64,000 bases of DNA, from the NCBI RefSeq assembly GCF_037975215.1, contig NZ_CP150239.1, positions 2,580,001 to 2,644,000 on the forward strand, read 5' to 3'. Positions 1 through 64,000 of the stretch are shown here, piece by piece. Position numbers and translations under genes: made by a program. The notes below the pieces were generated by a model. That model saw only the letters and a program-made list of their open reading frames with translations, made no database searches and was not told where the DNA came from. The DNA comes from Solibacillus sp. FSL R5-0449. GTDB taxonomy: Bacteria; Bacillota; Bacilli; Bacillales_A; Planococcaceae. The stretch's first letter is position 1, and each line of letters starts with the position of its first letter.

Positions 1-308
1 GCTTTTCGCAGTGCTATCATAACAAAGCCGGATACGATTGCCCCGGCAAAGCCACCAGCCAAGATAACGATATCCACAATCTGTAATGCCTGAATTTTGT
101 CGCTTAAAGCCGGAAATGCTGTCCCTGCCTTAAAAAAATAATCCAAAAAGCTTACTTCATCGATGATAAAAATTACGACAACCGGATAGACAATAGCCAT
201 TAACCATGTCATCCGCAATAACATATTCAATAAAAAGCCGATCCCGAAAAACATGACAAAAAATAATACGACGGAAATAATTACTTGTACTAACGAAACA
301 TCATTCAT
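1..308 (-). CDS. yuiB: YuiB-like membrane protein (3' end outside window)
   Basis: Partial gene: the ATG is at 308 and the reading frame runs open to the left edge, so about 102 residues are visible and the stop lies outside. The N-terminal half is very hydrophobic, with two adjacent membrane segments (about residues 7-28 and 34-52). A loop and another hydrophobic segment rich in Gly/Ala (about 80-98) follow. The pattern and the MNDVSLVQ start resemble Bacillus YuiB, a small membrane protein of unknown function encoded close to the NADH dehydrogenase gene yumB, as here. The assignment rests on remembered family similarity and on context. No biochemical role is known to me. Confidence 0.7.
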   Translation of the reverse strand, partial: MNDVSLVQVIISVVLFFVMFFGIGFLLNMLLRMTWLMAIVYPVVVIFIIDEVSFLDYFFKAGTAFPALSDKIQALQIVDIVILAGGFAGAIVSGFVMIALRK

Positions 309-430
309 GTTATGTATACCCCCATTAATCTATCATAATTTTACATGATATAACGGGTGCTTTCAATTCAACATCCAAAATAACGTATAGAATACTAATA
401 TTGTAAGAAATCCTTCATAACGTAAATCGC

Positions 431-928
431 TTATTTTTTGAAAAATAGATGGTATTCGCTATAGCCGAACACGTCCCCCGGGTTCACCCCTTCAATAATC
501 GGGTGAATATGTTGTGCTGCGTGCTGGTTAGCCATTTCTCTGAGCATAACCGATGACAGTTCATGGTGAATAATTTCACTCGGTGCCATCCAGCATGCTT
601 CGCCGATTTCTCTTTCCTGCAATGTAAAAGGCTGATCATCATCTACCGGCTTACAATAAAAAATCGCCATATTATCACTAATATCATTCAGGATGACGCC
701 GGAACGAAAACCGACAAGTCCCTTTACTTCACAGAGAATCCCCGTCTCTTCCAGCACTTCACGCACAGCAGCCGTTGTAACGGTTTCAGCTGGCTGAACA
801 AATCCGGCCGGTAAAGACCATGCTCCTTTTAGTCCTCCATATGTTTTTTTCACGAGCAGCCATTCCCCTGCTGAATTTTCAACAATCGCGGCAACTCCAA
901 GCCAAACTTTTCCTCGATCCTTTTTCAT
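431..928 (-). CDS. NUDIX hydrolase
   Basis: A 165-aa NUDIX-fold pyrophosphohydrolase, probably cytosolic. It carries a complete NUDIX box: G-x5-E-x7-REVLEETG-I, starting at GFVQPAE. That box provides the metal-binding glutamates for cleaving nucleoside diphosphates linked to another moiety. The substrate cannot be read from the sequence. A longer in-frame start exists at 976, but the AAAGGGGG ribosome site lies about 10 bases before the ATG at 928, which also gives a typical MKKDRGKVWLG beginning. The gene lies between the yumB-like dehydrogenase and the yuiB-like gene on the same strand. A hairpin at 1024-1063 separates it from the dehydrogenase gene. Confidence 0.9.
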   Translation of the reverse strand: MKKDRGKVWLGVAAIVENSAGEWLLVKKTYGGLKGAWSLPAGFVQPAETVTTAAVREVLEETGILCEVKGLVGFRSGVILNDISDNMAIFYCKPVDDDQPFTLQEREIGEACWMAPSEIIHHELSSVMLREMANQHAAQHIHPIIEGVNPGDVFGYSEYHLFFKK

Positions 929-1023
929 AAATAACATTCCCCCTTTGCTGTGATAGTAATTGACTTCATACTCCACTGATTAGAAACTACTTAATTGTTG
1001 CTTCCCGTTAATACGGTGTAAAA

Positions 1024-1063
1024 AAACTTGCAAAGGAAGCGTTACACATTCGTTTGCAAGTTT
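1024..1063 (-). terminator. Rho-independent terminator after yumB-like gene
   Basis: Arms AAACTTGCAAA (1024-1034) and TTTGCAAGTTT (1053-1063) are perfectly complementary. Read on the minus strand the hairpin is followed by a T run, just downstream of the dehydrogenase stop codon. Confidence 0.85.
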
Positions 1064-1072
1064 GAAGTTCGT

Positions 1073-2284
1073 TTATATAAATTTGAATTTGCCTTTTTTC
1101 AATGTTAAGCCGACACCGCCGACTAAATACAATGCGCGGTCATCAACGACTTTCTTTAATGCCGATGCTGGCTTGCCGGTAAATTTACGGCCGAATGCTG
1201 TTCCAATAGCATCTTCTTGACCTAATGAACAAACAGCACCTTTATCATCGTAAGCAAACACTTCCGTCGGCTCATCATTCATTAAATGCTTAATATTTTT
1301 GGCGATGATTTCACCTTGCTGCATCGCAATCTGAGCTGTTGGCGGATAAGGTCTGCCTGCTTCCGCATTCAGTAAAAATGCACAGTCCCCTACGACAAAG
1401 ACATCGTCAAAGCCTGGTGCGCGCATATCTTCACGGACCGCAATACGTGCGCGGTTCGATTCAATACCGGAAGACTCGATTAATGCATTTCCTCGGACTC
1501 CCGCTGCCCATACAACAGTACCTGCTTTAATGAATTCCGTGTTTTCTTCATCTTTTTTAATGTTCACACCTTCTGCTGTCGCTTCCACAATCGGTGTGCC
1601 GATAGAAAATTCCACACCCTTTTTACGCAGCTGTTCCTGCGCATAATCGACCAACTCCGGATCAAAACCAGGTAATACAGTCGGTGCTGCTTCTACACAA
1701 AGAAGACGCACTTTTTCTTGAGGAATATCAAATTCTCTGCAAAGCTCAGGAATTCGGTTACCGAGCTCTCCTAAAAATTCTATGCCTGTAAAGCCGGCAC
1801 CGCCTACGACAATCGTAAGTTTACTGTCGTCTTTCACTTCATCCAATGTCCAGGAAGCAAACTGATATTCAATATGCTCACGGACCTGACGTGCAGTATT
1901 AATATTCGTCAATGATAATGCGTGTTCCTTCAGACCAGGAATGCCGAATGTTTCCCCTTCGAAACCTAAGCCGATCACTAAATAATCGTACGAGAACTCA
2001 CCAGCTGATGTTTCTACTTTCTTTGTATTGGCATCAATGTTTTCTACATTCGCAATGACGAACGTTACATTGTGATTAATAACTTTTGAAATCGGATAAC
2101 GGGCTTTATCCGGAGAAATCGTACCAGCCCCTACTTCATGCAGCCATGTTGTTTCATAATGATAGTCGTTTTTGTTCACTAAAATAATTTCTGCTTCATT
2201 TGTATTGATTAATTTTTGGAGATTTACAATTGTTGTTAATCCTCCATACCCTGCGCCTAATACTAAAATAGTCGGTCTTTTCAT
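1073..2284 (-). CDS. yumB: Type II NADH dehydrogenase-like FAD oxidoreductase (YumB-like)
   Basis: A 403-aa single-subunit NAD(P)H:quinone reductase-type flavoprotein. These enzymes pass electrons from NADH to the quinone pool without pumping protons and sit on the inner face of the membrane. Residues 6-16 hold the FAD-binding GAGYGG motif. A second Rossmann motif (VVGGAGFTGIE) lies near residue 160 for NADH. The C-terminal FAD motif VFVVGDCAF lies near residue 296. The length matches B. subtilis YumB (about 406 aa), and the neighbouring yuiB-like gene supports YumB rather than the main Ndh. A second paralogue lies at 8042-9109. Quinone reduction itself is inferred from the family. Confidence 0.88.
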   Translation of the reverse strand: MKRPTILVLGAGYGGLTTIVNLQKLINTNEAEIILVNKNDYHYETTWLHEVGAGTISPDKARYPISKVINHNVTFVIANVENIDANTKKVETSAGEFSYDYLVIGLGFEGETFGIPGLKEHALSLTNINTARQVREHIEYQFASWTLDEVKDDSKLTIVVGGAGFTGIEFLGELGNRIPELCREFDIPQEKVRLLCVEAAPTVLPGFDPELVDYAQEQLRKKGVEFSIGTPIVEATAEGVNIKKDEENTEFIKAGTVVWAAGVRGNALIESSGIESNRARIAVREDMRAPGFDDVFVVGDCAFLLNAEAGRPYPPTAQIAMQQGEIIAKNIKHLMNDEPTEVFAYDDKGAVCSLGQEDAIGTAFGRKFTGKPASALKKVVDDRALYLVGGVGLTLKKGKFKFI

Positions 2285-2313
2285 TCAATCAAACCCCTTC
2301 ATTTTAATGAACC

Positions 2314-2350
2314 GGCGCTATAAATCTATTTGCCATTTTTATAGAGCGCC
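2314..2350. other. Hairpin between ykuI-like and yumB-like genes
   Basis: An inverted repeat, ggcgctataaa / tttatagagcgcc, with a two-base bulge. It lies in the 150-bp gap between the two genes. No T run follows on either strand, so it looks more like a leader or mRNA-processing hairpin than a normal terminator. Confidence 0.45.
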
Positions 2351-2434
2351 AGCAAACGGTAATTTACTGAAATACTAACATAATAGTAGCGTTTTTCCTG
2401 CGTGATTTCAAACATATGGATATTAATCGTTTCG

Positions 2435-3646
2435 TCAATTTACAATGTTATGTTCATATAAATAATCGTATTTAATATCGATAAACAAAAACTCTTCGTT
2501 TGAAATAGCCATTGAATACGTACGTGTCAATTCGCCTGTTTCAATGTCACTGTAAACGGAAGACAACTCGCCTTTATTGTCTTTTGTCATTTTAATAATG
2601 TTCAACAGGAAGTATGGTCGCCAGCTCCAGTTTTTGCCGATGATCTCTTCTTGCTTTTCCCATTTCCCCTCGTTCCAGCGGATATTCGGGGATGTCTGGA
2701 AACCATTGCTGTCACAAATATAAATACGAAATGCACATTTTTCCAAAGCATTTGCCAGCTGCATCATTTTATCAATCTGTGAAGTGGATGGATTGATTTG
2801 CTCAACTGTTGAACAAATCGTCCGTTCAAGACGTTTCATTTCTTCATACTTTTGAAGAAGGAGTTTCTTTTCCGTTGCAATAAACTGTTCACAATCTTTG
2901 CGAAAGCGTTCTTTTAAAGCATCGCGTACTTGCAGCTCTTTATGCGGCAGTTGCAAATAAGGTCCTTTAAAATAACGGGTACCGTTTTTCCATCCGTGCT
3001 GTAATTGGTACACTGTTTCAATATTTTCGACTAATAATTGCGTCCCCATCTTTACGGCAAGTGTTCGAATTGTTGAAAACGCATGGTTTTGCGCTCCCCA
3101 TAAATTATAGTTCAACTGGGCGACGTTGATTTTAAGGATAGCCGGTTCAAGCAGTAAAATATTTTCAAGCTGGGTTTGCGGACCGACATCTGCCAAAGCA
3201 ATTTTGATGCCATATGTTTTAATATAGCGAATTAAATGCTGCAGCTGATTCAGCTCTCCTTCATAAAGATGTTCCGTCATGACAAGGGTAATGTTTGGGA
3301 GGTTCGATTCGGCAACTGTTTCTTTCAGCATCGTAAAATAACTTTCCCCAAAATCCAGTAAAAGCAGTTCGGGGTTGCATGGAATATACAAGCCAACATC
3401 GTCAATCAAATGAGCAACATTTTGCAATGATCGGGAAACAAAAATTTGCTCAATTTCTGCTCTAATATCTGCTGGTACGTCTTTTTCATATGTAAATTGC
3501 TCAATATTGATCGGTTCATTTTCATTTTCACTTTCCACTTGGCCTATCGCTTCATAAGCCACAATGCGATGACCATCTGCACTATAGATTGGCTCATATA
3601 AAATTTCGATTTGATCTAACTTATCCAGTAACTCTAAAACACTCAT
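2435..3646 (-). CDS. ykuI: YkuI-like degenerate EAL-domain cyclic-di-GMP receptor
   Basis: A 403-aa cytosolic protein resembling B. subtilis YkuI along its whole length: an EAL domain (about 10-250), a helical linker, and a C-terminal PAS-like YkuI_C domain (about 275-400, with FRIYICD and NWSWRPYFL blocks). The EAL signature is degenerate. The E-x-L-x-R motif reads E32-A-I-G-Q36, so the ligand-binding Arg is Gln. The DDFG motif reads A152-D-V-G, so the first metal-binding Asp is lost. N91 and E125 are present. YkuI is known to bind cyclic-di-GMP with little or no hydrolysis, and these losses point the same way. A GGGGG ribosome site precedes the ATG. Confidence 0.85.
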   Translation of the reverse strand: MSVLELLDKLDQIEILYEPIYSADGHRIVAYEAIGQVESENENEPINIEQFTYEKDVPADIRAEIEQIFVSRSLQNVAHLIDDVGLYIPCNPELLLLDFGESYFTMLKETVAESNLPNITLVMTEHLYEGELNQLQHLIRYIKTYGIKIALADVGPQTQLENILLLEPAILKINVAQLNYNLWGAQNHAFSTIRTLAVKMGTQLLVENIETVYQLQHGWKNGTRYFKGPYLQLPHKELQVRDALKERFRKDCEQFIATEKKLLLQKYEEMKRLERTICSTVEQINPSTSQIDKMMQLANALEKCAFRIYICDSNGFQTSPNIRWNEGKWEKQEEIIGKNWSWRPYFLLNIIKMTKDNKGELSSVYSDIETGELTRTYSMAISNEEFLFIDIKYDYLYEHNIVN

Positions 3647-3801
3647 TTAAAAAGCCCCCTAGCAGTATGGTAATAAATCTATAATAATTCAATCCTTATA
3701 ATAATACAAAACCAACCGATAAAACATAGTTATTTTATAGGAAATATAAGTTTTAAAATTAAGATAATTTATTTTTTCTATGAAAAGGTCGATTTTATAT
3801 A

Positions 3802-3834
3802 AAAACCTTTAACGGCAGTACACCGCTAAAGGTT
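3802..3834 (-). terminator. Terminator after chemoreceptor gene
   Basis: Arms AAACCTTTAaCGG and CCGcTAAAGGTTT with a short loop, followed on the minus strand by a T-rich stretch. It lies about 50 bp after the chemoreceptor stop codon. Confidence 0.85.
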
Positions 3835-3884
3835 TCAACATTAGTTATATTTTATTCACAGTGCAGTCAAGCTGCCTAAATTAA

Positions 3885-5651
3885 TTAAAGTTTAAACTCA
3901 CCAACTAATGCATTGAGTTCTTCCGCCAAATCGGCAAGATGTTTCGAACTGCCTGCTACTTCCTCCATAATACTGCTCGTTTGTTGAACAGATGCTGCTG
4001 TTTGTTCGATGCCGGCAGCGGATTCCTCGGAGACCGATGCAACTTCTTCAACGGACCCATTCATCACTTGTGTACTGGCTGTAATTTCCGATAAGTTTTG
4101 GCCGATCGTTGTAATACTATTTACCATTTCTTTTACAGCACTACTAATCCCTTCGAAAGTTTCACCTGTTGATTCAATTTGGATTTTTCCTTGCTCGACT
4201 TCTTTATAGCCCGTTTGCAGTGAGTCAGAAACAAAAAAAGTTTCCTTTTGAATATTGTCCACAATCCCCGTAATATCTGTTACAGAATTAGATACTTGCT
4301 CAGCCAGCTTCCTTACCTCATCAGCAACTACAGCAAATCCTTTACCGTGTTCTCCAGCTCTTGCAGCTTCAATTGCAGCATTTAAAGCAAGGAGATTCGT
4401 CTGATCGGCTACATCTTTAATGACCGTCACTAAATTGGATATTTCCTGTGACTGCTTATCTAATCCGGCAACCTTTTTTACTGATTCATTTACAATGGCA
4501 TGGATTTTTTCCATCTGCTGAATTGATTTTTTCATTAGTTCAGATCCGTCATTGGTCATACTTAATACGTCTTTTGAATTCTCCTCTATCCGTAACCCAT
4601 TCTCATTCGCATCATGGACTCTTTCAACAAACGTATTCATCACCGATGCCAGTTCACTCGCATTATGAGCCTGTGTTTCCGAACCTGCAGCCAATTCTTG
4701 CATAGTAGATGCCACTTGCTCCGATCCCAACCTTACTTCATCGGCCGATTGTGATAGTTCTTCACTTTGGCTCGTTAATAACTCTGAAGTATCGGCAACT
4801 TTTTTCATCGAATTTTTAAGATTTTTATGTAATAGATTGATGGCATCCGCCAATTTGCCTATTTCGTCTTTTGATTTAACTAACAGCAGTTCTTTCGTTA
4901 AATCACCATTGGCCAAATACCCCATCTGTTCAGTAACTTTAATGATTGGCTTAGTAATTAAATTAGTGTAGAACCAAATAATGATTACCCCTAGAATAAT
5001 TGAAATCCCCATAACAATAAGAATAATTGTCAACAACTCTGTAGCAGGCTGATTAAAATCCATCATATAGGTACTGGCAGTTACTACCCAGTCCCAGTTT
5101 GGATCTACTTTTGAATAGGAAACCTTCTCCTCAATTTGCTCTTTATTATTTGGCAATGCGGAATTATAAAAAGTAAACCCACCGCCGTTATTTGCTGTTT
5201 TAATCATCTCTTGAGCGAATTTCACACCGTTCTCATCCACATCATCCCATGCACTCGCACCCTCTTTAGATGGATGCGCTATACGGGTTCCATCTTGACT
5301 ATAAACAATCATATAGCCGTTTTCCCCAAGATCGATTGAAGAGTTTATAGGTCGAACGCCATCCCCATTCTTTTCGCCTAAAATAATCTCCTTTACTTTC
5401 TCTTGAGCACTTTCAAGTGGAATATTCCCTTTTTCAACTTCCGTATTATAAGCATCTATTGTAGCAAGTGTAAATTCAACACTGTTTTGCAAGTTTGTTT
5501 TACCTAATTTCTCTAAGCTGGTAGAGCTTTTCTGGTAACTTGTCATTCCAATTACAATCATCGGCACAATCAAAAGTAAAATAGAAATAACAATTAACTT
5601 TGATTTAATGGAAGAGTTAGATTTAGACCTGGATTTAGATTGTTTTTTCAT
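3885..5651 (-). CDS. Methyl-accepting chemotaxis protein (Cache-type sensor)
   Basis: A 588-aa transmembrane chemoreceptor. The N-terminus is basic and is followed by membrane segment 1 (about 18-38). An extracellular Cache-like ligand domain (about 40-200) has the [10 protein letters not shown] and [11 protein letters not shown] blocks typical of this class. Membrane segment 2 (about 205-230), a HAMP region and a long coiled-coil signalling domain follow. The hairpin tip that contacts CheA/CheW is intact near [19 protein letters not shown]. The ligand is unknown. The gene stands alone with its own terminator, and no che genes are nearby. A strong AAGGGGTG site precedes the ATG. Confidence 0.95.
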
Positions 5652-5893
5652 TATTATACACCCCTTGTATTCATATATTTGGTTACTGAAACTAATTAAC
5701 CTATATAATTATAGAGTTAATGAACTATTACTCACGATAGAATAGAGTATAAATAACTTCCCCACAACTACAAAATATAGATAAAAGTACTAGTTTTAAT
5801 TCCCGAATGTCATTTTACCCCAACTTTTTACTTAATCCAACATATTTTTACAGAATTTACTCTTTCAGTAGTTTATTTTGTTTTTTCACACAC

Positions 5894-5946
5894 AAAAAAA
5901 GCCTCTTTGATTTGTCATGTTTATTAACATCACAAATCAAAGAGAC
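5894..5946 (-). terminator. Terminator after yutM
   Basis: A long hairpin whose arms agcctctttgatttgt and acaaatcaaagagact flank a short A/T loop. On the minus strand a seven-T tract follows, directly after the yutM stop. Confidence 0.9.
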
Positions 5947-5963
5947 TCGTTATTCACAATCCA

Positions 5964-6338
5964 TTATTCACATGGTTGCTCTACTGCCGGACGTGCTGCT
6001 GCTTTAAAGCTTGTGCCGCATCCGCATGAAGCAAGTGCGTTCGGGTTGTCGATTGTGAAACCGCCGCCCATTAATGATTGTTTAAAATCAATTTTCGTTC
6101 CTTGTAAAATGCCCGCATCTTCTTCAGATACGATAATTTGAATGCCATGTTGGTTGTCAACAAAGTCATCGTCATTAATTGTTTGTTCAAATGCCATACC
6201 ATATGAAAGACCACTGCAACCTCCGCCTTTTACTGCTACACGCAGGCTCGCATTTTCTTCTTCGTTATGAACCATCATTTCTTTGACTTGAAATGAGGCC
6301 GCTTCTGTTAAAATGATTACTTGTTTTTCACTTGCCAT
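5964..6338 (-). CDS. yutM: A-type Fe-S cluster carrier (HesB/IscA/ErpA family)
   Basis: A 124-aa cytosolic A-type carrier that accepts Fe-S clusters and passes them to apo-enzymes. The three conserved cysteines are present: GGGCSGLSYG in the middle and the C-terminal CGCG. Sequence and length match B. subtilis YutM (about 120 aa). The frame is open from a GTG nine bases upstream, but the AGTAGGTG ribosome site is spaced correctly for the ATG at 6338, giving the start MASEKQ. It has its own terminator. It complements the suf operon at 18-23 kb and the Nfu-like gene at 7294. Confidence 0.93.
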   Translation of the reverse strand: MASEKQVIILTEAASFQVKEMMVHNEEENASLRVAVKGGGCSGLSYGMAFEQTINDDDFVDNQHGIQIIVSEEDAGILQGTKIDFKQSLMGGGFTIDNPNALASCGCGTSFKAAARPAVEQPCE

Positions 6339-6503
6339 TCCAGTCACCTACTTTCTTTTATTAATCATAACAATTGTAAAAGCTATCTGACAACAAAACT
6401 GCTCTACCTGATTATATTCCTGTGTTGCCTAAAAAGGGATAAGGATAAAATACCTAAAAAATTCACACAAATTCAGTAAATTACTCACACTTATTTAAAT
6501 TTC

Positions 6504-6514
6504 CTTGCTATAAT
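6504..6514 (+). promoter_or_regulatory. Extended -10 promoter for the DUF2225 gene
   Basis: A TATAAT hexamer at 6509-6514 is preceded by TGC, giving an extended -10 (TGnTATAAT). No good -35 box is visible, which is common for this class. The ATG lies 36 bp downstream of the hexamer. Confidence 0.55.
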
Positions 6515-6549
6515 AAGGGAACATATTTAAACGAAAGGTATGAAACTTT

Positions 6550-7242
6550 ATGGAAATTTCCCCATATTACGAAAAGACAGTGAACTGTATTCATTGCAAG
6601 AAAAGTTTTTCAACACTTAAAGTTCGTACCAAATCCATAAAAATTGAACATACAGCATCCGATTTTCAGCCGGTCTATACAGACAATAACGTAAATGCAT
6701 TATATTATAATGTTTTTGTCTGTCAGCATTGCGGGTTTTCATTTACTGAAGACTTCAGTAAAAATTTTGCTCCAGGTGTGCAAGAACAAATCAATGAAAA
6801 AATTTGCAGTCATTGGGTACCGCACAGTTTCAGTAAAGAGCGTACTGTTTTCGAAGCAATTCAAACCTATAAGCTCGCGTTGTTTTGTGCAACGATCAAA
6901 AAAGAAAAATTCGTCATTACTTCCGGCTTGGCATTGCGCCTGGCTTGGTTATATCGGTCAATAAAAAATGATATACAGGAACAGCGCTTTTTAAAGTTGG
7001 CCCGTGATCATTACATGGAAAGCTATTCTACGGAAGATTATGCAGGTACATCGATGTCGGATGTACGGATTGTATACATGGTTGCTGAACTGTCTCGTCG
7101 CATCGGAGATTATGAAAATGCAACACGTTTCTTTTCACGTGTAATTGAAAGCCAGCGTGTAGGCGGTGAAGCCAAACTTGTTAATATGGCTAAAGAACAA
7201 TGGGAATTAGTTCGTGAAGCACGCGGTAAAATCGCCCTATAA
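6550..7242 (+). CDS. DUF2225 family protein with zinc-ribbon-like N-terminus
   Basis: A 230-aa cytosolic protein of the uncharacterised DUF2225 family. Two CxxC pairs (CIHCKKSF near residue 13 and CQHCGFSF near residue 60) frame what is probably a metal-binding ribbon. The C-terminal half, with repeated helices around ALRLAWLYRS and AELSRRIGDYENATRFF, looks like tetratricopeptide repeats. A GAAAGG site precedes the ATG. The gene is monocistronic, opposed to its neighbours and closed by a bidirectional terminator. Function is unknown. A protein-protein interaction role is only inferred from the TPR-like part. Confidence 0.85.
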   Translation: MEISPYYEKTVNCIHCKKSFSTLKVRTKSIKIEHTASDFQPVYTDNNVNALYYNVFVCQHCGFSFTEDFSKNFAPGVQEQINEKICSHWVPHSFSKERTVFEAIQTYKLALFCATIKKEKFVITSGLALRLAWLYRSIKNDIQEQRFLKLARDHYMESYSTEDYAGTSMSDVRIVYMVAELSRRIGDYENATRFFSRVIESQRVGGEAKLVNMAKEQWELVREARGKIAL

Positions 7243-7245
7243 AAG

Positions 7246-7282
7246 AGAGCTGCCAAGGAAGCAATACTTTCTTGGCAGCTCT
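7246..7282. terminator. Bidirectional terminator between DUF2225 gene and yutI
   Basis: A perfect 12-bp stem: agagctgccaag (7246-7257) with cttggcagctct (7271-7282). It is flanked by A and T runs, so it can end the two converging genes. Confidence 0.9.
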
Positions 7283-7293
7283 TTTAATTTAAA

Positions 7294-7530
7294 TTAGAAA
7301 ACTTGTTCTACTTCAAGGATACCTGGCACTTCTTCTAAAAGTGCACGTTCGATACCTGCTTTTAATGTGATTGTAGAACTTGGGCAGCTACCGCATGCGC
7401 CTAGTAAACGCAATTTCACGATACCATCTTCAATATCTACCAATTCACAGTCCCCGCCGTCTCGTAATAAGAACGGACGTAATTTATCTAAAACTTCTTG
7501 TACTTGTGCATATTGTTCTGTTTCTGTCAT
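7294..7530 (-). CDS. yutI: NifU C-terminal domain (Nfu-type) Fe-S scaffold protein
   Basis: A 78-aa stand-alone Nfu domain. The cluster-binding motif is intact: [12 protein letters not shown], with the two cysteines as CxxC. The sequence also has the typical [15 protein letters not shown] beginning. Nfu proteins hold a [4Fe-4S] cluster between two protomers and pass it to target enzymes. It is shorter than B. subtilis YutI (about 111 aa) and consists almost only of the domain. The AAGGGAG site fits the ATG. Its neighbour yuzD is divergent, as in B. subtilis. Confidence 0.92.
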
Positions 7531-7614
7531 TTTGCTCGACTCCCTTCATTAAAATCATTATAATGTGAAGGAGCAAAAAAATCCATTATTGAATAACGAA
7601 AGGTTGGAATTCCT

Positions 7615-7947
7615 ATGTCACAATCTCATCCAGTTATAGAAGTATTCGGCGCTGACATCATCTGTGCCAGCTGTGTAAATGCACCATCTTCCAAAGATAC
7701 ATACGAATGGCTCCAAGCTGCAATTTCACGAAAATATCCGGAACAGCCGTTTACGATCCGCTATATCGATATTGAAGGTGTAATTGATAATGAACGTGAT
7801 CAAGATTACGCAAACCGTATTCAAGAAGATGAATTTTTCTACCCTTTAGTGCTAGTCAATGATGAAGTAGTTGGTGAAGGCTATGTGCAGATTAAGCCTG
7901 TTTTTACAGCGCTTGAATCAGCGGGCTTCGTACCAACTGAAGAGTAA
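7615..7947 (+). CDS. yuzD: YuzD family protein (DUF1462)
   Basis: A 110-aa small cytosolic protein of the YuzD/DUF1462 family. It has a thioredoxin-like pattern: a beta strand with the redox-like motif CASCVNAPS near residue 19 and a YPLVLVNDEVVGEG strand near residue 77. The cysteine pair after the first strand suggests thiol or metal chemistry, but no activity is established. It lies between yutI (divergent) and yutJ (convergent), the B. subtilis arrangement. The GAAAGG ribosome site is a little far (about 11 bases) from the ATG. Confidence 0.9.
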   Translation: MSQSHPVIEVFGADIICASCVNAPSSKDTYEWLQAAISRKYPEQPFTIRYIDIEGVIDNERDQDYANRIQEDEFFYPLVLVNDEVVGEGYVQIKPVFTALESAGFVPTEE

Positions 7948-7961
7948 ATTATAACATAAAC

Positions 7962-8001
7962 AAAAAATTCAATTTTCTCCTCGAGGAAATTGAATTTTTT
8001 T
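7962..8001. terminator. Bidirectional terminator between yuzD and yutJ
   Basis: The inverted repeat aaaaattcaattttctcc / ggaaattgaattttttt has mismatches only near the loop. It lies between the convergent yuzD and yutJ genes. Confidence 0.85.
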
Positions 8002-8041
8002 GTTTAAAGTCAAATTGCTTCCATTGCTTGGACACCCAATT

Positions 8042-9109
8042 TTAGTTTTCGTTTTGCTTTTTATAGTACCAAAGCAGACCCGACTTCATAAGGCGTGCAA
8101 TGCGTCCTGTTACCGTTGTATCAGCCAGATGAACGAAACCTTGCTTTTTACCAAGGGAGCCCATAAAGCCTTTCATTTTGATCTCTGAAAGCTTTTCTGG
8201 AAGTGGCTCGCCTTTCCAGCGCATTTTTAGAACTTTCACGATACGTTCGCCTTGTTCTTCTGCCAATTGCGCTGTTGGAGGTAGATGTGAAGAAGCACAG
8301 TCTCCAACTACAAATACGTTTTCATCCCCAACTACATGATAATGATCCGTAATGATCGGACGATTGAATTTATCCTTTTCAACATCCAGTTCACGAACGA
8401 TTTTCACAGGCTGTACACCAGCTGTCCATACGATTACATCCGCTTCAATTACTTCATCGTGATTGTATAAACGACCTTCTTCAACGCGAGTAATATTCGA
8501 TTCCGCAATTACATCTACGTTGTGTTTAATAAACCAAGACTTAATATACTCACTTAGCTTTTCCGGGAAATCACGTAAAATACGGTGTGAGCGGTCAAAT
8601 AATTTAATTTTTAAATCCGAACGACTTTCACGCAATTCACTTGCAAGCTCGATTCCTGACAGACCTGCACCAATAATGGCAACAGTCGAACCTGGAGCCA
8701 ATCCGCATACTTTTTCAAATGTTCTACGTGATTTGGCGATTGTTTGAATACTATATGTGAATTCATCGGCACCCGGCACTCCATGATACTTATCAATACA
8801 GCCTAAGCCAATAACAAGCTGATCATAAGAAAGCTCCCCGCCGTCACCCAGGTAAATTTTTTTATCTTCACGGTCGATGCGTACTACTTCTCCGTAAACG
8901 CATTTTAATCGTTCATGTTCCGGGAACGCAACACGAACTTCCTTATCTGTTGATGTACCCGCAGCAAGTGCATAAAATTCTGTTTTCAAACTATGGAATG
9001 GTGTACGGTCTACCAATGTAATCTCTACATCTGCTGGTAAGCTTGGTAATAGACGAAGTAAAATTCGCATATTTCCGTAGCCGCCACCCAATAATACTAA
9101 CTTTTGCAT
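8042..9109 (-). CDS. yutJ: YutJ-like NADH dehydrogenase-family flavoprotein
   Basis: A 355-aa FAD/NAD(P) oxidoreductase of the type II NADH dehydrogenase family. It has LLGGGYGN near the N-terminus for FAD, AIIGAGLSGIELA near residue 145 for the nucleotide, and NVFVVGDCA near residue 270. The length equals B. subtilis YutJ. The chosen start (MQKLVLLGG) is five codons inside the longest frame because the GAGGGA ribosome site overlaps the upstream ATG. The promoter region carries two Rex/Fnr-like operators, one covering the -35 box, so expression probably responds to NADH/NAD or oxygen. It is a paralogue of the gene at 1073. Confidence 0.9.
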   Translation of the reverse strand: MQKLVLLGGGYGNMRILLRLLPSLPADVEITLVDRTPFHSLKTEFYALAAGTSTDKEVRVAFPEHERLKCVYGEVVRIDREDKKIYLGDGGELSYDQLVIGLGCIDKYHGVPGADEFTYSIQTIAKSRRTFEKVCGLAPGSTVAIIGAGLSGIELASELRESRSDLKIKLFDRSHRILRDFPEKLSEYIKSWFIKHNVDVIAESNITRVEEGRLYNHDEVIEADVIVWTAGVQPVKIVRELDVEKDKFNRPIITDHYHVVGDENVFVVGDCASSHLPPTAQLAEEQGERIVKVLKMRWKGEPLPEKLSEIKMKGFMGSLGKKQGFVHLADTTVTGRIARLMKSGLLWYYKKQNEN

Positions 9110-9188
9110 AGCATATTCCCTCATATCTGTAAGTAATCAATTAAGAAGCTCCATACCTCAAAATTGTGTTCTCAAAGTTTCCATAAGT

Positions 9189-9251
9189 ATTATAACTGTT
9201 TGTGATAAGTTTCACAATATATTAAACGATATTTTGTGAATTTATTCACAT
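9189..9251 (-). promoter_or_regulatory. yutJ promoter with two Rex/Fnr-like operators
   Basis: On the minus strand a TTGTGA -35 (9212-9217), a 17-bp spacer and a perfect TATAAT -10 (9189-9194) form a strong sigma-A promoter. Box 1 (9200-9217, TTGTGATAAGTTTCACAA) covers the -35. Box 2 (9234-9251, TTGTGAATTTATTCACAT) lies upstream. Both fit the Rex pattern TTGTGAA-N4-TTCACAA with one mismatch each. Both also fit the Fnr/Crp pattern TGTGA-N6-TCACA. Overlap with the promoter favours repression, hence Rex. Confidence 0.8.
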
Positions 9252-9335
9252 AAGTTTTTTATTACCCTATTTTATCTATTTTGGTTCAATTAAAGTATAT
9301 TCAAACATGTTGTGAAAGATATTAAATCGGAGAAA

Positions 9336-9364
9336 TTGACGTTCGCTGCAAAAAAAAGTAGGAT
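9336..9364 (+). promoter_or_regulatory. yuzB promoter
   Basis: TTGACG (9336-9341), a 17-bp spacer and TAGGAT (9359-9364). The predicted start lies just before the GAGGTG ribosome site of yuzB. Confidence 0.6.
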
Positions 9365-9385
9365 TGCTAATAGTGAGGTGACAAC

Positions 9386-9625
9386 ATGTTAAATCCATTA
9401 GTCGAATTTTGCATCAGCAACTTAGCAAATGGTGCGCAACAAACATATGAACAACTGGAGCAAGATCCTGATATTGATGTATTAGAATATGGCTGCCTAA
9501 GCTACTGTACGAAATGTGCCGAAAACTTTTATGCCGTTGTGAACGGAGATATCGTTGAAGCGGACACTCCAGAAGAGCTGACAAAGTGCATTTATAAATA
9601 TATAGAAGAAAATCCGATGTGGTAA
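9386..9625 (+). CDS. yuzB: YuzB family protein (DUF1450)
   Basis: A 79-aa protein matching the YuzB/DUF1450 family in sequence and length (B. subtilis YuzB, 78 aa). The conserved cysteines are C8 in the VEFC motif and the pair in [13 protein letters not shown] near residue 36. This is a small-molecule or metal-centre-like pattern with no established activity. GAGGTG precedes the ATG at ideal distance. It is divergent from yutJ and ends in a strong hairpin. Confidence 0.9.
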
Positions 9626-9642
9626 ATGACCCACATCGGATT
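9611..9642. terminator. Terminator between yuzB and yutF
   Basis: The perfect stem aatccgatgtgg / ccacatcggatt overlaps the last yuzB codons and is followed by a run of six T. It serves yuzB and possibly the convergent yutF. Confidence 0.9.
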
Positions 9643-9648
9643 TTTTCT

Positions 9649-10413
9649 TTATTTGATAAGTTCCATCAAATTTTCTACACAATATGTTGGCAGCTTTGCT
9701 TGCTGTTTTACGATTTCAGTAGAAGTAACGCCCGTATTGACATGAATCGTATCACAGCCGAAGTTTATACCACATAAAATATCGGTATCATAGTTGTCCC
9801 CGACCATGACCATTTCACTCTTTTCATAGTGATGCTCTTCAGCAATGATCTGCAGCATGACCGGTGACGGTTTCCCTACGAAGGTCGGTGTCACACCGGC
9901 TACAGTTGCTACTAACTGAACAAATGACCCATTGCCGGGAGTAAAACCGGTTTCATTCGGAAATTTAATATCTCCATTTGTTCCAATAAGCTTTGCGCCA
10001 TTTTGAACATAGTTACATGCTTTTACAAGCTTCTCATAGGAGATCTGACGGTCAATCCCCATTACAAGAACATCGCTCTGCTCATCGGTAATCTCTAATC
10101 CTTGCTCGATTAAAGCCGTGCGAATGCCAAGTTCACCGACAACATTCACTTTATTATTTGCACTCATCTTAGCCACGTAAGCTGCAGTTGCAAGTGAGCT
10201 TGAATAAATATGATCAAGCGGTGCATCTACACCCATATCTTGTAAAACCTGCTGCAGTCTTTCGCGGGTTTTCGATGAATTGTTCGTTAAATAATAAGGC
10301 TCGATTCCGTTATCCTGCAGTAGGCGAACAAATTTCACGGCAGAGTCGATCGCTTCACTCCCCCGGTAGATTGTCCCATCCAAATCAAAGCAATACGCTT
10401 TATATGGAAACAT
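9649..10413 (-). CDS. yutF: HAD-type phosphatase, YutF/NagD-like
   Basis: A 254-aa haloacid dehalogenase-superfamily phosphatase of the NagD/p-nitrophenylphosphatase subgroup. Motif I is FDLDGTIYRG near residue 9, with Asp9 as nucleophile and Asp11 as acid-base. The Ser/Thr motif II is YLTNNSS near residue 42. The C-terminal motif is VMVGDNYDTDI near residue 203. The length equals B. subtilis YutF, annotated as a sugar phosphatase. The natural substrate is uncertain. It is translationally coupled to yutE: the yutE stop and the yutF ATG overlap in TAATG. Confidence 0.92.
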   Translation of the reverse strand: MFPYKAYCFDLDGTIYRGSEAIDSAVKFVRLLQDNGIEPYYLTNNSSKTRERLQQVLQDMGVDAPLDHIYSSSLATAAYVAKMSANNKVNVVGELGIRTALIEQGLEITDEQSDVLVMGIDRQISYEKLVKACNYVQNGAKLIGTNGDIKFPNETGFTPGNGSFVQLVATVAGVTPTFVGKPSPVMLQIIAEEHHYEKSEMVMVGDNYDTDILCGINFGCDTIHVNTGVTSTEIVKQQAKLPTYCVENLMELIK

Positions 10414-10865
10414 TATGCCTGGTCCTCTGGTAAAAATGCTGAAACCGGTCCCAATTCATTCGTTAAGTAATCGTGAACTTTTGGTGAGAATTGCTTTAAT
10501 ATATTTAAGTTTGCTGTTAATACATTTAAAATTTCTTCACTATCTACAGCGATAAATTCACGAACGATCATTTTGCGTAAGCCGACAACCGCTTTTAATG
10601 GTGCATCCATCTCTTCTGTAATTACTTTTTCATCAACGAAAATATCGATAATGTCTTCGTAGCTTCCAGGATCACGCATAATAAAGCCGTCAATCACCAA
10701 GTTCCCTACATCCATCATCGCTTCCATTACATTATGGCCGATACGTTGTAATGCCAGCTTATGAATATCATCTGCCAACCAGTTCTCAGTCGATTCAAAA
10801 ATCGCCAGTAACTCGTCCAAGTGTGCTAAGTTGTTTGTAATTTTATTTCTATCTACGAAGTACAT
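10413..10865 (-). CDS. yutE: YutE, DUF86/HepT-like HEPN protein without the catalytic His
   Basis: A 150-aa helical protein of the DUF86 (HEPN, HepT-like) family, close to B. subtilis YutE. Blocks such as LALQRIGHNVMEAM, DGFIMRDPGSYEDI and NELGPVSAFLP are conserved. In HepT toxins the RNase motif is R-x4-6-H. Here the corresponding segment reads RKMIVREF, with Arg in place of His, and no nucleotidyltransferase antitoxin gene is adjacent. It is therefore unlikely to be an active toxin. The start was set at the ATG with GGAGG eight bases upstream. It forms an operon with yutF. Confidence 0.88.
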   Translation of the reverse strand: MYFVDRNKITNNLAHLDELLAIFESTENWLADDIHKLALQRIGHNVMEAMMDVGNLVIDGFIMRDPGSYEDIIDIFVDEKVITEEMDAPLKAVVGLRKMIVREFIAVDSEEILNVLTANLNILKQFSPKVHDYLTNELGPVSAFLPEDQA

Positions 10866-10956
10866 AGATAAAGCCTCCATTCAATCAATAAAAGTTGATA
10901 GTGTTTTCCTATATATAGTACCATATTCTATAGAGATGGAAGGGGTACAAAACAAA

Positions 10957-11223
10957 ATGGAACGATTTTTCTTATATGATGATGTAGAAGATACAAAAAC
11001 GCGCTTCGTCAGCTTTGCAGGAAAGACTCAGCGTTATGATTTAGCCATATTGCAAAGTAGTCGCTTTTTCGGAAAAGTGCTTGTTCTTGATATCCAGTTC
11101 GGACGTTTTGCTATTATCGGAGCGGATGATGTGGAGGAGCCGGGTTACCTGGAGCATGTATATAACCGTACAGAAGAAGAGACGGTCGATTTACGTGAAT
11201 ATTTACGTGAACTATTAAGCTAA
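10957..11223 (+). CDS. DUF3055 family protein
   Basis: An 88-aa cytosolic protein, starting MERFFLYDD, that matches my memory of the uncharacterised DUF3055 family of Bacillales. It appears to be an all-beta/alpha small domain with hydrophobic strands at KVLVLDIQFGRFAII. The frame continues upstream with another ATG at 10936, but the GGAAGGGG stretch before 10957 and the homologue start favour the shorter form. It diverges from yutE and converges on yutD. Function is unknown. Confidence 0.8.
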   Translation: MERFFLYDDVEDTKTRFVSFAGKTQRYDLAILQSSRFFGKVLVLDIQFGRFAIIGADDVEEPGYLEHVYNRTEEETVDLREYLRELLS

Positions 11224-11257
11224 AAAAGAGGGGGCGCTATACGACGCCTCCTCTTTT
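11223..11257. terminator. Bidirectional terminator between DUF3055 gene and yutD
   Basis: Arms aaaagaggggGCG and cGCctcctctttt with a short loop, flanked by A and T runs, between converging genes. Confidence 0.88.
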
Positions 11258-11262
11258 GTACG

Positions 11263-11610
11263 TTATTCAGCTGATTCAACCGGCTCTTCTGCCTCAGTTT
11301 GTTGTGCAACTATTTGTTCTTTCTTTTGCTCTTGTGCACGGCCTGTTTTTCGCAGTATAAAATAGGCGCATCCAAAATTACAATATTCGTATAAATAGTC
11401 TTGAATCGTACTAATTTTTGTATCAAACGTAGATTTTTGATTTTTATCGTCAAAAAATCCTTTTAAACGTAGTTGACCGTATCCCCAGTCCCCTACAATA
11501 TAATCATATTTCGATAAAATATCTGAGTATCGTGCGATAAAAGCATCTTCTTGAAAACCTTCCCGCACATTTTCGATCACTTCATAAGCATACCCATCTG
11601 CAATAATCAA
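11263..11610 (-). CDS. yutD: YutD family protein (DUF1027)
   Basis: A 115-aa protein with the hallmark blocks of the YutD family: VREGFQEDAFIARYSD, YDYIVGDWGYGQLRLKGFFDD and YEYCNFGCAYFILRK. The last 20 residues are an acidic, Gln/Glu-rich tail not expected in the core family. I chose the TTG at 11610 as the start: AGGTGG lies eight bases before it, and the product then begins MIIADGYAYE, parallel to B. subtilis YutD. GTG codons at 11622 and 11619 are alternatives. Function is unknown. The conservation of two cysteines (CNFGC) may mean metal binding. Confidence 0.87.
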   Translation of the reverse strand: MIIADGYAYEVIENVREGFQEDAFIARYSDILSKYDYIVGDWGYGQLRLKGFFDDKNQKSTFDTKISTIQDYLYEYCNFGCAYFILRKTGRAQEQKKEQIVAQQTEAEEPVESAE

Positions 11611-11764
11611 ACTAGACACCACCTATCTATTTCCATGTTAATGAATATTGAACATGAAAGCAATATTCACAACAAATTTTGTAGGTAAATATGGTGAAAT
11701 TAGCTATAGTCCGTCTTTCGGCGAGTAGTATGATGCCCGCACAAATAAGTTAAACGTCTATTTT

Positions 11765-12676
11765 CTACAATGTAACACTTGATTGTTTTGCTGCATTCAC
11801 TTGTTCATCTGCATGGTAACTACTGCGCACTAATGGACCTGCCTCACAATGGCTGAAGCCTTTTTCCATAGCGATTTTACGCAACTTTCCAAACTCGATT
11901 GGAGAGTAATATTTTTTTACCGGCAAATGTTTTTTTGTCGGCTGTAAATATTGGCCGATTGTCATAATATCTACATTGTTTGCACGCAGATCATCCATTA
12001 CTTCATAGATTTCTTCTAATGTTTCTCCTAAACCAATCATTAAAGATGATTTGGTAGGAATATTCGGCTGCATTTCTTTTGCTCTGCGTAAAAATTCCAG
12101 TGAACGGTCGTATGTCGCTTTTGCCCGAACACGTGGAGTCAGACTGCGTACTGTTTCGATATTATGGTTTAAAATGTCCGGCTTAGCGTCCATTAATATG
12201 CGTAAACTTTCTTCACGGCCGCTTAAATCGGATGGTAGTACTTCAACAGAAGTTAACGGGCTTTTGCGTCGGATTGCACGTACTGTTTCTGCCAATACTT
12301 CCGCGCCCCCGTCTTTCAGGTCATCACGCGCTACCATTGTAATAACAACATGCTTTAAATTCATTAACGCAACAGAATCTGCTACGCGCTCTGGTTCAGC
12401 CAAGTCCAATTCATTAGGCAAACCTGTTTTAACTGCACAGAAACGACATGCACGCGTACATACAGAACCTAAAATCATCATCGTTGCTGTACGACGCTCA
12501 CCCCAGCATTCGTGAATATTCGGGCAGCGAGCTTCCTCACATACCGTATGCAAATTATTGTCCCGCATTAATTTTTTCAGTGCTTTGTATTCGTCATTCG
12601 TATTTAGCTTAATTTTTAGCCACTCCGGTTTACGCAAGTGTTCTTCCCTAGGATTAGTTGGTTTACAAGATGTCAT
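11765..12676 (-). CDS. lipA: Lipoyl synthase
   Basis: A 303-aa radical SAM enzyme that inserts two sulfurs into octanoyl chains on lipoyl domains. It has both Fe-S sites: the radical SAM motif CTRACRFC and the auxiliary-cluster motif with three cysteines ([12 protein letters not shown]). The C-terminal RSSYHADE block of LipA is also present. The auxiliary cluster is consumed as sulfur donor, which links this gene to the suf operon downstream. The start is the ATG at 12676 with GAGGGGAG eight bases upstream. A longer GTG frame has no site. GcvH at 34714 is a likely acceptor protein. Confidence 0.97.
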
Positions 12677-12788
12677 ATCATTTACTCCCCTCACTCAAAT
12701 GCTACGATGTTCTGATGTCAGAGTATCATATTAACCAATTTCCAACAACAGAGTATTCTTATAATTTGAATTTATCATAATTAAGTTA

Positions 12789-13559
12789 CTATTCATAAGG
12801 GATTGGTACTTCGATAGACGGCTGTGCTCCTTCACCTGCACTATAAATATGCGGCACTGTTCCTCTTACTAAACCAATGGCTATCGGGATTTTCTGTTCT
12901 ACTGCCGCTGATTTGCTGGCAAATGGCACGATAATTTGAACATTCACGCCAATGAGTAAATTCACTTCCACAATTGCATTGTTTATACCAAATTCACTTA
13001 CTGTTGATTCCACATTGCTGCTTACATTCCCAATAATATGAAAGCGAATCGGTATTTTCGGCCCTAAATTCCCGATAATCGGAAGGTTTAAAGCCTGCCC
13101 TAACGGAACGAAAAACACGATTCCGTCCCCGGCTTCCATTTTTCCAACGTCATATTCTACATTTTCCAAATTCGGCAAATGCGATAAATCTCCATTTTCG
13201 GCCTGCTCTAAATATTCTTTTACTAATGCTGTTGTTTCTGCCCGTACTTGGTTAATGATTTCCGTATTGAATTTTGTCGTAATCATATCGTCTGATTGGG
13301 TCGGTAAATCAACGATGACATCATTTACATCTAACACACTTGATGTCCTTGAATTAATTGCTTTACTCACAACATATGAGGCTACTTTAAATGTTTGGAC
13401 TTCAGCGTACTGTAAATAGGTTGGCATTAATCTATCGTTAATTACATATATACTAAAACAAACCATACCGATAATACTGACGATAACGACTGTTACGGCA
13501 TTATGCATTTTGCCCCTTCTTCTGCCATAGGAATTCCACTTTCTTTTACGAAAACGCAA
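12789..13559 (-). CDS. yunB: Sporulation protein YunB
   Basis: A 256-aa protein with a basic N-terminus, one membrane segment (about 21-42) and an extracytoplasmic domain. It closely follows B. subtilis YunB, with the blocks GPKIPIRFHIIGNV, VNVQIIVPFASK and GINNAIVEV. YunB is made in the mother cell under sigma-E and is needed for proper spore formation. The start is TTG at 13559, and its GGAGGA ribosome site forms the 3' arm of a hairpin (13558-13601) that also looks like the terminator of the upstream HD-GYP gene. B. subtilis has lytH next to this gene. No lytH is seen here. Confidence 0.92.
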   Translation of the reverse strand: MRFRKRKWNSYGRRRGKMHNAVTVVIVSIIGMVCFSIYVINDRLMPTYLQYAEVQTFKVASYVVSKAINSRTSSVLDVNDVIVDLPTQSDDMITTKFNTEIINQVRAETTALVKEYLEQAENGDLSHLPNLENVEYDVGKMEAGDGIVFFVPLGQALNLPIIGNLGPKIPIRFHIIGNVSSNVESTVSEFGINNAIVEVNLLIGVNVQIIVPFASKSAAVEQKIPIAIGLVRGTVPHIYSAGEGAQPSIEVPIPYE

Positions 13560-13601
13560 AAAAAATCCTCCTTCCCATAAAATATGAGCAGGAGGATTTT
13601 T
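13558..13601 (-). terminator. Terminator/attenuator hairpin containing the yunB ribosome site
   Basis: On the minus strand AAAATCCTCC pairs with GGAGGATTTT across a 19-base loop and is followed by eight T. The 3' arm GGAGGA is the ribosome site of yunB. The last T pair and the next G form its TTG start. The structure can end the HD-GYP transcript, mask yunB translation, or both. Confidence 0.8.
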
Positions 13602-14705
13602 CTATACTACATTTACTTCAAAATCTACATCGACTTTTTTTATGTCGACTGTCGGGTAATCACTTAAACATATTTCATATGTAGCGTCCAACATTTTGCC
13701 GTTCTCCTGGAAAATACGAATCCAAGGACGTGTCACATCAACAATATTTTGCTTTGATACAATTCCCCGTCGTTCATCTGACAGCAGTACAATTGATCCA
13801 TTTGCGTAATGGACGACACTCCGTCGGAAAGCCTCCATTACCTTTGCATCAAACTGCTTCCCGTCACCCCTACTGATGATAGATATCGCTTCTGACGGCA
13901 ACATTTTCTTTCGGTAAATCCGATTGGACGTCAACGCATCAAATACGTCCGCAACAGCGATAATTTTTGCAAACGGATGAATTTCATTGTTAACAAGACC
14001 CCGCGGATATCCGCTCCCATCAATACGTTCATGATGCTGGAACGCGCAATGAGCTACAAGCAATGATACTGAATGTAAATTGCGTAATAAATCAAACCCG
14101 TAACGGGCATGGTTTTTCATCTCTTCATACTCTTCATCCGTTAAGTTACTCGGTTTTAATAATATATCAGGCGAAATAAGCAGCTTTCCCACATCATGTA
14201 AAATTGCCCCAATTCCAATTAATCGTATGTCTTCGTATGAATAGCCCATTTCTTTAGCAATCGCGATTGAATACAAGGCTACTTGGAATGAATGCTGGTA
14301 AATATATTTGTCATACAAATAAGCATCCGTCAGCACCATTAATACTTCTTCGCTATTAATAATCGCATTCATAATATCATCGACAATTAAGCCAATTACT
14401 TTTGACTGTTGATCAAGTACATATGATGCCTGATCCCGTTTCGCATTCTTTACATTTTCGAACGATTTCGCCATGTTTTTAACGGCTTCCATTCTTTTTA
14501 ACGGCTCAATCGTTTCTTCAATTTCAATTCCGGCTGATAGTTTATCATCAATGTATAAATAATGAATATTTAGTGCTCGCAGCCTTTCAATAATCCGGCT
14601 AGTTACAATGACATTTTTATGAAGCAGCGGATGTCCGGCTTCATTCCAGATCGTTCTGCCGACTGCCATACCTTCTTTCAAAACATTTATCGATATTAAT
14701 CGCAT
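13602..14705 (-). CDS. HD-GYP domain protein, putative cyclic-di-GMP phosphodiesterase
   Basis: A 367-aa protein with a roughly 100-aa N-terminal region, starting like other Gram-positive HD-GYP proteins (LKEGMAVGRTIWNEAGHPLL). An HD-GYP domain follows at about 120-300. The metal ligands look intact: H138 in YQHSFQVAL, HDVGK at 170-174, HHERIDGSGYP near 223 (His pair plus the GYP triad) and ADVFDALTSNR near 253. These enzymes hydrolyse cyclic-di-GMP to pGpG or GMP. No membrane segment is seen. A C-terminal extension of about 65 residues is unassigned. It sits between yunB and yunD, where B. subtilis has yunC. Confidence 0.9.
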   Translation of the reverse strand: MRLISINVLKEGMAVGRTIWNEAGHPLLHKNVIVTSRIIERLRALNIHYLYIDDKLSAGIEIEETIEPLKRMEAVKNMAKSFENVKNAKRDQASYVLDQQSKVIGLIVDDIMNAIINSEEVLMVLTDAYLYDKYIYQHSFQVALYSIAIAKEMGYSYEDIRLIGIGAILHDVGKLLISPDILLKPSNLTDEEYEEMKNHARYGFDLLRNLHSVSLLVAHCAFQHHERIDGSGYPRGLVNNEIHPFAKIIAVADVFDALTSNRIYRKKMLPSEAISIISRGDGKQFDAKVMEAFRRSVVHYANGSIVLLSDERRGIVSKQNIVDVTRPWIRIFQENGKMLDATYEICLSDYPTVDIKKVDVDFEVNVV

Positions 14706-14771
14706 CTATACTAATTTCTCCATTCTACTATTACGTTCATTATATAATTGGAAAGGGGCTTTTGGGAAATT

Positions 14772-16136
14772 TTATTGAAACTTTTTCATACAATAATTTT
14801 TAAACACATCCCGGATAAATTCCGGCAGCATATATTGTTTTTTTGCATACTTAAAACTTGGGAAAAAATAGCCGAATGTAAACAGATCCAGCGTTGCTAA
14901 ACGGTAAATTCGATCCGGCACCATGAGTTCTCCGTTAATATTAAGTTCTCGCTGCTTCGTCATCTCAATACCGTAGTTCAAGATTTTCCCGAAAATAACA
15001 CCTCTAAAGCCAAGGCCTTTTAATTCAAGACGCGGCCATTCTTCATTTTCCGATTGAGTGAAAATTTCTTTTAATTCATTACCTGTTATTTGAACAACAC
15101 ATATATTTATCGGATGGGGAAAAATTTTATGAAGATCATATGTAGAAATTAACCCTTTTCGCAATGGTTCAACAAAGATTCCTGCATTGAACATGACACA
15201 ATCGGCTTCTGTATAATCATACATACATTCTGCAAATAAATCCGATAATTGAGAGCGGTGAAACCATTCTTTATTGTATGGTTTCGTTAAATTGAAAATA
15301 GGTTTTTCCATTATAGCCTTTGCTTCTTTTTGTAGATTGGACAACCATTGTTCTTCTTCTTCGACAGTCGGTAAAAGAGCATTTTCATATAATTGATCTG
15401 ATTTTTCTACTAATTTACGAGACACGTGGTCAAATTCCATCGTTAACTGACCGGTATACTGTCCAAACTTTCCGCCTCCGGTTAAAAGGACATTGTTTTC
15501 CATTTTACCTTTTTCAAATACATGATGTGTGTGTGAACCGAAGATCACATCGATGATCGGGCATTCCTGTGCCAGCAATTCATCTTCGGTAATGCCTAAA
15601 TGAGATAAACAAACAATTATATCCGCCTGTTTTTTTAATTCAAATGCCCGCTTCACAAGCTCTTTGCGCGGGTTTGTTACGTCCCAGCCAAGTTCCTTAT
15701 AAAACAGATCAAACGGGGCAGTTGCAGCTATTACAGCGATTTTTGTGCCGTACTGGGTAGTTAATATTGTATAAGGTTTCATCCACTGGGGATTTTGTTC
15801 TGATTGTGAATATAGATTTGCAACAACTACCTCGAACTTTGCATCATCATATAGCTGATAAAGCAGATTATAGGAGAGCGTTATGCCTTCATTGTTTCCG
15901 ATTGTCACTACATCATAATCAGCATCATTCAGCATTTTGATATTCCCTTTGCCTAGTGTTGCCTCTGTATATAAATTGGAACGGTCCAAATGATCTCCTA
16001 AATCAACCAAGAAGCTAGTTTCACCTTTTCCGGCCAGTATTTGACGTTGTATTTGAATAAACGACTGACTGCGCTTCCAGTACGTAAAATGACTATGCAA
16101 ATCATTCGTATGGAATATATGAATTACTTCTCGCAC
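14772..16136 (-). CDS. yunD: YunD-like metallophosphatase / 5'-nucleotidase
   Basis: A 454-aa member of the UDP-sugar hydrolase/5'-nucleotidase family. It has an N-terminal calcineurin-like metallophosphatase domain with FHTNDLHSH, VDLGDHLDRS, TIGNNEG, LSHLG and GSHTHH motifs. The C-terminal 5'-nucleotidase domain begins about residue 290. GNNE in place of the common GNHE is usual for YunD. There is no signal peptide, so it is probably cytosolic, unlike secreted relatives. I chose GTG at 16136 (VREVIHIF), preceded by GAGGTGG. The frame runs on to a TTG that overlaps the yunF stop. It is co-transcribed with yunF. Confidence 0.88.
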   Translation of the reverse strand: MREVIHIFHTNDLHSHFTYWKRSQSFIQIQRQILAGKGETSFLVDLGDHLDRSNLYTEATLGKGNIKMLNDADYDVVTIGNNEGITLSYNLLYQLYDDAKFEVVVANLYSQSEQNPQWMKPYTILTTQYGTKIAVIAATAPFDLFYKELGWDVTNPRKELVKRAFELKKQADIIVCLSHLGITEDELLAQECPIIDVIFGSHTHHVFEKGKMENNVLLTGGGKFGQYTGQLTMEFDHVSRKLVEKSDQLYENALLPTVEEEEQWLSNLQKEAKAIMEKPIFNLTKPYNKEWFHRSQLSDLFAECMYDYTEADCVMFNAGIFVEPLRKGLISTYDLHKIFPHPINICVVQITGNELKEIFTQSENEEWPRLELKGLGFRGVIFGKILNYGIEMTKQRELNINGELMVPDRIYRLATLDLFTFGYFFPSFKYAKKQYMLPEFIRDVFKNYCMKKFQ

Positions 16137-16161
16137 TTTTGCATTGCCACCTCGCTCTACA

Positions 16162-17013
16162 TTATTCTTCAAAAAGACCTAATTGCTTTGGCGCTAAACC
16201 ATCAAATTCAAGATCAAGAATTTGCTGCATTCGCTTTGCATTTTTTGCTGCATGTCCTCCCGAATTATTATTAAATAAGACAAAAACATGTTTTGACTGG
16301 CGAGCCAAAAATGTTACTTCCTCTGCAAGTTTCTGCAATTCTTCTTCATTATAATCATATAAAAACCGAACTTTGCGCCAGTTCTCCCCATGCCCTATAT
16401 TTCGCCAGCCATGTACATTGCGCCCGTGAATACGTACAAGTACCTTCCCACTGGTAGCAATCGGAACAAAAGGAACAGAGCCGTTTCCTGCCTGCGGTTC
16501 ATCACAGACCGTATGAATCAGTTCATGATCCTTCAAAAACTGCAGTGTCTTCTCTTTCATTTGCGGGCTGTACCAAGTTTGGTTTCGAAACTCAATGGCA
16601 ATTGGATAACCTTGTAATTGTTGCTTTATATATCGAATATATTGAACGTTTTTTCCTTGGCAGTCAAACCAAGGTGGAAATTGAACAAGGACCATTGCAA
16701 GCTTATTATGCTTTTTAAATGTATCGGCACAATTTCGGAATGCGTTGAACATATCATTTTTCGTCTCAAAAGGCAGTTCCTCGCGCAAATGACCTGTCAT
16801 GCCCTGATAAGCCTTCACGACAAACTGGAAGCTATCCGGTGTTTCTTTGCACCATTTCTCAACGTTTGCCGGTGATGGTATTGCATAAAAGGACGTATCT
16901 AATTCTACGACAGGAAAATGCCCGCTATAATCAAATAATTTATCTTTTGCTGCTGTAACTTCACTATATACTTCCGGGTGATCTCCCCAACCAGTTAAGC
17001 CGATTGAAATCAT
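16162..17013 (-). CDS. yunF: YunF, DUF72 family protein
   Basis: A 283-aa DUF72 protein with a probable TIM-barrel fold. Typical motifs are present: IGLTGWGDHPEVY at the N-terminus, VVELDTSFYAIPSP, LVQFPPWF, IAIEFRNQTWY and the C-terminal VLFNNNSGGHAAKNA. The length equals B. subtilis YunF. Members of this family have been linked to sugar-isomerase-like folds, but I know no proven reaction. An ideal GAGAGGTGA site precedes the ATG. The gene heads a small operon with yunD and may extend to the HD-GYP gene. Confidence 0.9.
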   Translation of the reverse strand: MISIGLTGWGDHPEVYSEVTAAKDKLFDYSGHFPVVELDTSFYAIPSPANVEKWCKETPDSFQFVVKAYQGMTGHLREELPFETKNDMFNAFRNCADTFKKHNKLAMVLVQFPPWFDCQGKNVQYIRYIKQQLQGYPIAIEFRNQTWYSPQMKEKTLQFLKDHELIHTVCDEPQAGNGSVPFVPIATSGKVLVRIHGRNVHGWRNIGHGENWRKVRFLYDYNEEELQKLAEEVTFLARQSKHVFVLFNNNSGGHAAKNAKRMQQILDLEFDGLAPKQLGLFEE

Positions 17014-17068
17014 CGTTCTTCACCTCTCTAGCATTGTATAATACCTTACCCTTTTCAATGGTCATTCA

Positions 17069-17097
17069 TTGCAAAAAGCTACATTTCCTATCATAAT
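17069..17097 (+). promoter_or_regulatory. Promoter of thioredoxin-like gene
   Basis: TTGCAA (17069-17074), a 17-bp spacer and CATAAT (17092-17097) lie 25 bp before the ATG at 17122. Confidence 0.6.
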
Positions 17098-17121
17098 AAT
17101 AGAAAAAAGGAGGACAAGTTT

Positions 17122-17436
17122 ATGCATATTTTACAATCAACAGAGGAATTTGAGCAATTTAAAAGCAGTTCAGCCGTTATTTTCGAATTTACAGCCGACT
17201 GGTGTGGAGATTGCCGTTTTATTGATCCGTTTATGCCGGAAGTCGTTGAAAAATTTCCCGAATATACATTCGTTAAAGTTGACCGTGATAAGTTTCTGGA
17301 CTTATGTATTGATTTAGGCATTATTGGTATTCCGAGCTTTCTAGCCTATGAAAATGGCAAGGAACTTGGTCGTTTCGTCAGCAAAGACCGTAAAACACAA
17401 CAGGAAATCGAAAACTTTGTTTCCAACTTAAAATAG
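17122..17436 (+). CDS. Thioredoxin family protein (YtpP-like)
   Basis: A 104-aa cytosolic thioredoxin-fold protein. The redox motif is WCGDC near residue 29 (FTADWCGDCRFI), an unusual CGDC variant instead of CGPC. The cis-Pro segment GIPSFLAY is near residue 74, and FVSKDRKT lies in the last helix. This combination resembles B. subtilis YtpP. AAGGAGG precedes the ATG, and a hairpin follows the stop. It is one of three small thioredoxin-like genes in the window (also 33975 and 41658). The partner proteins are unknown. Confidence 0.88.
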   Translation: MHILQSTEEFEQFKSSSAVIFEFTADWCGDCRFIDPFMPEVVEKFPEYTFVKVDRDKFLDLCIDLGIIGIPSFLAYENGKELGRFVSKDRKTQQEIENFVSNLK

Positions 17437-17442
17437 AAAAAA

Positions 17443-17472
17443 GCTTCAAACGCATAAGCAGTCGTTTGAAGC
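17443..17472. terminator. Terminator after thioredoxin-like gene
   Basis: The perfect stem gcttcaaacg / cgtttgaagc has an A run before it and T-rich sequence after it. It may also serve the convergent 47-aa gene. Confidence 0.85.
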
Positions 17473-17482
17473 CATTTTAATA

Positions 17483-17626
17483 TTATTTAATAATACCTTC
17501 ATGCTCTTCATTTTTCATCATCTTACCGTTCTTCTTTTCCCCTAAAGCCCAAAAAGTGAGTGCTACTGCAACTACAACTACAGCACCCGGAACCCCTAAA
17601 ACTACTGGCCAAAATAAGTTTTCCAT
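17483..17626 (-). CDS. Small single-pass membrane protein (47 aa)
   Basis: A 47-codon frame with an excellent AAAGGAG ribosome site seven bases before its ATG. The product begins MENLFWPVVLGVPG and has one membrane helix (about residues 6-28). A basic cytoplasmic tail with an acidic His-containing end (NEEHEGIIK) follows. It converges on the thioredoxin gene and shares its terminator. I do not recognise the family. The strong ribosome site and the clear membrane helix argue that it is real. The promoter side carries the 21-bp motif array at 17806-17926. Confidence 0.7.
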   Translation of the reverse strand: MENLFWPVVLGVPGAVVVVAVALTFWALGEKKNGKMMKNEEHEGIIK

Positions 17627-17805
17627 TTTGTCGCTCCTTTATGTATATATCTAAATCCATTATTCCATCTAATACAATTATTGTAAATGGATACTCTGCG
17701 CTTTCTTAAATCTTTCTAGTAAAGTTGTTTATTTCTTCACGAATTCAACACAATTTTGCTAAATTAACAGGTTTGCATTTGAGGTATGGGACGCCCGGCA
17801 AATAA

Positions 17806-17926
17806 TTTTAGTCAAGTTATTTATCATTTTAGTCATCTTATTTAGCAATTTAGTCAACGCTACTTGCTATTTGGCCAACTTCGGCATTTTTTTAGTCATA
17901 CTAAGAGAGATTTTAGTCAAAGTAAA
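17806..17926 (+). repeat. Six-copy array of a TTTTAGTCA motif at exact 21-bp spacing
   Basis: Copies start at 17806, 17827, 17848, 17869, 17890 and 17911. Four read TTTTAGTCA, one reads ATTTAGTCA and one reads ATTTGGCCA. The 12 bp between copies are much less conserved. The spacing equals two helical turns, so every copy faces the same side of the DNA. The array lies in the 330-bp gap between the 47-aa gene and the sufB terminator. I see nothing else in this gap. Confidence 0.85.
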
Positions 17927-17956
17927 TATCCAAGAGACATCCAACAATAAAAAAAA

Positions 17957-17982
17957 CCTGTCTCCGATAAATCGGAGACAGG
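17957..17982 (-). terminator. Terminator of the suf operon
   Basis: The perfect 12-bp stem cctgtctccgat / atcggagacagg with a two-base loop, followed on the minus strand by an eight-T run, lies 15 bp after the sufB stop. Confidence 0.93.
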
Positions 17983-17996
17983 TGCCTGGATAGAAA

Positions 17997-19394
17997 TTAT
18001 CCGATAGAACCTTCCATCTCGAATTTGATTAGACGGTTCATTTCTACTGCATATTCCATTGGTAATTCTTTTGTGAATGGCTCGATGAAGCCCATTACGA
18101 TCATTTCTGTCGCTTCTTCTTCAGAAACACCACGGCTCATTAAGTAGAACAATTGCTCTTCAGATACTTTAGAAACTTTCGCTTCGTGCTCTAAAGAAAC
18201 GTTATCATTTAAGATTTCGTTGTAAGGAATTGTATCAGAAGTAGATTCGTTATCCATGATTAATGTGTCACACTCGATGTTCGAACGTGCACCTTTAGCA
18301 TTTTTACCGAATCTTACTTGACCAAGATACGTAACTTTACCACCTTGTTTAGCAATCGATTTTGAAACGATTGTTGAAGATGTGTTTGGTGCTAAGTGAA
18401 TCATTTTCGCACCAGCGTGTTGGTGTTGACCTTTACCTGCAATGGCAATTGATAATGTCATACCACGTGCGCCTTCACCTTTAAGGATACAAGCAGGGTA
18501 TTTCATTGTTAATTTTGAACCGATGTTACCGTCGATCCATTCCATTGTACCGTTTTCTTCAACAACTGTACGTTTTGTAACAAGGTTATAAACGTTGTTC
18601 GCCCAGTTTTGAATCGTTGTGTAACGGCAGTAAGCGTTCTTTTTAACGATGATTTCAACTACAGCCGAGTGTAGAGAGTTTGTTGTGTAAACTGGTGCTG
18701 TACAACCTTCTACGTAGTGTACTGATGCATCTTCGTCTACGATGATTAGCGTACGTTCGAATTGACCCATATTTTCAGAGTTAATACGGAAGTATGCTTG
18801 TAATGGTGTGTCTAATTTAACGCCTTTAGGCATATAAATAAATGAACCACCAGACCAAACTGCAGAGTTTAATGCTGCGAATTTGTTATCTGTATAAGGG
18901 ATTACTGTACCCCAGTGTTTTTTGAAGATTTCTTCGTTTTCTTTTAATGCCGAGTCAGTATCTTTGAACACAATACCTAAGTCAGTAAGGTCTTGTTTCA
19001 TGTTGTGGTAAACTACTTCAGATTCATACTGAGCAGATACACCTGCAAGATATTTTTGTTCAGCTTCAGGAATACCTAATTTATCGAATGTTGCTTTGAT
19101 TTCTTCAGGTACTTCATCCCAAGAACGTTCTGTTGCTTCAGATGGTTTTACGTAATACGTAATTTCATCGAAGTTTAATGACGCTAGGTCACCGCCCCAT
19201 TGAGGCATTGGCATTTCATAGAATTTTTCAAGAGCTTTTAAGCGGTAGTCAAGCATCCACTGAGGCTCTTCCTTCATACTTGAGATTTCACGAACGATAT
19301 CTGCTGTAAGTCCACGTTCAGAACGGAAAATAGATACGTCCTTGTCATGGAAGCCATACTTGTAATCGCCGATTTCAGGCATTTTTTTAGCCAT
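17997..19394 (-). CDS. sufB: SufB, Fe-S scaffold subunit of the SufBCD complex
   Basis: A 465-aa SufB, last gene of the operon. It is nearly collinear with B. subtilis SufB, from [19 protein letters not shown] to the final [12 protein letters not shown], and has the same length. SufB with SufC and SufD assembles nascent Fe-S clusters using sulfur delivered by SufS/SufU. Conserved cysteines include those in [19 protein letters not shown] and SNIECDTL. The real start is the ATG at 19394, with GGAGGAG seven bases upstream. A longer frame from 19412 lacks a site. Confidence 0.97.
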
Positions 19395-19463
19395 GTTGTC
19401 TCCTCCGTTCATCTATTGAGAAGTGCTAAAATGTGCATAAACACACTTTAGCCTTACTACTTT

Positions 19464-22430
<2,967 letters not shown>

Positions 22431-22448
22431 CTTCGTCGTCCTCCTTAA

Positions 22449-23228
22449 TTATGCTTCTGTTACTTCTTCAGTATCTTCAATACCTAATTCAGCTTTAATC
22501 CACTCATAACCTTCTGCTTCCAAGCGTTGTGCTAATTCAGCACCACCTGATTTTACAACTTTACCTTGCATCATTACGTGAACATGGTCAGGAGTGATGT
22601 AGTTTAATAAACGTTGGTAGTGAGTGATCATTAAGCAGCCGAAACCTTCGCCGCGCATTTCGTTAATACCTTTTGAAACTACTTTTAATGCATCGATATC
22701 TAAACCAGAGTCGATTTCATCTAAAATACCGAATGTTGGTTTGATCATCATCATTTGTAGAATTTCGTTACGTTTTTTCTCACCGCCTGAGAAGCCTTCG
22801 TTTAAGTATCGTTGAGACATCTCTTCAGGCATTTCAAGGAATTCCATTGTTTTATCTAATTCACGGATGAATTTCATTAATGAAATTTCTTGTCCTTCTT
22901 CACGACGAGCATTGATTGCTGAACGTAAGAAGTCCGCGTTTGTTACACCAGGAATTTCTGATGGGTATTGCATAGCAAGGAATAAACCAGCTTGTGCACG
23001 CTCATCTACTTCCATTTCTAAAACATTTTCACCATCAAGGTAGATTTCACCTGAAGTTACTTCATATTTTGGGTGACCCATAATTGCAGAAGCTAATGTC
23101 GATTTACCAGTACCGTTAGGACCCATGATCGCATGTACTTCGTTTGTATTGATAGTTAGATTTACACCTTTTAAAATCTCTTTTCCGTCGATTTCAACGT
23201 GAAGATCTTTAATTTCTAATGTTGACAT
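22449..23228 (-). CDS. sufC: SufC, ATPase of the SufBCD complex
   Basis: A 259-aa ABC-type ATPase that is cytosolic rather than membrane-linked. It drives conformational changes of SufB/SufD during cluster assembly. Walker A is GPNGTGKST near residue 36, the signature is [10 protein letters not shown] near residue 145, and Walker B is [12 protein letters not shown] near residue 165. It is the first gene of the operon, with GGAGG eight bases before the ATG and a sigma-A promoter at 23289-23317. Confidence 0.97.
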
Positions 23229-23288
23229 TAAATTACCTCCAAATATTCATTTGCATACTTTCTGTACGCCAAATTAAGTTCATTACCA

Positions 23289-23317
23289 ATCTTAACCGAA
23301 ATGATTGTGGGTTGCAA
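23289..23317 (-). promoter_or_regulatory. suf operon promoter
   Basis: On the minus strand TTGCAA (23312-23317), a 17-bp spacer and TAAGAT (23289-23294) lie about 60 bp before sufC. I see no clear Fur or CymR operator over it. Confidence 0.65.
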
Positions 23318-23386
23318 ATAGTTTAGAATGATTTTAATTAAAAAATCCCTATCAATCTTAGAAAACGCTTTACTGCAGTTTATTTC

Positions 23387-23402
23387 TACTATTTAAATAG
23401 TA
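23387..23402. repeat. Perfect 16-bp palindrome upstream of suf promoter
   Basis: TACTATTTAAATAGTA is self-complementary. It lies in the AT-rich stretch about 70 bp upstream of the suf promoter. It could be a protein-binding site or chance in AT-rich DNA. The rest of 23330-23515 shows nothing I can name. Confidence 0.4.
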
Positions 23403-23515
23403 ATAATTTAGCTTTTCATTTTTTCAATAGCAATCCTTTAATTGAGAATTAATTTCACTTATTAAAATGGTTGTTATTAAATTCCCCCAAAAATATTTAA
23501 AGTTTGAGCAAAACT

Positions 23516-23841
23516 AAAAAACGCCATTTTTCTATGGGAGAAAAATGACGTTTTTGCAGTGTGTAAAATTGATTTCCATTCCGGGACGCTTTCCGCGGGC
23601 ACGGCGTGGGGCCAACACGATGTTGGTCACAAAAGCGTTGCCACAGGACGTGGCGCTCTTAGCTTTTGTCCCTAAGTCTCAGGCATCGGTGCTCCTGGCG
23701 CTTCGCTATCGTCGCAAAATAAATTTTGTTATTCCCGCTGGAAGGTTTGCTTGTAGCGAAAGGCATAGCCGTCAGCTAGTGTTTTAGCAGTGCGAAAGGT
23801 GAAACCGTCAGCACGAACACTCGCCCTCCATTCCAATCAAT
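23516..23841 (-). repeat. Dispersed hairpin repeat element, copy A, with terminator hairpin
   Basis: Read on the minus strand it starts ATTGATTGGAATGGAGGGCG, ends CCCGGAATGGAAATCAAT at 23568, and after a short spacer carries the hairpin AAAAACGTCATTTTTCT / AGAAAAATGGCGTTTTT (23516-23555). Copy C at 60.7 kb has the same ends, spacer and hairpin. This copy is much longer inside (about 274 bp) and contains further small inverted repeats, for example ccaaca-cga-tgttgg. It lies in the 3' untranslated region of gltD. Confidence 0.8.
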
Positions 23842-23869
23842 TTTGTAAAAATCCGTTTAAACGATTTTA

Positions 23870-25351
23870 TTAATTTTTCACTAGCATTTCACTTAAATAA
23901 TAATGAACACTTGCAGCTACTCCGCGGCCTTCTTTGATTGCCCATACGACCAGGCTTTGGCCTCGGCGTGCATCACCGGCAGCAAATACACCAGGAATAC
24001 TTGTTTCGTAGTCTTTAATCGATGCACGGATGCGGTTGTTTGTTAATTCTACTCCGAAATGTTCCGGCGTTTCTTTTTCAGCACCTTCAAAGCCGATTGC
24101 GACAAATACATGCTGTGCCGGCCATACTTTCTCAGTACCCGGCAACTCTTTAAAGAAGTGGAAGCCATCTTCACCAAGAATTTTTTCCATTTGAATTGTG
24201 TGAAGTGCTTTTACATTACCATCGCTATCTTTATCAATTTTCGTAGTTTGAATGCAATATTCCCGTGGATCACGGCCAAATTTTGCGTCTGCTTCGGCAT
24301 AAGCGTAATCCATTGTGTAAATGTTCGGGTCTTTTGGCCACATCGTTTCATCTGTACGAGCAGTGGCCTGTTGCGGATGTTTACCGAATTGGTAGACAGA
24401 ACGGCATTTTTGACGAAGTGCTGTTGCTACACAGTCAGCCCCTGTATCACCGCCACCAATTACAATGACATCTTTTCCTTCAACATTTAATGCCTGATTA
24501 TCTTCAAAATCAGAATCTAGCAGGCTTTTCGTAACATCTGTTAAATAATCCATCGCTAAATGAATATTGCCTGCATCACTTCCTTCTAGATGAAGAACCC
24601 GTTGTTTTTGAGCTCCTGTACATAAAATGACCGCATCGAAATCTGCTTGTAATTGCTCTTTTGTTATATCTTTACCGATTTCTGTATTTGCAACGAAATC
24701 GATGCCTTCCAATGATAATAAGTGAACACGACGTTCAATCACATCTTTTTCAAGCTTCATATTCGGGATACCATACATTAATAACCCGCCAAATCTGTCG
24801 GAACGTTCGAACACTGTTACAGAATGGCCAAGCTGGTTCAGTTGATCTGCAGCTGCTAAGCCGGCAGGACCTGAACCGACAATCGCCACTTTATAGCCAG
24901 TACGCGTTGCCGGGATGCGCGGTGTGATCCAGCCGTTTTCAAACCCTTTATCAATGATCGTACGTTCAATTGATTTAATCGCTACAGCCGGATCCGTAAT
25001 AGCCAGTGTACAGGACCCTTCACATGGTGCAGGGCAGACACGGCCGGTGAATTCAGGGAAATTATTCGTCATATGCAAACGTTCCAACGCTTCCTGCCAT
25101 TTCCCTTTATAGACTAAGTCATTCCATTCAGGGATGACATTTTGAATCGGACAGCCTGCTGCTGTACCGCGAATTTCAATCCCCATATGGCAAAATGGTG
25201 TTCCGCAATCCATGCAGCGCGCACCTTGTGTCTGTAATTTTTCATCAGATAGCCTGCTTGTATATTCACCCCAATTTGAAAGACGCTCTAGTGGTCGTTG
25301 TTCTTGAACTTTCTCTCGTTTGAATTCCATAAAACCCGTTGCTTTTCCCAT
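23870..25351 (-). CDS. gltD: Glutamate synthase (NADPH) small subunit
   Basis: A 493-aa beta subunit of glutamate synthase (called gltB in B. subtilis). It takes electrons from NADPH through FAD and passes them over Fe-S centres to the large subunit. N-terminal cysteine clusters are present ([29 protein letters not shown]). [13 protein letters not shown] near residue 155 binds [12 protein letters not shown] near residue 296 binds NADPH, and [17 protein letters not shown] lies at the C-terminus. The start is 15 bp after the large-subunit stop, with GAGGGGG upstream. The operon ends at the repeat-associated hairpin at 23516. Confidence 0.96.
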
Positions 25352-25366
25352 GCTAGAAACCCCCTC

Positions 25367-28300
25367 TTATTTTGTGCTTACAAGCTTCTTCTGACTAGTC
25401 GTCACTTCCGTAAATGCCTGCATTGCTGCATCTTCTTTCGCTGAACCAGTTGCAGTGTATTGATTTATTTTATCTACCATTATCTTATAATCCGTTGGCA
25501 CAACTTTTACGAACTTCGGAACAAATTGCTCCCACTTCGCTAATACATCCAATGCGTAAGAACTATCTGTTTCTTCCAAATGCTGAATAATTAACTGACG
25601 AACAGATTCGATCTCCGCTTTGTCTGTCATTTTTTCAAAATGGATCATTTCCATATTGCATTGTGCTTTGAACTTTTCCTCGTCACTCGGCAGAATATAG
25701 CCGATTCCTCCAGACATTCCGGCACCAAAGTTTTGACCGACATCACCTAATACAACGATCTTACCGCCAGTCATATACTCACAGCCGTGATCTCCAATCC
25801 CTTCAACAACGATTTCAGCACCTGAATTACGAACACCGAATCGATGTCCTGCACGCCCGTTAATAAAGGCTTTACCGCTTGTTGCCCCGTATAAACAAAC
25901 ATTTCCGGCAATGACGTTTTTCTCTTGTTCACCTTTAATCGGTGCAATGGCTGTCACTTTTCCTCCTGACAAACCTTTACCGAAGTAATCATTCACATCC
26001 CCGACTACGCGCATCGACATGCCTCTTGGGATAAATGCGCCGAAGCTTTGGCCGGCATGACCTGTAAACGTTAAGTTAATTGTGTTATCAGGTAAGCCTG
26101 CTTCCCCGTACTTGCGGGAAATTTCACTGCCGATAATCGTTCCCATTACACGGTCTGTATTTTTAATCGGATAATTTAATTCGATGCGTTCATTGCCCTC
26201 AATTGCCTTTGACACTTTCGGCAATAACTCGCGTAAATCAAAGCTTTCCTCTATATTATGGTTTTGCTGATGCTGCTTCGTGCGTGTTCCTTGGATTTGA
26301 TGAAGCAATGCCGTTAAATCAAGCTGGCTTGCTTTCCAATGTTTTGCCGTACGATCAGCAATTTTCAGTACATCTGTACGACCGACCATCTCTTCCACAG
26401 TACGGAATCCTAAAATACTCATATATTCACGCATTTCCTCTGCAACAAAACGCATATAATTAACAACATGATCTGCTGACCCCATAAATTTAGCACGAAG
26501 TTCAGGATTTTGTGTTGCTACGCCTACTGGACAAGTATCCAAATGACAGGCACGCATCATAACACAGCCTAAAACGATTAACGGTGCTGTCGCAAAGCCA
26601 AATTCCTCTGCTCCTAATAGTGCTGCCATTACAACATCTTTGCCCGTCATGAGCTTACCGTCTGTTTCCAGTGTCACGCGGTCGCGCAGTCCATTGAGCA
26701 TCAATGTTTGATGCGCTTCAGCTAAACCAAGCTCCCACGGTAAGCCAGTATGCTTGATCGATGTTTTCGGCGACGCCCCTGTACCACCGTCATAGCCTGA
26801 AATGACGATAACATCTGCTGCCCCTTTAGCAACACCGGCAGCAATTGTACCAACACCTGCTTTAGCCACGAGCTTTACAGAAATTCTTGCATGACGGTTT
26901 GCATTTTTTAAATCGTGAATTAATTGTGCCATATCCTCGATTGAGTAGATATCGTGATGCGGCGGCGGTGAAATTAACCCTACCCCAGGAGTTGAACCGC
27001 GTACATCCGCTACCCATGGATATACTTTATTGCCTGGCAGCTGACCGCCTTCGCCCGGTTTCGCTCCTTGCGCCATTTTAATCTGCAGCTCATCGGCATT
27101 TACTAAATAATGCGATTTCACCCCAAAACGTCCTGAAGCAATTTGTTTAATTGCACTGCGCTTGTTGTCACCATTCGGTTCGATTGTAAAACGAGCCGGA
27201 TCTTCCCCACCCTCACCAGAGTTTGAGCGTGCGCCTAGGCGGTTCATCGCTACTGCTAACGTTTCGTGTGCTTCTTTCGATAACGAACCAAACGACATAG
27301 CCCCTGATTTGAAGCGTTTCACAATGGAATCCACTGACTCGATTTCTTCCATCGGGATTTTGCGTTCATTTTTTTTAAAGTCGAATAAATTACGTAAAAA
27401 CCCGATTCGTTCCTCATTGGCCATTTCCGCATACATCCGGTATAAACCGAAATCATTTTTACGTGTAGCCCACTGAAGAGTATGGATTGTTTTCGGATTG
27501 AATGCGTGATGCTCCCCATCTGCACGCCATTGGAAATCTGAACCTGATTGCAGCTGTGCTGACATCGATTGCATTGCATCCTCATGGCGGCGTCTCGCTT
27601 CTTCACCGATTGTTTGTAAGTCAATGCCGTCAATTTGTGAAGCTGTACCTGTGAAGTATTCGTCAATCACTTCCTTTGAAATTCCGACTGCTTCAAATAC
27701 TTGGGCACCGCGATAAGATTGGACTGTTGAAATCCCCATCTTCGACATTACTTTTACGACACCGTCCGCTGCACCTTTTCTGAATTTTTGAACCGCATTT
27801 TCAAACGGTACAGATAAATGACCTTTTTCAATTGCTTCATCAATCGTTGCATAGGCTAAGTATGGGTGAATCGCATCCACACCGAAGCCGATCAGTGCAA
27901 CAAAATGATGAACTTCCCGAACTTCCGCACTGTTAACGATAATGCTTGCCTTCGTACGTAAACCGATTCGTACTAAATATTGATGGATTGTACTCGCTGC
28001 CAAAAGAACAGGCATTGTTAGCTGCTTAGCGTCATCCATATAATCAGACAGTACAATGATTGTCTTGCCGCCAAAGATCGCCGCTTCTGCTTCTGTTTTG
28101 ATTCTGTTAAGTTCACTTTCTAAATTTTCCGTGAATTTTAGCGAGATTTCCGCCACTTCAAAATGTTCTTCGTTATTATTTACGATTTGCTCATATTCTG
28201 CAGTCGTTAAAACCGGCGTTTTCAGCAAGAGGCGACGTGCATTTTGTGCATTTGGCTGTAATAAATCGCCTTCTGCTCCAAGCAATGTCATTGTCGATGT

Positions 28301-29887
28301 CACGACATGTTCACGAATCGAATCAATCGGCGGGTTTGTTACTTGTGCAAATAGCTGCTTAAAGTAATTAAACAAGGATTGCGGTCTATCTGACAGAACA
28401 GCTAATGGTGTATCATTTCCCATTGAACCAAGCGGATCTTTTCCTTCATTTGCAAGAGGTACAATATATTTTTGTATGTCCTCAAATGTGTAACCGTGAA
28501 TTTTCTGGCGTAAAGTAAGATCATTAATTTCCGGTAACTGCTCATCCTTCTCTTCAAGTTTGATCATATTTTCTTCCAGCCATGCTGCATACGGTTTTTC
28601 TGCCGCTGCTGCAGATTTCAGCTCGTCATCCGAAATGATTTTCCCTTGTTCCAAATCAATTAACAGCATGCGACTTGGGCTTAATCGGTCTTTATAAAGA
28701 ATGTCTTCCTCAGCGTAATCGACAACCCCTGTCTCAGATGAGAAGATAACATGATCGTCTTTTGTCACATATAGTCTTCCCGGACGCAAGCCGTTACGGT
28801 CTAAAATTGCCCCGATCTGTTTACCATCCGTGAAACAAATAGCAGTCGGTCCATCCCAAGGCTCCATTAAGCTTGCATGATATTGATAAAACGCTTTTCG
28901 GTCTTCATCAATTCGCGGATTTTCTGTCCATGGCTCCGGAATCATCATCATTGCTGTTTCTGCAGGTGAACGTCCAGCCAATACAAAAAATTCAAATGCG
29001 TTATCAAGCATCGATGAATCAGAACCCGTTGTATCAATTATCGGTAACAGCTTTTCAAGGTCATCCCCAAACGCTTCAGACACGAATTGCTGCTCACGTG
29101 CACGCATCCAGTTAATATTGCCGCGCAATGTGTTAATCTCCCCATTATGGATGATATAGCGGTTCGGGTGGGCCCGTTTCCATGATGGGAATGTATTTGT
29201 CGAGTAACGTGAATGCACGAGTGCCAATGCGGATACAAAGCTTTCGTCCTGCAGATCCACATAAAATTCACTTACTTCTTCTGGTGAAAGCAAACCTTTA
29301 AAAACAATCGTCTGACTTGAAAGACTTGGAATATACAATTCGAATTGCTGCTGCGTTGCCCAATGTTCCAGCTGTTTGCGGATGACATACAGTTTTCGTT
29401 CGAACGCCTTATTATCGTTTTCGTTTGAACGGATAAATACTTGGCGAACAACCGGTGCAGTCGATTTAGCAATCTCACTTAAATTTTCCTTATTTGTCGG
29501 AGCAGTTCTCCAGCCGATCAGTTGCTGATTTTCCTGTTCAATTAATTCGTTCATCTTTTGTTCAATTTTCAGGCGTTCGTTTTCATTTTCCGTGAAAAAT
29601 ATTTGCCCAACACCATATTTACCTATTTCAGGTAAATTAAGTTCAGTACAGTTTTGTTGAAAGAACGCATGTGGGATTTGAACTAACAGCCCTGCCCCAT
29701 CACCTGTCTTGCCGTCCCCGCCACGTCCTGCACGGTGTTCTAAGCGACATAACATTTCTAATCCTTTTTTTACAATCTGATGTGAAGGTATTCCTTTTAT
29801 ATTTGCATACATGCCGATACCGCATGCGTCATGTTCAAATTCAGGATTATATAACCCTTGTGCTTCTGGTAACTGATGAAAACTCAT
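25367..29887 (-). CDS. gltB: Glutamate synthase large subunit
   Basis: A 1506-aa alpha subunit (gltA in B. subtilis). It makes two glutamates from glutamine and 2-oxoglutarate. Domains in order: an N-terminal class II amidotransferase, with nucleophile Cys22 after a short propeptide (EHDACGIG); a central domain (about 470-760); the FMN/3Fe-4S synthase barrel (about 830-1200), with GEGGEDP, SGYDGGTGASP and CxxxxxCPVGVATQ; and the C-terminal beta-helix (GGKIVVLGDVGQNFGAGMSGG). I start it at the third codon of the longest frame because GAGGGGG is seven bases from that ATG. It is divergent from its regulator gltC. Confidence 0.97.
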   Translation of the reverse strand: MSFHQLPEAQGLYNPEFEHDACGIGMYANIKGIPSHQIVKKGLEMLCRLEHRAGRGGDGKTGDGAGLLVQIPHAFFQQNCTELNLPEIGKYGVGQIFFTENENERLKIEQKMNELIEQENQQLIGWRTAPTNKENLSEIAKSTAPVVRQVFIRSNENDNKAFERKLYVIRKQLEHWATQQQFELYIPSLSSQTIVFKGLLSPEEVSEFYVDLQDESFVSALALVHSRYSTNTFPSWKRAHPNRYIIHNGEINTLRGNINWMRAREQQFVSEAFGDDLEKLLPIIDTTGSDSSMLDNAFEFFVLAGRSPAETAMMMIPEPWTENPRIDEDRKAFYQYHASLMEPWDGPTAICFTDGKQIGAILDRNGLRPGRLYVTKDDHVIFSSETGVVDYAEEDILYKDRLSPSRMLLIDLEQGKIISDDELKSAAAAEKPYAAWLEENMIKLEEKDEQLPEINDLTLRQKIHGYTFEDIQKYIVPLANEGKDPLGSMGNDTPLAVLSDRPQSLFNYFKQLFAQVTNPPIDSIREHVVTSTMTLLGAEGDLLQPNAQNARRLLLKTPVLTTAEYEQIVNNNEEHFEVAEISLKFTENLESELNRIKTEAEAAIFGGKTIIVLSDYMDDAKQLTMPVLLAASTIHQYLVRIGLRTKASIIVNSAEVREVHHFVALIGFGVDAIHPYLAYATIDEAIEKGHLSVPFENAVQKFRKGAADGVVKVMSKMGISTVQSYRGAQVFEAVGISKEVIDEYFTGTASQIDGIDLQTIGEEARRRHEDAMQSMSAQLQSGSDFQWRADGEHHAFNPKTIHTLQWATRKNDFGLYRMYAEMANEERIGFLRNLFDFKKNERKIPMEEIESVDSIVKRFKSGAMSFGSLSKEAHETLAVAMNRLGARSNSGEGGEDPARFTIEPNGDNKRSAIKQIASGRFGVKSHYLVNADELQIKMAQGAKPGEGGQLPGNKVYPWVADVRGSTPGVGLISPPPHHDIYSIEDMAQLIHDLKNANRHARISVKLVAKAGVGTIAAGVAKGAADVIVISGYDGGTGASPKTSIKHTGLPWELGLAEAHQTLMLNGLRDRVTLETDGKLMTGKDVVMAALLGAEEFGFATAPLIVLGCVMMRACHLDTCPVGVATQNPELRAKFMGSADHVVNYMRFVAEEMREYMSILGFRTVEEMVGRTDVLKIADRTAKHWKASQLDLTALLHQIQGTRTKQHQQNHNIEESFDLRELLPKVSKAIEGNERIELNYPIKNTDRVMGTIIGSEISRKYGEAGLPDNTINLTFTGHAGQSFGAFIPRGMSMRVVGDVNDYFGKGLSGGKVTAIAPIKGEQEKNVIAGNVCLYGATSGKAFINGRAGHRFGVRNSGAEIVVEGIGDHGCEYMTGGKIVVLGDVGQNFGAGMSGGIGYILPSDEEKFKAQCNMEMIHFEKMTDKAEIESVRQLIIQHLEETDSSYALDVLAKWEQFVPKFVKVVPTDYKIMVDKINQYTATGSAKEDAAMQAFTEVTTSQKKLVSTK

Positions 29888-29943
29888 ATTCATTCCCCCT
29901 CATTCTTTCAATCCCGTATTTACATTTTAAAGTTTTCGAAATA

Positions 29944-29989
29944 ATATAAACAATATATAGTTTGGATATAAACAATCTACTTTTTAGAT
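29944..29989. promoter_or_regulatory. gltB/gltC intergenic operator region
   Basis: An 11-bp direct repeat ATATAAACAAT occurs at 29944-29954 and 29966-29976, 22 bp apart. A palindrome ATCTACTTTTTAGAT lies at 29975-29989. LysR-type regulators bind such spaced, partly palindromic sites between divergent genes, so these are good candidates for the GltC boxes. Confidence 0.6.
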
Positions 29990-30005
29990 GAATGGGGTGG
30001 AAATG

Positions 30006-30908
30006 GTGGAATTAAGACAGTTACGTTACTTTGTAGAGGTGGCAGAACGAGAGCATATTTCGGAAGCAGCAGAGCATCTACACGTTGCCCAGTCTGCAAT
30101 CAGCAGGCAAATTGCCAACTTGGAAGAAGAACTCGGCACACCGCTTTTTGAACGAATTGGGCGTAACGTAAAGTTGACGCCGGTTGGGAAGATTTTTTTA
30201 GAACATTGTATTACCGCACTCAAGGGAATTGATTTTGCTGCAAAGCAGGTGGAAGAATATTTAGATCCGGCAAAAGGGACAATTAAAATTGGTTTCCCTA
30301 CAAGTTTAGCAAGCTATGTATTGCCGACTGTCATTTCCGCGTTTAAAAAAGAATATCCGGAAATTTCTTTCCATTTGCGTCAGGGCTCTTATAAGTATTT
30401 GATTGATGCAGTCAAAAATCGCGAGCTGAATTTAGCTTTGCTTGGACCATTGCCACCAAAGGACGAAGCAATCAATACAACCGTGCTGTTCAGCGAAAAT
30501 ATCCATGCTCTGTTGCCCGCAACACATTCACTCGCAAAAAAAGAGTCGATTAATCTTGTCGATTTGCGTAATGACCAATTTGTACTTTTTCCGGAAGGCT
30601 ATATTTTAAATAAAGTGGCTGTTGATGCATGCCGCTCTGTAGGCTTCATGCCAAATATTACTTCCGAGGGAGAAGATATGGATGCTTTAAAAGGGCTTGT
30701 GGCAGCCGGAATCGGTGTGACACTTTTACCGGAAAGTTCACTTTACGATTCAACACCGCGCATGACTGTAAAAGTGCCCATCGCAACGCCCAATATAAGA
30801 CGCACAGTTGGGATCATTGCACCAACATCAAGGGATCTTGCACCATCCGAAGAAGTATTCGTCAAATTTATATCCAATTTTTATTCACGGTTAACACGTT
30901 TCCAATAA
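30006..30908 (+). CDS. gltC: GltC, LysR-type activator of glutamate synthase
   Basis: A 300-aa LysR-family regulator. The N-terminal winged helix-turn-helix has ELRQLRYFVEVAEREHISEAAEHLHVAQSA. The effector-binding domain (about 90-295) includes KIGFPTSLASYVLPTVISAF and FVLFPEGYIL. It matches B. subtilis GltC strongly and in exact length if the GTG at 30006 is used. ATGs at 30003 and 29988 are alternatives, but the GGGGTGG site fits 30006 best. GltC activates the glutamate synthase genes when 2-oxoglutarate is high and represses its own gene. The divergent position supports this. Confidence 0.94.
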   Translation: MELRQLRYFVEVAEREHISEAAEHLHVAQSAISRQIANLEEELGTPLFERIGRNVKLTPVGKIFLEHCITALKGIDFAAKQVEEYLDPAKGTIKIGFPTSLASYVLPTVISAFKKEYPEISFHLRQGSYKYLIDAVKNRELNLALLGPLPPKDEAINTTVLFSENIHALLPATHSLAKKESINLVDLRNDQFVLFPEGYILNKVAVDACRSVGFMPNITSEGEDMDALKGLVAAGIGVTLLPESSLYDSTPRMTVKVPIATPNIRRTVGIIAPTSRDLAPSEEVFVKFISNFYSRLTRFQ

Positions 30909-30958
30909 TAGACTGGGACAGATAGATAAGGAGAAATCCCTTATTCATTTTAAGTCCA

Positions 30959-31001
30959 GAAAAAAACCATTTTCTCCCCGAAAGAGAGAAAATGGTTTTT
31001 T
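30959..31001. terminator. Bidirectional terminator between gltC and metQ
   Basis: AAAAAACCATTTTCTC pairs with GAGAAAATGGTTTTTT across a short loop. It is flanked by A and T runs between converging genes. Confidence 0.93.
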
Positions 31002-31014
31002 TATTATTTCTATT

Positions 31015-31821
31015 TTATTCGCCTGAAACAGGTACTACAGAGCCGCCCCACTCTTCAACGATAAAGTCCTGAACTTCTTTAGAGCGTAGTGCTTCTACTA
31101 ATGCTTTAATTTCTTTTGAATCTTCATCACCGGATTTCACTGCAATAATGTTCACATATGGTGATTCACTAGACTCGATTGCGATTGAATCTTCCAATGG
31201 GTTAATGCCGTTGTCGATTGCAAAGTTTGAGTTGATCAATACCGCATCGCCTTCTTCATTTTCGTACATTTGAACTAATAATTCAGCTGCAGTGTTTGCA
31301 TCGAATACGAAGTTTTTCGGATTATCTACAATGTCTTTTACTTCTGCTTTTGTTTTATCGATACCTTCTGCTAATGTGATTAAACCTTGTGCTTCAAGTA
31401 ATGAAAGCATACGACCGTGGTCTGCTACTGAATTAGAAAGTAAAATTGTTGCACCTTCAGGAAGCTCTTCTAAAGATGAATATTTTTTAGAGTAAACACC
31501 GATTGGTTCGATATGAATACCGCCAGCATTTGCAAAATCATAATCGAAATCTGCTTTTTGCGCTTCGAAGTATGGAATATGCTGGAAGTAGTTTGCATCC
31601 AGATCACCGTTATCTAAATCTTGGTTTGGAAGTACATAGTCTGTATATGTCTCGATTTCAAGCTCAATACCTTGCTCTTCTAAAATTGGTTTAACTTTTC
31701 CAAGGATAACTGCGTGTGGTGTATTTGAAGCACCAACAACTAATTTTTCATCTTCTCCTCCACATGCTGCTAAAGCAAGTACTGAAGCTCCTAAAATAAC
31801 GCTTGATAATAACTTTTTCAT
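31015..31821 (-). CDS. metQ: MetQ, methionine-binding lipoprotein
   Basis: A 268-aa NlpA-family substrate-binding lipoprotein of the MetNPQ importer. The signal peptide ends in the lipobox LAAC with Cys20 as the lipid-modified residue. The mature part has typical blocks (VVGASNTPHAVIL, NYFQHIPYFEAQ, ALVEALRSKEVQDFI). It is anchored on the outer face of the membrane and delivers methionine. It is the last gene of the metNPQ operon, with a bidirectional hairpin after it. Expression depends on the SAM riboswitch at the operon head. Confidence 0.95.
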   Translation of the reverse strand: MKKLLSSVILGASVLALAACGGEDEKLVVGASNTPHAVILGKVKPILEEQGIELEIETYTDYVLPNQDLDNGDLDANYFQHIPYFEAQKADFDYDFANAGGIHIEPIGVYSKKYSSLEELPEGATILLSNSVADHGRMLSLLEAQGLITLAEGIDKTKAEVKDIVDNPKNFVFDANTAAELLVQMYENEEGDAVLINSNFAIDNGINPLEDSIAIESSESPYVNIIAVKSGDEDSKEIKALVEALRSKEVQDFIVEEWGGSVVPVSGE

Positions 31822-31975
31822 CTGTTTTACCTACCCTTTTTTATTTTTTGTTCAGTTTATCGAAACCTTCTATATATTCTGATTTTTAACCTTACAGACG
31901 CGCACTTATTCAAAGTTTGCGCCTGTATTGTTTCGATGCACCAATATTTATAATTACGGCCTTAAAAGCCACTAA

Positions 31976-32644
31976 CTATCGTTTGTCCACTCTTGCTGTA
32001 ATGAAATCCCCAATATACTGGATGATGAATACGACAACTAAAATTAAAACTGTTGCCATTAAGGTTACATCTGTTCGGTTACGCTGGAAACCATCCAGGA
32101 ATGCCAGGTTACCTAAACCACCGGCACCGATAATGCCGGCCATTGCTGTATACCCTACTAAAGCGACAGCAGTAACTGTAATACCTGAAATTAATGCCGG
32201 TAAACTTTCCGGAATCAATACTTTACAAATAATCGTAGAAGTTTTCGCTCCCATTGAGCGGGCTGCTTCAATAACACCCTTATCAATTTCTCGTAACGCT
32301 ATTAATACCATGCGTGCATAAAACGGTGCTGCACCGATAATTAGCGCAGGTAATGCTGCATTGGCACCACGGATTGTTCCAAGTAAAAACTTTGTGAACG
32401 GAATTAATAAAATGATTAAGACGATAAATGGAATCGACCGGAAAATATTTACGAGTGATCCTGTTAAAAAGTGCACAATTTTATTAGCCCATAATTGATT
32501 GTCGCTCGTTAAAAATAGGACAATCCCAATCAGAATGCCGAGTATAAATGTAATGACTGTCGCAACAGCCGTCATATAAATGGTTTCATATGTTGCGTCG
32601 AGCATTTTACCCCAGTCGACGTTCGGAAATAATTGATTAAACAT
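31976..32644 (-). CDS. metP: MetP (MetI), methionine ABC permease
   Basis: A 222-aa permease with about five membrane helices and the ABC-permease coupling motif EAARSMGAKTSTIICKVLIPE near residue 135. Length and sequence agree with B. subtilis MetP. The start is the ATG at 32644, with GGAGGTGA six bases before it. A TTG two codons upstream opens the longest frame. The gene overlaps the end of metN by eight bases, so the two are probably translationally coupled. Confidence 0.95.
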   Translation of the reverse strand: MFNQLFPNVDWGKMLDATYETIYMTAVATVITFILGILIGIVLFLTSDNQLWANKIVHFLTGSLVNIFRSIPFIVLIILLIPFTKFLLGTIRGANAALPALIIGAAPFYARMVLIALREIDKGVIEAARSMGAKTSTIICKVLIPESLPALISGITVTAVALVGYTAMAGIIGAGGLGNLAFLDGFQRNRTDVTLMATVLILVVVFIIQYIGDFITARVDKR

Positions 32645-33665
32645 GCTCAATCACCTCCGTTTGAATTTCTTGCTTCGCTAAAAAGCTCAGTGCTTCCGCG
32701 ACTGCATTTGGTTCGCCATTGATATGAATAAACAATGTACCAAACGAACCGCCCGTTGTATTCGAGATTTTACCATGCACAATATTTACAACTACGTCAA
32801 ACTGCTTAATCATTTGCGAGATGACAGGCTGTTCTGTCGTAGCACCGGCAAATATTAATTTGGCGATTTTGCCTCCCGGATAGTTGGCAAAAATTTGTTC
32901 CAGTGATGCTTGTGTTTCCGGTGTTTCACCAGAAGCCTGTGATACGAAGTTTTTCGTAATGGGTGCTTGAGGATGCTGGAACACTTGCAATACATCGCCC
33001 TGTTCCACTACTTTTCCGGCTTCCATCACCGCTACTCTGTTACAGATTTTGCGGATAACATGCATTTCATGTGTAATGAGTACAATTGTAAGTCCGATGT
33101 TTTTATTAATATCGAGCAGTAGTTCCAAAATCGAATCCGTTGTTTCCGGATCAAGCGCTGATGTCGCTTCATCACATAAAAGCACTTCCGGATTGTTTGC
33201 CAACGCTCGGGCAATGCCGACACGCTGCTTTTGCCCTCCTGACAATTGAGAAGGATACGCTTTCCCTCTTCCTTTTAAACCAACGAGTTCAATCAGCTCT
33301 TCTACTCGCTTTTCACGATCAGCTTTTGAAACACCCGCAATTTCAAGTGGAAATGCGATGTTTTCTTCAACGGTACGTGACCAAAGCAGGTTGAAATGCT
33401 GGAAAATCATACTGATTTTTTGGCGTGCTTCTCGTAATTTTGCCCCGGAAGCTTTCGCGATATCCTGGCCACCTACAATGACAGAACCTGTTGTCGGCTT
33501 TTCCAAACCGTTCAGCAGGCGGATCATTGTACTTTTGCCGGCACCACTGTAGCCGATAATACCGTATATTTCTCCCTTGTTAATCGATAAGCTTACATTA
33601 TCAACCGCTGTAAGTTTACCGTTTTTCGTGTTATACACTTTAGTAATATTTTGTATATCAATCAT
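32637..33665 (-). CDS. metN: MetN, methionine ABC ATPase
   Basis: A 342-aa ATPase energising the methionine importer. Walker A is GYSGAGKST near residue 38, the signature is LSGGQKQRVGIARAL near residue 140, Walker B is VLLCDEATSALD near residue 160, and the switch is THEMHVI near residue 197. The C-terminal NIL domain (about 265-340) binds methionine and gives trans-inhibition in relatives. AAGGAG precedes the ATG. The gene follows the SAM-I riboswitch and leads the operon. Confidence 0.96.
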   Translation of the reverse strand: MIDIQNITKVYNTKNGKLTAVDNVSLSINKGEIYGIIGYSGAGKSTMIRLLNGLEKPTTGSVIVGGQDIAKASGAKLREARQKISMIFQHFNLLWSRTVEENIAFPLEIAGVSKADREKRVEELIELVGLKGRGKAYPSQLSGGQKQRVGIARALANNPEVLLCDEATSALDPETTDSILELLLDINKNIGLTIVLITHEMHVIRKICNRVAVMEAGKVVEQGDVLQVFQHPQAPITKNFVSQASGETPETQASLEQIFANYPGGKIAKLIFAGATTEQPVISQMIKQFDVVVNIVHGKISNTTGGSFGTLFIHINGEPNAVAEALSFLAKQEIQTEVIEHV

Positions 33666-33753
33666 CGGTTGTACTCCTTCTAAATTGAAATAACCTTCCT
33701 GCTATTTCAAAATCATGTTCATTTTTCATCCAAAACATCCGTTGAATGAAAAA

Positions 33754-33916
33754 AACCTTTCTACCATGACAAGTAGAAAGGTTTCACATACATTTATACG
33801 GTAAACCGTTCTCTCATCTTTCAAAGTTTAAACTTTGTGTGAATTGGCACCTTTGCGTAAACGCTGGTTGCCGGGTTTCATAGGGCACTTCCCTCCACCT
33901 CTCTATATAAGAGTAA
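33754..33916 (-). ncRNA. SAM-I riboswitch (S-box) with terminator
   Basis: On the minus strand the canonical S-box segments appear in order: AGAGGTGGAGGGA, CCCTATGAAACCCGGCAACC, GGTGCCAATTC and GATGAGAGAA, with a P1 pairing CTCTTAT / ATGAGAG. A hairpin follows (AAACCTTTCTAC / GTAGAAAGGTTT, 33756-33784) with a T run. High S-adenosylmethionine should stabilise the aptamer and allow termination, turning metNPQ off. The rest of the 310-bp gap is leader and a short AT-rich stretch. Confidence 0.96.
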
Positions 33917-33974
33917 CGTTATTAAGTTTTATTATTATGAATGTTACTTTATCACGATAAAGAGACTTCGTCAA

Positions 33975-34277
33975 TTACTTTTTTAATATTTCATACAGAA
34001 ACGGTACGGATTTAAATGCGTAAATTTTATTCGTTAGTTCTCCCTTATCCGAAACGATTAAACAAGGTACACTTTCAATTTTCAATTCATATGGTAAATC
34101 TCCTAAATAATTGATATTTGCCATACCAAGCGGGAGATCTGGGAGTAATTTCTCAATTACATCCAACATTTTTTCCGATACTTCACATGTGCCGCACATC
34201 GGCGTATATAAGAAAAACGCTGTCTGATCATGCTGTTGTACGTTCTGTTCCCACTGCTGTTTCGTCCATTGTTCCAT
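33975..34277 (-). CDS. yusE: Thioredoxin-like protein (YusE-like)
   Basis: A 100-aa thioredoxin-fold protein with the redox motif MCGTC near residue 28 (YTPMCGTCEVSEKML) and a cis-Pro segment ESVPCLIV near residue 69, followed there by an extra Cys. Position and size fit B. subtilis YusE, encoded between the metNPQ genes and yusF/gcvH. AAGGATG precedes the ATG. It lies eight bp downstream of yusF and is probably co-transcribed with it. Its redox partner is unknown. Confidence 0.85.
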   Translation of the reverse strand: MEQWTKQQWEQNVQQHDQTAFFLYTPMCGTCEVSEKMLDVIEKLLPDLPLGMANINYLGDLPYELKIESVPCLIVSDKGELTNKIYAFKSVPFLYEILKK

Positions 34278-34284
34278 TATACTG

Positions 34285-34611
34285 TCATCCTTCGTTTACT
34301 ATAAATTTTGCTTGTAGTAACATATCCCTTAAGATTTTAGTAGGTGTTTTTTCTACTTCCACATATTCGTGAGGTATGATAAGCTGTGTCGCTTCGGGAT
34401 ATGCACGGTTCATCAGTTTACGTAACTTTTCACCGTTTTTATCTGCATCAAACATAGTCGTAATTTCATCTTGCTCATATTCATCCAATAAATCAATTAA
34501 ATTGACTTCACTTATTGTGCCATTCGTGCAAAGTATCGTCACGTCTTCCGCTAATATCGGAAGTATTCTCAGTTTATCGGCACGTCCTTCAACAACGATG
34601 CATTTTCCCAT
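34285..34611 (-). CDS. yusF: Toprim-domain protein YusF
   Basis: A 108-aa protein made of a single Toprim domain. The N-terminal glutamate motif is KCIVVEGRADK. The DxD-type motif is TMFDADKNG near residue 70. Small stand-alone Toprim proteins resemble the RNase M5/primase catalytic core and need Mg2+. The exact substrate here is unknown. The start is the ATG at 34611, with GGAAG eight bases before it. A longer frame upstream crosses the gcvH terminator and is unlikely. It matches B. subtilis YusF in position. Confidence 0.87.
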   Translation of the reverse strand: MGKCIVVEGRADKLRILPILAEDVTILCTNGTISEVNLIDLLDEYEQDEITTMFDADKNGEKLRKLMNRAYPEATQLIIPHEYVEVEKTPTKILRDMLLQAKFIVNEG

Positions 34612-34660
34612 AGTACACGCTTCCTTCCATCCATCACCTTTATATATAGAATAACAAAAA

Positions 34661-34695
34661 AACACTAAAACCTTTAATTAGAAGGCTTTAGTGTT
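34661..34695 (-). terminator. Terminator after gcvH
   Basis: The stem aacactaaaacctt / aaggctttagtgtt is followed on the minus strand by a T run. It ends the gcvH transcript before yusF. Confidence 0.88.
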
Positions 34696-34713
34696 TGGTC
34701 TTATTGTTTAATC

Positions 34714-35094
34714 TTATTGTTCGATTAATGCAGTGTAAGCGTCTGCGTCTAATAATTCTTCAACTTCTGCTTCACTTGTTAACTCAACAGTAACCATCCA
34801 TGCATTACCGTATGGTGATTCATTTACATATTCAGGATTGTCCAGTAATTCTTCGTTGATTGCAACAACTTTACCAGAAAGTGGTGCATATAGTTCAGAA
34901 ACTGTTTTTACAGATTCTACACTACCGAAAGGCTGATCCTTTGAAATTTCATCGCCTACTTCAGGTAACTCTACGAATACGATATCGCCTAATTCAGATT
35001 GTGCGAAATCCGTAATACCGATTGTCGCTTTACCGTCTTCAATTTTTACCCACTCATGCTCTTTTGAATAACGTAATTCTTTTGGTGTGCTCAT
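34714..35094 (-). CDS. gcvH: Glycine cleavage system H protein
   Basis: A 126-aa lipoyl carrier protein. The lipoylated lysine is K63 in the classic ESVKTVSE turn. The rest follows the family from [10 protein letters not shown] to the final [17 protein letters not shown]. GcvH shuttles the aminomethyl group between glycine decarboxylase and GcvT. In Bacillus it is also the entry point for lipoate transfer to 2-oxoacid dehydrogenases, which links it to lipA at 11765. The other gcv genes are not in the window. GGAGG precedes the ATG. Confidence 0.97.
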
Positions 35095-35174
35095 TTGAAA
35101 ACCTCCATGTTATATGTAGTACATTCAAGTTCATTTTGCCATATTTCGTTCGGAAATACAATGTGAATAACTGT

Positions 35175-35531
35175 TTATTTCCAAGTTTCTAAGAAGTCAG
35201 ACTCCTTAAATCCTAAAGTTAATTTTTTTCCATCTGTAACGATCGGTCGCTTAATTAACATACCATCCGATGCTAATAGCTCTAATTGCTCATCTTCGGA
35301 CATTGTCGGTAGTTTATCTTTTAGGCCTAACTCACGATATTTCATACCTGAAGTATTAAAGAATTTCTTCAACGGTACACCGCTTGCTTCGTAAATGGCT
35401 TTAAGTTCTTCTTTCGATGGTGTCTGTTCTACAATATGAATATTTTCATAGTCCACACCTTGCTCATCTAGCCATTTTTGCGCTTTTTTACAAGTTGTAC
35501 ATTTTGGATATTGGATGAATTTTATTGTCAT
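35175..35531 (-). CDS. yusI: ArsC/Spx-family protein YusI
   Basis: A 118-aa member of the ArsC-like (Spx/MgsR/YusI) thioredoxin-fold family, equal in length to B. subtilis YusI. The N-terminal motif YPKCTTCKKAQKWL holds a CxxC pair. Arsenate reductase activity is not implied, because the family includes transcription regulators and proteins of unknown role. LIKRPIVTDG is the usual cis-Pro region. I chose the ATG at 35531, preceded by AAGGAG. The upstream DNA carries the motif array at 35623-35793. The gene order yusI-gcvH is as in B. subtilis. Confidence 0.88.
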   Translation of the reverse strand: MTIKFIQYPKCTTCKKAQKWLDEQGVDYENIHIVEQTPSKEELKAIYEASGVPLKKFFNTSGMKYRELGLKDKLPTMSEDEQLELLASDGMLIKRPIVTDGKKLTLGFKESDFLETWK

Positions 35532-35622
35532 GTAAGTACTCCTTTTTGCCCTGGATTTTCCTATATTGTAACGGATATAGAAGGACAAATCAAAAATGTG
35601 TTCGCATGATCGGAGCGGTTTT

Positions 35623-35793
35623 TATTAGAAGATGTATGAAAATATTAGAACATGCCGGACTTATATTAGAAGAACGGTTTCACTTATTTGAACCTTTGCG
35701 TGACATATTAGAAAATATAGTACTTATATTAGAAGTTCCAATATATATTAGAACTTCTGAAATTATATTGGAACATTTTACGATTTATTAGAA
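35623..35793 (+). repeat. Nine-copy array of a TATTAGAA motif at about 21-bp spacing
   Basis: TATTAGAA or one-base variants start at 35623, 35643, 35664, 35685, 35706, 35727, 35746, 35766 and 35786. The spacings are 20, 21, 21, 21, 21, 19, 20 and 20 bp. Seven copies are exact, one is TATTTGAA and one is TATTGGAA. The DNA between copies is mostly unrelated. The array fills the gap between yusI and the fadE terminator. From 35532 to 35622 I see nothing further. Confidence 0.85.
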
Positions 35794-35805
35794 AACGATA
35801 GAAAA

Positions 35806-35831
35806 ATCGGGTGCACTTTCATGCACCCGAT
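35806..35831 (-). terminator. Terminator of the fad operon
   Basis: The perfect stem atcgggtgca / tgcacccgat with a six-base loop, followed by a T-rich stretch on the minus strand, lies 12 bp after the fadE stop. Confidence 0.9.
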
Positions 35832-35842
35832 GACAGTCTTTA

Positions 35843-37627
35843 TTAAACTACATACTTTTCTGCTTCGATTAGTTTCGCTGCAGCTACACGTTTTTTCGGA
35901 ATTAAGTTGTAAGGGTTGTTGCGCGTTAATTTACGTAATGCTGATAAAATCATACGTGCATCGTCACCTTCAACTGAAGCGATTAATGTTTCTTTTGCTT
36001 CTTTTTCGATTTCTGCGAATGCTTCCTGACAGAAAATTTGAGTGTAAAGAATTTTTTGTGCTGCTTTTTCTTCACCGTCACGCTCGATAGCTTTTTGTGT
36101 ACGGATTACTGCAGATTCCATTGCGTATAATTGGTTTGCAATGTTTGCGATATTAACTAACAGCTCTTGCTCTGCATCCAGTTTTGCACCGTAGCGTTGT
36201 GCTGCTGCACCTGCTGCAAGTACTGCGATCTTCTTAGCATTTTTCACTAAGTATTTCTCTTGCTCTAATGCACCTTGACCGATTTCTTCAGGCATAAGCA
36301 TTAATAGCTCGTTTTGAAGTTCTTGTGCTACTTGTAATAGTGGTAACTCACCTTTTAATGCTTTTTTCATGAATGTGCCTGGTACGATCATACGGTTAAT
36401 TTCGTTTGTACCTTCAAAAATACGGTTAATACGAGAGTCGCGGTAGATGCGTTCTACTTCGTACTCAGCCATAAAGCCGTAACCACCGTGTAACTGAACC
36501 GCTTCATCCGCTACGAAATCCAATGTTTCAGAACCGAATACTTTTGCGATTGAGCACTCAATTGCATATTCAGCGATTGCTGCTGCAATTGATTTGCCGT
36601 CTTTTTGCTCTTCGTCAGATAACTGGCTTAAGCGGTCTTCGAAGTAACCAACTGTACGGTAGTTTAACGATTCAGATGCATAAATGTGAGAAGCCATTGA
36701 TGCGATCTTTTCTTTTGTTAAGTTGAAGTCCGATAATTTTGTTTTGAATTGCTGACGTTGGTTTGTATAAGCAACTGCTAATTCAAATGCACGTTTAGAT
36801 GCACCTACAGTACCTACTCCTAATTTATAACGTCCGATATTTAAAATGTTGAACGCGATAATATGACCGCGGCCTACTTCACCTAGTAAGTTTTCTACAG
36901 GTACTTCTGCGTCTTCCAAAATTAATGTACGAGTTGAAGATGATTTAATCCCCATTTTCTTCTCTTCAGGACCTACAGAAACACCTGGGAATGAACGCTC
37001 AACGATGAATGCTGTAAATTTATCGCCATCGATTTTCGCGTATACAACGAATACATCTGCAAAGCCTGCATTTGTAATCCATTGTTTTTCACCATTTAAT
37101 ACGTAATGTGTTCCTGCTTCATTTAACTTAGCAGTTGTTTTAGCACCTAATGCATCCGAACCTGAACCTGGCTCTGTTAATGCATATGCTGCGATTAAAG
37201 CGCCTGAAGCCAACTTCGGTAGGTACTTCGTTTTTTGCTCATGGTTACCGAATAATACGATTGGTAATGAACCGATCCCTACATGGGCACCGTGCGTGAT
37301 TGAGAAACCGCCAGCCGGTGACATTTTTTCTGCGATTAATGCAGAAGAAATTTTATCTAAGCCTAAGCCTTCGTATTCTTCAGGAACGTCAGCTGCTAAT
37401 AAACCTAAATCCCCTGCTGTTTTTAATAGACGTACAGAGTGATCGAACTCATGGTGCTCTAAGTTTTCAACTACTGGTAATACTTCGTTTGTTACGTATT
37501 CCTGTGTTGTTTGAGCAATCATTTTTTGCTCGTCTGTGAAATCTTCCGGTGTAATTACTCGGTTAATATCCACGTCCTCGATTAAAAAGCCGCCGCCCTT
37601 AATAATGCTGTTTGTTGTTTGTGCCAT
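35843..37627 (-). CDS. fadE: FadE, acyl-CoA dehydrogenase
   Basis: A 594-aa flavoprotein that makes trans-2-enoyl-CoA in the first step of fatty-acid beta-oxidation. The acyl-CoA dehydrogenase core (about 30-420) has YALTEPGSGSDA, ITNAGFADVFVV and the C-terminal core motif QLHGGYGFMAEYEVERIYRD, followed by FEGTNEINR. A C-terminal extension of about 170 residues is typical of this long Bacillus type. The length equals B. subtilis FadE (YusJ) when started at the ATG at 37627, which has GGGAGG eight bases upstream. It is the last gene of fadN-fadA-fadE. Confidence 0.95.
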   Translation of the reverse strand: MAQTTNSIIKGGGFLIEDVDINRVITPEDFTDEQKMIAQTTQEYVTNEVLPVVENLEHHEFDHSVRLLKTAGDLGLLAADVPEEYEGLGLDKISSALIAEKMSPAGGFSITHGAHVGIGSLPIVLFGNHEQKTKYLPKLASGALIAAYALTEPGSGSDALGAKTTAKLNEAGTHYVLNGEKQWITNAGFADVFVVYAKIDGDKFTAFIVERSFPGVSVGPEEKKMGIKSSSTRTLILEDAEVPVENLLGEVGRGHIIAFNILNIGRYKLGVGTVGASKRAFELAVAYTNQRQQFKTKLSDFNLTKEKIASMASHIYASESLNYRTVGYFEDRLSQLSDEEQKDGKSIAAAIAEYAIECSIAKVFGSETLDFVADEAVQLHGGYGFMAEYEVERIYRDSRINRIFEGTNEINRMIVPGTFMKKALKGELPLLQVAQELQNELLMLMPEEIGQGALEQEKYLVKNAKKIAVLAAGAAAQRYGAKLDAEQELLVNIANIANQLYAMESAVIRTQKAIERDGEEKAAQKILYTQIFCQEAFAEIEKEAKETLIASVEGDDARMILSALRKLTRNNPYNLIPKKRVAAAKLIEAEKYVV

Positions 37628-37684
37628 TATAAATTCCTCCCTAGTTTCCTTTGTGATTTTTATTGTATTTATTTCCCCAGACAA

Positions 37685-38857
37685 TTAAAGAACTTCAAAT
37701 ACCCCTGCTGCGCCCATTCCGCCGCCGATACACATTGTTACGACACCGTATTTACCGCCGCGGCGTTTTAATTCATTGATCAGCTTCACTGTTAAAATTG
37801 CACCTGTTGCACCAAGTGGGTGACCTAATGCGATTGCCCCTCCGTTAACATTCACTTTCTCCATATCAATACCTAGTTCACGAACTACTTGAATGGATTG
37901 TGATGCAAATGCTTCGTTAATCTCCCATAGGTCTACCTGATCTTGTGTAATCCCTGCAATTTCAAGTGCTTTCGGTACTGCTACGATTGGTCCGATACCC
38001 ATTACTTCCGGTGGAACTCCGCCGACAGCAAATCCTAGGAATTTCGCTAGTGGCTGCATGCCTTGTTTCTCTGCTTCTTCACGGTCCATTACTAGTACTG
38101 CTGCTGCACCGTCCGAAGTTTGAGAAGCATTCCCTGCTGTTACGGAACCTTTAACATTGAATGCTGGACGTAATTTTGCCAACGTTTCTACCGATGTACC
38201 TGGACGAACCCCTTCATCTGTATCAAAGATCGTCACTTTTTCTTTTAACTGGTTGTTTTCATCGACATAATATTCCGTCACTTCAACCGGAACGATTTCG
38301 TCTTTGAATTTGCCTTCTTTAATCGCTTTTTCAGCTAACTCGTGTGAACGTACTGCAAATGCATCCTGCTCTTCACGTGTTACATTGTAACGATTTGCTA
38401 CCTCTTCAGCTGTGTGACCCATACCGATATAGTATTGTGGTGCATCTTCAGCAATTTTCGGGTTTAGACGAACTGTATTACCAGTCATCGGAATCATACT
38501 CATCGATTCTGTACCACCTGCAACGATTGCTTTTGCATGGCCAAGCATAATACGCTCTGCAGCATAGGCAATTGTTTGTAGCCCTGATGAACAGAAACGG
38601 TTCACTGTTAATGCCGGTGTTTCATCCGGTAACCCTGCCAATGCCCCAACTAAGCGGGCAACGTTCATCCCTTGTTCTGCTTCTGGCATTGCACATCCCA
38701 TAATTAAATCATCAACCGGACCTTCATAGCCCGCGCGCTTTAATGCTTCTTTTACTACTACTGCACCAAAATCATCTGGACGAGTGTTCGCAAGTGATCC
38801 TTTTTTCGCACGTCCGATTGGTGTTCGTGCTCCTGCAACGATAACGGCTTCACGCAT
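37685..38857 (-). CDS. fadA: FadA, acetyl-CoA C-acyltransferase (3-ketoacyl-CoA thiolase)
   Basis: A 390-aa thiolase that cleaves 3-ketoacyl-CoA with CoA in the last step of beta-oxidation. The nucleophile Cys89 is in [11 protein letters not shown]. The His motif is [15 protein letters not shown] near residue 346. The second catalytic Cys is in [13 protein letters not shown] near the C-terminus. AAGGGGG precedes the ATG. It lies between fadN and fadE, with a short hairpin repeat element in the leader (38935-38993). Confidence 0.96.
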
Positions 38858-38934
38858 AATGATGTTTCCCCCTTGTGATTAGCCAGCAAGTAAACTCGTA
38901 AGCTAGTTGCCGGCAAAATATTCTAGACATACCC

Positions 38935-38993
38935 GTTGATTTCCATTTCGGCGAACGCTTTCCCCAGGAGTCGTCGCCTACATTCCAATCAAC
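38935..38993 (-). repeat. Dispersed hairpin repeat element, copy B (short form)
   Basis: It is bounded by GTTGATTTCCATT and CATTCCAATCAAC, whose outer seven bases are perfectly inverted. The interior (gaacgctttcc, aggagtcgtcgcc) matches conserved parts of copies A and C but is reduced to about 60 bp and lacks the terminator hairpin. It lies in the 174-bp gap between fadN and fadA, in the same orientation relative to transcription as the others. Confidence 0.75.
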
Positions 38994-39031
38994 TAAATGT
39001 GTATTTAAAATGCCTTACTCATCAATCATTT

Positions 39032-41416
39032 TTAGTTACGTAATGGCTTTCCTTTTACAAGCATGTGCTGCATACGCATTTGTGATTTTTGGTCTGCAAC
39101 CAGTTCTAAGAATGCTTGTTTTTCCAGGTTTAATAAGTACTCTTCAGAAACTTCTGTTCCGTATGGTACTTTACCGCCCGCGATTACATATGCAAGTTTC
39201 TTCGCGATTTTCAAATCATGCTCTGTAATATAACCTGAATCGAACATTCCTTGAGCACCTAACAATAATGTTGCATAACCTGGTGCGCCTACTACTTTCA
39301 CCGGCTTTTTCACTGGTGGTGTATAGCCTGCTTCTGCAAGTGCAAGTGCTGCTTGTTTTGCATCATAGATTAAGTGATCCGGATTTACTGAAATACCGTC
39401 TGCAAAGTCCAGGAAGTTATTTTCACGCGCTTCTTCACCTGAAGTCGAAACTTTTGCCATTGCAATTGTTTCGAATACTTTGTTCGCGATTTGCTGGTAG
39501 TCTACATCTACGCCATTTGGCAAGCCTTTGATGAACTTTTGGTAAAGACCTAAGTTACCGCCGCCTCCTGGGATTAAGCCGACACCTACTTCTACAAGAC
39601 CCATATATGTTTCAGCCGATGCTTGAATATGTGCAGCCGGTAAACATACTTCCGCTCCACCGCCTAACGCCATTTGGAATGGTGCCGCAACAACCGGTTT
39701 TGTTGAATATTTAATACGGCGCATTGCCTGCTGGAATGACTTAATAACAAAGTCCAGTTCGAAAATGTTATCATCTTGTGCTTCCATCAAAATCATGGCA
39801 AGGTTTGCACCGACACAGAAGTTTTTGCCTTGGTTCCCGATTACGAGACCTTTAAAGTTTTTCTCCACTTCATCAATCGCATAGTTGATCATTTGAACAA
39901 TGTCTAAACCGATTGCATTTGATTTCGAGTGGAATTCAAGTAATGCGATTCCGTCACCTAAATCGATTAGGCTTGCACCTGAATTTGATTTGATCACACC
40001 GTGTTTCTTCTTGTAGCGTCTTAAGTCGATCGCTTTTTCGTTCACCGGTACTTTTACGTATTCTGAACCGTTGTAGTAAGCTAGATCGCCATCGATTTCC
40101 GAATAGAATGTTTTCAGACCCTTTTCTAATAAGCCAGTAACGAATTCGGGAATTTCACGGCCTTCTTCTTTCATTTTAGCGACTGATTTTTCTACGCCGA
40201 TTGCATCCCACATTTCGAATGGACCTTGAGCCCAGCCGAAGCCCCATTTCATCGCATTGTCGATTGCAACGATATCGTCTGCAATTTCACCTATTAATTT
40301 TCCAGAGTAAATTAATGTCGGTGCGAATGAATTCCATAATAGTTCCCCTACGCGGTCATTAGCATAAATTAAAACTTTTAATTTACCTCCTGGACCTTTC
40401 GCTTGTTTTGCCATTTCTAGTGACGGAGCAACTAGTTTAGTAGTCGGTTCATATTCAAATGTCGATAAATTCAATTGCAGAATTTCTTTTCCTACTTTTT
40501 TGAAGAAACCTTGGCCCGATTTTGCACCGATCCAGCCATTTGAGATCATTTTCTTTAAAATAGGCGATTCTTCAAATACTGCCTGTTCTTCACCTGTTGT
40601 CTGGTCATATACATTTGTTGCAACATGTGCAAAAGTATCAAGACCAACAACGTCCAATGTACGGAATGTTGCAGATTTCGGACGGCCGATTAGTGGACCT
40701 GTTACTGAATCTACTTCACCTACTGTATAGTTACGTGCAATCATTTCGTTCATTGTTACGATCAAGCCGTATGTTCCGATTCGGTTCGCGATAAAGTTCG
40801 GTGTGTCTTTTGCGATAACAACACCTTTACCTAATACATCCTCGCCGAATGTTTGCATGAAACTTACAACTTCCGGTTTTGTCGTGTTAGCCGGAATGAT
40901 CTCAAGTAATTTTAAATAGCGTGGCGGGTTGAAGAAATGTGTTCCAAGGAAATGAGCCTGGAAATCTTCTGAACGCCCTTCTGCCATTGCGTTAATACTC
41001 ACCCCTGATGTATTTGATGAAATGATTGTGCCTGGTTTACGTACCGCATCAATCTTTTCAAATAAGCCTTTTTTAATATCTAATCTTTCTACAATTACTT
41101 CAATAATCCAGTCAACATCTTTCAATTTTTCTAAATCATCGTCAAAGTTACCTGGTGTAATTAATGCTAGATTTTTTTTCGATGAAAGTGGTGCTGGTTT
41201 TTGCTTTATTAATTTTTGCATTGCTGAAACTGCAAATCGATTTTTCACAGGTTTTGAATCAAGTGTTAACCCCTTAGCTTCTTCTTCCTTTGTCAGTTCG
41301 CTAGGAGCGATATCCAATAACAATGTAGGAATCCCGATATTCGCCAAATGTGCTGCAATCCCTGAACCCATTACCCCTGAACCTAAAACCGCTACTTTTT
41401 CAATTTTGTAAGACAC
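39032..41416 (-). CDS. fadN: FadN, enoyl-CoA hydratase / 3-hydroxyacyl-CoA dehydrogenase
   Basis: A 794-aa bifunctional beta-oxidation enzyme. The N-terminal 3-hydroxyacyl-CoA dehydrogenase part has the NAD motif VAVLGSGVMGSGIAAHLA, the catalytic His in FLGTHFFNPP, and C-terminal dehydrogenase domains to about residue 420. The enoyl-CoA hydratase/isomerase part (about 490-720) has GNQGKNFCVGANL and ALGGGAEVCL. The order is reversed relative to E. coli FadB. B. subtilis FadN is 789 aa. The start is GTG at 41416, with GGGGG eight bases before it. An ATG at 41452 lies inside the FadR operator and has no site. Confidence 0.94.
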   Translation of the reverse strand: MSYKIEKVAVLGSGVMGSGIAAHLANIGIPTLLLDIAPSELTKEEEAKGLTLDSKPVKNRFAVSAMQKLIKQKPAPLSSKKNLALITPGNFDDDLEKLKDVDWIIEVIVERLDIKKGLFEKIDAVRKPGTIISSNTSGVSINAMAEGRSEDFQAHFLGTHFFNPPRYLKLLEIIPANTTKPEVVSFMQTFGEDVLGKGVVIAKDTPNFIANRIGTYGLIVTMNEMIARNYTVGEVDSVTGPLIGRPKSATFRTLDVVGLDTFAHVATNVYDQTTGEEQAVFEESPILKKMISNGWIGAKSGQGFFKKVGKEILQLNLSTFEYEPTTKLVAPSLEMAKQAKGPGGKLKVLIYANDRVGELLWNSFAPTLIYSGKLIGEIADDIVAIDNAMKWGFGWAQGPFEMWDAIGVEKSVAKMKEEGREIPEFVTGLLEKGLKTFYSEIDGDLAYYNGSEYVKVPVNEKAIDLRRYKKKHGVIKSNSGASLIDLGDGIALLEFHSKSNAIGLDIVQMINYAIDEVEKNFKGLVIGNQGKNFCVGANLAMILMEAQDDNIFELDFVIKSFQQAMRRIKYSTKPVVAAPFQMALGGGAEVCLPAAHIQASAETYMGLVEVGVGLIPGGGGNLGLYQKFIKGLPNGVDVDYQQIANKVFETIAMAKVSTSGEEARENNFLDFADGISVNPDHLIYDAKQAALALAEAGYTPPVKKPVKVVGAPGYATLLLGAQGMFDSGYITEHDLKIAKKLAYVIAGGKVPYGTEVSEEYLLNLEKQAFLELVADQKSQMRMQHMLVKGKPLRN

Positions 41417-41437
41417 GAGCACTTCCCCCTTCTCCCT

Positions 41438-41455
41438 TGAATGAACAGTCATTCA
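41438..41455. promoter_or_regulatory. FadR (YsiA)-type operator of the fad operon
   Basis: TGAATGA-ACAG-TCATTCA is a perfect dyad and fits the Bacillus FadR consensus, TGAATGA-N4-TCATTCA. FadR represses beta-oxidation genes until long-chain acyl-CoA releases it. The site is 22 bp before the fadN start codon, in the transcript leader. Confidence 0.92.
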
Positions 41456-41497
41456 TTTTGAAATCAAAAAAAAACTTCAAACAGCTTTTCTGTTCTT

Positions 41498-41526
41498 AGT
41501 GTAGATTATTTTGGCAATTTAAGCAA
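41498..41526 (-). promoter_or_regulatory. fadN promoter
   Basis: On the minus strand TTGCTT (41521-41526), a 17-bp spacer and TACACT (41498-41503) lie upstream of the FadR operator. Confidence 0.5.
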
Positions 41527-41657
41527 TAATTTTCTCGCAATTTTAAATAAATTTATTATTCTTATATTTTTATTGCTAGAAGGTACATATATTAAGCTAA
41601 ATTACTTTTCGTAAGCTGTTCTAATCGTGTACAATGGGCATAAGGAGCGTGATTAAT

Positions 41658-41975
41658 ATGCAAGAAATTACAACAATTGAACAATTCACAGAACTAACAA
41701 GCAATGAAAAACCAGTAATCGTAAAATTCTTCGCTGGCTGGTGCCCGGACTGCACACGTATGGATATGTTTATCGATCCAATTATTGAAGAGTACAATCA
41801 ATATGACTGGTACTCAATCAACCGTGATAACTTCCCGGATTTAGCGGAAAAATATCAAGTAATGGGGATTCCATCATTACTAATCTTCAAAAATGGTGAG
41901 AAATTAGCACACTTACATAGTGCTAATGCAAAATCACCTGCACAAGTAGAAGAATTCTTAAACGCACAAGCATAA
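41658..41975 (+). CDS. Thioredoxin family protein
   Basis: A 105-aa cytosolic thioredoxin-like protein with the redox motif WCPDC (FAGWCPDCTRMDMF, near residue 29) and a cis-Pro segment GIPSLLIF near residue 73. The lack of CGPC and the following acidic residues set it apart from the main thioredoxin. It is similar to, but distinct from, the gene at 17122. The ATG at 41658 has AAGGAG ten bases upstream. It is monocistronic and divergent from the fad operon. Confidence 0.87.
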   Translation: MQEITTIEQFTELTSNEKPVIVKFFAGWCPDCTRMDMFIDPIIEEYNQYDWYSINRDNFPDLAEKYQVMGIPSLLIFKNGEKLAHLHSANAKSPAQVEEFLNAQA

Positions 41976-41991
41976 TATGTAATTACGAATG

Positions 41992-42018
41992 AATCCAAAA
42001 GTTTACCGCTTTTGGATT
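41992..42018 (+). terminator. Terminator after thioredoxin-like gene
   Basis: The perfect stem aatccaaaag / cttttggatt with a short loop is followed by a T run. Confidence 0.9.
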
Positions 42019-42113
42019 TATTTTTTATTTTTCATAAGCTAAAGCGCTAGTCATAATGCGGTTTTTTAATTACAATTGATTACGTGAAATTTTATTGTAA
42101 GAAAGGAAAATTT

Positions 42114-43307
42114 ATGACTTCAGATCAACGAAAAAAACTTGCTTTACTTATGCTTAACATGTTCATTGCAGTTGGGAGTTTCGGGATTATCATTCCAATT
42201 ATCCCTGCCTATTTAAAAGAAATTGGGCAAGGCGGAACAGCTGCAGGATTAATCATTGCGATTTTTGCATTCGCACAATTTTTAGTATCACCTATCGGGG
42301 GGAAATGGACGGATAAGTATGGTCGTCGCCCGCTCATTAATATCGGACTACTTACGCTAGCTATTTCGATGTTTCTTTTCTACTTTGCTGATTCAATATG
42401 GCTGCTTTACTTATCACGTGCTATCGGCGGAATCGGCTGTGCATTCTTGATTCCTGCGATTTTCGCATATGTAGCAGATATTACAACAATGGAACAGCGT
42501 GCAAAAGGAAATAGTTTTATTTCAGCCTCGATGTCACTTGGTATTGTAATCGGACCAGGTATTGGAGGTTTTTTAGCGGATTTCGGACTTAAAACACCGC
42601 TACTTGTTTCGGCGGTAGTCGGACTTGTTGCGTTTGTCGTTTCTTACTTTACATTGGCGGAGAGCCAGGAAGAGAAAGTCGAAATTCCACAAGGCGAAAA
42701 TACATCAATGGTAAAGGATATTATTTTATCCGTTAAAAAGCCGTTCTTTATTCCACTCATCATTACACTGATCATGAGCTTCGGTTTAATGTCTTATGAA
42801 ACGGTTCTAGGGCTTTATGTAGATGATAAATTTGGCGCAACACCACAGGAAATTGCCTTCATGGTAACATCAACAGGATTAGTCGGTGTGATTATGCAGT
42901 TATTTGTAGTGGATCGCCTTGTAAAAGCAATCGGTGAAGTAAATGTATTAAAATTATTTTTAATCGTTACCGCTTCGGGCTTCTTCCTGTCGATTATCGC
43001 AGGAAGCTACACAATGTTCTTTGCGATTTCATTATTAATATTCCTAGCGACATCCATTTTACGTCCTGTCTTGACGACATTAATTTCAAAAATGGCGGGT
43101 AATGAGCAAGGATTTGCAATGGGTATGAACAATGCCTATATGAGCATCGGCAATATTATGGGCCCTCTTCTTGCAGGCGCATTATATGACATCGATATCC
43201 TATACCCGTTTATCGCAGGTTTAATCATATTAATTTTCACTATTCTCCTTACTTTTATGTGGAAAGGTATTAAAATACAAAAAACAGCACTAAAAGGAGG
43301 CCATTAA
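42114..43307 (+). CDS. MFS efflux transporter (drug exporter type)
   Basis: A 397-aa protein with about 12 membrane helices of the major facilitator superfamily. Motif A lies in the loop between helices 2 and 3 (GGKWTDKYGRRPL). GIVIGPGIGGFLAD in helix 5 is the antiporter motif C typical of drug/proton exporters such as NorA, Bmr and TetA-like proteins. The substrate cannot be told. The ATG at 42114 has AAAGGAA upstream. It is coupled to the NmrA-like reductase gene two bases downstream, which may mean a shared stress role. Confidence 0.9.
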   Translation: MTSDQRKKLALLMLNMFIAVGSFGIIIPIIPAYLKEIGQGGTAAGLIIAIFAFAQFLVSPIGGKWTDKYGRRPLINIGLLTLAISMFLFYFADSIWLLYLSRAIGGIGCAFLIPAIFAYVADITTMEQRAKGNSFISASMSLGIVIGPGIGGFLADFGLKTPLLVSAVVGLVAFVVSYFTLAESQEEKVEIPQGENTSMVKDIILSVKKPFFIPLIITLIMSFGLMSYETVLGLYVDDKFGATPQEIAFMVTSTGLVGVIMQLFVVDRLVKAIGEVNVLKLFLIVTASGFFLSIIAGSYTMFFAISLLIFLATSILRPVLTTLISKMAGNEQGFAMGMNNAYMSIGNIMGPLLAGALYDIDILYPFIAGLIILIFTILLTFMWKGIKIQKTALKGGH

Positions 43308-43309
43308 TT

Positions 43310-43921
43310 ATGAAAATTATTGTATTCGGGGCGACTGGTGGCGTTGGGCAGCATTTTGTTGAAATGGCTGTTGCAGCTGGTCATACAGTTACCGCATTTG
43401 TACGTACACCTGAAAAATTAAAAACAAAAAATGTAACGATTATTCAAGGCGATGCATTTAACGCGGACCAAGTAGCTGATGCGGTCTTCGGACATGATGC
43501 AGTCATTTCATGTTTAGGTTCTAGTACAGGGGTAAAAAAATCCAATGAACTTGAGACGATGGGTAAAAACATTGCAGACGGTATGGAAAAAGCAGGCGTA
43601 AAACGTCTAGTTTACTGTGCTTCAGCTGGTGTAGACGGAGAAATTCCAGGTGTGATGGGAAAATTGATGATGAAAATGCTCGCAAATCCATTAGCCGATC
43701 ACCGTGCAGCGCTTAACTATTACAAAACAAAAGACATTACGTACACAATCGCACGTCCGATGGGCTTAAAAGATGAACCGTTAAAAACCGATTATAAAGA
43801 AGCAGTCGATACGGTTCCGAAAGGTTCAAGCTCGATTCCAAGAGCCAGCGTAGCTCACTTTATGGTGAAAGCATTGGATGATGCCCAATACGAAAACAAA
43901 TCAGTTGGTTTATGCAGCTAA
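43310..43921 (+). CDS. NAD(P)-binding NmrA-like / atypical SDR protein
   Basis: A 203-aa Rossmann-fold protein of the atypical short-chain reductase (NAD(P)H-binding, YwnB/NmrA-like) group. It has the nucleotide motif VFGATGGVGQHF at residues 4-15, FVRTPEKL for NADP selection, and VISCLGSSTG. The catalytic Tyr-x3-Lys is not obvious (YCASAGVDG instead), so it may act as a redox sensor or as a reductase of flavin-like substrates. GGAGG precedes the ATG. It forms an operon with the MFS gene. Confidence 0.87.
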   Translation: MKIIVFGATGGVGQHFVEMAVAAGHTVTAFVRTPEKLKTKNVTIIQGDAFNADQVADAVFGHDAVISCLGSSTGVKKSNELETMGKNIADGMEKAGVKRLVYCASAGVDGEIPGVMGKLMMKMLANPLADHRAALNYYKTKDITYTIARPMGLKDEPLKTDYKEAVDTVPKGSSSIPRASVAHFMVKALDDAQYENKSVGLCS

Positions 43922-43934
43922 ATTTAAACAGACG

Positions 43935-43964
43935 AAAACTACCCCAATAGCTTGAGGTAGTTTT
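43935..43964. terminator. Bidirectional terminator after NmrA-like gene
   Basis: The stem aaaactacc / ggtagtttt with a 12-base loop is flanked by A and T runs. The convergent gene ends at 43972. Confidence 0.85.
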
Positions 43965-43971
43965 TGTTTTT

Positions 43972-45408
43972 TTATTTATTATTTTCTATTCCGGGTAAAT
44001 CATCTAAATCAATAGGGACGGTATATTCAATCCCTTTTTCATCTTTTAATATGCGTGGTGCCGTTCGGGTTAAAGTCCAGCTAAAGCCGTCATCACCGAT
44101 GATGAAATATTGATTGTCCCTCGTTTCAATTTGGATGTTTGTGTAGGTTTTTTCGATTAATTCTCCTGATAGCGTATTGCCTCGATAATGAATCGTATTA
44201 TCATTAAAAATATAAATGAGTTGGTCATTATAGCGATTGGCAATTGACATATCGTTAAAATGTTCCGGTTTTGCTTCGAGTAGGCCAATTTTACGCTGAT
44301 CTGTATAAATCTCTTTCTCAGTAAATGAATAATAGGTCGATAATTGTTGCGAGTCATCACTATATTCGACAAGTATATGTGGTCCAATACTTTCTGTATG
44401 ATAAAATGCTGACGGATGATCAAGGTTTGCCCTTTCGAAAATATTCGCGTATATCATTTGTCCATCTTCAATTGTAATAACTTTAGGTTCTTCTCCACCA
44501 ATTATTAATACTGGCTCTTCATGGAAATCCGTTGCATACGTTGTCACACCTTGGTAACTAAGTTGACCTGTAACAATTTGATAATCCCCATCTTTATTTC
44601 TGTAAATATATGTTGTGTCATTTGCCAAAGTATCCATAATGAAAAACTGATCATTAGTACCGGTTATAACTAATGTCGGTTGATCACTTGCGACATTTAA
44701 ATCGAGTAGTTTCCCTTCCGGTGTTTCTAATACTCGCCAAGTCCCCTCTTTCGTTGGGATTTGATACAAGATATGCTCATTTACCCGTTGAACTTTCGCT
44801 CCATCTAAATCTAATTCAAAATTCTCTAAAACCGGAGCGTAGGGTGCTTCTTTATATTCCAGCAAAAATTCTTTTGGCAGTTCAACATTCTCAGTGTAAA
44901 GCGTCATAGATTGGCTTACGTCCAACTCAATCATTCCGGCTTCCTTATTAATGACGAGTTTATCTAAATACTCGATATCATTCGCCTGTAGCTTCAGGAA
45001 AAGAGTAATCGATTTTTCAGTATCAATTGTTTTAATTACTTCAACAGGATTATTGAATTCAAATATAGAATATCGCTTATAAGCCTGTTCGCTGTTAACC
45101 GTAGATAACTTTGCCAATGTGTTATTGTCTTTTTCAATGATTGCTTCGTAAAAATCGGCTACTAACTGTTTATGATGCTCATCCAAGTATGAAGTTTCAA
45201 TTTCAACTGCCTGTATTGTTTGATTCGGAGTGAAATACAGCACGGCACCAACCGCAAGCATTAGTAGAACAACGATGGCCGGCTGTAAAAATGGCAGAGG
45301 TTTTTTACGTTGCTTTTTTTGCATTACTTTTTGTACAAATGCTTCATCCATGAGCGGTTGTTTGCCGATTGTTTCATCAATTGCTTGCTTCACTTGAGAA
45401 TTTGTCAT
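43972..45408 (-). CDS. Putative membrane-anchored anti-sigma factor
   Basis: A 478-aa protein with a short cytosolic N-terminus (about 44 residues, basic), one membrane helix (about 44-62) and a large extracytoplasmic part of about 410 residues. The outer part has repeated beta-rich stretches, for example TTYIYRNKDGDYQIVTGQL and NQYFIIGDDGFSWTL, suggesting a propeller-like sensor. I recognise no catalytic motif. It starts 32 bp inside the end of the ECF sigma gene, with AAAGGTGG upstream. That coupling is the usual arrangement for an anti-sigma factor. The role is inferred from context. The cytosolic domain is short for a zinc-type anti-sigma domain. Confidence 0.65.
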   Translation of the reverse strand: MTNSQVKQAIDETIGKQPLMDEAFVQKVMQKKQRKKPLPFLQPAIVVLLMLAVGAVLYFTPNQTIQAVEIETSYLDEHHKQLVADFYEAIIEKDNNTLAKLSTVNSEQAYKRYSIFEFNNPVEVIKTIDTEKSITLFLKLQANDIEYLDKLVINKEAGMIELDVSQSMTLYTENVELPKEFLLEYKEAPYAPVLENFELDLDGAKVQRVNEHILYQIPTKEGTWRVLETPEGKLLDLNVASDQPTLVITGTNDQFFIMDTLANDTTYIYRNKDGDYQIVTGQLSYQGVTTYATDFHEEPVLIIGGEEPKVITIEDGQMIYANIFERANLDHPSAFYHTESIGPHILVEYSDDSQQLSTYYSFTEKEIYTDQRKIGLLEAKPEHFNDMSIANRYNDQLIYIFNDNTIHYRGNTLSGELIEKTYTNIQIETRDNQYFIIGDDGFSWTLTRTAPRILKDEKGIEYTVPIDLDDLPGIENNK

Positions 45409-45901
45409 GCCATTCACCACCTTTTAATTGTTCTTTTAATTTCTCGCGTCCACGCCTCAGCCTAGTTTTCACGGTATTGTCCGAAATTGATAGTAAGTGC
45501 GCGATTTCATCGATTTTCAGTTCCTTATAATAATAAAGAATGATAATTTCACGGTATTTAATCGGCAGCTCAAGAACTGCATTTCCAAGCAATAGATTTT
45601 CGCTCCGTTCCAGTACATGCTGTTCTGCAGATTTGGTGCCTTTAAAAATTTCCTGAATTTTATTCGTTAAAATGGTATTTTTGTAGCTCCAGCTGCGTAA
45701 ATAATCATAACTACGATTGATCGTCATTCGGTATAAATACGTTCGGTAACTCGCATCGCCACGAAATTGCCCACGCTGCTCATAAGCTTTTAACAGTACG
45801 TCCTGTACAATATCTTCTGCCATTTCTTTGTTTTTCACATATGTATAGGAAAGTCGAAGCAATTCTTCGCCATGTGTTCTTATAAACACTTCAAGCTCCA
45901 T
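45377..45901 (-). CDS. ECF-family RNA polymerase sigma factor
   Basis: A 174-aa group IV sigma factor. Region 2 (about 8-75) has LRLSYTYVKNKEMAEDIVQDVLLKAY and the -10 recognition helix YRTYLYRMTINRSYDYLR. A linker follows. Region 4 (about 105-160) has LPIKYREIIILYYYKELKIDEIAHLLSISDNTVKTRLRRGREKL, the helix-turn-helix that reads the -35. The gene is preceded by a promoter with the ECF signature (45937-45963), so it is probably autoregulated. AAAGGGGGG precedes the ATG. The putative anti-sigma gene overlaps its 3' end. It resembles the SigV/SigM/SigX group, but I cannot assign it to one. Confidence 0.93.
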   Translation of the reverse strand: MELEVFIRTHGEELLRLSYTYVKNKEMAEDIVQDVLLKAYEQRGQFRGDASYRTYLYRMTINRSYDYLRSWSYKNTILTNKIQEIFKGTKSAEQHVLERSENLLLGNAVLELPIKYREIIILYYYKELKIDEIAHLLSISDNTVKTRLRRGREKLKEQLKGGEWHDKFSSEASN

Positions 45902-45936
45902 TTTCTTCCCCCCTTTGTTTTAATTGCTAACCGTTA

Positions 45937-45963
45937 GACGGAGCTGTTTTATTTTTAGTTTCA
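45937..45963 (-). promoter_or_regulatory. ECF-type promoter of the sigma factor gene
   Basis: On the minus strand TGAAAC (45958-45963), a 17-bp spacer and CGTC (45937-45940) form the typical ECF sigma promoter. It lies 36 bp before the sigma start codon and indicates autoregulation. Confidence 0.75.
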
Positions 45964-46030
45964 ACTTTCATGATTAAATTTTATAAATTTGGGTATTAAA
46001 CTACTTTATAACAATTTGGAGGTTTTGAGT

Positions 46031-46558
46031 ATGCGAGTATTATTAAATGTAAATGGCAGGTCACAATATAGTTCGGACATCCGGCCTGAATATCAAAACT
46101 CGGCATGCGGCCCTACGACTGCACACGTTATTTTGAATTACTTATGCGAAGATGAAACAATCCGCACAAAAGATGTAAATGAACTTTATCAATTTTTAGG
46201 CGGCACAAAAATCGGACTTTTTAAATGGCGGATGATCAGAAACTTGAGTCGATTACTCGGTGATGACTGGTGTATCGAGGAATGTACCTTAACTCAGGCG
46301 ATTGAGCAATTACGCTTAGGTAATCCGGTTGCGATGAAGTTTGATGTCTATTTTACCGGACAATTTCTGACCAATTACAACCCTCTTTATAAATATCACT
46401 GGGTGCCTTTAATTGGCTACGAAATTAAAAATAACGAGCTTTATTTAACAATCCACGATAACGGCGGACGAAATCGGGAAAGTCATATCCGGACTTTTAA
46501 GTATGATGACAACCGCAAAGTATTAAGCTTTGTTAAAATCGAGCCGAAAGAGCATTAG
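46031..46558 (+). CDS. C39-like cysteine peptidase-fold protein
   Basis: A 175-aa protein with a papain/C39-like layout. The nucleophile is Cys26 in NSACGPTTAHVILNYL. His123 is in YHWVPLIGYE, and the third catalytic residue is probably Asp143 or Asn144 in IHDNGG. There is no signal peptide or membrane helix, so it is probably cytosolic or exported by an unknown path. No bacteriocin transporter is fused or adjacent, so a leader-peptidase role is not supported. GGAGG lies eight bases before the ATG. It is divergent from the ECF sigma gene. The substrate is unknown. Confidence 0.8.
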   Translation: MRVLLNVNGRSQYSSDIRPEYQNSACGPTTAHVILNYLCEDETIRTKDVNELYQFLGGTKIGLFKWRMIRNLSRLLGDDWCIEECTLTQAIEQLRLGNPVAMKFDVYFTGQFLTNYNPLYKYHWVPLIGYEIKNNELYLTIHDNGGRNRESHIRTFKYDDNRKVLSFVKIEPKEH

Positions 46559-46576
46559 CATTTGCTAGTGCTCTTT
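46547..46576 (+). terminator. Terminator after C39-like gene
   Basis: AAAGAGCATTAGC pairs with GCTAGTGCTCTTT. The stem overlaps the stop codon and is followed by T residues. Confidence 0.85.
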
Positions 46577-46641
46577 TTATTTACGGGAATTAATGTTGGT
46601 TCAATTGGTTATTACTGTATAAAAAATGCGAGGAAAAAATT

Positions 46642-47733
46642 ATGAAATCAATTGGCTCAATCAGTCTTTTACATATTATTTTTTTGACAATGACATTTAT
46701 CGGATTAAAGAACCACGTTACTATCATCCCTTCTTTAATTAATGGAGCAGGTAGAGATGCATGGATATCTGTTATTGTATCAACTCTGTTAATTATACCT
46801 TGGTTACTGCTTCCTTTTTTCACATTAAAGAAAATAAAGGATGAATCTGTTCGCGAATACTTACTAAAAAATCATCCTCGATTTGGTAATATACTCATTT
46901 ATGTCACCGTCTTTTATTTAATTTTAATGGCTGTTATTACGATGCATGAAACATTACAGTGGGTATCTACAACTTTTTTACTCAATACACCGGTTTTGCT
47001 GCTGTTTTTCTTCTTTACAGTTGTTTGCTTTTTACTTGCCACTTCTTCCATATTAACGATAACAATGGTCAATGTTATTGTGTTATTCGTGGTCGTAGTT
47101 CTTGGTTTTTTTGTTGCCTTTGTGAACATTCAGGTAAAAGATTATTCATTGTTAAGACCCTTCCTTGAGCATGGGGTTTCACCTGTTTTTAAATCGATGT
47201 TATACCCTGCCTCAGGCTTTGTAGAAATCTATTTGTTGCTCTTCATTCAGCATCATTTTAAAACTAAACTGAAATATACCCACTTACTACTTATGCTATT
47301 TTTACTTCTTGGTTTAACAATGGGACCATTAATTGGGGCCATTGCGGAATTCGGACCGGTTGAAGCGGCCAAACAACTCTATCCGGCTTATGAAGAATGG
47401 CGTATTGCTTCAATTGGCAGCTACATTAACCATGTGGATTTCTTTTCTATTTACCAGTGGCTGACAGGGGCCTTTGTCCGAATCGGCTTTATATTGTTCA
47501 TTGCGATCGAGCTGTTGGGGATTACAGGACAAAAGAAAAAAATATGGGAGTATATTGTGCCCATTTTTGTTTTTTTATCACTACCGCTTTTTTTACTCGA
47601 TGACAGTATATTTAGTAAATGGAAGGGGCAGTATTTTTTAATAAGCACTACTATTTTCTTTTTAATACTATCAATTATTCTCTTTATAATTGTGAATCGA
47701 AATACAAAGCGAAAGGTGGAAAATGATGATTGA
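46642..47733 (+). CDS. GerAB-type spore germination permease subunit
   Basis: A 363-aa membrane protein with about ten helices, of the spore-germination B-subunit family in the amino acid/polyamine transporter superfamily. It starts ISLLHIIFLTMTFIGLKNHVTIIPSLINGAGRDAWIS, the family's characteristic first two helices. It sits in the inner spore membrane and is thought to bind the germinant. It is the first gene of a B-A-C operon. Its stop overlaps the A-subunit start. The C-terminal tail is basic. Which germinant it senses cannot be told. GAGG precedes the ATG. Confidence 0.93.
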   Translation: MKSIGSISLLHIIFLTMTFIGLKNHVTIIPSLINGAGRDAWISVIVSTLLIIPWLLLPFFTLKKIKDESVREYLLKNHPRFGNILIYVTVFYLILMAVITMHETLQWVSTTFLLNTPVLLLFFFFTVVCFLLATSSILTITMVNVIVLFVVVVLGFFVAFVNIQVKDYSLLRPFLEHGVSPVFKSMLYPASGFVEIYLLLFIQHHFKTKLKYTHLLLMLFLLLGLTMGPLIGAIAEFGPVEAAKQLYPAYEEWRIASIGSYINHVDFFSIYQWLTGAFVRIGFILFIAIELLGITGQKKKIWEYIVPIFVFLSLPLFLLDDSIFSKWKGQYFLISTTIFFLILSIILFIIVNRNTKRKVENDD

Positions 47734-49156
47734 ACAAACTACCTTAAAAGAGCAATTTGACAATTGTGCTGATATTCGCTTTCAGACATTCGACTTTCCT
47801 GCAAGTAATGTGATGCTCATAACTTGTGAGGCAATGACAGACAATCATTTATTCAATGAAGTAGTCGTACCGAGATTAAAGGTTGCATGCCAGCAAATAG
47901 ATGAATTTGATGAAGCCATTTTAATGCAGAAGCTACATCTTCCGCAGCTACAGAAAATTGATGATTTACAAGAGGCCGTTACGAATGTATTTAGCGGGTT
48001 TATCCTTATTTATATTGAAAGTTTAAAGATTTTGTTATGTAGTAATATTGAAAACAAACCGAACCGAAGCCCGGAAGAGACTAATCTGGAAGTACTTATA
48101 AAGGGACCCCGGGATAATTTCATTGAAGATTTAGGTGTCAATATTGCACTTATTCGCAAACGACTGCCGACAAATTCATTATCCGTGGAGAAAATGACAA
48201 TCGGAACGCGCTCCAAAACAAAGGTGGCGATTTTATATTTTAACGACATTGCAGATTTATCCATATTAAAACAAATTAAACAGCAGCTTTCAGCAATTGA
48301 TACAGATGTCATTTTAAGTGGGGAATTATTGCTTGAACGTTTTAATAAGAGTTCATATCTTGTTCCGCTCAATGATACAACTGGCCGGCCCGACTTTGCA
48401 ATGCAATCTCTTACAGCTGGCCGATATGTTATTTTGGTCGACGGGGTTGCATATGCAATTATCACACCGATCAATATTTTAGTATTACTCAAGTCCGGTG
48501 AGGATAATGATTATCCGCCTATCTACAGCTCATTGGAAAGGTTATTACGACTAGTGAGCATTTTAATCGCACTTTTGCTCCCTGCTTTTTGGCTTGCGTT
48601 AACAACCTTTCATCAAGAGCAGCTCCCCATTCAATTGCTTGCGACGGTTGTACAAGCAAACACCGGCTCACCGCTCCCTTCAGCTTTGGAAATGCTTGGT
48701 ATGTTATTTATGTTTGAATTATTTCGAGAAGCTGGATTGCGTCTACCAAGTATATTAGGTGGAACGATTAGTGTTGTTGGAGGGTTAATTATTGGAGATG
48801 CAGCCATTCGGGCAGGGATTACGAGCCCGGCTATGATCGTGGTCATTGCGATTTCAACAATTGCCACTTTTACACTCGTCAATCAATCCTTCGTTACTAC
48901 AATCAGTATGTTGCGTGTTGTATTTATAATTATTACATCGATATTTGGGCTGTTCGGATTTTTCCTCTCGATCTATATATGCCTTGTTTATATAGCAAAT
49001 ATTCGTGTTTTTGGTGTGCCTTATTTAAATGTTGCCGCTAATTTAAGCTGGAATAATTTAAAAATGTCCTTCTTCCGTCCACCACCAACTTCGAATAATA
49101 AACGTCCGGATCTATTGAATGTTAAAGATAAAACAAAGGAAAATAATACAAAATGA
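47726..49156 (+). CDS. GerAA-type spore germination subunit
   Basis: A 476-aa A-subunit of a germinant receptor. The soluble N-terminal part (about 1-230) has FIEDLGVNIALIRKRLPT, which corresponds to the usual RGPxxxFxE-NxxLIRxR signature (here KGPRDNFIED). About five membrane helices follow (about 265-435), with the conserved PxxLE and GGTISVVGGLIIGDAAIRAG blocks. The subunit may form the ion channel of the receptor. The start overlaps the B-subunit gene. ATG codons at 47723 and 47726 are both possible, and AAAGGTGG fits 47726 better. Confidence 0.93.
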   Translation: MIEQTTLKEQFDNCADIRFQTFDFPASNVMLITCEAMTDNHLFNEVVVPRLKVACQQIDEFDEAILMQKLHLPQLQKIDDLQEAVTNVFSGFILIYIESLKILLCSNIENKPNRSPEETNLEVLIKGPRDNFIEDLGVNIALIRKRLPTNSLSVEKMTIGTRSKTKVAILYFNDIADLSILKQIKQQLSAIDTDVILSGELLLERFNKSSYLVPLNDTTGRPDFAMQSLTAGRYVILVDGVAYAIITPINILVLLKSGEDNDYPPIYSSLERLLRLVSILIALLLPAFWLALTTFHQEQLPIQLLATVVQANTGSPLPSALEMLGMLFMFELFREAGLRLPSILGGTISVVGGLIIGDAAIRAGITSPAMIVVIAISTIATFTLVNQSFVTTISMLRVVFIIITSIFGLFGFFLSIYICLVYIANIRVFGVPYLNVAANLSWNNLKMSFFRPPPTSNNKRPDLLNVKDKTKENNTK

Positions 49157-50286
49157 AAAAATACCTCTTATTTCCTTTGTTGTTGCTACTTACAGGATGC
49201 TGGGATACGAATCAAGCTGAACGTATGTACTATATTCACGGGCTAGGAATTGATTATAAAGATGAACAATATGAAATTTATGCACAAATCGTTGCCTTTA
49301 CCAATATTGCCAAAAGCGAACAGCCAAATCCAGATGCAACACAGGCTGAAGTCGGGGTTGCTAGAGGGCGGACATTTGATGAAGCATTTTTTAATTTATA
49401 TCAAACGATGGATGAGCGTGTTTTTTTAGGGCATCTAAAATATGTTATTTTTTCTGAAAATATTGCAAAGGAAAACAAAGTTGAACCAATCGTAAATTCA
49501 TTTATTCGTTATCGGGAATTAAGGTATACAACTTTGGCTTATATGACGAATTCGCCCCTTGATAAAGTTTTGCTCATCACACCGATTATTAATAAATCTA
49601 TTACACTTTCCAAGCTTTCAGATCCGTTAAGTTCCTATAACCAATCATCACGAATACGTCCAATTCAATTTCGTGAGCTCATGATCGAATTAAATGAGCC
49701 TAGTTATGAAGCAAAAATACCTTTGGTGGATCTTAGTGAAAACTGGTCGAAGGAAGATGGACCAGATCCGGTTTACACTTTTAAAGGCATCAGTATTCTG
49801 CATAGGGATACTGGCTTTAAGGGAAATTTATTAGGAGATGATCTGAACGGTGTGCAGTGGATGATTGACCAAACAAAGCGCTCAGATGTTACGGTTAAAA
49901 ATGAGGAATCTGAAGAACATTATACAACGACAACCGTTGACGAGGTGCATACAGAAATTATCCCTGTTGTAAACGAAAATAAAATACAATTTGATATTAA
50001 TGTTAAACTGGTCGTTCAAACAAATGAAATACTTAATCAGCAGAAAATGGATTCACTGAAAAAAGAGATTGAACAACAAGTAAAGAAAGAAATTGAACAA
50101 ACATATAAAGCTTCATTAGAATTCGACACGGATATATACCGGTTATCGGAAGTACTGTACCGTAAAAATGTGAAGGCTTGGAAAGAATACGAGAAAGGTG
50201 GGAAAATCCCACTCGATGAATCAACAATCCGTAAATTGGATGTGGAGCTTGTAAAAGTTAAAGGTGAACGTATAACTTCAGATTAA
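49153..50286 (+). CDS. GerAC-type spore germination lipoprotein
   Basis: A 377-aa lipoprotein subunit of the germinant receptor. The signal peptide ends in the lipobox LTGC with Cys16, followed by WD as in most GerC proteins. Three mixed alpha/beta domains follow. Conserved stretches include ERMYYIHGLGIDY and ARGRTFDEAFFNLYQ. The start ATGA overlaps the stop of the A-subunit gene. A terminator hairpin follows. Together the three genes make a complete receptor, in the less common order B-A-C. Confidence 0.94.
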   Translation: MKKYLLFPLLLLLTGCWDTNQAERMYYIHGLGIDYKDEQYEIYAQIVAFTNIAKSEQPNPDATQAEVGVARGRTFDEAFFNLYQTMDERVFLGHLKYVIFSENIAKENKVEPIVNSFIRYRELRYTTLAYMTNSPLDKVLLITPIINKSITLSKLSDPLSSYNQSSRIRPIQFRELMIELNEPSYEAKIPLVDLSENWSKEDGPDPVYTFKGISILHRDTGFKGNLLGDDLNGVQWMIDQTKRSDVTVKNEESEEHYTTTTVDEVHTEIIPVVNENKIQFDINVKLVVQTNEILNQQKMDSLKKEIEQQVKKEIEQTYKASLEFDTDIYRLSEVLYRKNVKAWKEYEKGGKIPLDESTIRKLDVELVKVKGERITSD

Positions 50287-50290
50287 AGAA

Positions 50291-50331
50291 AGAGCTGTGC
50301 TGAACGTCAAATTGACACTCGGCACAGCGCT
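50291..50331. terminator. Terminator between gerC-like gene and ypcP-like gene
   Basis: The arms gagctgtgctga and tcggcacagcgc pair with two mismatches and are followed by five T on the plus strand. The converging gene ends at 50340. Confidence 0.8.
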
Positions 50332-50339
50332 TTTTCATT

Positions 50340-51218
50340 TTATCTGTAAATTGCCCTTGCATGCTTGGCAATTAGACGATAGCCTCTTTGCTCAATCAGT
50401 TCGAACAATTCCGGCTTATAGTCAGTCAAACGCAATGCTTCAAAATCACATTCAATCGATGCTGAACAATCAATTGTTGCCAATTGATGAGAAAGCCTTA
50501 ACATCTGCTCATTCTCACTTATTTTAATACGTTGCCCCGGCTTTAAAGTCGGCAATGCAGCCAATACGCCATCGATGGAACCATGGTTTTGAATAAGCTG
50601 AAGTGCTGTTTTTGGCCCGATACCTTTAACGCCTGGGTAGCCGTCACTTGCATCTCCCATAAAAGCCTTTACTTCTGCAAATTGTTTCGGTGCAATACCA
50701 TATTCCTCGATAAAACGGCCTTCTGTATACATATCGTACTCGGTGTACCCTTTTTTCGTAAATGCCATTGTAGTGGAGGGGTTTAATAATTGCAGTAAAT
50801 CTTTATCTCCACTAATAACAGTAATCTGTGCTTCATCTTTCCACTTTTCAATCATGGAACCAATTAAATCATCTGCTTCAAGGCCGGCTGTACCAAAATT
50901 TTGCCACCCAATCATAGCCGAAACTTCTTTTGCCATATCAAACTGCGGCAACATTTCTTCTGGTGGTGCAGGGCGATTTGCTTTATACCCTTCATACAGG
51001 TCATTGCGGAACGTATGAGCACCCATATCCCAGCATACAGCTAAATGAGTAGGTTTCATTAAGTTTTGGGCGGTTAAAACATGACGGACAAATCCCTGTA
51101 CCCCGTTGGAAGGTGTTCCATCATCAAGTCGTATAAATTGATTCATGGCGGCAGAGGCAAAGAACGAACGGAACAAGAGCGCCATGCCGTCAATAATTAG
51201 TAAATGTGGTTTTGTCAT
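50340..51218 (-). CDS. ypcP: 5'-3' exonuclease (YpcP-like, PolI-type)
   Basis: A 292-aa stand-alone 5'-3' exonuclease/flap endonuclease, homologous to the N-terminal domain of DNA polymerase I. Acidic metal-binding motifs are in order: LLIIDGMALLFRS, GLEADDLIGSM, TVISGDKDLLQLL and FMGDASDGYPGVKGIGPKTAL (with the helix-hairpin-helix). Such enzymes remove RNA primers and flaps. B. subtilis YpcP is about 296 aa. Its family also includes the SAFE/ExoR-type proteins of Gram-positives. AGAGGAG precedes the ATG. Confidence 0.93.
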   Translation of the reverse strand: MTKPHLLIIDGMALLFRSFFASAAMNQFIRLDDGTPSNGVQGFVRHVLTAQNLMKPTHLAVCWDMGAHTFRNDLYEGYKANRPAPPEEMLPQFDMAKEVSAMIGWQNFGTAGLEADDLIGSMIEKWKDEAQITVISGDKDLLQLLNPSTTMAFTKKGYTEYDMYTEGRFIEEYGIAPKQFAEVKAFMGDASDGYPGVKGIGPKTALQLIQNHGSIDGVLAALPTLKPGQRIKISENEQMLRLSHQLATIDCSASIECDFEALRLTDYKPELFELIEQRGYRLIAKHARAIYR

Positions 51219-51288
51219 AGTAATCTCCTCTTTTGCTGATAGAAATATATTATAGCAAACTTCGGAAGGTAAATGCGTTCACAATAAC

Positions 51289-52773
51289 TTACATATAAGG
51301 TTTTAAGTATTCAATAATACGGTTAATATCCCGACTGAAAATACGGTCTTCTGTCATGGCAGGCGCAATTCCCCTTATCGCCTTCCACTTTTCCCGCAGT
51401 TTTGGCGACATGTTCTCTACACCCCTGTACTCCACTGCCTGTGCTGCACAAAATGCCTCGATCGCCAGTACATTTCTTACATTGGCAATAATCATGCGCG
51501 CATGGCGAGATCCTGTCGTGCCCATCGATACATGATCTTCCTGATTCGCAGAAGACGGGATGGAGTCGACCGATGCAGGATGTGCCAAAGTTTTATTTTC
51601 GGATACTAAACTTGCTGCGCTATACTGCAATATCATCGCGCCTGATTCAAGTCCTGGATTTGCACTTAAAAATGCAGGCAGCCCTTCATTTAACTGCGGG
51701 TTTACTAATCGTTCAATCCGGCGCTCCGATACATTGGCCAACTCCGCCATCCCGATTTTCAGAAAGTCCATCGCAAACGCAATCGGCTGTCCATGGAAGT
51801 TTCCTCCCGAAATGACCAAACCGCCGTCATCAAAAATGAGCGGATTATCTGTTGCCGCATTCATTTCGATTTCGAGCTTTTCTTTGACGTAATTCAATAC
51901 TTGCCAGCTCGCTCCGTGGATTTGCGGGATGCAGCGAAGCGAATACGGATCCTGCACCCGCTTTTCCCCTTGATGTGTAATGAGCTTACTGTCCTTTAAC
52001 CAATCACGCATACGCTCTGCAACGGCCATTTGTTCTTGCATACCGCGCGCTTCATGAACAGCTGGATGGAAGGCATCGATTATCCCGTACAAACTTTCCA
52101 TCGTCATGGAGGCAATCCATTCACTCGCATAAGCGAGCTTCTCCGCTTCCAAGTAATTGACGGCGCCTTGTGCAGTCATTGCCTGTGTTCCATTGATTAA
52201 TGCAAGACCTTCTTTTGCCTGCAGTTCAATTTTCGGCAATCCCCGATGTTCAAATATTTCATGTGACGGTTGTTTACCACCATTTACAAATACTTCCCCT
52301 TCGCCGATAACCGCCAAAACTAAATGAGAAAGTGGTGCTAAATCTCCGGATGCTCCAAGTGAACCTTGCTGTGGAATTACAGGAATGACGTTCTCATTAA
52401 CCATCCATAACAGCCGTTCCAGCACTTCCAAGCGAATACCCGATAACCCTTTTAATAATGCATTTAATCTAAGCACCATCATCGCTTTTGCAACGTGTTC
52501 CGAAAAAGGCTCCCCGAAACCGCATGCATGGGAACGTATTAAATTAACTTGCAGCTTGCTTACTTCGTGCTCTGCAATTTTCACATCGCTGAACTTTCCA
52601 AACCCTGTGTTAATCCCGTATACGGTTTTATCCTGCTGGACAATCCTTTCCACTGCGTCACGGCTTTTAACAACGCGTACTTTCGCATCTTCCGCGATCT
52701 CTATTTTTTCCCCACTATATAAAATACTCCCCAATTGTTCGATCGATAAATTTTGTCCGTTTAACTGAATCAT
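51289..52773 (-). CDS. hutH: Histidine ammonia-lyase
   Basis: A 494-aa enzyme that removes ammonia from L-histidine to form urocanate. The MIO electrophile is built from Ala141-Ser142-Gly143 in [14 protein letters not shown]. Other motifs are [10 protein letters not shown] near residue 52 and [18 protein letters not shown] near residue 415. The length agrees with HutH (about 500 aa). No hutU, hutI or hutG lies next to it, so the pathway genes must be elsewhere. A palindrome-like site (TAGCAGTTAATTGCTA, 52825-52840) lies 52 bp before the start and may be an operator. GGGG precedes the ATG. Confidence 0.95.
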
Positions 52774-52824
52774 TTACCGCACCCCTTTAAATATTCTTAT
52801 CTCTTAAATTTATTATTGTTTAAA

Positions 52825-52840
52825 TAGCAGTTAATTGCTA
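52825..52840. promoter_or_regulatory. Candidate operator upstream of hutH
   Basis: TAGCAGTTAATTGCTA is a near-perfect 16-bp palindrome (one mismatched pair). It sits 52 bp upstream of the hutH start. The remaining gap to 53000 is AT-rich and shows nothing else clear. Confidence 0.4.
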
Positions 52841-53001
52841 CTAATATTTTACCTTTAAAACAAAAGTTAAGTTGAAAATACCTATTTTAAAGGCTTTGTA
52901 CGTTTTATTTCTAAAAAGTTGTTCACCTGCTAATACGTTAATCTTCTAGTGATTTAGTATTTCATTATAGTGAAGTGCTAAAGCGAAGAAGGATAAAAAA
53001 A

Positions 53002-53026
53002 TAGAGATCCTGTAATAGGACCTCTA
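53002..53026 (-). terminator. Terminator of the UbiB-like gene
   Basis: tagagatcct pairs with aggacctcta, with one mismatch and a five-base loop. On the minus strand a T run follows. The stem includes the gene's stop codon. Confidence 0.85.
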
Positions 53027-55021
53027 CTTTGTACGCTTCATATCTCGGATTGCTTGGATCGATAACCGCACGAGCAAAATCGCACATAAAAACAAACCTA
53101 AATAAGCAGCCGTATTTAAATAAATTGCATAGGCATTATGAATAAATTGCGAGATTCCCAGCAATGCAACCGATATAATCCCAAACGTAATTCCGACCAT
53201 CAGCAACACAAACCGTGAAAACAGCTGTGTTACAAACATGGAATTGGCTTTATCCGAAAAAATATCGTGATGCAAAATGATTTTCCCGCTCTCCACTTTT
53301 CTGAACAACTGATCAAGGCGGCGCGGTATTTTCCGTATATTCGGCAACATCAGTGCCAGTTCTTCTTCGATTAAGTCTTTCGTCTCAACCGGATGTTTGA
53401 ACGGTTTCAGGAAGCTTGATTTCAAATAATCATTGGAGAAGTCTTTTACTTCACTGAAAATCCTGAATCCTGGGCAAATAACAGACAATGTACCGTCCAA
53501 TGTTACAATGGCACGTAATGCCACATTGACGGATGGATAGAAATGGAGTCCAAATTCACGCACAACAGAGAAAATGGAGTACATGAGCTCATCTGTCGGG
53601 ATCGTCGACACATAGTTGATTTTCAGCAGAATCTGGCTGATCGCCTGTTCCATTTCATGCTGATTGATCTGCTCGGCATTTTCCACAAGCTGGGCAATTC
53701 CATCAACAACAAGCGCTGCATCGTTTTGATGGATTCCGACAAGGAAGTACTTTAATCCTTCCTGCTGCAATTCAGCTAAACGGCCGACAGCCCCATAATC
53801 GAGGATTGCGACACGACCTGTTGTTTCCTCAATATAAATATTCCCCGGGTGCGGATCAGCATGGAAAATTCCAGAAATAAGCGTTTGCTCCAAAAACGAA
53901 TACAATAATGTTTTGGCAAACTGATGACGGTCAATGCCCAAATCCGTAAATACTTCATTTGCTACTGTAACGGACTTCCCTTTTATATATTCCATCACCA
54001 CAACATTGGAATTGCTGCATTCCCGGTATACTTTCGGCACTTTCACATCGATACTGCCGCGTTCTACAATTTTGGCAACCTGCTCCATATTGCGTGCCTC
54101 GATATTAAAATCAATTTCTTCCTTCAATGCCATGCTGAAGCCTTTTGCCAAATCGTAAAATCCTAAGTTTTCAGCCCACTGCGATTTGCTCGTAATCCAT
54201 CTGGCAAACTCCATTAAAATCGATAGATCATCCTGCATGATATTTTTCACGTCAGGCCGTAAAAACTTCACAACGACAGGTTCATCTGTTTCCTTTAACA
54301 CCGCTTTATGTACTTGACCGATCGAAGCGGATGCTAACGGTGTTTTACTTATATAGGAAAAAATTTGATTCGTTCCTGCATTGAAGTTTTCGGCAATTAG
54401 TTGGTCAATTTGCTGTTCGGAAAGGGGTTTTACATGTTGCTGGAGCTTTTCAAGTTCATCAATAAATATCGGAGACAAGAGCTCTTTACGTGTTGACAGT
54501 ACTTGTCCAAATTTAATAAATACCCCGCCGCACTGCTCAAGTGTATCCCGTAATGCTTTTGCCAGTTCACGTTCATCTTCGCGGGCACGGGCATATTTCA
54601 TCGTCCGTGTGACTCCGTTTGTTACAGCAATCCTCACTACTTCACGTAAACGTTTTTGACGCTTCCAATACGTAATGAGTGTTTTAAAATAGGAACGTCT
54701 GCCGACAGGTGTGCCGTTTTCATTCAATTCTATCGAATCAAACAGCTCAAAGAACAGATATAGCAGCATCGAAATGAGAAGCATACTACCGAGCCAGATG
54801 ATTGTTGTCATGTTGACGACATTTGAAACGATTCCTTGGTCATAATAGTCCGACCCGCGCAAATATGTATACCAAAAAACAAAGGTCGTTAAGGAAACAC
54901 TAATGAGCACGGATAATATTCTTTTCATCAAACTTATTTGTGAGCCGATTAAACGGCCGCTAATAAAGAATATAAGTGCGGATGCAATGAGCAGTTGAAT
55001 TATAGCTGAGAGAAAATCCAT
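53024..55021 (-). CDS. UbiB/ABC1 (AarF) family atypical kinase with extra membrane segments
   Basis: A 665-aa ABC1/ADCK family protein. Three N-terminal membrane helices (about 5-23, 33-51, 70-92) precede the atypical kinase fold. The fold has the family-specific KFGQVLSTRKELL (KxGQ), the Ala-rich nucleotide loop ASASIGQVHKA, the lysine in VVKFLRP, FHADPHPGNIY and the metal motif ILDYGAVGRL. Two helices at the C-terminus (about 602-655) resemble those of UbiB. It is about 100 residues longer than usual UbiB. Relatives support quinone synthesis or lipid handling through an ATPase activity. The role here is unproven. AAAGGAG precedes the ATG. Confidence 0.87.
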   Translation of the reverse strand: MDFLSAIIQLLIASALIFFISGRLIGSQISLMKRILSVLISVSLTTFVFWYTYLRGSDYYDQGIVSNVVNMTTIIWLGSMLLISMLLYLFFELFDSIELNENGTPVGRRSYFKTLITYWKRQKRLREVVRIAVTNGVTRTMKYARAREDERELAKALRDTLEQCGGVFIKFGQVLSTRKELLSPIFIDELEKLQQHVKPLSEQQIDQLIAENFNAGTNQIFSYISKTPLASASIGQVHKAVLKETDEPVVVKFLRPDVKNIMQDDLSILMEFARWITSKSQWAENLGFYDLAKGFSMALKEEIDFNIEARNMEQVAKIVERGSIDVKVPKVYRECSNSNVVVMEYIKGKSVTVANEVFTDLGIDRHQFAKTLLYSFLEQTLISGIFHADPHPGNIYIEETTGRVAILDYGAVGRLAELQQEGLKYFLVGIHQNDAALVVDGIAQLVENAEQINQHEMEQAISQILLKINYVSTIPTDELMYSIFSVVREFGLHFYPSVNVALRAIVTLDGTLSVICPGFRIFSEVKDFSNDYLKSSFLKPFKHPVETKDLIEEELALMLPNIRKIPRRLDQLFRKVESGKIILHHDIFSDKANSMFVTQLFSRFVLLMVGITFGIISVALLGISQFIHNAYAIYLNTAAYLGLFLCAILLVRLSIQAIRDMKRTK

Positions 55022-55034
55022 TCAAATCGCTCCT

Positions 55035-55472
55035 TTAGATCAAAGTTAAATGTGTATGCACTTCTACATTCCCTTTTAGCGCTTTACTAATCATACAAGT
55101 TTCTTCTGCCTTATATGCATAGCGCTCCGCTATTCGACGAGCACGTTCATCGTCTTTGTTCTTCAGGTCAATATCGACATAATGATGGATCGCTTTGTAT
55201 GTAAAAACACCATTTGTCACATCTACAAGCCCTTCTGACTTCAGATCAAGCTTTGCTTCAATTTGGCTGCGCTCAAGCATTGCTGCCAATGTAATTAAAT
55301 AGCATGTTGCTGCGGCACCAAGCAGCATTTCATCCGGATTTGTGCCAATACCAGGACCATCCATTTCAGGTGGAATCGAAATTTGCGTCTGCAATCGTTC
55401 AGTTTTCAAGTCCCCAACCGCATTTCTTCCCCCCGGCCAGTCAATTGTTAATGTAAAAGTATGTATCGCCAT
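55035..55472 (-). CDS. OsmC/Ohr family protein
   Basis: A 145-aa OsmC-like protein. The two redox cysteines of the family are in AAATCYLITLAAML (about residue 56) and EETCMISKAL (about residue 122). Members reduce organic or inorganic peroxides with dithiol donors. The GPGIGTNPDEMLLGAA block is typical of the SACOL1771-type subgroup. The start at 55472 follows AAAGAGTG, and a slightly longer frame begins at 55490. It lies 13 bp upstream of the UbiB-like gene and is probably co-transcribed with it. Confidence 0.88.
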   Translation of the reverse strand: MAIHTFTLTIDWPGGRNAVGDLKTERLQTQISIPPEMDGPGIGTNPDEMLLGAAATCYLITLAAMLERSQIEAKLDLKSEGLVDVTNGVFTYKAIHHYVDIDLKNKDDERARRIAERYAYKAEETCMISKALKGNVEVHTHLTLI

Positions 55473-55538
55473 AAATATCACTCTTTTCAATTTTCTTTAA
55501 CTATAACATTTTGCTATGAAATTTTCAGATAATGAAAA

Positions 55539-55573
55539 CAGCCGGTTAACAGAAAGTTTCTGTTAACCGGCTG
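55539..55573 (-). terminator. Terminator after ATP-grasp gene
   Basis: A perfect 17-bp stem, cagccggttaacagaaa / tttctgttaaccggctg, around a single base, followed by a short T run on the minus strand. Confidence 0.88.
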
Positions 55574-55577
55574 ATAC

Positions 55578-56792
55578 TTACCAAACGTTTTGTTTATATT
55601 TTTTATAGTAATTGACCTGTCGGATAAACATGTAGATTTTGCGTTTCAAATGCTTGTCCTGTTTGTAGAACAACGGATTTACAAGTTTCTTTTCCTTGAT
55701 CAGACGTCGAATATCCTTTTTCACCGATTCATCGTAAACGAATTTCTTCAATACAATTTTCGGAACGACTGAAAACAGGACATCTCCTTTTAAATAGGAG
55801 CAAGGTTTCGGAATATCGTAAATCAGATCTTCCACAAAGTTGCGCGCCAAATTATGACCCATCGCATTAATATAATAACTTGAACGGCCTTGACGAATAT
55901 TTACTTCGAACACTTTAAATTTCCCGTCACGCTCATCGTATTTCAAATCAAAGTTACCGTAGCCTCGATAGCCGACCGCTTCCAAAAAGCCCCGCAGTTT
56001 CGTCATCACTTCTTCGTTGTAGCGCGTTATAAGCGCTGTATAATTGCCGATCGCCGTTTTCGTATGTTCCTGAAGGACAACTTGTGCAAACGATACAAGC
56101 TGAGTTTCCCCTTTTGCATTCACATAGACAACCGAATCCCACATTGCTGTATCATCACCGGGAATATAATCCTGAATAATAAGCTCTTCCTTGTAGCCGC
56201 TATTTTTAATCATATCGATTACTTTCTGAACTTCTTCTTTGCTTTCCACTTTGAAAACTTTTGCCTGGCCTTCAAATGGATGACGGCTGTATTCAATCCC
56301 GTTACTCGGTTTAATAATAACCGGATACATCATCTCTGTTTCAAATGAGCCATCTGTTTTGCAATCATAAAATACAGTCGTTGGAATATCGATGCCGTAC
56401 TGTTCACAAAGCTTATAGAAATTCGATTTAATCTGTAAGTCATTCATTAAATTTTCATCGATATAGTTGAACACGAAATAATCTCTTAAGATCGCACGGT
56501 TTTCAATAATTAAACGGACATATAAATCGTTTGTGCCGATTAAAATGAGCTTTTCCGCTTCTTTTTCATATTTCTTCGCAACGCTAATTAATATTTTGGC
56601 AAACTGATCCGGTTCACCTAGTTTTTTGTCATATTCAATGGCACGTGGAATATTGCTTAAGTTCGTAAAAGGCAAAACACCTTTTCCTACTAGAATCGGA
56701 CGGATTTTATATTCTTCATGGAAAGAAATCGCCATGTTATATGCATTAATATCAGTACCGACAATAATCGGTAAAAATGGTTGTTGAGTCAT
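55578..56792 (-). CDS. ATP-grasp ligase, D-aspartate-ligase-like
   Basis: A 404-aa ATP-grasp enzyme. The N-terminal preATP-grasp domain (about 1-115) begins LPIIVGTDINAYNMAISFHEEY. The ATP-binding lobes include YPVIIKPSNG, LIIQDYIPGDDTAMW and GNFDLKYDERDGKFKVFEVNIRQGRSSYY, which carries the Mg-binding Glu/Asn. The layout and these blocks resemble the enterococcal/lactococcal D-aspartate ligase that charges the peptidoglycan cross-bridge. The comparison is from memory. Planococcaceae often have D-Asp or D-Glu on L-Lys, so a cross-bridge role is plausible but inferred. The start follows GAGAGGT. A basic C-terminal tail may bind membrane or wall precursor. Confidence 0.75.
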   Translation of the reverse strand: MTQQPFLPIIVGTDINAYNMAISFHEEYKIRPILVGKGVLPFTNLSNIPRAIEYDKKLGEPDQFAKILISVAKKYEKEAEKLILIGTNDLYVRLIIENRAILRDYFVFNYIDENLMNDLQIKSNFYKLCEQYGIDIPTTVFYDCKTDGSFETEMMYPVIIKPSNGIEYSRHPFEGQAKVFKVESKEEVQKVIDMIKNSGYKEELIIQDYIPGDDTAMWDSVVYVNAKGETQLVSFAQVVLQEHTKTAIGNYTALITRYNEEVMTKLRGFLEAVGYRGYGNFDLKYDERDGKFKVFEVNIRQGRSSYYINAMGHNLARNFVEDLIYDIPKPCSYLKGDVLFSVVPKIVLKKFVYDESVKKDIRRLIKEKKLVNPLFYKQDKHLKRKIYMFIRQVNYYKKYKQNVW

Positions 56793-56968
56793 TACTATAC
56801 TACCTCTCAATCTGTTCAACGGTCTTTATATTTGATTTATCACTTATTTATCATACAATACTCTATCGATTTATGCTGTATTTTGTAAACGGTTTTTATT
56901 ATTTCCCGAACATTTTAATGAAACTTCTCTTCGTTTAAAACGTACGTATTAAGTAAGAGGTGATCGGG

Positions 56969-57895
56969 ATGAATGCTCAATTACAATTATTTTTTACAAA
57001 CATTGATAAAATCGTTTTATATTTTGGGGCAGATGCAAAATATTTTTATATTGATCTTGCCTTAAAGCTGACAGTCCGCAATATCGTATTCAACTATGAA
57101 GATTATGAAAAGGCACGTCAGCAAATCAAAACCAATACAAAATGGTATAACTTTGCACGGGTTAATACTGAAATCATCAATACATACTATGTCCATTATG
57201 CAAAGGAACCTGAAAAAATCGGAGAAGCTTTAAATCTTCACAAATCTCTTTCAAAGCAGTTTACCCGCCATGATGACAGCTATATTGCGGCTGCCTATTT
57301 AAAATCGGAACAACATATCGAGCGAATCGATCAGTTAATTAAAGATTTAATGACCAAACAGAGCGTAAAATATGCGCCATTAAAGCTTTCCACTAGTGCG
57401 ATGCTTGCCGGACGAACAGAAGATACAAAAGTACTGGCAAATAGTGTGGAACAGTATTATCAGGCACTTGTATCATTCGGTTATGAACGAACAAAGGATA
57501 CGACTAATACAGCGGTCATTTTAACAATCGGTACAGGGGATTTTCATCAAGAATCCTTTGCCCGGTTAAAAGAACTGACAACTTATATTAAAAAAACTGA
57601 AAAAAAACTGAAACCGCACCATTACAATACGATTGCCCTGCTTTCACTCGCCAAGTTCGAAGTCCACCAGTTCCCGGCACTCCATGATATGCACGAAGAA
57701 ATTTGCCGCTTTTTAAAATTAGATCGCAGACAATTTAATTCGCTGCTTGTAGCCACTCAAATTTATACATCGACTGAAGCAATCGGTGATTTACCCTCAT
57801 ATGATGTAGATTTCTCCACGATTATTTTCTCTGCTGCTGAGCATTCAAATACCGGAAGTTATGATAGTGATATTTCTGCCGGCAGTGCTGATTGA
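56969..57895 (+). CDS. DUF4003-like protein
   Basis: A 308-aa, largely helical cytosolic protein that I place tentatively in the DUF4003 family. It shows no catalytic motif. Recurrent helices (YIAAAYLKSEQHIERIDQLIKD, LKLSTSAMLAGR, HYNTIALLSLAKFE) suggest a repeat scaffold. The C-terminus ends in a low-complexity Ser/Gly/Asp tail. The ATG at 56969 has AGAGGTG six bases upstream, and a GTG three codons earlier is the alternative. It is monocistronic and converges on sstT across a strong terminator. Function is unknown. Confidence 0.75.
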   Translation: MNAQLQLFFTNIDKIVLYFGADAKYFYIDLALKLTVRNIVFNYEDYEKARQQIKTNTKWYNFARVNTEIINTYYVHYAKEPEKIGEALNLHKSLSKQFTRHDDSYIAAAYLKSEQHIERIDQLIKDLMTKQSVKYAPLKLSTSAMLAGRTEDTKVLANSVEQYYQALVSFGYERTKDTTNTAVILTIGTGDFHQESFARLKELTTYIKKTEKKLKPHHYNTIALLSLAKFEVHQFPALHDMHEEICRFLKLDRRQFNSLLVATQIYTSTEAIGDLPSYDVDFSTIIFSAAEHSNTGSYDSDISAGSAD

Positions 57896-57900
57896 ATATA

Positions 57901-57944
57901 AAAAACTGTGCTGAACAGATTCGATTCCGTTCAGCACAGTTTTT
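57901..57944. terminator. Bidirectional terminator between DUF4003-like gene and sstT
   Basis: The perfect 16-bp stem aaaaactgtgctgaac / gttcagcacagttttt, with A and T runs on either side, lies between converging genes. Confidence 0.93.
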
Positions 57945-59156
57945 TTAGTTTTGTTTACGTTCTTTCGCATATTCAGCTGCAGCTGTAAATACGATATCTG
58001 TTGACGAATTCAATGCTGTTTCACAAGAATCCTGAATGACACCGATGATGAAACCAATTGCCACGACTTGCATCGCAATATCGTCTGAAATCCCGAATAA
58101 GCTACACGCTAAAGGAATCAGTAACAGCGAGCCGCCAGCAACTCCAGATGCACCCGCAGCTGACAGTGCAGCCATTACCATTAAGATGACCGCAGTGAAG
58201 AAATCTACCTCTATACCTAATGTATGTGCAGTTGCCATCGTCAGCACGGAAATTGTAATCGCTGCTCCGCCCATATTGATTGTTGCACCTAATGGTATCG
58301 ATACAGCATATGTATCTTTATCTAATTTCAGCTTTTCTGCCAATGCCATATTGACTGGAATATTGGCCGCTGAACTACGTGTGAAGAAGGCTGTAATTCC
58401 ACTCTCTTTAATAGATGTAAAAATTAGAGGATACGGATTTCTTCTTGCTACCGCATATACAATCAGCGGATTCACAACGAGTGCCACGAAGAACATTGTC
58501 CCTACAAGAATCAGAATTAGACGGGCATATTCCCCTAATGCTGAAAGTCCTGTTGTAGAAATCGCTTCAAATACTATTCCTAAAATACCGAATGGTGCTA
58601 AGTTAATAATCCATTGTACAACTTTCGTAATTGCATCCGAAAAATTCGCAATAACACCTTTTGTTGAATCATTCGCTGCTTTTAAAGCAATCCCTAAAAC
58701 TACTGCCCAAGCTAAAATACCAAGATAATTTGCATTCATAATAGCAGTTACCGGATTTGTCACAATATTGAACAATAATGTTTCAAACACTTCAAGGATC
58801 CCGCTAGGCGGTGTCACATCCTGTGCTTCTGTTTTTAAAGTTAATACTGTCGGAAAAATATAGCTTGCAACGACTGCTACAAATCCCGCTGCTAATGTCG
58901 CTACCCCGTATAAAGCAAGAATCATCTTCATATTTGTTGCTTTGCCGCCAACATGTGAAGCAATCGCATTAATAACAAGTACAAACACTAAAACAGGTGC
59001 AACTGCTTTTAAAGCTGAAACGAATAGAGCCCCTAGAATGGTAATACCACTTACTGTGTCAGGAACCGTTAGTGCTAAAATAACGCCAATAATTATACCA
59101 ACAATAATACGGTTTACTAAGTTGATGCTGTTCCATTTTTCGAACAATCTTTTCAT
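57945..59156 (-). CDS. sstT: SstT, Na+/serine-threonine symporter
   Basis: A 403-aa transporter of the dicarboxylate/amino acid:cation symporter family with about eight helices and two hairpin loops. The hairpin and binding motifs [53 protein letters not shown] and [22 protein letters not shown] are those of SstT rather than GltP. It imports serine and threonine with sodium. Length is close to E. coli SstT (414 aa). GGGGG precedes the ATG. Monocistronic. Confidence 0.93.
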
Positions 59157-59367
59157 AATTTCCCCCGCTATTCTAAGATGTTACATTGCTTCTGGATGTT
59201 TGAGACGAGTAAGTGAATGAAATTTTATACACTACAATCTTTCTCCTGCTGAAGCTTCATTTTTATATAACACTTCTAGATTTAATTATTTACTATAGAA
59301 TAATCATACAATGTGCGACTAAACAATACAACTGTATTTTTCCACAGTACAATTTTACCAAGCCGCT

Positions 59368-60306
59368 TTATTCTACTGCCGAATTTTTTCGGATTATTTT
59401 ATAAAATATCGAAGCTAATACTTGCTGGAATAACATCCCGAAAACGACCGGCATTGCTACTTTTGACGGGAAATATGTAGTAGCGATAACGACCCCTACC
59501 GCAATATTCCGCATTCCCCCATTAAAGACAAATGTCGCCTGATCGGCCTCTGATTTCCAAAACAGTCGGCCAAGCACAAGGGATAGTATATAGCCGGAAA
59601 CTGCTAAAAATAAGACAACCGCAATTACTTTTGCAAGCTCCCAGTCTATCGTTTTTACATAGGGTGCAATTGCACTACTATTAATCATAATAATTGCGAA
59701 CAAACAGAGCTTCGAGATTAAAGACATTGGTTTTCCATATTGTTCGAACAACTTTCCTTTTGTCCATTCATTGACAAGGATACCTAATATCGAAGGTAAA
59801 ACAATCATCCAAATAAGATCAAAAATAAGCGCTGGCGTATTTAGCGATATGGACTCCCCGACAACTAAATGCAAGATTAACGGCATAAGAATCGGAGCAA
59901 GCAATGTATCAATTAAAATGATGGCGAGTGATAAAGGCAGGTTCCCTTTACTGATCGTCACCCAAATGACGCTCGTAACCCCTGTTGGCACGGCAACGGA
60001 AATGAGAAAACCGATTGTTAATAGGCGGTCATCGAATATAAGCTCCGCCAGAATGAATGCCCATAAAGGCATGAGTATATGTAGAAATGCGATCATAAAT
60101 AAAATTGTTTTAGGATATTGTTTAAACACTTTTATATCGCGAAATTTTAGATTCAAACTGCTGATGAAAGTCATGACCGCAAATAATAACGGCACAAGAA
60201 AAAGAAAATGGGTACCGATTTTTTCGAGCAGAACACCGATGACTAAACTGAGCGGTGTTAATACTGGCATCCACCTTTGAATAAATTGATTGAGCGATTG
60301 AACCAT
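59368..60306 (-). CDS. Bile acid:sodium symporter family transporter
   Basis: A 312-aa membrane protein with nine to ten helices of the SBF (bile acid/Na+ symporter, YocS/PanS-like) family. Conserved elements include PLLFAVMTFISSLNLKFRD, SVAVPTGVTSVIWVTISKGN and TFVFNGGMRNIAVGVVIATTYFP, the last forming the crossover region. The true substrate in bacteria is usually a small organic acid. It cannot be fixed here. AGAGGCG precedes the ATG. It stands alone. Confidence 0.88.
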   Translation of the reverse strand: MVQSLNQFIQRWMPVLTPLSLVIGVLLEKIGTHFLFLVPLLFAVMTFISSLNLKFRDIKVFKQYPKTILFMIAFLHILMPLWAFILAELIFDDRLLTIGFLISVAVPTGVTSVIWVTISKGNLPLSLAIILIDTLLAPILMPLILHLVVGESISLNTPALIFDLIWMIVLPSILGILVNEWTKGKLFEQYGKPMSLISKLCLFAIIMINSSAIAPYVKTIDWELAKVIAVVLFLAVSGYILSLVLGRLFWKSEADQATFVFNGGMRNIAVGVVIATTYFPSKVAMPVVFGMLFQQVLASIFYKIIRKNSAVE

Positions 60307-60444
60307 GTACTGCGCCTCTTTTCTTGAATTAGTATTCCTTCCCGCATTGTAACATAAGCGGAATGAATTCTATGGAACCATTTAAATAGATAAGTCCACT
60401 AACAATATGGTATTTTTATGATATGTATTTAAGGAGGTTTTACC

Positions 60445-60645
60445 GTGTCTTTATCTAAAAAGGGCTATGTTGTATTATTTATCGGGCTAATTTTATTAAT
60501 CAGTTCCATCTTTTTCACAACCAATTGGAGCATCACAGCTTGGCTAGTATTATTCATCTTTAGTCTTCTATTCTGTACAGTCGGAATCATTATGTTAATA
60601 GTACATTTAGTGAAACAAATAAAATTGGATAAGCAGAACAAGTAA
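60445..60645 (+). CDS. Small two-helix membrane protein (66 aa)
   Basis: A 66-aa protein starting at GTG, with an ideal AAGGAGG ribosome site seven bases upstream. Two membrane helices (about 9-26 and 31-56) are joined by a short loop (TTNWSITAW), and a basic Lys-rich tail follows. I recognise no family. The ribosome site and the amphipathic layout support expression. Its transcript would run into the repeat element and terminator hairpin at 60724-60876. Confidence 0.75.
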   Translation: MSLSKKGYVVLFIGLILLISSIFFTTNWSITAWLVLFIFSLLFCTVGIIMLIVHLVKQIKLDKQNK

Positions 60646-60723
60646 AAAAGAGGCCGAGTCATAAGTAGATTTATTGCTAAATAAGAGGAAAGCCTTTATT
60701 AAGAAATGGATATATTGAAAAAA

Positions 60724-60876
60724 TTGATTGGAATGTAGGGCGACTCCTGCGGGAATAGCGTGACGCCTGAGACTACAGGCTCAGGCCACGCCCGCGGAAA
60801 GCGTCCCGGAATGGAAATCAATTTTTAACACTTAGCAAAAAAACGCTATTTTTCTCTTAGAAAAATAGCGTTTTTG
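60724..60876 (+). repeat. Dispersed hairpin repeat element, copy C, with terminator hairpin
   Basis: The element runs from ATTGATTGGAATGTAGGGCG (60724) to CCCGGAATGGAAATCAAT (60823), so its ends are imperfect inverted repeats. The G/C-rich interior includes gcctgag-actaca-ggctcagg. After a spacer (ttttaacacttagc) comes the perfect hairpin AAAAACGCTATTTTTCT / AGAAAAATAGCGTTTTT (60838-60876). That hairpin can end both the 66-aa gene and the opposing 52-aa gene. Ends, spacer and hairpin are all shared with copy A. Confidence 0.82.
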
Positions 60877-60894
60877 GGTTATGTCCCTGCCTCT

Positions 60895-61053
60895 TTATTT
60901 CTCTTCCTTTACGGACAGGATGTTAACAGCTTCTTCGTATTGAATGCGTACAGTTTTTCTGGCACGTACTGAAGATCTTGCTTTGACTTGAACTTGCTTT
61001 TTTTCGCCATTATGCTCAATTTCCACTAAAAAACATTTTGCTCCACATTGCAT
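60895..61053 (-). CDS. Small basic protein (52 aa)
   Basis: A 52-aa protein starting MQCGAKCFLVEIEHNGEKK. AAGGAG lies nine bases before the ATG, and a longer frame from 61077 has no site. It has a Cys-x3-Cys pair at the N-terminus, then a beta-like stretch rich in Lys/Arg and Val (QVQVKARSSVRARKTVRI). This would suit nucleic-acid or ribosome binding. I recognise no family. The hairpin of repeat copy C lies just after the stop and can act as its terminator. Confidence 0.65.
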   Translation of the reverse strand: MQCGAKCFLVEIEHNGEKKQVQVKARSSVRARKTVRIQYEEAVNILSVKEEK

Positions 61054-61131
61054 TTTCTTCAGCTCCTTATTCCACAATTATATCGACATTTGAATTAATA
61101 ATCTATTTACTCAACTTTCTTTATGAAGTGC

Positions 61132-61180
61132 AAAAAAGGCCGCAAATAATGGATTAGGTGACCATCATTTACGACCTTTT
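61132..61180 (-). terminator. Terminator after the shorter DUF21-CBS gene
   Basis: A long imperfect hairpin (aaaaggccgcaaataatgg / ccatcatttacgacctttt), followed on the minus strand by a T run, directly after the gene. Confidence 0.85.
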
Positions 61181-61181
61181 A

Positions 61182-62249
61182 TTATGTTGAGGGAACGATC
61201 ATTTCCCCACCATCTTCATCTTCAATTTCTCCCACAATTTCGGACAGGATATCTTCCATCGTCACAAGACCGATTGTTTTCCCTTTTTCATCTGTTACAA
61301 TCGCCATATGGTTGCGCGATTGCTGCATTTTCAAAAATACATCTTTAATCGCTACTGTTTCTTTATAGCGAGGAATCTCACGAATATACGTAGTGATTGA
61401 ATTCGTACGTCCTGCAGCAATATCTGTCAGCATTTCCTTAGTGTTAACGAAACCGATGAAGGCTGCTGTATTTTTAGTACGATCAATAACCGGGTAGCGT
61501 GTAAATTCATACTCGTCGATTACCTCGAGAATTTGCTGTAATGTATAGTTTCTTTCGATTGTAATCATTTCACTGCGGGGAATCATTACTTCCCGTAACA
61601 TTCGTGTATCAAAAGCGAAAATATTTTCTAAATAGGCAAGCTCCGTCCGGTTGATCTCTCCGCCTTCATAACTTTGTGTCACAATCAGTCTAAGTTCTTC
61701 TTCCGAGTAAACTGTATCGTGCCCAGCCGGTTTGACACCGAAGATTTTCAGCAGTCCGCGAGCCGAACCATTTAATACTGAGATAATCGGCCCTGTAACT
61801 TTCCCGAACCAATAAAGTGGCGGTGCCAAAATTAAAGTCATTTTTTCAGCATATTGGATGGCCAATGTCTTTGGCATCAGCTCGCCAAGTACTACGTGTA
61901 AAAAAGTAACAACCGATAACGCGATCACATAGGAAAGGGCTGTTGCAACCGCTGCCGGAATGCTGAAATAGTCAAAAACAGGCTCAAGCATTTTTTCTAC
62001 GGTCGGTTCACCGAGTGCACCAAGAATTAATGCAGTAATCGTAATCCCCAGCTGACAGGCCGATAAATAATAATCCAGATCCTGTGTTACCTTTTTTGCT
62101 GTGACGGCTTTTTTATTGCCCTCTGCGATAAGCTGGTCGATTCGTGACATACGCACTTTTAAGATCGAGAATTCGGCCCCAACGAAAAAGGCTGTCAACA
62201 AAATAAATACCGCGACTAAAATTAAATTTATAATTATAATACTGTCCAA
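61182..62249 (-). CDS. DUF21-CBS (HlyC/CorC family) protein lacking the CorC domain
   Basis: A 355-aa membrane protein. The DUF21/CNNM transmembrane domain (about 1-190) has three to four helices and the conserved YYLSACQLGITITALILGALGEP and LHVVLGELMPKTLAIQ. A CBS-domain pair follows (about 215-345; VMIPRSEMITIERNYT, DEKGKTIGLVTMEDILSEIVGEIEDE). The protein stops right after the second CBS domain, so the C-terminal CorC_HlyC domain of the family is missing. Relatives take part in magnesium/cobalt efflux or membrane-ion homeostasis. The start is TTG, in the same leader context as its longer paralogue upstream. Confidence 0.9.
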   Translation of the reverse strand: MDSIIIINLILVAVFILLTAFFVGAEFSILKVRMSRIDQLIAEGNKKAVTAKKVTQDLDYYLSACQLGITITALILGALGEPTVEKMLEPVFDYFSIPAAVATALSYVIALSVVTFLHVVLGELMPKTLAIQYAEKMTLILAPPLYWFGKVTGPIISVLNGSARGLLKIFGVKPAGHDTVYSEEELRLIVTQSYEGGEINRTELAYLENIFAFDTRMLREVMIPRSEMITIERNYTLQQILEVIDEYEFTRYPVIDRTKNTAAFIGFVNTKEMLTDIAAGRTNSITTYIREIPRYKETVAIKDVFLKMQQSRNHMAIVTDEKGKTIGLVTMEDILSEIVGEIEDEDGGEMIVPST

Positions 62250-62284
62250 TTAATTCCCCCGAAATATGAGGGATTCACCTCCAA
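62250..62284 (-). promoter_or_regulatory. Structured leader of the shorter DUF21-CBS gene
   Basis: GGAGGTGAATCCCTC (minus strand) is followed by GGGGG next to the TTG start. CCCTC can pair with GGGGG (one G-T pair) over a seven-base loop. The same order of elements precedes the paralogue at 63633. Confidence 0.55.
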
Positions 62285-62304
62285 GACATATAAGTATCGA
62301 TCAT

Positions 62305-63633
62305 TTACTGCTGAAGTTTATATTGTCTTAATACAACTTCTTTAATTTGATAATTGTCCATATCTGAAATGACCCAAGTATGGTCGTCGAATTTTATTTC
62401 GTCACCGATTTGAAGTTCTTCACCGTTTTTGATGGAATCGATATTCGTATGCTGAATCCAGCCGCCAATTGTATCAATCTCTTCACTGTCCTCAAACTCA
62501 AATCCGAAACGATCCTCCAGTTCATCGAGCAGTACACGGCCGTTAATCGTATATTCGTTTTCTCCTGACTTTCGGATATCATCCACTTCATCCTCGTCAA
62601 ATTCATCCCTAATCTCACCAACAAGCTCTTCCAAAACATCTTCCATCGTTAATACACCGGCTGTCCCGCCATATTCATCGATAATAACCGTCATATGCGC
62701 TTTCGCCTTCTGCATTTTTAAAAGTGCATCCTGGATACTTGTCACACCTAAAACAAATGGCACTTTCGTTAAAAACTGCTCGAGCTGTACCGGGCGCTTA
62801 GAAACAATATGGCTAAGTAATTTGTTCGCATTGATGACGCCAAGAATGCGGTCTTTATCATTATTTTCAACGATCGGATAACGTGTATAGTTATGTTCGT
62901 CTAAGATTTGGATAATCTCTTCGGCACTCATATCTTTGTCGATTGTCACTAAGTCTGTTCGCGGCACCATAATGTCTTTTGCAACACGTTCATCAAAGGC
63001 AAATACATTTTCTAAATATTTCAGTTCCTGTTGGTCGATTTGGCCGCCTTGGAAACTTTGTGCCATAATGATTTTCAGTTCTTCTTCCGAATAGGCCTGC
63101 TCTTCACCCGCTGATTTCACACCGATTGCGCGTAACAATATACGAGAAGTTCCATTCAACGCCTGGATAAACGGATACATTACTTTACCGAACCAATAAA
63201 GCGGTCCTGCAAGCATTAATGTTACTTTCTCGGAAAACTGGATCGCTAACGTTTTTGGCGCCATTTCACCAATTACTACGTGCAAATAACTTACAATGGC
63301 AAGCGCAATGACATAAGAAGCAGCCGAAGCAACAACATCCGAAACATTTAACCAGTCGAATACAGGATACATCAGCTCTTTTACATACGGCTTTGTAAAC
63401 GCACCCAAACCGATTGCTGTGATTGTTATTCCGAGCTGACAGGCAGATAAATAATAATCAAGGTCCCCTGCTACTTTTTTAGCTATGACTGCTTTTTTAT
63501 TGCCTTCTAAAATCAATTGATCAATACGGGATTTACGGATTTTTACAACAGCAAATTCTGCTGCTACGAAAAATCCGGTTAAACCTAAAAAGATAATTAA
63601 TAAAATGATGTTTAATATGGTGTTTACGTCCAA
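62305..63633 (-). CDS. DUF21-CBS-CorC (HlyC/CorC family) membrane protein
   Basis: A 442-aa full-length family member. It has a DUF21 membrane domain (about 1-195, with LSACQLGITITAIGLGAF and GEMAPKTLAIQFSEK), a CBS pair (about 210-340, with DIMVPRTDLVTI and DEYGGTAGVLTMEDVLEELVGEI) and a C-terminal CorC_HlyC domain (about 355-440, with YTINGRVLLDEL and IGGWIQ). Despite the hemolysin name these proteins act in Mg2+/Co2+ transport and ion tolerance. The start is TTG, placed by a GAGGG site six bases upstream. It is followed 55 bp later by its shorter paralogue, a tandem duplication. Confidence 0.93.
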   Translation of the reverse strand: MDVNTILNIILLIIFLGLTGFFVAAEFAVVKIRKSRIDQLILEGNKKAVIAKKVAGDLDYYLSACQLGITITAIGLGAFTKPYVKELMYPVFDWLNVSDVVASAASYVIALAIVSYLHVVIGEMAPKTLAIQFSEKVTLMLAGPLYWFGKVMYPFIQALNGTSRILLRAIGVKSAGEEQAYSEEELKIIMAQSFQGGQIDQQELKYLENVFAFDERVAKDIMVPRTDLVTIDKDMSAEEIIQILDEHNYTRYPIVENNDKDRILGVINANKLLSHIVSKRPVQLEQFLTKVPFVLGVTSIQDALLKMQKAKAHMTVIIDEYGGTAGVLTMEDVLEELVGEIRDEFDEDEVDDIRKSGENEYTINGRVLLDELEDRFGFEFEDSEEIDTIGGWIQHTNIDSIKNGEELQIGDEIKFDDHTWVISDMDNYQIKEVVLRQYKLQQ

Positions 63634-63664
63634 TTATTTCCCTCAGCGCGAGGGATTCACCTCC
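63634..63664 (-). promoter_or_regulatory. Structured leader of the DUF21-CBS-CorC gene
   Basis: On the minus strand a strong GGAGGTGA (63657-63664) has no usable start codon after it. CCCTC (63650-63654) pairs with GAGGG (63640-63644), which is the ribosome site for the TTG at 63633. The hairpin would mask that site. Confidence 0.55.
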
Positions 63665-63799
63665 AAAATAATGTAGTAATAATTTGGTCTTTCTCTTATG
63701 TACCCGACTATTCTATTGAACATGCAAACAATAATGGTAAGGTTACTAATTTCATTAACAGAATCGCAGCCCAAAACCATCACGTTATAGTTTAAGAAA

Positions 63800-63838
63800 A
63801 TTATATAGTTTTTATTTTCAAATCACAATTAATTGTGC
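63800..63838 (-). promoter_or_regulatory. Promoter of the DUF21-CBS operon with overlapping palindrome
   Basis: TTGTGA (63823-63828), a 17-bp spacer and TATAAT (63800-63805) on the minus strand. CACAATTAATTGTG (63825-63838) is a perfect palindrome overlapping the -35. The predicted leader is about 160 nt. Confidence 0.65.
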
Positions 63839-63861
63839 CCAAAATATATAAAATTACAAAA

Positions 63862-63901
63862 AAAAGCTTTCAACTTTGAATAACCAAAGCTGAAAACTTT
63901 T
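63862..63901 (-). terminator. Terminator of the gene entering from the right edge
   Basis: aaaagctttcaactttg pairs with caaagctgaaaactttt, mismatched pairs being G-T in RNA. A T run follows on the minus strand. Confidence 0.8.
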
Positions 63902-63908
63902 AATAAAT

Positions 63909-64000
63909 TTATTCTACATCGACTGAAGATTTGATGATGTTGCCATTATATAATTGAACTTTTTCGTAATCGTCCTTCTCTACTTGGAGTACGAATGTAT
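63909..64000 (-). CDS. C-terminal end of an unidentified gene
   Basis: The last 29-30 codons of a minus-strand gene whose 5' part is outside the window. The visible end reads TFVLQVEKDDYEKVQLY and then NGNIIKSSVDVE before TAA. Of the three frames only this one stays open, and a well-placed terminator follows. Too little is visible to name it. Confidence 0.6.
   Translation of the reverse strand, partial: TFVLQVEKDDYEKVQLYNGNIIKSSVDVE

Follow-up and report, generated by a model that had tools for sequence, protein, structure and literature searches.

An array of nine phased cores between two minus-strand genes

The DNA analysed here (the window) is a 64,000-nucleotide stretch of a 3.58-Mb Solibacillus genome, referred to as G000, and contains an array of short direct repeats in the gap between an acyl-CoA dehydrogenase gene and an ArsC-family gene. 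Both genes are on the minus strand, the former with its 3' end and the latter with its 5' end toward the array, and the intrinsic terminator of the acyl-CoA dehydrogenase gene adjoins the repeats. A preliminary description had placed the array between the fadE terminator and yusI on the minus strand, and Pfam assignments and hairpin folding confirm this arrangement. The features are as follows, with positions counted in the window.

17807..17919, plus strand: second array with another core, six cores of TTTAGTCA (one of them TTTGGCCA) at strict 21-bp steps
35175..35531, minus strand: ArsC-family gene (named yusI in the preliminary description), 5' end toward the array; open reading frame, Pfam PF03960
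35596..35803, no strand: approximate extra DNA relative to five array-free congeners; edges set by eye in A-rich sequence, ±5 bp
35623..35793, plus strand: nine-core phased array, module B of an element family, recognised by its cores and steps; geometry common to 50 of 53 elements in the genome
35623..35630, plus strand: core 1, TATTAGAA
35643..35650, plus strand: core 2, TATTAGAA
35664..35671, plus strand: core 3, TATTAGAA
35685..35692, plus strand: core 4, TATTTGAA, the most frequent form of copy 4 in the family (24 of 50)
35706..35713, plus strand: core 5, TATTAGAA
35727..35734, plus strand: core 6, TATTAGAA
35746..35753, plus strand: core 7, TATTAGAA, 19 bp past core 6
35766..35773, plus strand: core 8, TATTGGAA
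35786..35793, plus strand: core 9, TATTAGAA
35806..35831, minus strand: intrinsic terminator hairpin of the acyl-CoA dehydrogenase gene, adjoining the array; -19.1 kcal/mol, z -4.65
35843..37624, minus strand: acyl-CoA dehydrogenase gene (named fadE in the preliminary description), 3' end toward the array; open reading frame, Pfam PF00441/PF02771

Seven of the nine cores are exact copies of TATTAGAA, and core-to-core steps of 20, 21, 21, 21, 21, 19, 20 and 20 bp match the nine copies at 19-21-bp spacing that had been reported. The spacers are 11-13 bp long and mutually unlike (mean identity 0.34), and a four-core block that precedes many other members of the family is absent upstream of this array. 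A scan of the window for any 7-mer recurring in at least four copies at near-regular steps returned just two arrays, this one and the one at 17.8 kb, and the same scan of dinucleotide shuffles of the window and 20 pieces of family genomes (2.32 Mb) returned no chains. The 17.8-kb array has a terminator-like hairpin to its right, and five congeners carry similar arrays. A search of Rfam with positions 34500-37000 gave two matches, both below the gathering score and neither over the nine-core array.

The same locus can be followed through the genus. Cores are found there in all eight congeneric genomes that carry the anchor pattern defined below, with copies lost in G003, a shifted spacer in G006 and one duplicated unit in G005. 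Five congeners (G001, G008, G009, G011 and G012) have a short gap without an array, G015 has unrelated DNA at this position, and in G002 and G013 the neighbouring gene differs.

A family of two-block elements in one genome

An anchor pattern of three cores (TATTAGAA-N11-TATTAGAA-N12-TATTAGAA, at most three mismatches) matches G000 at 53 places, 32 forward and 21 reverse, and the same pattern read backwards has no match in this genome. These matches, together with arrays of a second core family, TTTAGYCA, at a few further G000 loci, bear out the suggestion that the array belongs to a genome-wide class. At least three further TATTAGAA array places (near 192.7, 333.9 and 3114.0 kb) lie outside the anchor list. 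Tandem copies at four loci (L024, L035, L037 and L051) put several of the 53 elements within one shared gap, so that they are not independent.

The nine-core unit recurs in 50 of the 53 elements with steps of 20/21, 21, 21, 21, 21, 19, 20 and 20/21 bp, one unit deviating by 1 bp; the steps of 19 and 20 after core 6 are preset by the search pattern, and the other six were free within 19-21. Three elements are without the full unit, and 51 satisfied a second rule and were used in the ortholog, linker and terminator work described below. Core bases T1, T3, T4 and G6 are nearly invariant, with copies 3-5 weaker. The spacers vary across the family, but the bases adjacent to the cores are biased (V-W-W after a core and W before it).

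In 28 of the 51 elements the nine-core block (block B) is preceded upstream by a block of four cores at steps of 21, 21 and 21 bp (block A). The distance from the last core of block A to the first of block B is 81-82 bp in 19 of these 28 elements and 71-72 bp in 4, with 102 bp (81 plus one 21-bp unit) in 2, 131-132 bp in 2 from a tandem cluster and 50 bp in 1. A single ancestral 10-bp deletion could be an alternative origin of the two preferred distances.

The elements are unevenly spread along the chromosome: about 740 kb between 1.87 and 2.61 Mb hold a single anchor match, at 2.26 Mb, versus eight within 2.615-2.728 Mb. GC skew places the origin near 0 and the terminus near 1.65 Mb. A reading as replication-linked sites was rejected: a hand count of the 53 matches gave 30 with the fork versus 23 against it, no clear link to replication direction, and 35 on one arm versus 18 on the other.

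Placement at gene 3' ends beside terminators

We compared the positions of the elements relative to genes with control gaps from the window and from pieces of other family genomes. Read relative to the array, the flanking open reading frames are oriented ++ at 21 of the 53 elements, +- at 20, -- at 10 and -+ at 2, which puts the upstream gene on the strand of the array in 41. The orientation relative to genes is not fixed; the preliminary description had noted the same relative orientation for the two arrays of the window. Divergent gene pairs flank 2 of 53 elements versus 53 of 271 control gaps (Fisher P 0.004). Of 51 elements, 45 have a hairpin with a T-run no more than 130 bp away on one or both sides; this was so for 157 of 600 slots placed at random and, among non-divergent control gaps 100 bp or longer, for 82 of 152 (P 5e-6 for the latter comparison). 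This folding test supersedes one limited to perfect stems, which found them upstream of 2 and downstream of 9 of the 51 elements (45 of 2000 in the control) and was replaced because it missed imperfect stems. The arrays favour gene 3' ends next to terminators. It could be held against a functional placement that 3'-end gaps might simply tolerate insertions.

Inspection of the neighbouring translations by eye (four proteins were also searched against Pfam) revealed no functional theme. A recA-like gene, recognised by eye, lies just upstream of TATTAGAA arrays at L035 (G000, 1.078 Mb) and at L354 (G243, C19), two loci in different genera with different array architecture. An enolase-like gene, also recognised by eye, is followed by an array in G000 (L051), G001 (L340) and G002 (L342).

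Conservation of cores, spacers and linkers

Sister-species conservation was assessed in 41 pairs of orthologous arrays, comprising 19 loci each against G005 and G007 and the 35623-35793 locus in G004, G010 and G014. Orthology was assigned by flank similarity, one-sided in some pairs, under a rule of at most 14 total core mismatches that favours conserved arrays; the arrays of G003 and G006 at the 35623-35793 locus failed this rule. The regions from G005 and G007, 20 each and part of the arrays of those genomes, were selected from the anchor listing.

Cores differ at 81 of 2952 sites (2.7%) versus 900 of 4048 spacer sites (22%), and in each of the 41 pairs the spacers have the higher rate. A recount with the other six copies, made because copies 6-8 had served to retrieve the arrays, gave 62 differences in 1968 core sites. 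Within the spacers the substitution rate depends on position, being 0.07-0.14 at positions 2, 3, 12 and 13, 0.27 at position 1 and 0.42 mid-spacer. Spacer length is altered in 5 of 328 intervals, every one of them the first interval of an array; 60-bp flanks show 110 and 90 indel events per 2239 and 2305 columns, figures inflated by the end gaps of forced alignments. The linker between the two blocks behaves similarly in length. Among 18 ortholog pairs with a clear block A (four of 22 were excluded, block A being unclear in one member), linker length is equal in 9 and differs by ±1 bp in 9, and the nine equal-length linkers differ in sequence at 254 of 651 sites.

The contrast between cores and spacers, together with the kept spacer and linker lengths, thus indicates that core sequence and helical spacing are constrained. 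Shared placement and sister-species conservation, which the preliminary description had made decisive for a genome-wide class, are both found. Since words and spacing are kept between species while the intervening DNA drifts, a protein probably grips the words, and the substitution pattern would roughly fit a series of protein footprints held at one helical phase. The pattern is unlike the trace expected of a coding sequence or a folded RNA.

Distribution in the genus and family

The anchor pattern is present in 8 of 16 congeneric genomes and absent from the other 8. Matches number 18-21 in G003 and G004 and 29-58 in a group of six species; G001, G002 and G013 have 2-5 simpler array places, and in five species of the genus no TATTAGAA arrays were found at up to two mismatches. 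A one-gene tree with weak deep forks is compatible with stepwise growth of copy number. Across the family, triplets of TATTAGAA at 21 bp (at most two mismatches) occur in 17 of 261 genomes and 3 of 19 genera, the matches in G149 looking coding. Among 397 genomes of the class, 2 have four cores at 21 bp (at most three mismatches); both belong to this genus, and the 353 from other families have none. With the anchor absent from 8 of 16 species and triplets absent from 244 of 261 genomes, TATTAGAA arrays are thus dispensable in general.

A second genus carries the same core in another layout. In G233 and G243, units of 103 bp consist of four cores (steps of 21, 21 and 21 bp) and a 40-bp gap and are often tandem, with near-identical spacers at some G243 loci.

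Arrays with the same period and other cores

De novo scans that allowed any period from 14 to 30 bp were run on stretches of other family genomes and of genomes outside the family. We identified 13 intergenic arrays with a period of 20-21 bp in 1.14 Mb from the family (5, 5 and 3 in three samples), with 3 more flagged inside open frames, versus none in 0.83 Mb from outside it (0.73 Mb plus 0.10 Mb of E. coli), a split with a chance of about 0.0008. The outside pieces have a higher mean G+C content, and detection in them may be slightly lower for that reason. Two pieces of the first family sample (L371 and L376) had been picked over already known matches, and without them 10 arrays remain in 1.10 Mb (P 0.004). 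The third family sample consists of long-contig genomes, some with arrays known beforehand, and three pieces (L399, L416 and L421) read as N. Other periods (15, 16, 25, 26 and 30 bp) gave a handful of repeats, in the family and outside it alike.

The cores, read by eye, differ between genomes and include TTGGCTAT, GCAAATAAA, ATTCRACCGAT, CYACCACWTAA, CGCGGGTATT, TTAATAGACAAT, CTGATAGAA, AGCSGAWTAAA, CGTTGTAA, TATCCGCYACTTT and TATTGCGCGATTTT. The preliminary description had taken a TTAG core to define the class, which does not hold for family arrays at 20-21 bp with cores such as AGCSGAWTAAA, GCAAATAAA and TATTGCGCGATTTT. A terminator-like structure is present on at least one side of 9 of 12 other-core arrays tested, a set made up of arrays from the earlier samples, the 17.8-kb array and one flagged inside an open frame. 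Three copies of AGCCGATTAAA at 21 bp have 49 matches in G085, in about fourteen places as read from the list, versus 0-2 in its eight congeners; six genomes from other genera have none. That related genomes share the period and differ in their cores would fit a binder whose specificity shifts between lineages.

In G042 (L365, from 13945) there is a 37-copy, near-identical 21-bp repeat of the form AATACCCGCGGAAGC..., and in G043, of the same genus, an array (L422, 15179) has the reverse-complement core CGCGGGTATT; the two are possibly a minisatellite-like and a dispersed state of one core. G235 (L433, 8432 and 13499) contains two 50-52-bp tandem repeats of another type, which carry CTTGTCCATGAGATGC-like words. 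An exact scan of genome contigs for five TTAG copies was set aside as having no bearing on the array class, many phyla being represented among the matches listed.

Comparison with known repeat systems

Plasmid iterons and centromeres (oriV; parC and tubC) consist of direct sites about two turns apart that place bound subunits on one face, and parC and tubC have two blocks with a spacer. Such arrays usually occur once per replicon beside their own rep or par genes, whereas the arrays here are about fifty dispersed chromosomal copies. The genes next to the array at 35623-35793 are not rep or par genes by Pfam, the neighbours at other loci having been judged by eye from translations. In LytTR operators (AgrA, ComE, VirR), direct repeats of 9 bp come in pairs separated by 12-13 bp, with a period of about 21 bp; such operators comprise two sites at a promoter, whereas the arrays here comprise 9-13 at a terminator. 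CRISPR-type arrays have longer repeats and spacers acquired from outside and lie near cas genes, in contrast to the 8-bp cores and the spacers inherited at orthologous loci found here, where the four neighbouring proteins searched are not Cas.

REP/BIME elements lie at gene 3' ends. They are short extragenic elements, dispersed in the genome, to which proteins bind (PMC2817692). REPs are palindromes in alternating orientation, in contrast to the one-way direct repeats without a folding signal seen here: the core is not palindromic, and the mean z of the minimum free energy is +0.23 and -0.24 for the two strands of 51 units. BIMEs, iterons, centromere arrays and LytTR operators thus share single features with the arrays.

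STAR elements of Staphylococcus are nearest in form, but their consensus and spacing fail to fit. They have a 14-bp GC-rich core, T(G/A/T)TGTTG(G/T)GGCCC(C/A), with at least 40 bp between cores, and spacers that are often near-identical within a locus at variable copy number (PMC3532100). The likeness extends to intergenic direct-repeat cores at many loci, locus-specific spacers kept within lineages, strongly species-dependent copy number and lack of a known function (PMC3532100). Cores here are 8 bp long, AT-rich and helically phased, nine (plus four) in number, with unlike spacers; intergenic direct repeats and locus-specific spacers are shared with STAR elements as described there, and the 14-bp consensus and the spacing of at least 40 bp are not. 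The TAACTGA heptamers of Beggiatoaceae and Cyanobacteria are abundant and patchy intergenic short direct repeats; in a Beggiatoa genome most of them precede a start codon by a few nucleotides, and the sections of that report at hand describe no helically phased variable spacers of the kind seen here (PMC4679880). A literature search in which subscription journals were little covered returned no description of phased arrays of this kind in this family.

Proposed phased binding sites and boundary role

Starting from the observed family, its geometry, its placement and the constraint on its cores and lengths, we put about equal weight for and against a reading in which the array is one of some fifty chromosomal multi-site arrays for a putative sequence-specific DNA-binding protein, with a proposed boundary function. 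One site would consist of the 8-bp core and a few base pairs on each side. Because the sites repeat at two helical turns, bound subunits would all be aligned along the same side of the helix. Where the element is complete, four-site and nine-site blocks stand 71 or 81 bp apart, a difference of one turn, so that a single nucleoprotein particle of about 310 bp probably brings the bound blocks together. The protein's target would be DNA rather than RNA. Such particles would sit at the 3' ends of transcription units next to intrinsic terminators, and we propose that they act there as roadblocks or topological fences against read-through, separating neighbouring or convergent transcription. A search for the binding protein yielded no candidate, LytTR genes being present in 4-6 copies in all 16 congeners with or without arrays.

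A broader version, possible and on the whole doubtful, would make this a family-wide system. A dedicated binder of drifting specificity would coat phased arrays at tens of unit ends, each as a two-block particle on one face, acting as an insulator, a terminator fence or a distributed anchor, and its sites would be rebuilt genome-wide when specificity changes.

Intergenic repeats in bacteria are frequently regarded as relics. In these arrays, constraint at the level of single bases distinguishes a core that is kept, a spacer that is free and a linker of which the length is kept, and function and helical geometry thus become readable from sequence alone. The arrays are ready bait for finding the putative binder, and a core that changes between lineages at constant period makes the co-evolution of a binder with its genome-wide sites directly testable. 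If the boundary idea is true, bacteria would have a protein-based insulator beside their intrinsic terminators.

Alternative explanations

Among the rivals, a mobile element that is now a relic or has been tamed is the strongest; it accounts for the spread in the genus and not for the constraint on cores. In its inert form, which we regard as unlikely, the elements would be non-autonomous MITE-like relics whose cores were end-binding sites of a lost transposase and which spread ancestrally, with a preference for terminators. MITEs are characterised by terminal inverted repeats and a target-site duplication. Copy number climbing along the genus from none through 2-5 and 18-21 to 29-58 speaks for this, as do the array-free locus in five congeners, with edges that fall in A-rich DNA, and the ends of Mu- and Tn7-type elements, in which a spacer likewise separates two blocks. 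Even decay would be expected of an inert relic, however, whereas the cores of orthologs have changed eight times less than their spacers. In addition, 19 of 21 regions in each of G005 and G007 can be matched through their flanks to an element of G000, so that the elements now rarely move. Relic and function can be combined, the elements having spread by some route and then been kept by use. Neutral minisatellites that grew by slippage, with a 21-bp unit arising by chance, are very improbable: the tandem 103-bp units of G243, the 37-copy repeat of G042 and the duplicated unit of G005 at the 35623-35793 locus are of the kind expected, but unlike spacers (0.34) between kept cores, and a nine-core geometry repeated in 50 elements, are not given by slippage.

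A site acting in RNA seems quite improbable. Read-through 3' RNA would then contain UAUUAGAA nine times, as a target of an RNA-binding protein or a small RNA, in keeping with arrays that often lie just past terminators and with an upstream gene on the array strand at 41 of 53. The near-zero folding scores of both strands and the lack of an Rfam match over the array count against it, and RNA sites would not require a two-turn spacing or a linker held to ±1 bp; a structure-free protein site at the RNA level is compatible with the sequence. A coding origin, in which the 21-bp period would encode the seven-residue units (ILE..) of a coiled coil in an open frame, is scarcely credible. In one frame L-E recurs every seven codons over the first six cores, and an 88-aa open frame spans the array, but with the 19-bp step past core 6 the frame is lost in every element scored, and there is no strong codon periodicity (182, 141 and 169 substitutions at the three positions, of 573 each). 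Readings as RNA structure, coding sequence, minisatellite or LytTR operators fare worse than phased protein binding.

Phage origin was rejected: the five matches in a scan of viral contigs are short core runs with similar spacers or simple sequence, and the nine-core layout occurs in none. The LytTR idea was prompted by the 21-bp pair spacing of such operators and by the CTCAGTTAGAA core of G093, and was rejected in turn, since the number of LytTR genes, 4-6 in 16 of 16 congeners, does not follow the presence of arrays and the LytTR consensus does not fit TATTAGAA. LytTR-family matches with internal stops are present in three array-bearing species, at C1:2331300-2331509 in G006, C1:193700-193846 in G007 and C13:30102-30218 in G005, and these matches are the apparent counterpart of an intact 321-aa frame in G000.
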